IMG/VR virus record: IMGVR_UViG_3300034352_000004
Location: 1 to 24,402 of that record
Strand: one strand, 5' to 3'
Length of the DNA stretch: 24,402 bases
DNA from: a virus
The position numbers and the translations under genes were made by a program. The notes under the pieces were generated by a model that saw only the letters and a list, made by a program, of their open reading frames with translations, was not told the DNA's origin and did not search any database. Below are positions 1 to 24,402 of this stretch, piece by piece; the first letter of the stretch is position 1; every line of letters begins with the position of its first letter.

Positions 1-1377
1 AACACAGAATTTGTAACTGCTCAATGGTCTGGCGTACTAAGGGATGCCGTAAAATTACATTTTACTGAATTTCCAGAAACTTCCGACTTCATGGCAGGAA
101 AGGGTGGTGAATTTGATGAATGTCATATTATGATAGGAACAGCAGCTGCTGGTAGTTTTGAAGTATTAGAAACATACGAGTTCCTTTCAATGGCATCGGA
201 CGCTGTTTCTTTAGATGGTACTAATAATTATTACAGAGATGTTATTAACTCACAATCTGAATATGTATATGCTGTTAACGCTCCAACTGGGTTTAGTGAA
301 GCTGGTGAAGAATCAACTCAATATGATGCTGGTACAGGTAACTTTCTCCCAACTAAATTTACTTTTGGAGTAAGCAAATCTAATGCTCTATCAAACACAG
401 CTCCTGTCTTATTGAAAGGTGGTAAAGAGGGTATAGTAGGAGTAAATGACGTTAAAGATGCTTATGATACATTCCTAGATACTGAAAACATCGAAATTAA
501 CCTACTTATTGGTGGACCAACTCCTGGCTTAACAGGTACTGATGCACCAAACTCAACAACTACTGTAGAAGCTATGGTGAACTCTATATCTCATGCACAA
601 CAATTAATATCTATTGCTGAGCAAAGAAGAGATTGTGTTGCATTTATATCACCTCCTGTATCATTTACATCGAATACATCTTCAATTGAGGCTATGTATC
701 TTTTATTAAAATGGGTTAAGAAGTTGACGTCGTCTTCATATGCGGTTTTCGATTCATCTGCATTATATCAGTATGATAAATATAAGGATGTATATCGTTG
801 GAATCCAGCGTGTGGTGCTGTTGCAGGGCTATGTGCTAAAACAGATGATGTTGCTGATCCATGGTGGTCACCAGCTGGTTTTAATAGAGGTCAGATATTT
901 GAAGTAACTAGATTGGGATTAAATCCTACTCAGACTAATAGAGATGATTTATATAAAAACCGTTTAAATCCTATATGTGCATTTCCTGGTGAAGGGACAA
1001 TATTATATGGGGATAAGACAGCACAAACTAAACCTTCAGCATTTGATAGAATTAATGTTCGTAGGTTGTTCTTAGTACTAGAAAAAGCAATTGCTACAGC
1101 TGCTAAATACCAATTGTTTGAGTTTAATGATGAGTTTACAAGAGCACAATTCCGAAATATGGTTGAACCGTTCCTAAGAGATGTGAAAGGCAGAAGAGGT
1201 ATATATGACTTCTTAGTAGTATGTGATGAAACAAATAACACAGGGCAAGTGATAGATACTAATCGTTTTATAGCTGACATATATATTAAACCGGCTCGTT
1301 CTATCAACTTTATGACATTGAATTTCATTGCCACTCGTACTGGTGTTGAATTTTCTGAAATTGTTGGTAAATTCTAA
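1..1377 (+). CDS. 18: Tail sheath protein gp18, 5' end outside window
   Basis: Contractile sheath subunit that surrounds the tail tube. The frame is open from base 1 with no stop, so the gene starts upstream of the window; the first ATG at base 91 is internal. 458 codons are visible, against about 659 residues for T4 gp18. The C-terminal part has the conserved sheath pattern: a stretch around GRQIFEVTRLGLNPTQT-like residues, then NRLNPICAFPG, ILYGDKTA and INVRRLFLVLEK, which in sheath proteins forms the conserved core domain. It is followed after 13 bases by the tube gene, as in T4. The product call rests on family motifs and on the unbroken 18-19-20 synteny. No oddities were seen. Confidence 0.93.
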   Translation, partial: NTEFVTAQWSGVLRDAVKLHFTEFPETSDFMAGKGGEFDECHIMIGTAAAGSFEVLETYEFLSMASDAVSLDGTNNYYRDVINSQSEYVYAVNAPTGFSEAGEESTQYDAGTGNFLPTKFTFGVSKSNALSNTAPVLLKGGKEGIVGVNDVKDAYDTFLDTENIEINLLIGGPTPGLTGTDAPNSTTTVEAMVNSISHAQQLISIAEQRRDCVAFISPPVSFTSNTSSIEAMYLLLKWVKKLTSSSYAVFDSSALYQYDKYKDVYRWNPACGAVAGLCAKTDDVADPWWSPAGFNRGQIFEVTRLGLNPTQTNRDDLYKNRLNPICAFPGEGTILYGDKTAQTKPSAFDRINVRRLFLVLEKAIATAAKYQLFEFNDEFTRAQFRNMVEPFLRDVKGRRGIYDFLVVCDETNNTGQVIDTNRFIADIYIKPARSINFMTLNFIATRTGVEFSEIVGKF

Positions 1378-1390
1378 ATAGGAGATAGAA

Positions 1391-1918
1391 ATGGCAAATT
1401 TAGGAGTTGATGACTTTAAATCAAAATTACTTGGTGGTGGGGCCCGTAATAACTTATTTCAAGTTACTACAAACTTTCCAAGTTTCGTAGGTGGGGATGT
1501 TGAATTAGCATCCTTTATGTGCAAAGGTGCTTCCCTTCCGGCAGCAACTATAGCACCCATTCCCGTAAAATTTCGTGGTAGAGAATTAAAATTAGCAGGT
1601 GATCGTACATTCGCTGATTGGTCTATTACTATTATGGCTGATGGGAAACACTCTGTTCGTTCCGCATTTGAAATCTGGATGAACGGTATTAATGCTCATG
1701 ACGAGAATACAGGATTAAGCAACCCTAATGATTATATGTCAGATATGACTATTGATCAATTAAATAAACAAGGGGAAGTTGTTAAATCTTATATTATGAG
1801 AGGATGCTGGCCATCTGAATTAGGTGCAATTGATATGTCATATGATTCTGATGGTGCAATATCAGAATTTACAGTGACAATAACTTATCAGTATTGGACA
1901 TCTGATACTACGTCATAG
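1391..1918 (+). CDS. 19: Tail tube protein gp19
   Basis: Subunit of the inner tail tube through which DNA passes. It is 175 residues, close to T4 gp19 (163). The N-terminus (MANLGVDDFKSKLLGGGARNN) followed by LFQVTTNFPSF and, later, a CKGASLPAATIAPIPVKFRG-like segment is typical of the T4 gp19 tube family. The start ATG at 1391 is preceded by AGGAGAT at 1380-1386. It sits directly behind the sheath gene and is closed by a strong hairpin terminator, so 18 and 19 probably end one late transcript. Confidence 0.93.
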   Translation: MANLGVDDFKSKLLGGGARNNLFQVTTNFPSFVGGDVELASFMCKGASLPAATIAPIPVKFRGRELKLAGDRTFADWSITIMADGKHSVRSAFEIWMNGINAHDENTGLSNPNDYMSDMTIDQLNKQGEVVKSYIMRGCWPSELGAIDMSYDSDGAISEFTVTITYQYWTSDTTS

Positions 1919-1933
1919 TATTATTTGGTAATG

Positions 1934-1941
1934 TATAAATA
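1934..1941 (+). promoter_or_regulatory. T4-type late promoter box before gene 20
   Basis: Exact TATAAATA, the sequence recognised by the T4 late sigma gp55, whose homologue is encoded at 9770. It lies about 50 bases before the portal gene. Its last base is the first base of the terminator stem, so a transcript starting about 6 bases downstream would begin inside the stem and lose part of the left arm. Confidence 0.7.
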
Positions 1942-1979
1942 TAATGGTAGGGTTATAAACACCCTACCATTATTATTTT
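1941..1979 (+). terminator. Rho-independent terminator after gene 19
   Basis: Perfect 12-bp stem: left arm 1941-1952, 9-base loop 1953-1961, right arm 1962-1973, then a T-rich tail (TATTTTA). The core pair is GGTAGGG/CCCTACC. It separates the tail genes 18-19 from the head genes starting with 20. Confidence 0.88.
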
Positions 1980-1992
1980 ATTAGGAAAAAAT

Positions 1993-3504
1993 ATGGCAGA
2001 TTTATTTGGATTTGAGATAAAAAAGAAAAAGAAAGATAAGGATACTTTTGAAAAAGGGCGTTCCTTTGTAGCTCCGCTAGATCAAGCTGGTGGTGTTGTT
2101 ACGGCTGGAGGTCATTTTTCACAATATCTTGATTTATCAACAGAACAATTACATAATGATAGGGTACAAATTAAGAAATATAGGGAAATTGCAACTGTCC
2201 CTGAAGTGGATCAGGCAATTACTGATATAATATCAGAATCAATTGTAACAGATATATCAGATCCTATTAGACTTAATTTAGACAAATTAGAACAATCGGA
2301 TAAGATTAAGAAGATATTCCAAGAAGAATTTGATAATGTACTTGCTATGTTATCATTTAATGATTATGGGCATGATATATTTAGAAAATGGTACATAGAC
2401 GGTAGACTCTATTACCATATTATTATTGATGAGAAGAATCCTAAGAAAGGAATCATAGAATTAAGACCTATAGAATCTACCCAGATTACTAAAGTTAAAG
2501 AAATCGAAGAAGAAATTGATCCTAAAACTCAAGCTAAGGTAGTTGTAGGAGTTAATGATTATTATGTATATCATGATGAGAATACACTATCATCTGCTCA
2601 GGGATTAAAAATCTCTAAAGATGCTATTATATTCGTACCATCTGGTCTCCTTTCATATAAGAAAGATAGGGTAATAGGCCATCTAGACAAAGCTATAAAA
2701 CCAGCTAATCAGTTAAGAATGATGGAAGATGCTCTATTGATATATCGTATCGCTAGAGCACCTGAACGCAGAATATTCTATATTGATGTAGGTAACCTTA
2801 CTAAAGGTAAAGCAGAAGAGTATCTACGTGGTATTATGAACAACTATCGTAACAAGTTAGTATATGATGCGGAAACAGGTGAATTAAAAGATACACATAA
2901 ACATCTTTCTATGATGGAAGATTTCTGGCTACCTAGAAGAGAAGGTGGTAGAGGTACAGAGATATCAACATTACCTGGAGGTCAAAATCTAGGTGAAATT
3001 GAGGATATTTTATATTTTCAGAAGAAACTATATAAAGCACTTAATGTACCTACTAATCGTCTAGAGACAGAGCAGACATTTAATCTAGGTAGATCGACAG
3101 AAATTTCTAGAGATGAAGTTAAGTTTCAAAAGTTTCTAGATCGTATTTGTTCTAAATTCGGAAATGTATTCTTAGAAGCTTTAAGAACACAACTAATCCT
3201 TAAAGGTATTATTACCAGAGATGATTGGAATGATTTAAATAATTCCATGGCAATTGATTTTGCGGATGACATCTATTTCTCAGAACTTAAAGAAACTGAA
3301 ATGATGAAAGAACGTATTAACACTCTCAGAGAAGTTGATGAGTATGTTGGTAAGTACTACTCTGTTGAATATGTACGAAGGAATATACTTAGACAAACAG
3401 ATGATGATATAGAAGAAATAGATAAGCAAATAGCAGATGAAGAAGAGATATACGATGATCCTGAAGAAGAAGAAGCAAATAAAAATTCAGGTGAAGAAGT
3501 TTAG
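1993..3504 (+). CDS. 20: Portal (head vertex) protein gp20
   Basis: Dodecameric portal at the capsid vertex; it initiates prohead assembly and serves as the DNA channel for packaging. It is 503 residues, against 524 in T4. Conserved T4-portal segments include the region around REIATVPEVDQAITDIISE (about residues 57-75), ELRPIESTQI, a RAPERRIFYIDVGNL stretch, DFWLPRREGGRGTEISTLPGG and NVPTNRLE. The C-terminus is acidic (EEEIYDDPEEEEAN). It lies in the standard 19-20-21-22-23 order. The start follows AGGAAAAAAT. No internal disruption was seen. Confidence 0.96.
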   Translation: MADLFGFEIKKKKKDKDTFEKGRSFVAPLDQAGGVVTAGGHFSQYLDLSTEQLHNDRVQIKKYREIATVPEVDQAITDIISESIVTDISDPIRLNLDKLEQSDKIKKIFQEEFDNVLAMLSFNDYGHDIFRKWYIDGRLYYHIIIDEKNPKKGIIELRPIESTQITKVKEIEEEIDPKTQAKVVVGVNDYYVYHDENTLSSAQGLKISKDAIIFVPSGLLSYKKDRVIGHLDKAIKPANQLRMMEDALLIYRIARAPERRIFYIDVGNLTKGKAEEYLRGIMNNYRNKLVYDAETGELKDTHKHLSMMEDFWLPRREGGRGTEISTLPGGQNLGEIEDILYFQKKLYKALNVPTNRLETEQTFNLGRSTEISRDEVKFQKFLDRICSKFGNVFLEALRTQLILKGIITRDDWNDLNNSMAIDFADDIYFSELKETEMMKERINTLREVDEYVGKYYSVEYVRRNILRQTDDDIEEIDKQIADEEEIYDDPEEEEANKNSGEEV

Positions 3505-3509
3505 TTTTT

Positions 3510-3517
3510 TATAAATA
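3510..3517 (+). promoter_or_regulatory. T4-type late promoter box before the gp67-like gene
   Basis: Exact TATAAATA located 21 bases before the ATG at 3538, just after the portal stop codon. Spacing and sequence fit a gp55-dependent late promoter for the head-core genes. Confidence 0.65.
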
Positions 3518-3537
3518 TATAACAAAGAGATAATATT

Positions 3538-3726
3538 ATGGAATCTATTAAAAGTTTAATTAATAACATTAGCAACGGTAATGATTCAGGGGCTATTGAT
3601 GATTTTAAGTTGTCAATGAATAATAAAATAGCTGACTCATTTAACAAGCAGATTGTGGATGTTGCATCATCTATGGCGGTTTCTGAACCAAACATTCAGG
3701 CTCCGGAGTCAGTAGAAAAGGAATAA
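3538..3726 (+). CDS. Small prohead core protein, gp67-like by position
   Basis: 62 residues. In T4 the gap between genes 20 and 21 is filled by 67 and 68, small prohead core proteins cleaved by gp21. This ORF occupies that slot and has a suitable size and polar composition (many Ser, Asn, Asp). It starts MESIKSLINNISNGN and ends in SVEKE. It is preceded by AAAGAGAT and a late box and runs 2 bases short of the protease gene, so it is almost certainly translated with it. Sequence similarity to T4 gp67 is not obvious by eye, so the name rests on position only. Confidence 0.72.
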   Translation: MESIKSLINNISNGNDSGAIDDFKLSMNNKIADSFNKQIVDVASSMAVSEPNIQAPESVEKE

Positions 3727-3728
3727 GC

Positions 3729-4379
3729 ATGAAACTAATAACAGAATATGTTGAGGAAAATTTATCATATTTTACAGAAGACTCTAAAGAGTCAGGTAAT
3801 AAGAATACCTTTATAGAAGGTATCTTTATGCAAACAGAAGCTAAGAACCGTAATGGTCGTATGTATCCTAAAAAGATCATGGAGTCTGCTGTACACAAAT
3901 ATGTAGAAGAACAAGTGTCTAAAGGTAGAGCTGTAGGTGAGTTAAATCATCCAGACTCACCATCAATAAATTTAGACAAGGTTTCACATCGCATCACTTC
4001 ACTCAAATTTGAAGGGAATGATGTGATTGGAAGAGCACTTGTACTAAACACTCCAATGGGTAAGATTGTAAAAGGTCTTATAGAAGGTGGTGTAAAGTTA
4101 GGTGTTTCAAGTCGTGGTATGGGAAGTATTGAGAATAAGAATTCTATGAATGTTGTGAAGGATGATTTTCATCTTGCAACAATTGACATAGTTCAGGATC
4201 CATCAGCACATAATGCATTCGTTAATGGGATTATGGAAGGTGTTGATTGGGTATGGGACAATGGTATTCTTAAAGCTCAACAGATTGAAAAATATGAGAC
4301 TGAAATAAGAAAAACAAAAATGAAGGATCTTAACGAGATTCAATCAAAATTGTTTCAAGATTTCCTCTCGAAACTTTAA
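3729..4379 (+). CDS. 21: Prohead core protease gp21
   Basis: Serine protease that degrades the scaffold and trims the capsid protein during head maturation. It is 216 residues (T4: 212). Signature blocks of the family are visible: NRNGRMYPKKIM (41-52), GELNHPDSP with the catalytic His at 74, and GVSSRGMGS with the nucleophile Ser at 127 or 128, followed by the conserved DIVQDPSAHNAFVNG region (153-167). The gene follows the small core protein by 2 bases and precedes the scaffold by 16. The ATG at 3729 gives the expected N-terminus before the FIEGIFMQTE segment. Confidence 0.95.
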   Translation: MKLITEYVEENLSYFTEDSKESGNKNTFIEGIFMQTEAKNRNGRMYPKKIMESAVHKYVEEQVSKGRAVGELNHPDSPSINLDKVSHRITSLKFEGNDVIGRALVLNTPMGKIVKGLIEGGVKLGVSSRGMGSIENKNSMNVVKDDFHLATIDIVQDPSAHNAFVNGIMEGVDWVWDNGILKAQQIEKYETEIRKTKMKDLNEIQSKLFQDFLSKL

Positions 4380-4395
4380 CAAAGAGGTAAAATTA

Positions 4396-5364
4396 ATGTC
4401 TAAAGAAATGCAAGATAGCATCGCCGACATCAATGAAGAACAACTAGATACTATGTTGGAGGACGTTGAAGTTAAAGATGAGGAAATTCTTGAGAAATAT
4501 AAAGATGATAAAGAGGAAGATGATAAAGCAGAAGTCGAAGTTGATGACGATGAGTCAGAAGTCGAAGATGATGACGAAGACGAAGCTAAAAAAGTAAAGA
4601 AAGAAGAAGTCGAAGAAGTCGAAGAAGTCGAAGAAGCCAAAGTTGATTTCTCTGATGATTTAAATGCATTAGTTGAAGGTGAAGAATCTTTAGCTGAAGG
4701 ATTTAAAGACAAAGCTGCACTAATCTTTGAAGCTGCTATTTCATCTAAACTTAAAGTAGAAGTTGCTAAACTAGAAGAGTCTTATGAGTCTAAACTAGAA
4801 GAAGCTGCTACTGAAGTTAGAGAATCTTTGGTTGATAAAGTAGATTCATATCTGAACTATGTTGTTGAACAATGGGTAGAAGACAACAAAGTAGCGATTG
4901 AGTCTGGTTTAAGAACTGAGATTACTGAATCATTTATATCATCTTTAAAAGATGTGTTTGTTAATCACAATATCGATGTACCAGAAGATAAAGTATCTTT
5001 GGTTGATGAGCTTGCTGAGCAAGTTACGAAACTAGAAGAACAACTTAATGAATCTGTTCAACATGGTATTGCATTATCAGAAAGAGTTCATAATCACGAG
5101 AAAGTTGAAGCTATTGCAGAAGCTTGTATCGGAATGACTGAGCTTGATATTGATAAATTCAATTCTCTAATTGAATCAATCGATTATGATAATAAAGAGC
5201 AATTTACATCTAAAATCGAAACAATTAAAGAATCATATTTTAAGGTTAAATCAGCACCTGTAGAAGAAGAACTTCTTACCGCGGATTCTAATACCGATAA
5301 TACTTTAATAAGTCCATCAATGGCAGCATATGTATCTGCTATCAATAAAAATCAATCTTTCTAA
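4396..5364 (+). CDS. 22: Prohead scaffold (core) protein gp22
   Basis: Internal scaffold around which the capsid shell assembles, later digested by gp21. It is 322 residues (T4: 269). Residues 20-80 are extremely acidic and low in complexity (runs of E and D broken by K and V). The rest is largely predicted helix or coiled coil rich in E, K, L and V, matching the character of scaffold proteins. Identification rests on composition and position between protease and capsid genes. The acidic tract includes a 9-bp tandem repeat that is probably length-variable. The start follows AAAGAGGTAAA. Confidence 0.9.
   Translation: MSKEMQDSIADINEEQLDTMLEDVEVKDEEILEKYKDDKEEDDKAEVEVDDDESEVEDDDEDEAKKVKKEEVEEVEEVEEAKVDFSDDLNALVEGEESLAEGFKDKAALIFEAAISSKLKVEVAKLEESYESKLEEAATEVRESLVDKVDSYLNYVVEQWVEDNKVAIESGLRTEITESFISSLKDVFVNHNIDVPEDKVSLVDELAEQVTKLEEQLNESVQHGIALSERVHNHEKVEAIAEACIGMTELDIDKFNSLIESIDYDNKEQFTSKIETIKESYFKVKSAPVEEELLTADSNTDNTLISPSMAAYVSAINKNQSF
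4603..4638 (+). repeat. 9-bp tandem repeat inside the scaffold gene
   Basis: Four in-frame copies of GAAGAAGTC (the last has GCC) encode Glu-Glu-Val three times and Glu-Glu-Ala. Perfect repeats in an acidic low-complexity tract are prone to slippage without frame loss. Confidence 0.85.
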
Positions 5365-5378
5365 CGGAGAAAATAAAT

Positions 5379-6719
5379 ATGTTTGGTTCACAAAACTTAA
5401 TGGAAAAATGGAGTCCTGTACTTAATGCAGAAGGAACTCCAGAAATCACGGATCCTCATAAAAAAGCAATTACAACTGTTTTGCTTGAGAATACAGAAAA
5501 AGCACTAGCTGAAGAAAGAAGCCAATCTGGTTTCTTATCAGAATCCCCTGCAAATAATACTGCAACGGGTTATTCAACTACTGATGGTGCTGCAGCACCT
5601 AATAACTGGGATCCTATTTTAATTAACTTAGTTCGTCGCGCAATGCCTAATGTCATCGCTTATGATGTCGCAGGTGTTCAACCTATGAACGGTCCTACTG
5701 GTCTTATCTTCGCTATGAAAAGCTTATATAAAGGCGCGAAAACACCTGGTACTGGTTTGAGTCGTGTAGTTACGCAGACCGATGTAGATGCTGGACTTAA
5801 ATCTGGTGGTACTGATCTTGCTGCTGGTGATGTTGGTAGTTTTCTACCTATCGATGTAGTTCAAGCGGCTGATGTTGAAGCACTAGGTCTTGATAAACCT
5901 GATACTTCTTGGTCTGGTAGATATCCTACTACAACTGCGGAGAATTTGGGTCGTCCAGGTGGTACAGCATTCAAAGAAATGGGTTTCACCATTGACAAGA
6001 CTACTGTTACTGCACAATCTCGTGCATTGAAAGCTGAGTACACAATGGAATTAGCACAAGATTTGAAAGCTGTTCATGGATTAAATGCTGAGTCTGAATT
6101 AGCAAATATCCTTTCAGTTGAAATCTTAGCTGAGATTAACCGTGAAGTATTAGAAACAATTAATACTAATGCTATTGATGTTGATACATGGAATATAGGA
6201 GCAGCTGTAGCAGCTGGTACAATTGGTAATAACGATGGTCGTTGGGCTGTTGAGCGTTACAAAAACTTAGGTGTTAAAATTGAATTAGAAGCTAACGCGA
6301 TTGCTGTTGCAACTCGCCGTGGTAAAGGTTCTTTTATCATCTGTTCTTCTAACGTAGCTTCTGTATTAGCAGCTTCAGGTGTTCTTGATTACGCACCTGC
6401 ATTGTCTACTAAATTGAAAGTTGATGATACTGGTTCATTATTTGCTGGTGTTTTAAATGGTTCTATGAAAGTATTCGTTGATCCATATGCTGCAGCTGAT
6501 TATATAACTGTTGGTTATAAAGGTACTAATCCATATGATGCAGGTTTATTCTACTGCCCATACGTTCCTTTAACTATGGTTAAAACCATTGGTGCTGATG
6601 ATTTCCAACCTCGTATCGGTTTCAAAACTCGCTACGGTATGGTTAACAATCCTTATGTTGCGGATGGTGCAGGCGCTAACACTTACTTCCGTAACTTCGC
6701 AGTTACAAGTATTACATAG
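5379..6719 (+). CDS. 23: Major capsid protein gp23
   Basis: Hexameric shell protein of the head. It is 446 residues, shorter than T4 (521) but in the range of marine T4-like phages. Diagnostic segments: MEKWSPVLN at the N-terminus, then LVRRAMPNVIAYDVAGVQPMN at about 84-104 (T4: MVRRAIPNLIAFDICGVQPMN), and FKEMGFTIDKTTVTAQSRALKAEYT-like text near the middle, as in gp23. A gp21-type cleavage site (L-x-E) is seen at FLSE/SPANN, giving probable processing after Glu55. The end is NTYFRNFAVTSIT. The gene is preceded by ACGGAGAAAAT and closed by a strong terminator. Confidence 0.97.
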   Translation: MFGSQNLMEKWSPVLNAEGTPEITDPHKKAITTVLLENTEKALAEERSQSGFLSESPANNTATGYSTTDGAAAPNNWDPILINLVRRAMPNVIAYDVAGVQPMNGPTGLIFAMKSLYKGAKTPGTGLSRVVTQTDVDAGLKSGGTDLAAGDVGSFLPIDVVQAADVEALGLDKPDTSWSGRYPTTTAENLGRPGGTAFKEMGFTIDKTTVTAQSRALKAEYTMELAQDLKAVHGLNAESELANILSVEILAEINREVLETINTNAIDVDTWNIGAAVAAGTIGNNDGRWAVERYKNLGVKIELEANAIAVATRRGKGSFIICSSNVASVLAASGVLDYAPALSTKLKVDDTGSLFAGVLNGSMKVFVDPYAAADYITVGYKGTNPYDAGLFYCPYVPLTMVKTIGADDFQPRIGFKTRYGMVNNPYVADGAGANTYFRNFAVTSIT

Positions 6720-6760
6720 CAGGTCAATATTGAACTAAGGCTACCTTAGGGCAAAATTGG

Positions 6761-6788
6761 AAAGGACCCTTAATCGGGTCCTTTTTTT
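6761..6788 (+). terminator. Rho-independent terminator after gene 23
   Basis: Perfect 9-bp stem AAAGGACCC (6761-6769) / GGGTCCTTT (6776-6784) with loop TTAATC, followed by a run of seven T that begins inside the right arm. It ends the head transcript. Confidence 0.92.
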
Positions 6789-6793
6789 ATGAG

Positions 6794-6801
6794 TATAAAT
6801 A
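6794..6801 (+). promoter_or_regulatory. T4-type late promoter box before the tube-like gene
   Basis: Exact TATAAATA placed 6 bases after the T-run of the gene 23 terminator and 34 bases before the next ATG, so a new late unit starts directly after the capsid transcript ends. Confidence 0.7.
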
Positions 6802-6835
6802 GTGGTATAGACAGAACACTAAGGATTTCATTGAA

Positions 6836-7294
6836 ATGGCAAAAAATATAAATTTTCTATCACCACATAATTATAAAGTGGTAATAGCAAAGATTCCTAA
6901 TATTGAATACTTTACTACAGGTGTTATTATCCCTGCACTTAATCTTAACCCTGCAGAATATTCTACACCAACAAGACAGCTTAAAGTCTTTGCGGATCAC
7001 CTAAATTTTGAAGAACTTATATTAAACGTGATCATTGATGAAGATATGGAAAATTATAAAGAAATATTTGACTGGATCAACGAAATAGTGTATACTAATG
7101 ATAACACATTAGATAAGACATCAGATATAACAGTAATGGTAATGAATTCTAAAAATAATGTTATAAGGAATATAAGATTTACAGACGCTTATCCAGTAAG
7201 TATAGGGGATATAGTATTTGAATCTAATACTGAACAACTAGAATATCTTACAACTGCTGTAAACTTTGTATTTACTGATATGATTTTTGAATAG
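6836..7294 (+). CDS. Tail tube-fold related protein (gene 3 position)
   Basis: 152 residues. It begins with a MAKNINFLSPHNYKVVI pattern, then EYFTTGVIIPALNLNP and a DHLNFEELILNVIIDEDMENYKEI-like stretch. This layout (a hydrophobic beta strand, a GV-IPAL turn, then L-FE-L-V-F--DE) is that of small gp19-like tube or baseplate-tube proteins of marine T4-like phages. In those phages the slot between 23 and uvsY often holds gene 3, the tail completion and sheath stabiliser. A tail role is likely; whether it equals gp3 cannot be decided by eye. It has its own late box and AAGGA ribosome site at 6821-6825. The stop TAG overlaps the ribosome site of uvsY. Confidence 0.7.
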   Translation: MAKNINFLSPHNYKVVIAKIPNIEYFTTGVIIPALNLNPAEYSTPTRQLKVFADHLNFEELILNVIIDEDMENYKEIFDWINEIVYTNDNTLDKTSDITVMVMNSKNNVIRNIRFTDAYPVSIGDIVFESNTEQLEYLTTAVNFVFTDMIFE

Positions 7295-7304
7295 GAGATG
7301 AACA

Positions 7305-7757
7305 ATTTATAATATTGAAGATATACTTAAAGAATGGAAAATAGATGTAGAAATTGATACCCTAGCACTAGACGATGTCTCAATGCAATCAGCTACATTA
7401 CACGCCAAATACCTTGAGATGCTTACTAAAACAAAGCTAGAACTGAAGCATTTTGAAACTCAATTAGAACTTGCCTATAAAGACAAATGGCTTTATTATG
7501 AAGGTAAGATGGACCCTACAACAATAAAAAGGTTAGGTTGGGATCCTGACCCATTTGATGGTCTAATAGCACCAGCCACCAAAGCACAAAAAGAACAATA
7601 CTATAAAGCAGATAAAGACCTACAAGCCTTATCTTCTAAAATAGATCTTTCTAAGATTACTAAAGAAACACTTGATGAAATCTTAGGACATATTAGGTTT
7701 AGGTCAAACAACATTAAGAACATTATTGAATGGCGTAAGTTTATGACAGGTAGCTAA
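7305..7757 (+). CDS. uvsY: Recombination mediator UvsY, apparent non-AUG start
   Basis: UvsY loads the UvsX recombinase on gp32-coated single strands. From the first in-frame ATG (7383) the protein would be 124 residues, but homology to T4 UvsY continues upstream. Residues read from 7314 (IEDILKEWKIDVEIDT) align with T4 LEDLQEELKKDVFIDS, and the frame is open back to a stop at 7299. The best start is ATT at 7305, seven bases after AGGAG (7293-7297). The only nearby ATG (7298) is out of frame, abuts the ribosome site and meets a stop after four codons. A one-base insertion near 7301-7307 is the alternative explanation. The C-terminal RFRSNNIKNIIEWRKF matches the family end. The stop overlaps the uvsW start (TAATG). 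Confidence 0.88.
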   Translation: MYNIEDILKEWKIDVEIDTLALDDVSMQSATLHAKYLEMLTKTKLELKHFETQLELAYKDKWLYYEGKMDPTTIKRLGWDPDPFDGLIAPATKAQKEQYYKADKDLQALSSKIDLSKITKETLDEILGHIRFRSNNIKNIIEWRKFMTGS

Positions 7758-9268
7758 TGGATACAATTAAAATCTCTAAGATTAATCATGCTATGCTTCA
7801 TATTAATACTGAGGCCTCTATAGCTCAAGAACTTTCAGAGCATTTCTCGTGGTATGTACCTGGATATCAATTTGTCCCATCTTATAAGAATAAGTACTGG
7901 GATGGAAAGTTTAGACTGTTTAAGTTAATGTCACGCGAGATACCATCTGGTGTGTTTGCGTATGTTAAAGAATTTGCTGATACACGCGGATATAATGTAG
8001 AACTTGAGAAATCAGACACATACGGTTCTATTAATACTAAAGTAGCTATAAATGCATATCAGTTAGTTCAATTTATTAAATCATTAAATCTAACATCTAA
8101 AGGTGTTAAGATAGAGCCTCGTAAATATCAGATTGAAGGTATTCTTCATGCTATACATAATAAGTCATCCCTTTTATTATCTCCTACAGCTTCAGGTAAA
8201 TCATTAATCATTTATTGTGTGCTTCGCTGGTACTTAGATAATTATGATAAGAATGTATTACTGGTAGTACCTACTACCTCATTAGTAGAGCAGATGTATA
8301 CCGACTTTGAAGATTACTCTAAATATGATAACTCCTTCTCTGCAGAAGAATATGTACATAGAATCTATTCTGGTAAAGAACTTAATACAGATAAACGTAT
8401 AGTTGTTACTACATGGCAATCTATATACAAGTTTCAATCTAAATGGTTTGAACCATATGGTATGATTATAGGTGATGAGGCTCACACATTTAAAGCTAAA
8501 TCTTTAACTTCTATAATGACTAAATTAAGAGAAGCTGACTTTAGAATAGGTACAACAGGAACTGTACCTGATGAATCAGCTGAATGTCATAAACTTATAC
8601 TAGAGGGTCATTTCGGTCCTATATATAAAGTAATAACTACTAAAGAATTAATGGATGCTGGTACATTAGCTAAATTATCTGTTAATGTACTACTTCTTAA
8701 ATATCCGGAAATATCTTGCAAGTCATTAAAAGATGCGACATATCAAGAAGAAATAGACTTTATTGTATCTAATGAAGCACGTAACTCTTTTATAAAGAAC
8801 TTAGCCTTAGATCAAGATGGTAATACATTAGTACTTTTTAATTTAGTTAAGAGGCATGGAGAACCATTATATAAGATAATATCTGAGAAAGTATCCGGAA
8901 ATAGACAAGTATTCTTTGTATCAGGAGCAACACCTACTGATGATAGAGAACGTATACGACAACTAACAGAGAAAGAGAATGATGCTATTATTGTAGCATC
9001 TTTAGGTACATTTTCTACTGGTATTAACATTAAGAACTTACATAATATTATATTCGCATCACCATCTAAATCACAGATTAAAGTACTTCAGTCTATCGGT
9101 AGAGGACTTAGAAAGTCTGAAACAGGGCAAGAAACAGAAGTATTTGATATAGCTGATGATCTACATTATAAGAAACGACAGAATTATACTCTATTACATT
9201 CAGGTGAACGTATTAAAATCTACTCTAGAGAGAAATTCGATTACGACATCTACGAGGTTAAGCTATGA
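7757..9268 (+). CDS. uvsW: RNA-DNA/DNA helicase UvsW
   Basis: Superfamily 2 helicase that unwinds R-loops and branched DNA and helps end origin-dependent initiation. It is 503 residues, the same size as T4 UvsW. After a roughly 110-residue N-terminal domain with GYQFVPSYKNKYWDG (36-50), the helicase motifs follow in order: PRKYQIEGI Q-like motif (121-129), Walker A SPTASGKS (142-149), VVPTTSLVEQM motif Ia (170-180), DEAH (240-243), GTTGT motif III (265-269) and QSIGRGLRKS motif VI (445-454). The ATG overlaps the uvsY stop by one base, suggesting translational coupling. All key residues are present. Confidence 0.96.
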   Translation: MDTIKISKINHAMLHINTEASIAQELSEHFSWYVPGYQFVPSYKNKYWDGKFRLFKLMSREIPSGVFAYVKEFADTRGYNVELEKSDTYGSINTKVAINAYQLVQFIKSLNLTSKGVKIEPRKYQIEGILHAIHNKSSLLLSPTASGKSLIIYCVLRWYLDNYDKNVLLVVPTTSLVEQMYTDFEDYSKYDNSFSAEEYVHRIYSGKELNTDKRIVVTTWQSIYKFQSKWFEPYGMIIGDEAHTFKAKSLTSIMTKLREADFRIGTTGTVPDESAECHKLILEGHFGPIYKVITTKELMDAGTLAKLSVNVLLLKYPEISCKSLKDATYQEEIDFIVSNEARNSFIKNLALDQDGNTLVLFNLVKRHGEPLYKIISEKVSGNRQVFFVSGATPTDDRERIRQLTEKENDAIIVASLGTFSTGINIKNLHNIIFASPSKSQIKVLQSIGRGLRKSETGQETEVFDIADDLHYKKRQNYTLLHSGERIKIYSREKFDYDIYEVKL

Positions 9269-9639
9269 AACCTGATATTAGACACATTCAATTAATTACC
9301 GGACAGTCTATTATAACTCATGTTCTTGAAGAATTTGAGGATTACTTTATGGTAGAAATACCTTTTCTTATTAATAAGAAAGAAGATAATTCTACTTCTT
9401 TTTCATTATACATGCACCTCTCTGAACCTAATTCCACTAAACTAATCCTCTATAAGCATTCAATAGTATGTGCAGCTGAGTGTAATACGTCTTATAAGTA
9501 CCAATATATGATGATGATTAATCAGGTAGAGGAAGTAGAGCGGGAATCTGCAGAACAACAACGTCAAGTAGAATTAGAATTAGAAGAAGAAGAGTCAGTT
9601 GAAGAACACTATAGACCATCATCAAACTTAATTCACTGA
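9265..9639 (+). CDS. Small Sm-like conserved phage protein
   Basis: 124 residues; its ATGA overlaps the uvsW stop by 4 bases, so translation is coupled. The N-terminal 75 residues (RHIQLITGQSIITHVLEE, then FMVEIPFLI) have the strand-turn-strand rhythm of the short Sm-like proteins of T4-like phages that begin with a V/I-x-L-S/T-G-E pattern, and resemble the protein at 16843. The C-terminal 35 residues are a Glu-rich, probably disordered tail. Function is unknown; the Sm-like label is inference from pattern only. Confidence 0.7.
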   Translation: MKPDIRHIQLITGQSIITHVLEEFEDYFMVEIPFLINKKEDNSTSFSLYMHLSEPNSTKLILYKHSIVCAAECNTSYKYQYMMMINQVEEVERESAEQQRQVELELEEEESVEEHYRPSSNLIH

Positions 9640-9709
9640 GTATACTATATTCCCCCTTTTCCGCATCACCAGTAATATTATAACACATTTTCAACTAAAA
9701 GTCAACCCC

Positions 9710-9738
9710 TTGACATTTACCTAATTTTAGTGTATAAT
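9710..9738 (+). promoter_or_regulatory. Sigma70-type promoter for gene 55
   Basis: TTGACA (9710-9715), 17-base spacer, TATAAT (9733-9738): a perfect bacterial consensus, with the AGTG that is shared by most promoters of this window just before the -10. The predicted start is about 25 bases before the gene 55 ATG. The 130-base gap that holds it shows no clear terminator. Confidence 0.92.
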
Positions 9739-9769
9739 ACATACTATAACAATAAAAAGAGATATAACT

Positions 9770-10345
9770 ATGACTACCGAACCGAAACATTATTTAAACA
9801 ATAAAGAGTTTTCTAAGGCGGTTGTTGATTATGTAAATGCGTGTAACGATGCAAAAGAAAAAGTAGAGAAGGTACCTATTGTTACAGATTACATAGCAAC
9901 ATCCTTTATGGCTATTGCATCTAAGCTATCCAATCGATCTAATTTCGCACGTTATACATACAGAGATGAAATGGTTATGGACGCAGTAGAGAATTGTCTT
10001 AGAGCGATTAATAACTACAAATATGATTATACTACACGAACAGGACTTCCTAATGCATTCTCTTACTTTACTCAGATATGTTTCTATGCTTTTATAAGAC
10101 GAATACAAAAAGAAAATAAACAGGTTGATATTAAAAATGAGTTTACTCTAAAAGCAGATCATGCTAATTTTCTTCATTATTCAGAGTCTGGTCTGGCATC
10201 AGAGTATGTATCAGTTGATGATACTATTGAACATCTTAAAGAAAAGATATCAATAATTGATCGTTCTAAGAAGACAGCCACAAAGGAAACACGTCATAAC
10301 TTTAGACGGTTAAAGGGTCTCGAACGATGGTATAGAAAGGAATAA
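9770..10345 (+). CDS. 55: Late-transcription sigma factor gp55
   Basis: Divergent sigma factor that replaces the host sigma and recognises the TATAAATA late boxes, acting with the sliding clamp gp45. It is 191 residues (T4: 185). Visible T4 gp55 correspondences: YLNNKEFSKAVVDY at 8-21 (T4 YVNNKELLQAIIDW), IASKLSNRSNFARYTYRDEMVMDAVENC (T4 IAEGLSKR...QEMIADGIE), and NAFSYFTQICFYAFIRRIQKENKQ, which equals the T4 [24 protein letters not shown] block of region 2. It starts a transcript from its own consensus promoter and is followed by gene 47 after 10 bases. Confidence 0.95.
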   Translation: MTTEPKHYLNNKEFSKAVVDYVNACNDAKEKVEKVPIVTDYIATSFMAIASKLSNRSNFARYTYRDEMVMDAVENCLRAINNYKYDYTTRTGLPNAFSYFTQICFYAFIRRIQKENKQVDIKNEFTLKADHANFLHYSESGLASEYVSVDDTIEHLKEKISIIDRSKKTATKETRHNFRRLKGLERWYRKE

Positions 10346-10355
10346 TAGGTATATA

Positions 10356-11420
10356 ATGAAAGTAGCTATATTGAATGATACACATGCTGGTGCTCGTAAC
10401 TCTTCTGGGATATGGATAGAGTATCAGCGAAGATTTTATGAAGAAGTATTCTTCCCTTATTGTGACAAACATAATATCTCTCAAGTACTACACCTTGGGG
10501 ATTACTATGAATCAAGAAAGAACGTAAACTTTAAAGCCCTTAATGAGAATAGGAATATGTTTCTAAAACCTTTGGTTGAACGGAACATGTATATGAACAT
10601 CATACCTGGAAATCATGATGTATACCATAAGAATACTAATGATCTTTGTGCTCTTAAAGAACTGCTTGGTTATTATACTAAGAATGTAAAGATACACATG
10701 GATCCAGTTGAGATTGATTATGATGGTCTAAAGATAGGATTAATCCCATGGATTACTTCCCAGAATTATCAAGAAGTTAAAGACTTTATTTCAACAACAA
10801 CTGCTCCTATTCTTGGGGCTCATTTAGAACTTCAAGGATTTGAGGTATCTAGAGGTATTATGCACCAACACCATGGTTGGATTAAATCTTCAGAATTATC
10901 AAAGTTTGATCAAGTATTATCGGGTCATTTCCATATAGCATCTGCACAAGATAATATACGTTATCTAGGTTCACAGATAGAGTTTACATGGAATGATCAT
11001 AATGATAAGAAGTATTTTCATGTACTTGATACAGAAACTAGAGAGATTGAGAAGGTATTAAATCCTATTAGAATGTTTGAAATCATTTACTATGATGATG
11101 AAGTAACTAATTACTCAGCATTATCTGCAGATTTTTACAAGGATAAGTTTATTAAGGTGTTTGTTGTAAAGAAAACAGATCCATTTTTGTTTGATATCTT
11201 TATTGATAAACTTCTTGATATCGGTGTACATGATCTTAAGATATCAGAAAATTTTATATCTAATATAGAAGATACTGAATTAAATACTAAGGGTATAACT
11301 GATACAGGGGATCTATTAAACTCGTATATAGATGCACTTGATACACAATTAGATAAAGAAAGAGTAAAGAATGTAGTACAGAATCTGTATAGAAATGCCC
11401 AATCTATGGAGATTCAATAA
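10356..11420 (+). CDS. 47: Recombination nuclease subunit gp47 (SbcD/Mre11 family)
   Basis: Metal-dependent exo/endonuclease that partners with gp46 to resect DNA ends for recombination-dependent replication. It is 354 residues (T4: 339). The calcineurin-like phosphoesterase motifs occur in order: DTHAG (Asp8, His10), LHLGDYYE (Asp49), GNHD (85-88), GAH (His156) and GHFH (190-193). The C-terminal third is the capping/gp46-interacting part and is less conserved. The start ATG at 10356 follows AGGAATAATAGG. The gene is directly followed by 46, giving the usual 47-46 pair. Confidence 0.96.
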   Translation: MKVAILNDTHAGARNSSGIWIEYQRRFYEEVFFPYCDKHNISQVLHLGDYYESRKNVNFKALNENRNMFLKPLVERNMYMNIIPGNHDVYHKNTNDLCALKELLGYYTKNVKIHMDPVEIDYDGLKIGLIPWITSQNYQEVKDFISTTTAPILGAHLELQGFEVSRGIMHQHHGWIKSSELSKFDQVLSGHFHIASAQDNIRYLGSQIEFTWNDHNDKKYFHVLDTETREIEKVLNPIRMFEIIYYDDEVTNYSALSADFYKDKFIKVFVVKKTDPFLFDIFIDKLLDIGVHDLKISENFISNIEDTELNTKGITDTGDLLNSYIDALDTQLDKERVKNVVQNLYRNAQSMEIQ

Positions 11421-11421
11421 T

Positions 11422-13161
11422 ATGATAACATTCCATACACTAAAATGGATTAATTTCCTATCTACTGGTAATAATGCAACTATAGTACAGCTTGACAAGT
11501 CACCATCTACATTAGTAGTAGGTCATAATGGATCAGGGAAATCTACAATGATAGATGCTCTCTCATTTGCATTGTTTGGTAAACCTCATAGATCTATTAA
11601 GAAAGCACAACTAGTTAACACTATTAACCAAAAGAATTGTGAAGTCTCTGTTGATTTTACAATAGGTTTAATTAAATACAAGATTATAAGAGGTTTAAAG
11701 CCTAACAAGTTTGAGATATATATTGATGATGTAATGGTTAATCAATCTTCTACAGTTAGAGATTATCAGACATACCTAGAACAAAATATCCTTAAGCTTA
11801 ACCATAAGTCATTCCATCAGATTGTTGTACTAGGTGCTTCTTCATTTGTACCTTTTATGCAATTAAACTCGGCACATAGACGTGAAGTAATAGAAGATGT
11901 GTTAGATATACAGGTATTTGGTGTAATGAATAACTTACTTAAAGCTGATATATCTAAGATTAAAGAAGAACTAAAAGATGTTGATTCTAATATAAACATA
12001 AAGACAAATTCGATTAATATGCAAAGGAAGCATATTAGGGAAATTCAAGTACTAACAGAATCACATATACATAAGAAACGGGATGAAGTAGAATCTATAA
12101 ATCTTAAGATCTCTGACTTAGAACAAGAGAATACTACTCTAACTAAGGGATTGGATAGTGATATTAGGGATATATCTAAACAATTGAGTCTAGAGGGACA
12201 GAAGAATGAGGAACTCCGTAAATACGATATAGGAATTCAGTCCGGTATTAAACGTATTGTTAAGGAGTCCAAGTTCTATGAGGAGAATGATGACTGTCCT
12301 ATATGTAAGCAAGATATAGATAATGTATTTAAACAATCACAGCTTCAGCTTACTAGAGAAAAGGAAAGGAATCTTAAAGAAGGATTAACTGAATGTAAGA
12401 TAGCCCTTATGGACTCTAATGATAACTATATTATAATAGAGTCTAAGTTAAAGGAGTTACATGATAAGCATGCGAAAGTAACGCTTAATAATGGGGTTTT
12501 AGATTCTTATAGGACATCAAAGGAAACCCTCTTGTCCTCTATATTTGAACTACAAAACGCAGAAACATTAGATAACGATGTATCCTTAGCCTCTGCTAAT
12601 GGGGAATTAAGTAGACTAAATAAATCCTTACAGACCTGTATGAAGGACCGTGTGGAATTAGGGGAGAAGAACAATTATAACTCAGTAATATATGAGATAT
12701 TAAAAGATACTGGTATTAAGACACAAATTATTAAACAATACCTACCAATGATTAATCAACTTATTAATCAGTACCTTCAGATAATGGATTTCTATATATC
12801 GTTCTACTTAGATGAATCATTTTCTGAGACTATTAAGTCAAGGCATAGGGATATCTTTTCGTATGATTCATTTTCAGAAGGTGAGAAGATGAAGATAGAT
12901 CTTGCTATATTGTTTACATGGAGGGAGGTAGCTAGAGTAAAGAATTCAATGTCCACTAATCTATTAATATTGGATGAGACATTTGACTCATCTTTAGATC
13001 CAGATGGTATTGAGAACCTTATTAAGATTCTAATCACAATGACAGATTGTAATCTGTTTGTTATATCACATAAAGGAGAGATATTAGAGAATAAGTTTAG
13101 AAATAAGATTGAATTTCAAAAAGATAGGAATTTTTCCAAAATACTTGACAATACACTATAA
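11422..13161 (+). CDS. 46: Recombination ATPase subunit gp46 (SbcC/Rad50 family)
   Basis: SMC-like ATPase that tethers DNA ends and drives the gp47 nuclease. I place the start at 11422, not at the longer in-frame ATG 11395 inside gene 47, because MITFHTLKWINFLSTG aligns with the T4 gp46 N-terminus and GGAG lies at 11408-11411. It is 579 residues (T4: 560). Walker A GHNGSGKST is at 34-42 and a Q-loop-like region follows. Coiled coils of about residues 175-285 and 300-420 flank a zinc hook CPIC at 292-295. The signature SFSEGEK is at 483-489 and Walker B LLILDETFD at 514-522. The 3' end carries the gene 45 promoter inside its last codons. Confidence 0.96.
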   Translation: MITFHTLKWINFLSTGNNATIVQLDKSPSTLVVGHNGSGKSTMIDALSFALFGKPHRSIKKAQLVNTINQKNCEVSVDFTIGLIKYKIIRGLKPNKFEIYIDDVMVNQSSTVRDYQTYLEQNILKLNHKSFHQIVVLGASSFVPFMQLNSAHRREVIEDVLDIQVFGVMNNLLKADISKIKEELKDVDSNINIKTNSINMQRKHIREIQVLTESHIHKKRDEVESINLKISDLEQENTTLTKGLDSDIRDISKQLSLEGQKNEELRKYDIGIQSGIKRIVKESKFYEENDDCPICKQDIDNVFKQSQLQLTREKERNLKEGLTECKIALMDSNDNYIIIESKLKELHDKHAKVTLNNGVLDSYRTSKETLLSSIFELQNAETLDNDVSLASANGELSRLNKSLQTCMKDRVELGEKNNYNSVIYEILKDTGIKTQIIKQYLPMINQLINQYLQIMDFYISFYLDESFSETIKSRHRDIFSYDSFSEGEKMKIDLAILFTWREVARVKNSMSTNLLILDETFDSSLDPDGIENLIKILITMTDCNLFVISHKGEILENKFRNKIEFQKDRNFSKILDNTL

Positions 13162-13173
13162 ATAGTGTATAAT
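13145..13173 (+). promoter_or_regulatory. Sigma70-type promoter for gene 45, with embedded late box
   Basis: TTGACA (13145-13150), 17-base spacer, TATAAT (13168-13173), perfect consensus, beginning inside the last codons of gene 46. The spacer contains an exact late box TATAAATA at 13157-13164, so the clamp gene may be read both early from host-type RNA polymerase and late from the gp55 form. Confidence 0.88.
13151..13170 (+). other. Operator-like perfect dyad in the gene 45 promoter
   Basis: ATACACTATAAATAGTGTAT: two 9-base arms with perfect twofold symmetry around a central AA. It fills the spacer and runs into the -10 box. No T-run follows, and a two-base loop is poor for RNA, so a protein-binding site is more plausible than a terminator. 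No protein is assigned. Confidence 0.5.
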
Positions 13174-13222
13174 ATAAAAGTATATATAGTAATAGAACAA
13201 ATAATAATCATGAGGATTTGTA

Positions 13223-13906
13223 ATGAAATTAACTGAAAACACTTTGAATGTATTAACGAATTATGCTTCAATCAACCCTAACATTGTGATTGAGCAAGGG
13301 AATATATTAAAGACTGTATCGGGTGCTAAGAATATAATGGCATTCTCTACAGTAGATACTGTATTCCCATCAGACTTTGGCATTTATGATCTTAATGAGT
13401 TCTTAAATGCTATTGACATGATCGATCAGCCTGAATTCTTATATGAATCAGAAAACAAATCGGTCATTATTAGAAGCGAAGATAAGACATGTTCTATTAA
13501 ATATTTCTTTTCTGATCCTAAAATTCTTGTTTCACCCTCTAAAGACATTGATATGCCTGAGTGTGAATTAGAATTCGAACTGTCAGAGTCAGATTTAAAT
13601 AACATAAAACGTGCTTCATCTACGTTTCGAGCGGATACACTTGTTGTTACACCAGATAATGGGGAATTAGTTTTATCTGTCAGAGATATTGAAGATAAAA
13701 CGTCTAACTCGTATTCAATTAGAGTTAGTCCAAGTAAATGTCCAGAAAAGGATTTTAGATTTGTATTTCAAATCTCTAATTTTAAATTCATCTCAGGTGA
13801 CCTGCAGATTAGGATTTCATCACAATTAATAGGCGAATTCGCTATTAAGAATTCTGAATCTAAATATTGGGTCGCTCTAGAGAAATCATCTACATTTAAT
13901 AAATAG
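13223..13906 (+). CDS. 45: Sliding clamp gp45
   Basis: Trimeric ring that holds the polymerase on DNA and also activates late transcription together with gp55. It is 227 residues (T4: 228). The N-terminus MKLTENTLNVLTNYASINPNI, the central DEFLNAIDM-like helix (FGIYDLNEFLNAIDM), SIKYFFSDP and the C-terminal KYWVALEKSS follow the T4 clamp pattern. The ribosome site is TGAGGATTTGTA before the ATG. Promoter, late box and dyad lie 50-80 bases upstream. It is followed after 9 bases by two small conserved genes and then the clamp loader. Confidence 0.95.
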   Translation: MKLTENTLNVLTNYASINPNIVIEQGNILKTVSGAKNIMAFSTVDTVFPSDFGIYDLNEFLNAIDMIDQPEFLYESENKSVIIRSEDKTCSIKYFFSDPKILVSPSKDIDMPECELEFELSESDLNNIKRASSTFRADTLVVTPDNGELVLSVRDIEDKTSNSYSIRVSPSKCPEKDFRFVFQISNFKFISGDLQIRISSQLIGEFAIKNSESKYWVALEKSSTFNK

Positions 13907-13915
13907 GAAATAAAA

Positions 13916-14182
13916 ATGGCTGAAGAAAGTTTAGTAACAACAACAGAAGAAGAAGAAGTAACAACACAAGAAGAAGGGGTTCAGTTAGGTTTAAATGAAC
14001 TTGCCGGAGCAATTAAAATCATTGATGTATGTTCTGAGAGAGGAGCTTTTAAAGGACCTGAATTAGAAGAAGTTGGTCGTCTTCGGGGAAGATTAGCACA
14101 GTTTATTGAGGCTAATGCACCTAAACAGGAGGAAGGTTCTGAAGAAGGTTCTGAACCTGAAACATCAACAGACGCTCCATAG
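13916..14182 (+). CDS. Small acidic conserved phage protein
   Basis: 88 residues. Acidic, Thr/Glu-rich ends flank a folded-looking core (residues 24-68) containing LNELAGAIKIIDVCSERGAFKG and LEEVGRLRGRLAQFIEAN. This core pattern (L-x-x-I-D-x-x-x-E-R-G-A-F-K) recurs in small hypothetical proteins of marine T4-like phages, often near replication or structural genes. I know of no function. It is read between gene 45 and the next small gene with spacings of 9 and 2 bases, so it belongs to the same operon. The ribosome site is AGGAAATAAAA. Confidence 0.8.
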   Translation: MAEESLVTTTEEEEVTTQEEGVQLGLNELAGAIKIIDVCSERGAFKGPELEEVGRLRGRLAQFIEANAPKQEEGSEEGSEPETSTDAP

Positions 14183-14184
14183 TC

Positions 14185-14448
14185 ATGTTTGATTTCGGTT
14201 TTACTGCGGTTGATGAGGATGAGTTAGAAGCTGTAAAGGCTCTTAAATCATCTAAAGAAGAAGTAGTTAAAATACAGTCTGAACGTCTACATGAATCTGA
14301 CGAGAGGTTAAACAATCTTTACAACGCAATACTTCCTTTATTGTCTAATCTGAAAGCAAATCCAGACAAGGATTACATCTATTGGCCTAATAGAACCGAA
14401 AAGGTAGAAGAATTTGAAGATATTATCGCTGCGATAATTAAAGAATAA
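14185..14448 (+). CDS. Small conserved phage protein of unknown function
   Basis: 87 residues. It starts MFDFGFTAVDEDEL and ends with a helical part containing LYNAILPLLSNLKANPDKDYIYWPNR and an EFEDIIAAI helix. The ending NLKANP-KDYIYWPNR is a recognisable conserved signature among T4-like phages, without known role. It lies 2 bases behind the previous gene, so translation is probably coupled. Its final codons (Ile-Ile-Ala-Ala-Ile-Ile) form the palindrome described at 14422. Confidence 0.85.
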   Translation: MFDFGFTAVDEDELEAVKALKSSKEEVVKIQSERLHESDERLNNLYNAILPLLSNLKANPDKDYIYWPNRTEKVEEFEDIIAAIIKE

Positions 14449-14473
14449 CGCTTGACATTATTGCAGCGATAGT
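14422..14473 (+). other. Pair of operator-like repeats at the gene 44 promoter
   Basis: ATTATCGCTGCGATAAT (14422-14438) is a perfect 17-base palindrome. A second copy at 14457-14473, matching 14 of 17 bases in the same orientation, lies exactly 35 bases downstream and fills the promoter spacer. Spacing and placement suggest a repressor pair, but the first copy is coding sequence, so chance cannot be excluded. Confidence 0.45.
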
Positions 14474-14480
14474 GTATAAT
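14452..14480 (+). promoter_or_regulatory. Sigma70-type promoter for gene 44
   Basis: TTGACA (14452-14457), 17-base spacer, TATAAT (14475-14480), perfect consensus. The predicted start is about 25 bases before the gene 44 ATG. It overlaps the second operator-like repeat. Confidence 0.92.
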
Positions 14481-14511
14481 AGTATATAATTAAACAATTG
14501 GTGAATATATA

Positions 14512-15465
14512 ATGAGTAATGATAATGAATTTCTGTGGTGTGAGAAATACAGACCACAGATAGTTTTTAATACAATTCTACCCGAATCTTTAAAATCTGT
14601 ATTTACCAACATCGTCGAGTCTGGTGAACTTCCTAATATGTTGTTCTCTGGTTCTGCGGGTGTTGGTAAAACTACAGTAGCTAAAGCACTTTGTGAAGAA
14701 ATGGGTTTAGATTACATTGTAATTAATGGATCTGATGAAGGACGTTTGATTGAGAATTTAAGAGGTAAGATTAGGCAATTTGCATCTTCTGTATCTCTTG
14801 AAGGTGGGTATAAAGTTGTTATCCTTGATGAAGCTGATTATCTTAATCCACAATCTGTACAACCAGCACTTCGTTTCTATATAGAAGAATTCTCTGAAAA
14901 CTGTAGGTTTATCTTAACGTGTAACTTTAAGAATAGAATTATTGAACCTGTCCATTCACGATGTTCTAATATCGACTTTACTATTCCTAAGAGTCAGAAA
15001 CCAGCAATTGCATCTCAATTCTTTAATAGAATTAGAAGTATCTTAGCTGATGAATCGGTAACATATGATGAGAAGGCTTTGATTTCTGTAACACAAAAGT
15101 TCTTCCCTGATTTCCGTAGAACCTTAAATGAGCTACAAAAGTATGCTATCTCTGGGTCTAATACAATTGATGCTGGTATCTTAACTGAAGTTGGTGATGT
15201 AGATATTTCTGATCTAATGAAGTATCTTAAAGCAAAAGACTTCTCACAAATGCGTAAGTGGGTTGTTAATAATATTGATCAAGACACACCTGTAATCATT
15301 CGTAAGTTGTATAATACAATGTCTGAGTATATTAGGCCAGAAACTATACCAGCTGCTATTCTTATCTTAGCAGAGTATCAATTCAAAGATGCTTGGGTTG
15401 CTGATAAAGAGTTGAATATGGTCGCTTGTCTTACTGAGGTAATGAGCACGGTTGAATTTAAATGA
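14512..15465 (+). CDS. 44: Clamp loader large subunit gp44
   Basis: AAA+ ATPase that opens and loads the gp45 ring, acting as a tetramer with one gp62. It is 317 residues (T4: 319). Early WCEKYRP (9-15) is the family N-terminal motif. Walker A GSAGVGKT lies at 47-54, Walker B with DEAD at 106-109, the sensor region LTCNFKNRII at 135-144, and the arginine-finger SRC motif at 149-151. The C-terminal collar helices follow. Transcription starts from the consensus promoter just upstream. The stop overlaps the gp62 start (ATGA). Confidence 0.97.
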   Translation: MSNDNEFLWCEKYRPQIVFNTILPESLKSVFTNIVESGELPNMLFSGSAGVGKTTVAKALCEEMGLDYIVINGSDEGRLIENLRGKIRQFASSVSLEGGYKVVILDEADYLNPQSVQPALRFYIEEFSENCRFILTCNFKNRIIEPVHSRCSNIDFTIPKSQKPAIASQFFNRIRSILADESVTYDEKALISVTQKFFPDFRRTLNELQKYAISGSNTIDAGILTEVGDVDISDLMKYLKAKDFSQMRKWVVNNIDQDTPVIIRKLYNTMSEYIRPETIPAAILILAEYQFKDAWVADKELNMVACLTEVMSTVEFK

Positions 15466-15842
15466 AACTCTTTGACTATGTAAACTCAATCAATTTTACT
15501 AAGAAAGACCTTATGGTGGATGATGTAACTGAAGCTGTATATAATCCTTTTATTATTAATAGGTCATTATCTTATTTTGAAGATACAGTCCTCTTAGCAA
15601 ATGAAATGAATATCCACCATCATATTGACTCTCGTTTACAATATTCATTTTTGATAAATACAATTAGAAAGCGTAAAAGGTTTTCTAAATGGGCTAAACC
15701 TGATAATACAGAAACAATAACTGCAATAATGGAATACTATAAATATTCCGAAGAGAAAGCAAAAGCAGTACTGTCCCTGTTAGGTGATGATGAAATTATA
15801 AGAATAAAGGAAACGGTGAGTAAAGGTGGAATTAGAAAATAA
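15462..15842 (+). CDS. 62: Clamp loader small subunit gp62
   Basis: Non-ATPase subunit of the gp44/gp62 loader. It is 126 residues, shorter than T4 (187) but with the N-terminal LFDYVNSINFTKKDLM and NPFIINRSLSYFEDTVLLANEMN pattern (28-50), which is the recognisable core of gp62 proteins. A basic segment, IRKRKRFSKWAKP, follows. The start overlaps the gene 44 stop by 4 bases, the classic coupled arrangement that gives the 4:1 ratio in T4. The end runs close to regA, as in T4. Confidence 0.92.
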   Translation: MKLFDYVNSINFTKKDLMVDDVTEAVYNPFIINRSLSYFEDTVLLANEMNIHHHIDSRLQYSFLINTIRKRKRFSKWAKPDNTETITAIMEYYKYSEEKAKAVLSLLGDDEIIRIKETVSKGGIRK

Positions 15843-15870
15843 TGAAATCGTGGAATGGACACCAGATATT

Positions 15871-16254
15871 ATGCTGGAAATTCGTCTAAACGAACCAGAC
15901 GACTTCTTAAAAGTCAAAGAAACACTTACAAGAATTGGTATACCATCTAACCCTTCAAAGGGTAATATATTAAGCCAGTCTTGTCATATACTACATAAAC
16001 AAGGTAGATATTTTATTGTGCATTTTAAAGAATTATTCATTCTTGATGGCAAACCAAATAATCTACTAGAGAATGATGTACAACGTAGAAATACTATTAC
16101 TACGCTGTTATCAGATTGGGGTTTAGTTACTATATTAGACGAATCCCTTTCACAAGATAGAGCTCCTCTTAAACAGATAAAGATTATACCTTTTTCTGAA
16201 AAGAAGAAATGGACTCTATCACCCAAGTACAATATAGGTAACGTTAGACACTAA
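15871..16254 (+). CDS. regA: Translational repressor RegA
   Basis: RNA-binding protein that represses many early phage mRNAs by covering start regions. The frame opens further upstream with a GTG at 15826, but I place the start at ATG 15871 because the product then begins MLEIRLNEPDDFLKVKETLTR, aligning with T4 MIEITLKKPEDFLKVKETLTR. The length is 127 residues (T4: 122). Other matches are QSCHILHKQGRYFIVHFKELF, the LLSDWGLV block and the end WTLSPKYNIGN. The upstream 15 codons would add an acidic extension if the GTG is used. It follows gene 62, as in T4. Confidence 0.94.
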   Translation: MLEIRLNEPDDFLKVKETLTRIGIPSNPSKGNILSQSCHILHKQGRYFIVHFKELFILDGKPNNLLENDVQRRNTITTLLSDWGLVTILDESLSQDRAPLKQIKIIPFSEKKKWTLSPKYNIGNVRH

Positions 16255-16283
16255 CCTGTTAATGTTCTATATTGGTAATTAAA

Positions 16284-16307
16284 TATTCGCCTGATTGTCA
16301 GGGAATA
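16284..16307 (+). other. Hairpin in the leader of the Hsp20 gene
   Basis: Ten base pairs with one bulged G: TATTC-G-CCTGA, loop TTG, TCAGG-GAATA. It lies 29 bases before the Hsp20 ATG and has no T-run, so a leader structure or processing site is more likely than a terminator. Confidence 0.5.
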
Positions 16308-16335
16308 TAACAATGTGCTCTAAGGAGGCAAAACT

Positions 16336-16788
16336 ATGCAAAATTTTACTTTTCCAAGATCCCCCAGATATATTGGTTTTGATGAGATGTTCAATGATCT
16401 TGAACGTTTAGGTCAGCAAACTGATTCAGGATATCCCCCATATAATATCACTAAGGTGAATGATGACAAAACTGTAGTTGAACTTGCAGTTGCTGGATTC
16501 TCTCTCCCTATGCTTGATATTGAAGTAAAAGATTCTACTCTATGTATTACTGGTAACGCAGCTGAAGCTAAAATGAATATTGAATATATTCATAAAGGTA
16601 TTTCATCTCGCAAGTTTCGTAAGGAATTTAAGCTTTCGGAATATACTGTTGTATCAAGAGCTAATTTAATTGATGGTATTCTTTATATTGAGTTAACACT
16701 TGAAGTTCCAGAAGAAAAGAAACCTAAACGCATCCCTATTAATAGAGATGGTGATTCTACTACAGCTGAAGAACTACTGTTAGGTTAA
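16336..16788 (+). CDS. Small heat shock protein, Hsp20/alpha-crystallin family
   Basis: Chaperone that holds unfolding proteins; common in T4-like phages of marine bacteria, where it may assist virion assembly or replication proteins. It is 150 residues. The alpha-crystallin domain covers about 38-128, with VELAVAGFSLPMLDIEVKDSTLCITG (47-72) and the conserved SRANLIDGILYIELTLEVP end (107-125). The C-terminal IPI motif (133-135) needed for oligomer contacts is present. A very strong ribosome site (TAAGGAGG) precedes the start, suggesting high expression. It is flanked by an upstream hairpin and a downstream terminator, so it forms its own unit or the end of the clamp-loader transcript. Confidence 0.95.
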   Translation: MQNFTFPRSPRYIGFDEMFNDLERLGQQTDSGYPPYNITKVNDDKTVVELAVAGFSLPMLDIEVKDSTLCITGNAAEAKMNIEYIHKGISSRKFRKEFKLSEYTVVSRANLIDGILYIELTLEVPEEKKPKRIPINRDGDSTTAEELLLG

Positions 16789-16795
16789 TATATAT

Positions 16796-16827
16796 AAAGA
16801 GTACCTAGAAATAGGTACTCTTTTTTT
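16796..16827 (+). terminator. Rho-independent terminator after the Hsp20 gene
   Basis: Perfect 12-bp stem AAAGAGTACCTA (16796-16807) / TAGGTACTCTTT (16812-16823) with a GAAA tetraloop and a run of T to 16827. Confidence 0.95.
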
Positions 16828-16842
16828 AAAATAGGTGAATAA

Positions 16843-17160
16843 ATGAAACAAGAAAATATCAAAATAGTACGTCTTTCTACAGGTGAAGAGTTATTATGTA
16901 ATTATGAATCTGAGACTGAAACAATATTCCAACCAGTTATTATCATACCTGCAGCTGAAGGTAAGCTACAGTTTGTACCTTATATGCCTTATGCAGATGT
17001 GTCCGAATTAGTAATTGATAATCCTGCGCAGTTTATTATGTTTATTGTGGATCCAATAGAAGAAATGAAAGAGAAGTATCGTGAATTAGTAAAGGAAATT
17101 GAAGGTTATAAGGAAAAAGAATCGGCCATTGTTACCCCTGACCTTAATATAGTCACTTGA
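16843..17160 (+). CDS. Small Sm-like conserved phage protein, second copy
   Basis: 105 residues. It opens with IKIVRLSTGEELLCNYESE, then IFQPVIIIPAAEGKLQFVPYMPYAD and a hydrophobic FIMFIVDPIEEMKEKYREL segment. This belongs to the same small family as the product at 9265: a short twisted-beta N-terminal part introduced by L-S/T-G-E, then a helix. Proteins with this layout are frequent and uncharacterised in T4-like phages. Its stop codon TGA is part of the -35 box of the polymerase promoter, so expression continues across into a new promoter. The ribosome site is ATAGGTGAATA. Confidence 0.82.
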   Translation: MKQENIKIVRLSTGEELLCNYESETETIFQPVIIIPAAEGKLQFVPYMPYADVSELVIDNPAQFIMFIVDPIEEMKEKYRELVKEIEGYKEKESAIVTPDLNIVT

Positions 17161-17185
17161 CATTTGAACTAAAGTAGTGTATAAT
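17157..17185 (+). promoter_or_regulatory. Sigma70-type promoter for gene 43
   Basis: TTGACA (17157-17162), 17-base spacer, TATAAT (17180-17185), perfect consensus. The stop codon of the preceding gene is contained in the -35 box. Confidence 0.92.
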
Positions 17186-17216
17186 ATGTATAATTATGAT
17201 AAAAAGGTGATAACCT

Positions 17217-19730
17217 GTGACAAATTTCTATACTTCTGTAAACAGATTTGGTAATAAACTACTACTAAGAGGATATGATTCAGGTCATCCTATTAAAGAA
17301 CGCATTACGTTTAAACCATCATTATTTGTAACAGTAGGTCCTTCTACATCTTCTAGGTGGTATTCATTAAAAGGTGAAGCTCTAGAAAAGATAGTATTTG
17401 ATTCTATGAGAGAGGCTAAGGAGTTTATCCAAACTACAGAGCCTATTGAGAACATAACGGTTCACGGTAATACTAACTATATTGCCCAATTTATTCAACA
17501 GAAGTACCCAGGTAAGATACCATTTGCTAGAAATAAAATCAATGTAACTTCAATCGATATTGAGGTTGCATCTGATAATGGTTTTCCTGAGCCTGAATTT
17601 GCTGCACATGAAGTTATATCAATAGCTCTCAAGTCATCTATAGATGATACCTATTATGTATGGGGTATGGGGGATTTTGATATATCAACTTCTATTCATA
17701 CTGAACTTAAAATAGAATACGTTAAATGTATAGATGAGCTAGATCTACTTCGTAAGTTCATTGGACATTGGTCCTCCCCTAGACATATACCTGATGTTAT
17801 AACAGGTTGGAATACTAAATTCTTTGATATGCCTTATCTTGTTAATCGTATAAACAATGTATTATCGGAGACATACTCTAAACGATTAAGCCCTTGGAGT
17901 TTAGTAGATCGTAGAGAAGTTACTATAATGGGTAAGTCCTCTCAATTCTATGAGATTGTGGGTATACAACAGCTTGACTATCTTGATCTATATAAGAAGT
18001 TTACTTACTCACAACAAGAATCCTATAAACTAGATCATATAGCTCATGTTGAACTTAATGAACGTAAGATATCATATGAGGAGTACGGTACACTCCATTC
18101 TTTATATAAGAATGATTATCAGAAGTTTATTGATTACAATATCAAAGATGTGGAGTTAATAGAACGGTTTGAGGACAAAATGGGTCTTATTACATTATGT
18201 ATGACTATAGCGTATAAAGCTGGTGTTAACTATGTTGAAGCATTTGGTACAACAGGTATATGGGATACCTTTATCTATCGTACACTAGATGAGCAGAGAA
18301 TTGCTGTACCTCCTAAAGAAGTTAATGCTAAAGCAGAGTATCCAGGTGGGTATGTTAAAGCACCTATGGTTGGTAAACATAATTGGGTTGTGTCATTTGA
18401 TTTAAACTCCCTATACCCACATCTTATTATGCAATATAATATGAGTCCTGAAACAGTACTTGAGGAAAAGACCTTTGGTATTGATGTAGATTATTGTTTA
18501 AAGTATAAACCTAAGCATACAACAGATACAGCAATGGCTGCTAATGGTTCTCATTACTCTAAAGAAAAACGTGGTGTTATCCCATCTATTATTGATACAC
18601 TCTATTCAGAGAGAAAGGTTATCAAGAATAGTATGCTTAAAGCTAAACAGGAGTCTCAGAAAGATAAATCGTTTAGACTAGTAAAGAAGATATCTAATCT
18701 TAATAATCAGCAAATGGCAATTAAGATTCTAATGAACTCATTATATGGCGCTCTAGGTAATAGGTTCTTTAGATACTATGATTTAAGAGTAGCTGAAGGT
18801 ATTACACTCTCAGGACAGTTAAGTATTAGATGGGCAGAGAAAGCTACTAACTCCTTTATGAATAGGATTGTAGGTACGGAGGATGTAGATTATGTTATAG
18901 CCATTGATACAGATTCGTTATATGTTAATTTTGAACCATTAGTATCTAAGTTAAATCTATCTAAAGATAAGACAGTAGGTCTTATTGATAAGATGTGTGA
19001 AGAACAGTTTGTTCCTATGATGGCTAAGTCATATCAAACATTATCTGATAACATGAATTCTTATGAGAATAAGATGGTAATGGATCGAGAAGTTATTGCT
19101 GATATTGGTATATGGACTGCTAAGAAACGTTATATATTAAATGTACATAACTCTGAAGGTGTTCAGTATGAAGAGCCTCAATTAAAGATTATGGGTATTG
19201 AGGCTGTTAAATCTTCTACGCCTGCTATATGCCGTGATGCTCTAAAAGAGTTGTTTAAGGTAATAGTAATTCAAGATGAGTCTGATGTACAAGAGGCTAT
19301 TGCCCAATTTAAAGACTACTTCTATTCTAGACCTGCACATGAAGTAGCCTTTCCTCGAGGTGTAACTAATATTACTAAATGGGTCGACTTAGCTGAAGAA
19401 AATGGTGGGTTATATATCAAAGGGACACCTATTCATGTTCGTGGTACTTTAGTATATAATGATGCTATTATAACTAATCAGTTAAGAAAGAAGTATACTC
19501 TAGTTAAGAATGGGGAGAAGATTAAGTTTCTATATCTAAAGACACCTAATCCTGTTAAAGAGAATGTTATATCATTCCCTGACTATCTACCAGAGGAATT
19601 GGGAATGTCAAAGTATATTGATTATCCATTACAGTTTGAGAAGACATTTCTTGATCCTATTACACCTATACTTGATGCTATCGGGTGGTCGATAGAACCG
19701 AGGGCTTCATTGGAATCATTCTTCTCTTGA
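17217..19730 (+). CDS. 43: Family B DNA polymerase gp43
   Basis: Replicative polymerase with 3'-5' proofreading. It is 837 residues (T4: 898) and not split. It begins with GTG at 17217 after AAGGTGA (17204-17210), giving MTNFYTSVNR, like T4 MKEFYISIE. Exonuclease motifs: SIDIEVAS (Asp114, Glu116), TGWNTKFFDMPYL (Asp204), YNIKDVE (Asp311). Polymerase motifs: A SFDLNSLYP (Asp395), B KILMNSLYGALGN (503-515), C AIDTDSLYV (Asp564, Asp566), then the KKRY block. The C-terminal end SLESFFS resembles the clamp-binding tail SLDFLFG of T4. All catalytic residues are in place. Confidence 0.98.
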   Translation: MTNFYTSVNRFGNKLLLRGYDSGHPIKERITFKPSLFVTVGPSTSSRWYSLKGEALEKIVFDSMREAKEFIQTTEPIENITVHGNTNYIAQFIQQKYPGKIPFARNKINVTSIDIEVASDNGFPEPEFAAHEVISIALKSSIDDTYYVWGMGDFDISTSIHTELKIEYVKCIDELDLLRKFIGHWSSPRHIPDVITGWNTKFFDMPYLVNRINNVLSETYSKRLSPWSLVDRREVTIMGKSSQFYEIVGIQQLDYLDLYKKFTYSQQESYKLDHIAHVELNERKISYEEYGTLHSLYKNDYQKFIDYNIKDVELIERFEDKMGLITLCMTIAYKAGVNYVEAFGTTGIWDTFIYRTLDEQRIAVPPKEVNAKAEYPGGYVKAPMVGKHNWVVSFDLNSLYPHLIMQYNMSPETVLEEKTFGIDVDYCLKYKPKHTTDTAMAANGSHYSKEKRGVIPSIIDTLYSERKVIKNSMLKAKQESQKDKSFRLVKKISNLNNQQMAIKILMNSLYGALGNRFFRYYDLRVAEGITLSGQLSIRWAEKATNSFMNRIVGTEDVDYVIAIDTDSLYVNFEPLVSKLNLSKDKTVGLIDKMCEEQFVPMMAKSYQTLSDNMNSYENKMVMDREVIADIGIWTAKKRYILNVHNSEGVQYEEPQLKIMGIEAVKSSTPAICRDALKELFKVIVIQDESDVQEAIAQFKDYFYSRPAHEVAFPRGVTNITKWVDLAEENGGLYIKGTPIHVRGTLVYNDAIITNQLRKKYTLVKNGEKIKFLYLKTPNPVKENVISFPDYLPEELGMSKYIDYPLQFEKTFLDPITPILDAIGWSIEPRASLESFFS

Positions 19731-19755
19731 CATTTGATCTAAACTATAGTATAAT
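19727..19755 (+). promoter_or_regulatory. Sigma70-type promoter for the primase-like gene
   Basis: TTGACA (19727-19732), 17-base spacer, TATAAT (19750-19755), perfect consensus. It contains the gene 43 stop codon. The -10 ends only 6 bases before the next ATG (19762), so a transcript would be leaderless or nearly so. Confidence 0.88.
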
Positions 19756-19761
19756 ATACTT

Positions 19762-20709
19762 ATGACATATTCATTAACTATATTCAAGAATCTATTTGAT
19801 AATAAGACGCATAAGCAAATGGACTTTGACCATTTTAGGGATATGGAATCATTACTATATCAATTATCAGCTGAGAGTCGTGAGTCTAAATCAACATCAC
19901 CATTAATATCACCTGCTATATATAATAAAGGTGAGAAACGTAATAACCATTCAGTATTATCATGGTCATGGGCTGCATTAGATGTTGATGATCATGAGAT
20001 AGATGCTAAAGGATTAGAAGAAGAACTATACAAAAGATTTGGTCATTATTACTATGTTTGCTATTCAACAGCATCATCACGACCTGATTATCCTAAGTTC
20101 AGATTAGTCTTTCCTCTCAAGTATAAAGTACATGCTAAGAACATTAGGCATTTTTGGTATGCCCTGAATACAGAGTTTTCTGGTCTTGGTGACCCACAAA
20201 CTAAAGATCTATCTAGAATGTATTATGTACCGGGCCAATACCCAAATGCCTTTAACTTTATATTTTCAAACAAGGAAGGTAGTTTTATTAATCCGACAGA
20301 GCTGATGAATACTGTAACATATATAGATAAATCTAAATCTTCCAATTTCTTAGATATGTTACCATTAGAGATGCAAGAGCAAGTAATAGAACACCGTAAG
20401 TCTAAACTAGTTAATAAGGATAAGTATAATTGGTCATCAATATCCAATTGCCCATTTATTAATAAGAAGATGTTATCCGAGTATTCAGCTATATCAGAAA
20501 CAGGTTGGTATCATAAAATGTATCAGATGATGGTATCTATAGCCTTTAATGCAATCCGTAAAGAATACCCAATAACAGCAGAAGAGATAGAAACTCTTAT
20601 GAGAGAGTTAGATTCACGTACAGGATCGTGGTATGTAAAGCGACCTATATTAAAAGAGGCAAATTCCGCATTAAACTATGCATATAAAACACATACAGAG
20701 AGGTTGTAA
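19762..20709 (+). CDS. AEP-fold primase/replicase-like protein
   Basis: 315 residues, not part of the T4 set. The N-terminal half has the ordered signatures of archaeo-eukaryotic-type primases of phage and plasmid replicases. These are WAALDVDDHE (DVDD at 74-77, candidate metal ligands), CYSTASSRPDYPKFRLVFPL (100-119), and a KDLSRMYYVPGQYPN motif (148-162) like the D-x-x-R-x-x-Y-x-P-G block of that superfamily. The C-terminal 100 residues are helical and resemble a primase C-terminal domain. It sits between polymerase and nuclease genes and has its own promoter. T4 uses a DnaG-type primase (gp61), which is not in this window. It could also be a non-catalytic relative. Confidence 0.6.
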   Translation: MTYSLTIFKNLFDNKTHKQMDFDHFRDMESLLYQLSAESRESKSTSPLISPAIYNKGEKRNNHSVLSWSWAALDVDDHEIDAKGLEEELYKRFGHYYYVCYSTASSRPDYPKFRLVFPLKYKVHAKNIRHFWYALNTEFSGLGDPQTKDLSRMYYVPGQYPNAFNFIFSNKEGSFINPTELMNTVTYIDKSKSSNFLDMLPLEMQEQVIEHRKSKLVNKDKYNWSSISNCPFINKKMLSEYSAISETGWYHKMYQMMVSIAFNAIRKEYPITAEEIETLMRELDSRTGSWYVKRPILKEANSALNYAYKTHTERL

Positions 20710-20711
20710 CT

Positions 20712-21158
20712 ATGTACGAATACAAAGCTAAATTAATCCGAGTAGTTGATGGTGATACTATTGACGCTGAAATTGATTTAGGGTTTAAGGTTTATATTAA
20801 AGAACGAATAAGATTTGCAGGAATTGACACACCAGAATCTAGAACTAGACATAAACATGAAAAGTCATGGGGACTAGCTGCTAAATGTCGTGTTAAAGAT
20901 CTTCTAGAGTATGAAGATGCAGAATTTACTTTAACTACTAAACTTCAAAAGAAAGGTAAGTTTGGACGTATTTTAGGAACTGTTATACTCGCTGATGGTA
21001 CTTCATTATCTGAGATATTATTAGATGAGAAATTAGCAATTCCATATGAAGGTGGTAATAAAGATGAGTCTCGTATAAAATATGGTGTTAAAGAATTATG
21101 GGAAATGAACTTCTATAATACAGGACCTGGATGGTTAGAAAAACAAAGTGAGGAGTAG
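20712..21158 (+). CDS. Staphylococcal nuclease-like (thermonuclease) protein
   Basis: Secreted-type nuclease fold but without a signal peptide, so it probably acts in the cell, for instance in host DNA breakdown. It is 148 residues. The SNase core is complete: VVDGDTID (Asp13), IRFAGIDTPE (Arg34, Asp39, Glu42) and KFGRILGTV (Arg86), matching Asp21, Arg35, Asp40, Glu43 and Arg87 of the S. aureus enzyme. It lies 2 bases after the primase-like gene and 6 before uvsX, so it is co-transcribed. Such nucleases are common in T4-like marine phages. Confidence 0.94.
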   Translation: MYEYKAKLIRVVDGDTIDAEIDLGFKVYIKERIRFAGIDTPESRTRHKHEKSWGLAAKCRVKDLLEYEDAEFTLTTKLQKKGKFGRILGTVILADGTSLSEILLDEKLAIPYEGGNKDESRIKYGVKELWEMNFYNTGPGWLEKQSEE

Positions 21159-21164
21159 TAAATA

Positions 21165-22220
21165 ATGAGTTTAATGGAAAAATTGAGAAAGAATTCTAAG
21201 ATAAAAGGAACTGATATCTTATCAGATTCTATGTTATTTAAGAATACAGATATGGTTACAACAGATGTACCAATGATGAATGTAGCATTATCAGGTGATA
21301 TTGATGGTGGGTTATCTGCAGGTCTTACAGTATTAGCAGGACCCTCTAAGCATTTTAAAACATCATTTGCATTAAAGATAGCATCCGCTTACCTAAAGAA
21401 GTATGATGATGCTATCTTATTGTTTTATGATTCAGAGTTTGGATCGCCACAAGAATACTTTGAGCAATTTGATATTGATACATCTAGAGTTCTACATACA
21501 CCTATTACAGATGTAGAGGAACTCAAGTTTGATCTAGTATCACAACTTGAAGAAGTTGAACGTAAAGAAAAGGTTATTATTATTATAGATTCAATTGGTA
21601 ACCTTGCATCTAAGAAAGAATTGGAAGATGCTAAATCAGGTAAGTCAGTTGCTGATATGTCACGTGCTAAAGCTCTTAAAGGTTTATTTAGAATGATTAC
21701 ACCATATCTAACAATGCGTGATATACCAATGATGGCCGTTAATCATACATATAAAGAAATTGGGTTGTTTCCTAGAGATGTAGTATCAGGTGGTACAGGG
21801 ATCTACTATTCCGCAGATAATATATGGATTGTAGGTCGTAGACAAAACAAAGCAGGTACAGGGGAGATAGAAGGTTATGACTTTATTATCAATATTGAAA
21901 AATCAAGATTTCTTAGAGAGAAGTCAAAGATTCCTATTAAAGTTGAATTTAATGGGGGTATTTCAGAATACTCTGGATTATTGGATATTGCTCTCGCTTC
22001 TGGTGATATTGTAAAACCAAGCAACGGGTGGTACCAAAGAGTAGACAAAACAACAGGGGAGCTTATTGGTTCTAAGATGCGTGAGAAACAGACAAGAGAA
22101 AAGGAACTATGGGAATCCATTTTTAAAGATACAGACTTTAAAGAGTTTGTAAAGAAATCATACAAGTTGGGATATGCAGATAATATCTCTGAGCTTGACT
22201 TGACAATAGATGAGGAATAG
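21165..22220 (+). CDS. uvsX: RecA-like recombinase UvsX
   Basis: Strand-exchange ATPase for recombination-dependent replication, loaded by UvsY. It is 351 residues (T4: 391). Walker A GPSKHFKTS (59-67) corresponds to T4 GPSKSFKSN, and Walker B is VIIIIDSIG (137-145). The following SKKELEDAKSGKSVADMS and MAVNHTYKEIG segments are typical of UvsX. DNA-binding loop text lies in the FPRDVVSGGTGIYYSAD region. The last codons contain the -35 of the next promoter. The start follows GAGGAGTAGTAAATA. Confidence 0.97.
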   Translation: MSLMEKLRKNSKIKGTDILSDSMLFKNTDMVTTDVPMMNVALSGDIDGGLSAGLTVLAGPSKHFKTSFALKIASAYLKKYDDAILLFYDSEFGSPQEYFEQFDIDTSRVLHTPITDVEELKFDLVSQLEEVERKEKVIIIIDSIGNLASKKELEDAKSGKSVADMSRAKALKGLFRMITPYLTMRDIPMMAVNHTYKEIGLFPRDVVSGGTGIYYSADNIWIVGRRQNKAGTGEIEGYDFIINIEKSRFLREKSKIPIKVEFNGGISEYSGLLDIALASGDIVKPSNGWYQRVDKTTGELIGSKMREKQTREKELWESIFKDTDFKEFVKKSYKLGYADNISELDLTIDEE

Positions 22221-22228
22221 TGTATAAT
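22200..22228 (+). promoter_or_regulatory. Sigma70-type promoter overlapping a start codon
   Basis: TTGACA (22200-22205), 17-base spacer, TATAAT (22223-22228), perfect consensus. The -10 covers the first two bases of the ATG at 22227, so RNA from this promoter would begin after that start codon and mainly serve the helicase gene downstream. Confidence 0.85.
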
Positions 22229-22583
22229 GGACATTAATACAGAAGAAGATTATCAATCTGATGATTATATGGGTATTCATATAACCAAAGAGAACTATAC
22301 TTTCGTAGAGTCTGTAGATCAAGAGCAGTGGACTATTAGAATAAAGACAGGTGAATTTAAAAATACGTTTTATCAGTATGGTAAGATTAAGGTTCATGAA
22401 TCTGATGGTAAAGATCCTATACTCAAATTCTCTTATAAGATATTAGAATCCGATGGTGATATAGAATCCGTATCCGCTGACAGAAAGTTTCTTGATTACA
22501 TTTCTGCCATTCTAAAACATATACTAGAGGATAGTTTACTTAATGATCCAAACAACGATACTAAAGAACTTAATCCAGAATGA
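22227..22583 (+). CDS. Unknown acidic protein in gene 40 position
   Basis: 118 residues between uvsX and gene 41, where T4 has gene 40 (114 residues, head-vertex chaperone). Size and place agree, but I see no convincing sequence match, so no symbol is given. It is acidic, with a core that reads ENYTFVESVDQEQWTIRIKTGEF, KNTFYQYGKIKVHES and KFSYKILESDG, suggesting a beta-rich fold, and a C-terminal helix with FLDYISAILKHILED. The start ATG 22227 has AGGA at 22213-22216 ten bases before it and follows the uvsX stop closely, fitting coupled translation. Met15 (22269) is an alternative start for RNA made from the overlapping promoter. The 3' end overlaps gene 41 by 41 bases. Confidence 0.75.
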   Translation: MDINTEEDYQSDDYMGIHITKENYTFVESVDQEQWTIRIKTGEFKNTFYQYGKIKVHESDGKDPILKFSYKILESDGDIESVSADRKFLDYISAILKHILEDSLLNDPNNDTKELNPE

Positions 22584-23169
22584 TGAGTACACAAGACAGG
22601 TCATTCCATTCCTAAAGAATGAATACTTCGATTCTTCCCATCAATCTCTTTTTAAGCTGGTAACTGAATTTGTTAATAAATACAATTCACTACCTACTAA
22701 AGAAGCATTTGTTATCGAACTTGAGAATTATTCTGAAGAGATAAAGGATGTAGGGGAATTTACAGGTATCTTAGAATCAGTATTTCAACCACTTGATGAA
22801 GCTACAGATAAGAAATGGCTGCTTGACACTACAGAGAAGTGGTGTCAGGATAGGGCTATTCATATTGCCATTATGGACTCTATAGGTATCATAGATGGGC
22901 AATCTAAGGAGTTAACTAAAAATGCAATACCTGACATATTGTCTGACGCACTTGCCGTTTCCTTTGATAGGAATATTGGTCATGACTATCTCGATGCTTC
23001 TGCTAGTAGGTATGATTTCTATAATAGAGTCGAGAAGCGTGTACCATTTGATCTCGACTACTTTAACCAAATTTCTGGTGGCGGTCTTCCAAACAAAACC
23101 TTGAATATCGTAATGGCAGGATGTGTTCACCCGACCACGAAAGTAAGGATTAGATACCGGAAGAAGTAG
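22543..23169 (+). CDS. 41: Replicative helicase gp41, N-terminal part with intein N-fragment
   Basis: DnaB-type hexameric helicase that unwinds the fork. This gene gives 208 residues. Residues 1-193 are the helicase N-terminal domain and the start of the ATPase domain. ILKNLIQNDEYTRQVIPFLK, EYFDSSHQSLFKL and DILSDALAVSFDRNIGHDYLD match T4 gp41, and NKTLNIVMAG corresponds to T4 GTLNVLMAG just before Walker A. At this point a 15-residue intein N-fragment follows (CVHPTTKVRIRYRKK) and then a TAG stop. The Walker A loop is missing and is found in the gene at 23968. Full-length helicase therefore requires trans-splicing. The start lies within the preceding gene, with GAGGA at 22527-22531. The last 20 bases overlap the antisense endonuclease gene. 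Confidence 0.93.
   Translation: MIQTTILKNLIQNDEYTRQVIPFLKNEYFDSSHQSLFKLVTEFVNKYNSLPTKEAFVIELENYSEEIKDVGEFTGILESVFQPLDEATDKKWLLDTTEKWCQDRAIHIAIMDSIGIIDGQSKELTKNAIPDILSDALAVSFDRNIGHDYLDASASRYDFYNRVEKRVPFDLDYFNQISGGGLPNKTLNIVMAGCVHPTTKVRIRYRKK
23122..23166 (+). other. Split intein N-fragment (IntN), 15 residues
   Basis: Begins with Cys1 after the extein Gly. Cys1, Thr6 and Val8 agree with intein block A (C-x4-T-x-V). The fragment ends RYRKK, strongly basic, before a stop. Block B is not here but in the other fragment, which marks an atypical split near the intein N-terminus, as in AceL-TerL and VidaL inteins. Confidence 0.88.
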
Positions 23170-23836
23170 TTTTCTTTTTCTTACTCCAATGCACACCGAT
23201 TCTCCAAGTTGGGTTTGAATCGATAAAGAAGTTCCTTGCAGCTTCGGTATGAAACTTCTTAGTCTTAATACCGTTAGTTGCTGGTTTCTTCGCAGACAGT
23301 TTACCTGCTTTTTTGGCATGATCTTTGTCTTTGAAGGAACCTTGTTGATCTGTAAACTTAGGATTATTACCAGATTTAACAGATGCTATACCACCAAGGC
23401 GGGCTCGTTCTTTACGACCTTCAGGTGTAGACCAATAATGAAAAGTGTCTTTTGACCCTGATTTGCGTTGAGTTTCTAAAGCTTTGGCGGTCCAAGATGA
23501 GCGAAGTGCATCCCACTTAGGGTTATGGAATCCTATTTGATTGTCACGGCAATATTCACCGACTTTGCGTCTATATTCAGTTGTTAGATTAGCACCTAAC
23601 ATATGCATAGCTCTTAGGTCATTTGTCTGTCCGTGTATAAGGTAAAGTAAATGATGAGCAGTTATATGCTCTTGGACAGTAAGATATGTGTAGTTGGTTT
23701 CGACATCTTTACCACCCGAATGTTTAGGTTGTATATGATGTTTATGAAGACCAGAACCTGGTGCGTAATGCTTCTTGTCAGAGATGCCTTCAAGGCAGAT
23801 GCGGGTGTAGAGGTAGATATAAATAGAGTTATACAT
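23150..23836 (-). CDS. HNH homing endonuclease, antisense between the helicase halves
   Basis: Probable site-specific DNA endonuclease that spreads the fractured locus. The best start is at 23836 (ATG preceded by AAAAGGAA, 7 bases spacing), giving 228 residues; an open extension to 23998 lacks a good ribosome site. The HNH/beta-beta-alpha-metal motif is clear: HKHHIQPKHSGG (His33-His34), ETNYTYL (Asn48), VQEHITAHHLLY (His57, His61). The C-terminal half is basic and repetitive in character (RKERARLGG, DHAKKAGKLSAKK), typical of the DNA-binding modules of phage homing enzymes. It is the only minus-strand gene and is richer in G+C than its neighbours (55 of 120 bases at 23401-23520 by hand count, against 15 of 60 at 18901-18960 in gene 43), which points to transfer. 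Its stop overlaps the IntN end by 20 bases, tail to tail. Confidence 0.9.
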   Translation of the reverse strand: MYNSIYIYLYTRICLEGISDKKHYAPGSGLHKHHIQPKHSGGKDVETNYTYLTVQEHITAHHLLYLIHGQTNDLRAMHMLGANLTTEYRRKVGEYCRDNQIGFHNPKWDALRSSWTAKALETQRKSGSKDTFHYWSTPEGRKERARLGGIASVKSGNNPKFTDQQGSFKDKDHAKKAGKLSAKKPATNGIKTKKFHTEAARNFFIDSNPTWRIGVHWSKKKKTTSSGI

Positions 23837-23865
23837 TATCGATTCCTTTTTAATCGTTAGTGTTA

Positions 23866-23910
23866 GGATAGGGGAGATGTTTCTGCATCTTTCCTGTCCG
23901 ATTTTATTAT
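23866..23910 (+). terminator. Terminator-like hairpin between endonuclease and IntC gene
   Basis: In + strand RNA the arms GGATAGGGGAGATG (23866-23879) and CATCTTTCCTGTCC (23886-23899) pair over 14 positions, including three G-U pairs, with a 6-base loop. GATTTTATTAT follows. In minus-strand RNA the three G-U pairs become mismatches, so the structure is tuned for + strand transcripts coming from the helicase N-part. Confidence 0.65.
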
Positions 23911-23911
23911 G

Positions 23912-23940
23912 TTGACTTATAACATCTTTTATGTTATAAT
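23912..23940 (+). promoter_or_regulatory. Sigma70-type promoter for the IntC-helicase gene
   Basis: TTGACT (23912-23917), 17-base spacer, TATAAT (23935-23940), one base from consensus, directly after the hairpin. The predicted start is about 20 bases before the ATG at 23968, which has its own ribosome site. Confidence 0.85.
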
Positions 23941-23942
23941 AG

Positions 23943-23950
23943 TATTTATA
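23943..23950 (-). promoter_or_regulatory. Late-type promoter box for the endonuclease
   Basis: TATTTATA on the + strand reads TATAAATA on the minus strand, the exact late-promoter sequence, about 107 bases upstream of the endonuclease start. The endonuclease may thus be made late. One 8-base match in AT-rich DNA can be chance. Confidence 0.5.
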
Positions 23951-23967
23951 CAAATTGAGAGGTCTAA

Positions 23968-24357
23968 ATGGAAATAAATCAAAATAACTGGTGTTCACCA
24001 GAAACCGTAGCTATATCTAAGATAGATACGTTACTTAAAGAAGGATATGAGATTGAAGTTGATTCGCCTGATGGTTGGGTTGGTGTTAACTTCTATATCG
24101 ACAAAGGCGACTTCCAAGAATATATTCTAAGAATACCTGGATATGAAGATGTGCGATGTAATGCCGATCATCTATTCGAGACAACTGTAGGTTGGATTCC
24201 AGCATCAGGTAATCAGAATAAAGAACTCCACTTCCTAACTAAAGATGGCTTTAAGAAAGGTAAAATATACGAATCTGAGAAGATCATTCCTATTGTTGAT
24301 ATCAATGTAGAGCATAAGAATCATAGATATTATACCAATGATATATCATCTCATAAT
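23968..24357 (+). other. Split intein C-fragment (IntC), 130 residues
   Basis: Carries the rest of a mini-intein with no internal endonuclease domain. Block B is VRCNADHLFETTVGWIPAS, with His68 of the T-x-x-H motif kept but Asn65 where Thr is usual. Block F is DINVEHKNHRYYTNDI (His119). Block G is SSHN, ending with His129-Asn130 before Thr131. The first 35 residues are acidic (GYEIEVDSPDG), opposite in charge to the basic IntN tail. Confidence 0.92.
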
Positions 24358-24402
24358 ACAGGTGTCGGGAAATCTCTCTTTATGTGTCATGTAGCTGGTG
24401 GT
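23968..24402 (+). CDS. 41: Intein C-fragment fused to the ATPase part of helicase gp41, 3' end outside window
   Basis: Open frame of 145 codons running off the window. It starts at ATG 23968 after GAGAGG (23957-23962). Residues 1-130 are an intein C-fragment, followed by extein residues TGVGKSLFMCHVAGG, which match the T4 gp41 Walker A region (GVNVGKSLGLCSLAA). Joined to the other half after its MAG, this gives TLNIVMAG-TGVGKS, the complete P-loop. The +1 residue is Thr131, a proper nucleophile for trans-splicing with Cys1 of the other half. This gene has its own promoter and start, so it is a second gene and not a broken remnant. The remaining helicase motifs lie downstream of the window. 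Confidence 0.95.
   Translation, partial: MEINQNNWCSPETVAISKIDTLLKEGYEIEVDSPDGWVGVNFYIDKGDFQEYILRIPGYEDVRCNADHLFETTVGWIPASGNQNKELHFLTKDGFKKGKIYESEKIIPIVDINVEHKNHRYYTNDISSHNTGVGKSLFMCHVAGG

What the first reader, a model, noticed from the sequence alone, without database searches (positions are those of the whole stretch)
23122..23166. A 15-residue intein N-fragment, among the shortest natural ones
The N-fragment is only CVHPTTKVRIRYRKK. Most natural split inteins break at the endonuclease position and have N-fragments of about 100 residues; known atypical ones have roughly 16-25. Here the split comes just after block A, so block B sits in the C-fragment. The tail RYRKK is strongly basic while the C-fragment begins acidic, suggesting charge-guided association.
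Basis: partly seen in the sequence, partly recalled or inferred. Interest (0 to 1): 0.85.

Follow-up and report, generated by a model that had tools for sequence, protein, structure and literature searches.

The report
Very short split intein, endonuclease-fractured helicase
A phage DNA-helicase gene is broken in two by an endonuclease gene, and the two protein halves are probably re-joined by a VidaL-like split intein whose first piece is only 15 amino acids long, a length that equals the published natural record and is common in a large, apparently undescribed environmental phage family that goes down to 14.

Summary
Window 23122-23166 encodes CVHPTTKVRIRYRKK-stop, fused after MAG of a T4-like gp41 (DnaB-like) helicase. 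The partner starts at 23968 (130 aa) and ends ...SSHN|TGVGKS, so the intein bisects the Walker A motif. Predicted splicing restores MAG-TGVGKS, the sequence found in 73 of 73 intein-free relatives. It is a VidaL-type (S1-split) intein: best structure VidaL 6vgv, Z 21.5. It is neither unique nor a record: PolB16 OarG has a 15-residue natural N-fragment. I found 101 distinct homologues at this site; 89 split N-fragments are 14-23 residues (six of 14). Residues 1-14 are conserved and selected (pN/pS 0.20); everything after is unconstrained. An inserted homing-endonuclease gene, usually HNH and antisense, sits in the break. Inserts carry a conserved late-type promoter motif for the nuclease and a sigma70-type one for the C-half. 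Contiguous versions exist, some almost identical to split ones, and some split genes have lost the nuclease and kept the break. The charge-guided-association idea is weakened: contiguous relatives have the same basic N-strand and acidic remainder. Splicing was not tested.

The parts
22543..23121 (+). N-extein: N-terminal part of T4-like gp41 (DnaB-like replicative helicase), ends ...TLNIVMAG at the Walker A motif
   Evidence: PHROG 19 DnaB-like replicative helicase E 7.7e-40, match ends at residue 193, i.e. at the Cys1 junction
23122..23166 (+). Intein N-fragment CVHPTTKVRIRYRKK (15 aa); residues 1-14 are the conserved core
23167..23169 (+). Stop codon TAG ending the N-half
23150..23836 (-). 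HNH homing-endonuclease-like gene (228 aa), antisense, 3' end overlapping the N-fragment; homologous gene in most split relatives
   Evidence: PHROG 655 homing endonuclease E 3.7e-10; PF01844 HNH weak, below cut-off; aligned with relatives, GLHxHHIxPKHxGG motif; cluster 0; Mob-like HNH relatives in phages
23866..23899 (+). Terminator-like hairpin upstream of the C-half
   Evidence: consensus scan only
23912..23940 (+). Sigma70-type promoter-like site TTGACT-17-TATAAT (11 of 12) for the C-half
   Evidence: at least 10 of 12 in 56 of 71 loci with HNH homology against about 5% of shuffles
23943..23950 (-). T4-late-promoter-like TATAAATA for the antisense endonuclease gene
   Evidence: not significant in this window alone; exact in 56 of 65 antisense-nuclease loci against 3% of shuffles
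23957..23962 (+). Shine-Dalgarno-like GAGAGG before the C-half ATG
   Evidence: sequence
23968..24357 (+). Intein C-fragment, 130 aa, with block B (NADH), block F (HRYYT) and terminal HN
24358..24402 (+). C-extein start TGVGKSLFMCHVAGG (rest of Walker A); gene runs off the end of the record

Best explanation
A VidaL-type, class 1 (Cys1, His-Asn, Thr+1) mini-intein sits in the Walker A motif of a T4-like phage gp41 helicase. Its gene is fractured just after beta-strand 2 by an inserted HNH endonuclease gene on the opposite strand. The N-half is made as helicase N-domain plus a 15-residue tail (14-residue functional core). The C-half is made separately from its own start, probably from a sigma70-type promoter inside the insert. 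The 130-residue C-fragment is largely pre-folded as a Hint domain with a gap; the basic N-fragment strand docks into it, and trans-splicing joins MAG to TGVGKS, making an active helicase. The insert can be lost while the break stays. Shown by computation: the anatomy, homology, fold, conservation, empty and occupied sites, and conservation of promoter-like sites. Inferred: docking, splicing, promoter activity and homing.
For: Splice product equals the Walker A of 73 of 73 intein-free homologues. 101 distinct homologues at the same site, 83 split with partner found, 12 contiguous. Predicted structure of the contiguous relative L004: pLDDT 96.4; best PDB match VidaL, Z 21.5, rmsd 1.5 over 136 residues. 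The split falls in the loop between strands 7-13 and 20-25. The window C-fragment alone is modelled as a Hint domain with its first ~10 residues disordered. IntN codons 1-14 pN/pS 0.20, codons 15-16 pN about equal to pS. Catalytic positions (block B N..H, HRYYT, SSHN) invariant in the 24-row alignment. Insert homology: 71 of 83 loci have the same HNH family, 65 of them antisense.
Against: No splicing measured. The C-half of the helicase is cut off by the record end, so its integrity is unseen here (it is intact in L001, L002 and L005). Block B has N instead of the usual T. Most relatives (46 of 83) have no clear Shine-Dalgarno before the C-half ATG, although the window does. No isolate phage with this intein was found, only relatives under 60% identity (about 25-33% in the listed rows) in UvsX and terminase genes.
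Confidence: 0.9

Rival explanations
1. Sequence error or read-through: the stop at 23167 is false and the true N-fragment is longer or the intein is contiguous.
For: Contiguous homologues do exist (L003, L004, L128 and others).
Against: 22 stops in that frame before the C-fragment; an 800-nt insert with a homologous antisense nuclease in most relatives; stops at residue 14-23 in 89 distinct loci; no constraint beyond residue 14.
Confidence: 0.02
2. The insert is an intron removed from RNA, so the intein is contiguous in the protein.
For: Homing endonuclease genes often lie in group I introns, and phage introns interrupt conserved genes (established knowledge; PMC2988022).
Against: No group I or II match in the window region or in eight relatives. 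The nuclease ORF fills most of the insert on the antisense strand, leaving little room for an intron core. Ten split relatives have gaps of 112 nt or less, or overlapping reading frames.
Confidence: 0.03
3. A decayed, non-splicing intein in a dead helicase gene.
For: One relative (L236) has lost the catalytic C-terminal end of its C-fragment, so decay may happen.
Against: Purifying selection on the 14-codon core, conserved catalytic residues, intact frames on both halves in the window, helicase essential in T4-like replication (established knowledge).
Confidence: 0.05

Closest known systems
VidaL intein (PDB 6vgv, 6vgw; IntN 16 aa)
   Same: Best sequence (E 2.5e-14) and structural match (Z 21.5); Cys-dependent; S1 split site right after beta-strand 2; IntC begins with the same ...EEK-V... 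strand
   Different: About 29% identity; host gene and insertion site of VidaL not established here; IntN one residue longer
PolB16 OarG split intein (IntN 15 aa)
   Same: Same IntN length and S1-type split site (PMC10189870, PMC13014065)
   Different: Ser1, Ser+1 and a longer C-fragment (168 aa); distant fold match (8cpn/8cpo E about 2e-4)
AceL-TerL, GOS-TerL (S2 split; AceL-TerL IntN 25 aa)
   Same: Atypically short IntN
   Different: Split at S2, after the first helix (PMC13014065); host gene is terminase (from their names)
gp41-1 split intein
   Same: Same host protein family, Hint fold (6qaz, 6riz)
   Different: Different insertion site in the helicase and canonical late split (from established knowledge); a gp41-1-like fragment occurs as a second intein in L003
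Fractured genes with free-standing homing endonucleases (Dassa et al. 2009; mobE in phage Aeh1 nrdA)
   Same: Endonuclease gene between two halves of an essential phage gene
   Different: Here mostly HNH, antisense, splitting a mini-intein right after block A, with contiguous, occupied and nuclease-lost alleles side by side. The 2009 paper was not held in the library, so this comparison is from memory

Membership tests
Class 1 intein (Hint fold) | Cys/Ser at position 1, block B His, C-terminal His-Asn, Cys/Ser/Thr at +1 | tested here: met
   C1, N-x-x-H in block B (Thr replaced by Asn), SSHN|T; invariant in the 24-row alignment; Cys1 in all loci
Class 1 intein (Hint fold) | Hint fold | tested here: met
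   AF2 model of L004 matches PDB inteins, VidaL Z 21.5; window IntC alone matches VidaL E 2.5e-8
Split intein | Two separately encoded halves that ligate the exteins | tested here: inconclusive
   Separate coding shown; ligation not testable computationally
Atypically split, VidaL type (S1) | Short IntN ending right after beta-strand 2 | tested here: met
   Model strands E7-13 and E20-25; IntN ends at 15
Cysteine-less (PolB16) type | Ser1 and no catalytic Cys | tested here: not met
   Cys1 in all 101 loci of this family
Fractured gene with homing endonuclease | Endonuclease gene between the halves | tested here: met
   HNH-like ORF 23150-23836(-), PHROG 655 E 3.7e-10
Fractured gene with homing endonuclease | Endonuclease cuts the empty site and the insert homes | not testable with these tools
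   Only allele comparison was possible
T4-like gp41 helicase | DnaB-like replicative helicase with Walker A at the splice site | tested here: met
   PHROG 19 E 7.7e-40; 73/73 intein-free homologues read AGTGVGKS

The most novel reading that the evidence does not exclude
The insert is a mobile gene-fracturing cassette: a homing endonuclease gene, a late promoter for itself and a sigma70-type promoter for the downstream half, that invades the coding DNA of a contiguous mini-intein and converts cis-splicing into trans-splicing. The 14-residue N-fragment is the minimum that the fold tolerates. Break, nuclease loss and re-fusion then cycle in phage populations.
Probability: 0.35. Interest if true: 0.8.

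Novelty: new variant of a known kind. Interest (0 to 1): 0.57.

Why it matters
It gives dozens of natural, cysteine-dependent split inteins with N-fragments of 14-18 residues, useful for peptide synthesis and protein labelling, with a clear 14-residue core; 14 would be one below the published natural record. It also supplies near-identical contiguous, nuclease-occupied and nuclease-lost alleles, so the old question of how split inteins arise from and return to contiguous ones becomes directly testable.

Tried and rejected
Group I or II intron in the insert: no Rfam match. A SymR-like RNA match at 23831-23902 (31.7 bits against a cut-off of 61) did not recur in a focused search: treated as a chance hairpin. 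The late promoter in the window alone is not significant (7 found, 6.4 expected); only the family-wide position is. Charge-guided association as an adaptation to splitting: contiguous relatives have the same charges. N-fragments with no partner nearby (L202, L218, L225, L236) turned out to have variant partners. A search of 84,980 bacterial and archaeal genomes found none. A scan with the 37-row alignment failed for lack of conserved stretches. The tree of C-fragments is poorly resolved (11 starred branches of 85), so only the forced minimum of 3 cis/split changes is relied on. Dassa 2009 and Burton 2020 were not held. Whether VidaL itself lies in gp41 could not be checked.

Full report
OBSERVATION. 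The ORF 22543-23169(+) encodes the N-terminal part of a T4-like gp41 replicative helicase (PHROG 19 DnaB-like helicase, E 7.7e-40, match ending at residue 193), followed by CVHPTTKVRIRYRKK and TAG at 23167. The C-fragment starts at ATG 23968, preceded by GAGAGG, and ends ...DISSHN at 24357, followed by TGVGKSLFMCHVAGG up to the end of the record at 24402. The neighbouring ORFs (UvsX-like by Pfam; others recognised by eye as polymerase-, clamp- and capsid-like) fit a T4-like phage.

NOT CHANCE. Joining the exteins gives ...NKTLNIVMAG-TGVGKSLFMCH. In 73 of 73 intein-free homologous helicases from viral contigs the same stretch reads ...KTLNIALAGT/GVGKSLFMCH or a close variant. The intein therefore interrupts the Walker A motif exactly between G and T. 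Scans of viral contigs for the C-fragment and for the N-fragment as a DNA pattern gave, after removal of duplicates by 150 nt upstream plus the N-fragment, 101 distinct loci at this site (one further hit, L207, is in another gene): 83 split with the partner found, 12 contiguous, and 6 cut off by the contig end. The scans reached row or output limits, so these are lower bounds. A scan of bacterial and archaeal genomes found none, and among isolate phages only relatives under 60% identity (about 25-33% in the listed rows), in UvsX and terminase genes, were found.

LENGTH OF THE N-FRAGMENT. Among 89 split N-fragments the lengths are 14 (6), 15 (5), 16 (35), 17 (19), 18 (16) and 19-23 (8). Positions 1-14 are strongly conserved (C1, P4, T6 and R11 invariant); from position 15 on there is no consensus. 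Over 73 distinct 42-nt cores the pooled pN/pS is 0.20, whereas for codons 15-16 pN is about equal to pS. The functional core is thus 14 residues and the window has one extra lysine. The literature gives natural atypical N-fragments of 15-37 residues: PolB16 OarG 15 ('shortest characterized'), VidaL 16, AceL-TerL 25 (PMC10189870; PMC13014065). So 15 equals the published natural record and 14 would be one below it; shorter ones (11) are known as artificial splits (PMC13014065).

FOLD AND MEMBERSHIP. The C-fragment profile finds VidaL (6vgv, E 2.5e-14) ahead of gp41-1 (E 2.5e-7). The contiguous relative L004 is predicted with pLDDT 96.4; VidaL is its best match by Foldseek (E 3.1e-11) and by VIA-align (Z 21.5, rmsd 1.5 over 136 residues). 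In that model a strand runs from residue 7 to 13 and the next from 20 to 25; the natural N-fragments of this family end in or just after the loop between them. This is the S1 split position described for VidaL and PolB16 (PMC13014065). The window C-fragment modelled alone keeps most of the Hint fold but its first ten residues are disordered (pLDDT 46), and the strand next to the N-fragment is not formed; its best match is again VidaL. Catalytic positions are conserved.

WHAT BREAKS THE GENE. In the window an HNH-like homing endonuclease gene (PHROG 655, E 3.7e-10) lies antisense at 23150-23836, its 3' end overlapping the N-fragment. The same nuclease family is in 71 of 83 split loci (two, L210 and L218, only as remnants), antisense in 65 and sense in 6. 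Two loci carry other ORFs at the same place: L198 a GIY-YIG-like protein with NUMOD3 motifs, and L212 an unassigned ORF. Upstream of the C-half ATG, on the minus strand, TATAAATA occurs exactly in 56 of 65 antisense-nuclease loci against 3% of shuffles; late promoters drive several T4 homing endonuclease genes (PMC2988022). On the plus strand a sigma70-type promoter of at least 10 of 12 matches is present in 56 of 71 loci against about 5% of shuffles; in the window it is TTGACT-17-TATAAT at 23912-23940, after a terminator-like hairpin at 23866-23899. The loci are related to each other, so these fractions are not independent observations, and no promoter was tested.

HISTORY. Contiguous and split forms are interspersed on the C-fragment tree: at least 11 changes, of which at least 3 are forced by well-supported branches. 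L004 (contiguous) and L179 (occupied) are 98.3% identical over 1242 nt upstream, with an 845-nt insert as the difference. L128/L130 (contiguous) and L101/L104 (occupied) C-fragments are 98-99% identical. L174 and L201 are 99.7% identical there, and L174 keeps both ends of the insert, including the late-promoter-like site, with the nuclease deleted. L103 keeps a short stretch of an insert's left end, and its new C-half start codon lies in that remnant. The break can therefore outlive the nuclease. Whether the contiguous forms are ancestral or re-fused cannot be decided in general from these data.

CHARGE. IntN residues 1-14 carry +3.87 (split) and +3.50 (contiguous); the remainder -8.31 and -7.75. 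The window has +6 in its 15 residues (RYRKK alone +4) and -9 in the C-fragment. Complementarity is strong but is a property of the fold and did not arise with the split; it may still speed docking, which only kinetics can show.

VERDICT. A real, very probably functional, VidaL-type split intein: an ordinary member of a large and apparently undescribed environmental family. The family-level facts (14-residue core, natural 14-mers, a nuclease insert with two opposed promoter-like sites, and contiguous/occupied/lost alleles side by side) are more interesting than the single 15-mer. Splicing, docking, promoter activity and homing are inferred, not shown.

Noticed in passing
L003:6190-6310: A second intein C-fragment (...FFANDILTHN|SNSDPG), resembling gp41-1, follows a frame break further on in the same helicase gene, whose Walker A intein is contiguous.
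   Followed up: no
L236: The C-fragment has lost about 11 residues in frame (YYTNGxSSHNT in relatives), so the catalytic end and the +1 Thr are gone while the N-fragment and the nuclease gene remain; decay, recombination with an intein-free allele, or chimeric assembly.
   Followed up: partly
L001:3433-4224 and similar inserts: Many inserts hold an additional sense-strand gene (cluster 1 and singletons) between the N-fragment and the nuclease, without assigned function.
   Followed up: partly
L171, L190 (split) and L208 (contiguous): Split halves with 1 nt between stop and next ATG and no nuclease, next to a close contiguous relative; L154 and L183 have overlapping reading frames.
   Followed up: partly
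IntC start of L001, L002 and similar loci: 46 of 83 C-halves have no clear Shine-Dalgarno; in many, the late-promoter-like site for the opposite gene occupies that position. How they are translated is unexplained.
   Followed up: no
L119/L122/L123, L138, L160, L199, L211: The nuclease is in sense orientation here, and several of these have the shortest (14-15 aa) N-fragments.
   Followed up: partly
L207:1188: A similar N-fragment (CVHPDTIVNVRKKQVLQT) follows a different host protein sequence (NQIRIKIG).
   Followed up: no
window:23831-23902: Sub-threshold SymR-like RNA match (31.7 bits) antisense to the nuclease start; not reproduced in a focused search, probably a chance hairpin.
   Followed up: yes

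What the first reader, a model, noticed from the sequence alone, without database searches (positions are those of the whole stretch)
23150..23836. Antisense HNH endonuclease occupies the break between the intein halves
The endonuclease reads opposite to all other genes, overlaps the end of the IntN gene by 20 bases tail to tail, and has higher G+C than neighbours. It has a classic HNH motif, whereas the endonucleases first linked to fractured split-intein genes were described as a Vsr-like family. Inference: it may cut intein-free gene 41 at or near the P-loop codons and so spread the whole fractured cassette, a collaborative homing arrangement with a free-standing enzyme.
Basis: partly seen in the sequence, partly recalled or inferred. 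Interest (0 to 1): 0.78.

Follow-up and report, generated by a model that had tools for sequence, protein, structure and literature searches.

The report
Backwards homing gene splits phage helicase
In many uncultured phages the gene for the replication helicase is broken in two by a self-joining protein insert, and the gap holds a DNA-cutting gene read backwards that probably copies the whole insert into intact helicase genes of related phages.

Summary
Confirmed: a 228-aa HNH gene (23836-23150, minus) lies between the halves of a gp41 helicase gene broken by a VidaL-type split intein (IntN 15 aa, IntC 130 aa) and overlaps the IntN gene tail to tail by 20 bp. It is not a one-off. Among 82 distinct versions of this intein from IMG/VR, 64 have the same HNH family, antisense, at the same break; 3 have it in sense; 6 are unsplit and 2 split without it. 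The same family lies antisense in a fractured uvsX in 4 of 4 loci found. HNH genes are under purifying selection. In 54 of 64 loci a T4-late-type TATAAATA serves the HNH strand, and in 53 of 64 a sigma70-like promoter faces IntC. Intein plus HNH is up to 97-100% identical between phages whose helicase DNA is about 65% identical. The window's closest relatives are intein-free; mismatches to them peak beside the insertion site, and those intein-free sisters differ from each other mostly there too. Best reading: a fractured-gene cassette that homes into intein-free gene 41, the Mob-type HNH enzyme nicking or cutting near the P-loop codons. Cleavage and trans-splicing are untested. New variant of a known kind (fractured genes, Dassa 2009).

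The parts
22543..23121 (+). gp41 (DnaB-like helicase) N-extein coding region, ending ...NIVMAG before the P-loop TGVGKS
   Evidence: PHROG 19 DnaB-like helicase E 8e-40
23073..23121 (+). 49-nt tract next to the insertion site that deviates from intein-free sisters (putative co-conversion tract)
   Evidence: 15 of 50 mismatches against 29 of 529 further out, p=5e-7; polarity
23122..23169 (+). IntN, 15 aa CVHPTTKVRIRYRKK plus stop
   Evidence: same position as the VidaL split
23150..23836 (-). antisense Mob-type HNH homing endonuclease gene, 228 aa
   Evidence: (PHROG 655, E 3e-10)
23866..23899 (+). 15-pair terminator-like hairpin followed by T run, between the HNH start and the IntC promoter
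23912..23940 (+). sigma70-like promoter TTGACT-17-TATAAT (11 of 12) for IntC-gp41C
   Evidence: counterpart in 53 of 64 loci, about 5.6 expected
23943..23950 (-). T4-late-type promoter element TATAAATA reading into the HNH gene
   Evidence: counterpart in 54 of 64 loci, about 1.1 expected
23968..24357 (+). IntC, 130 aa, ending SSHN
24358..24402 (+). start of the gp41 C-extein TGVGKSLFMCHVAGG (P-loop), cut by the contig end

Best explanation
A mobile fractured-gene cassette. Gene 41 is encoded as gp41N-IntN and IntC-gp41C; the two products are joined by protein trans-splicing at the P-loop (inferred from the intein family). The gap holds an antisense Mob-type HNH homing endonuclease whose upstream region is a divergent control module: a late-type promoter for the nuclease and a sigma70-type promoter for the orphaned helicase half. 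The enzyme is inferred to nick or cut intein-free gene 41 near the MAG|TGVGKS codons, a site the intein destroys, so that repair copies intein plus nuclease into the recipient. Shown: architecture, conservation, purifying selection, promoters by sequence, horizontal transfer of intein with HNH, local DNA replacement at the empty site. Inferred: cleavage, its position, trans-splicing.
For: 64 of 82 distinct inteins carry the antisense HNH; 45 of 64 overlap IntN tail to tail by 4-44 bp and 62 of 64 HNH genes are full length. HNH dN/dS median 0.165. Promoters 54 of 64 and 53 of 64. Cassette transfer: e.g. L101/L104 N-extein 0.687, HNH 0.961, IntC 1.000, C-extein 0.808. Raised identity beside the insertion: 0.835 in the first 90 nt left against 0.713 and 0.717 in controls; disjoint pairs 0.137 against 0.071, p=0.017, n=9 and 74. 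HNH follows the intein beyond extein relatedness: partial Mantel r 0.454, 0 of 2000 permutations. The window's nearest relatives are intein-free at 92.4% identity, with mismatches peaking at the site. Two intein-free sisters differ at 11 of 10,140 nt, 7 of them at +11 to +35 of the site with the protein unchanged; of 58 close intein-free pairs such enrichment is almost confined to this lineage. Independent second locus: antisense HNH in fractured uvsX, 4 of 4.
Against: No biochemistry. The HNH gene can be replaced without the intein (L089, L096: HNH about 62% alike with IntC 94-96%), so the two are not strictly one unit. Three distinct inteins have a sense HNH. Requiring all four sisters to agree weakens the window's tract to 6 of 49 against 19 of 530, p=0.014. 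Another 50-nt stretch 817 nt away holds 12 mismatches against 15 at the site. The window's 45 nt of right flank shows no clear excess (4 of 45). The donor of the left tract was not found. Short tracts in metagenome contigs could partly be assembly effects.
Confidence: 0.74

Rival explanations
1. The HNH gene homes into the intein DNA itself: its target is an unsplit mini-intein gene, and the HNH insertion created the split.
For: Unsplit inteins with no HNH exist and are continuous exactly across the break (L004, L005, L127, L148). The HNH can be exchanged within one intein background.
Against: Unsplit alleles are scattered tips among antisense-HNH alleles, and the L127 group sits beside L114 and L101 and carries the same KIS codons, as expected for secondary loss. 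In the window's lineage the relatives are intein-free, not unsplit-intein, and variation peaks at the intein-free site.
Confidence: 0.1
2. The HNH is a free-standing homing gene aimed at another sequence; it merely shelters in the intein gap, and the intein spreads by ordinary homologous recombination at a conserved gene.
For: Relatives occur as free-standing genes elsewhere (L203, L223, L225, L227, L228; phage records). Recombination at conserved helicase DNA is plausible.
Against: 64 of the 80 best relatives lie at this one site; HNH and intein co-vary beyond exteins; intein-free pairs of other lineages show no hotspot at the site; an independent fractured uvsX has the same arrangement.
Confidence: 0.12
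3. The local differences at the empty site reflect assembly chimeras or a natural recombination hotspot, and say nothing on the nuclease.
For: All sequences are metagenome assemblies; other windows also reach p<0.01 in 64 of 1828 cases.
Against: L245 and L244 match over 10.1 kb apart from 11 sites, 7 in one 25-nt tract at the intein site; two contigs (L007, L352) carry the other haplotype. A chimera hitting the intein site in several comparisons of just this lineage would be a coincidence.
Confidence: 0.15

Closest known systems
Fractured genes with split inteins and free-standing homing endonucleases (Dassa et al. 2009, NAR; not held; content recalled)
   Same: A conserved DNA-replication enzyme gene broken by a split intein with a free-standing endonuclease gene in between.
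   Different: HNH (Mob-type), not the Vsr-like family; antisense with a divergent late/sigma70 promoter pair; very short IntN. Whether that paper already lists HNH or antisense cases could not be checked.
VidaL atypical split intein (PDB 6vgv; passages of PMC13014065)
   Same: Best sequence and fold match (E 4e-14, TM 0.86); IntN 16 aa split after strand beta2, as here.
   Different: About 29% identical; VidaL is known as a protein tool, and its genomic surroundings were not available here.
T4 Mob HNH homing endonucleases (MobB, MobC, MobE; passages of PMC2988022)
   Same: HNH domain plus a separate C-terminal region; PHROG 655 homing endonucleases; predicted-structure matches MobB and MobC. 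T4 mob genes also carry embedded promoters for neighbours.
   Different: T4 homing genes lie in the direction of their neighbours except segD (GIY-YIG), which is antisense and lacks a known promoter. Here it is antisense, inside a split-intein gene, with its own late-type promoter.
MIJ3 polB split intein with an HNH gene (passages of PMC6892783)
   Same: HNH gene between the halves of a split-intein gene in a phage.
   Different: Different gene and intein; orientation not stated in the passages seen.
F-CphI collaborative homing (passages of PMC6083498)
   Same: Free-standing nuclease whose target is (there shown, here inferred) destroyed by the intervening element it moves.
   Different: F-CphI sits beside an intron-bearing gene and uses an Endo VII motif; here the nuclease lies inside the split element.

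Membership tests
Fractured gene | Conserved enzyme gene broken in two by a split intein | tested here: met
Fractured gene | Free-standing endonuclease gene between the halves | tested here: met
Vsr-like (EDxHD) endonuclease of fractured genes | Vsr-like catalytic domain | tested here: not met
   PHROG 655 and HNH motif; no Vsr match in Pfam or PHROGs
Mob-type HNH homing endonuclease | HNH (beta-beta-alpha metal) motif | tested here: met
   H33, N48, H57 invariant in 38 rows; strands 30-34 and 49-53 with helix 54-68. Pfam HNH is below its cut-off
Mob-type HNH homing endonuclease | Nicks or cuts a specific empty site and is preferentially inherited | not testable with these tools
   only indirect population evidence
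VidaL-type split intein | HINT fold with split after about 16 residues | tested here: met
   IntN 14-23 aa, median 17, in 64 loci; 6vgv TM 0.86; split in the turn between strands 7-13 and 19-24
VidaL-type split intein | Trans-splices | not testable with these tools
   Cys1 and the C-terminal HN are kept
Group I intron | Ribozyme core | tested here: not met
   no Rfam match in the window and 6 loci
Collaborative homing (strict) | Free-standing nuclease outside the element cuts the element's insertion site | tested here: inconclusive
   gene lies inside the element; cutting untested

The most novel reading that the evidence does not exclude
Antisense Mob-type HNH genes form a recurrent class of fractured-gene element in phages (gp41, uvsX). 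The nuclease gene and its upstream region carry divergent promoters, late for the nuclease and sigma70-type for the severed half of the essential host gene, so deleting the nuclease risks silencing the gene. The enzyme cuts intein-free gene 41 at the P-loop codons, and synonymous tract replacement at that site in intein-free sisters is the footprint of attack, repair or escape.
Probability: 0.55. Interest if true: 0.72.

Novelty: new variant of a known kind. Interest (0 to 1): 0.62.

Why it matters
It suggests how a gene interrupted by an antisense gene can still work (trans-splicing plus a promoter supplied by the invader), gives many natural examples of gain, swap, loss and re-fusion in one split-intein locus, and names a testable target site: intein-free sister alleles that differ by seven changes leaving the protein unchanged are ready-made cleavage substrates. 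It also offers many short-IntN split inteins (14-23 aa) as candidates for protein ligation tools.

Tried and rejected
Single-sequence scan of viral contigs with the HNH protein found no relative; alignments solved this. Group I intron or other known RNA: no Rfam match. High G+C as a sign of foreign origin: not general. Operator mimicking the target site upstream of the HNH gene (as published for I-TevI): null, mean z 0.31, 5 of 58 loci above 2. Near-site excess in other intein+/intein-free pairs: none of the other nine pairs printed (divergence 15-28%) showed a near excess on the left (L137 showed a deficit, p=0.015); they may be too diverged. Donor of the window's 49-nt tract: no exact match in viral contigs. 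Late element in uvsX loci: exact in L430 only, absent in L427 and L428. PDB relatives of the HNH: none at E 0.001 or better. Genome contigs: 6 weak relatives only. Prevalence cannot be read from the counts, since scans keep the best 80 loci and are biased to close relatives.

Full report
Observation. The HNH ORF is at 23836-23150 on the minus strand, 228 aa. The upstream plus-strand ORF 22543-23169 is the N part of a DnaB-like helicase (PHROG 19, E 8e-40) followed by 15 intein residues and a stop; it overlaps the HNH ORF by 20 bp. The IntC ORF starts at 23968 and runs off the contig after 15 C-extein residues. The window is a whole IMG/VR contig, so the second half of gene 41 is not seen. All other plausible genes are on the plus strand. 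G+C of the HNH gene is raised here but not in the family.

The intein. Profile search of the PDB gives VidaL (6vgv) first, E 4e-14; alignment puts the VidaL break at the same place. A model of the unsplit relative L004 (pLDDT 94) has VidaL as best fold match, TM 0.86, and the break falls in the turn between strands 7-13 and 19-24. PMC13014065 (passages) describes VidaL as a natural atypical split intein with a 16-aa IntN.

The locus elsewhere. After merging identical IntC DNA there are 82: 64 antisense HNH, 3 sense HNH, 6 unsplit, 2 split without HNH, 7 IntC only. Of the 80 best HNH relatives, 64 are at this site, 1 is in a fractured uvsX and 15 elsewhere. In 45 of 64 the HNH and IntN genes overlap tail to tail by 4-44 bp; 62 of 64 HNH genes are full length and 60 of 64 match the core motif as I wrote it. 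In others a further plus-strand ORF lies between IntN and HNH.

Function signs. Median dN/dS of the HNH genes is 0.165 (268 pair values), IntC 0.257, N-extein 0.144 (25 values). Between HNH start and IntC an exact TATAAATA on the HNH strand occurs in 54 of 64 loci (about 1.1 expected) and on the other strand in 1. That this is the T4 late element is recalled. A sigma70-like promoter with at most 2 of 12 mismatches lies on the plus strand within 160 nt of IntC in 53 of 64 (about 5.6 expected; opposite strand 2); in the window TTGACT-17-TATAAT at 23912-23940. Many loci are near copies, so these counts are not independent, but divergent loci (L105, L136, L152, L163, L167, window) also have both. 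PMC2988022 (passages) says T4 homing genes lie in the direction of their neighbours except segD, use middle or late promoters where they have their own, and may embed promoters for neighbours, which favours their retention.

Movement. Phages with N-exteins about 65% identical share intein and HNH at about 92-100%, e.g. L101/L104: N-extein 0.687, HNH 0.961, IntC 1.000, C-extein 0.808. In 75 pairs with IntC at 0.93 or more, the 90 nt left of the insertion are 0.835 identical against 0.713 (intein pairs with diverged inteins) and 0.717 (intein-free pairs); right 0.819 against 0.705 and 0.750, staying high to 540 nt (the three sets differ a little in far identity, 0.674, 0.643, 0.643). With each locus used once the excess is 0.137 (n=9) against 0.071 (n=74), p=0.017. 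HNH and IntC distances correlate beyond exteins (r 0.454, 0 of 2000 permutations, 62 loci), but L089 and L096 carry an HNH from another intein background. Unsplit and HNH-less split alleles sit among antisense-HNH tips of the intein tree (few columns, many weak forks), and L103/L107 and L153 keep stop-and-restart or overlapping-frame breaks without the HNH, so the nuclease gene is probably lost at times while the break persists or re-fuses.

Empty site. The window's nearest relatives are intein-free (L007=L244, L245, L352; 92.4% over the N-extein). Mismatches are 15 in the last 50 nt and 29 in the other 529, p=5e-7; it is the densest 50-nt stretch in 2.7 kb, the next having 12. With L008 as third sequence the window is the odd one at 14 of 49 near sites against 19 of 530; if all four sisters must agree, 6 of 49 against 19 of 530, p=0.014, because L247 also deviates near the site. 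No intein-free pair among 42 with 2-12% far divergence reaches 15 of 49. Strikingly, L244 and L245 differ at 11 of 10,140 nt, 7 of them at +11 to +35 of the site and none changing the protein there. Of 58 close intein-free pairs drawn from 228 intein-free locus entries (some contigs fetched more than once), six rows (four distinct contig pairs), all of this lineage, have p from 2e-16 to 2e-8 at plus or minus 50 nt; one other row has p=0.007; elsewhere 64 of 1828 windows reach p<0.01. I read this as the scar of attack and repair, or of escape, at the nuclease target. The cut position itself is inferred.

A second gene. L226 (=L427) has uvsX halves (PHROG 97) with a canonical split intein and an antisense HNH of PHROG 655 between them. 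A pattern for its IntC-extein junction found four contigs; all four have an antisense HNH reading frame there (in L430 the N-half of uvsX lies outside the stretch held). Exact TATAAATA upstream is present in 1 of the 3 examined. By contrast PA5oct uvsX and the LR756500 phoH-like gene have VidaL-like IntC with a sense, non-HNH ORF in the gap.

Nuclease family. Model pLDDT 89, pTM 0.57; no PDB match at E 0.001 or better; viral library matches include T4 MobB and MobC with low overall TM (0.30-0.32 by query length).

Novelty. Nine searches of the open library listed no title or abstract describing an antisense HNH in a fractured gp41 or uvsX; I read only passages found by term of PMC6892783, PMC7090010, PMC13014065, PMC10448857, PMC8966425, PMC2988022, PMC6083498, PMC3653736 and PMC8228797, and listings for the rest. 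The key paper (Dassa 2009) is not held and the VidaL paper did not appear in the search for that name, so earlier mention cannot be excluded; that Dassa 2009 found the Vsr-like family in about half of its loci is recalled. HNH in a fractured polB is in print. Hence: new variant of a known kind.

Noticed in passing
L283:4962-7612: gp41 appears encoded in three pieces by two split inteins: an HNH-less break at the P-loop site (41-nt gap) and a second, canonical split at TRSGY|SNTD with a small ORF between.
   Followed up: partly
L004:4690-5130: A second gp41 intein C-part at the SNSD site in a phage whose P-loop intein is unsplit.
   Followed up: no
L103, L107, L153: Split inteins that lack the HNH but keep the break by an early stop and restart or overlapping frames.
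   Followed up: partly
L137:600-700: 48-nt tandem duplication of N-extein codons ending exactly at the intein insertion site; its C-half reading frame is also broken.
   Followed up: no
L118, L121, L137: A different HNH subfamily in sense orientation in the same gp41 break.
   Followed up: partly
L002:1954-2727, L088, L092, L099, L102, L110, L112: Plus-strand ORF between IntN and HNH, several with a shared motif like DIYDIILSHLLDEGYAETPEAAEAIMVNMSEEWR; no PHROG match for the L002 copy: possible cargo.
   Followed up: partly
L243:599-3855: A phoH-like gene fractured by a VidaL-like split intein with a sense 430-aa ORF in the gap.
   Followed up: no
window 23866-23899: Strong hairpin plus T run between the HNH start and the IntC promoter; may stop read-through from gp41N or control HNH translation.
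   Followed up: no
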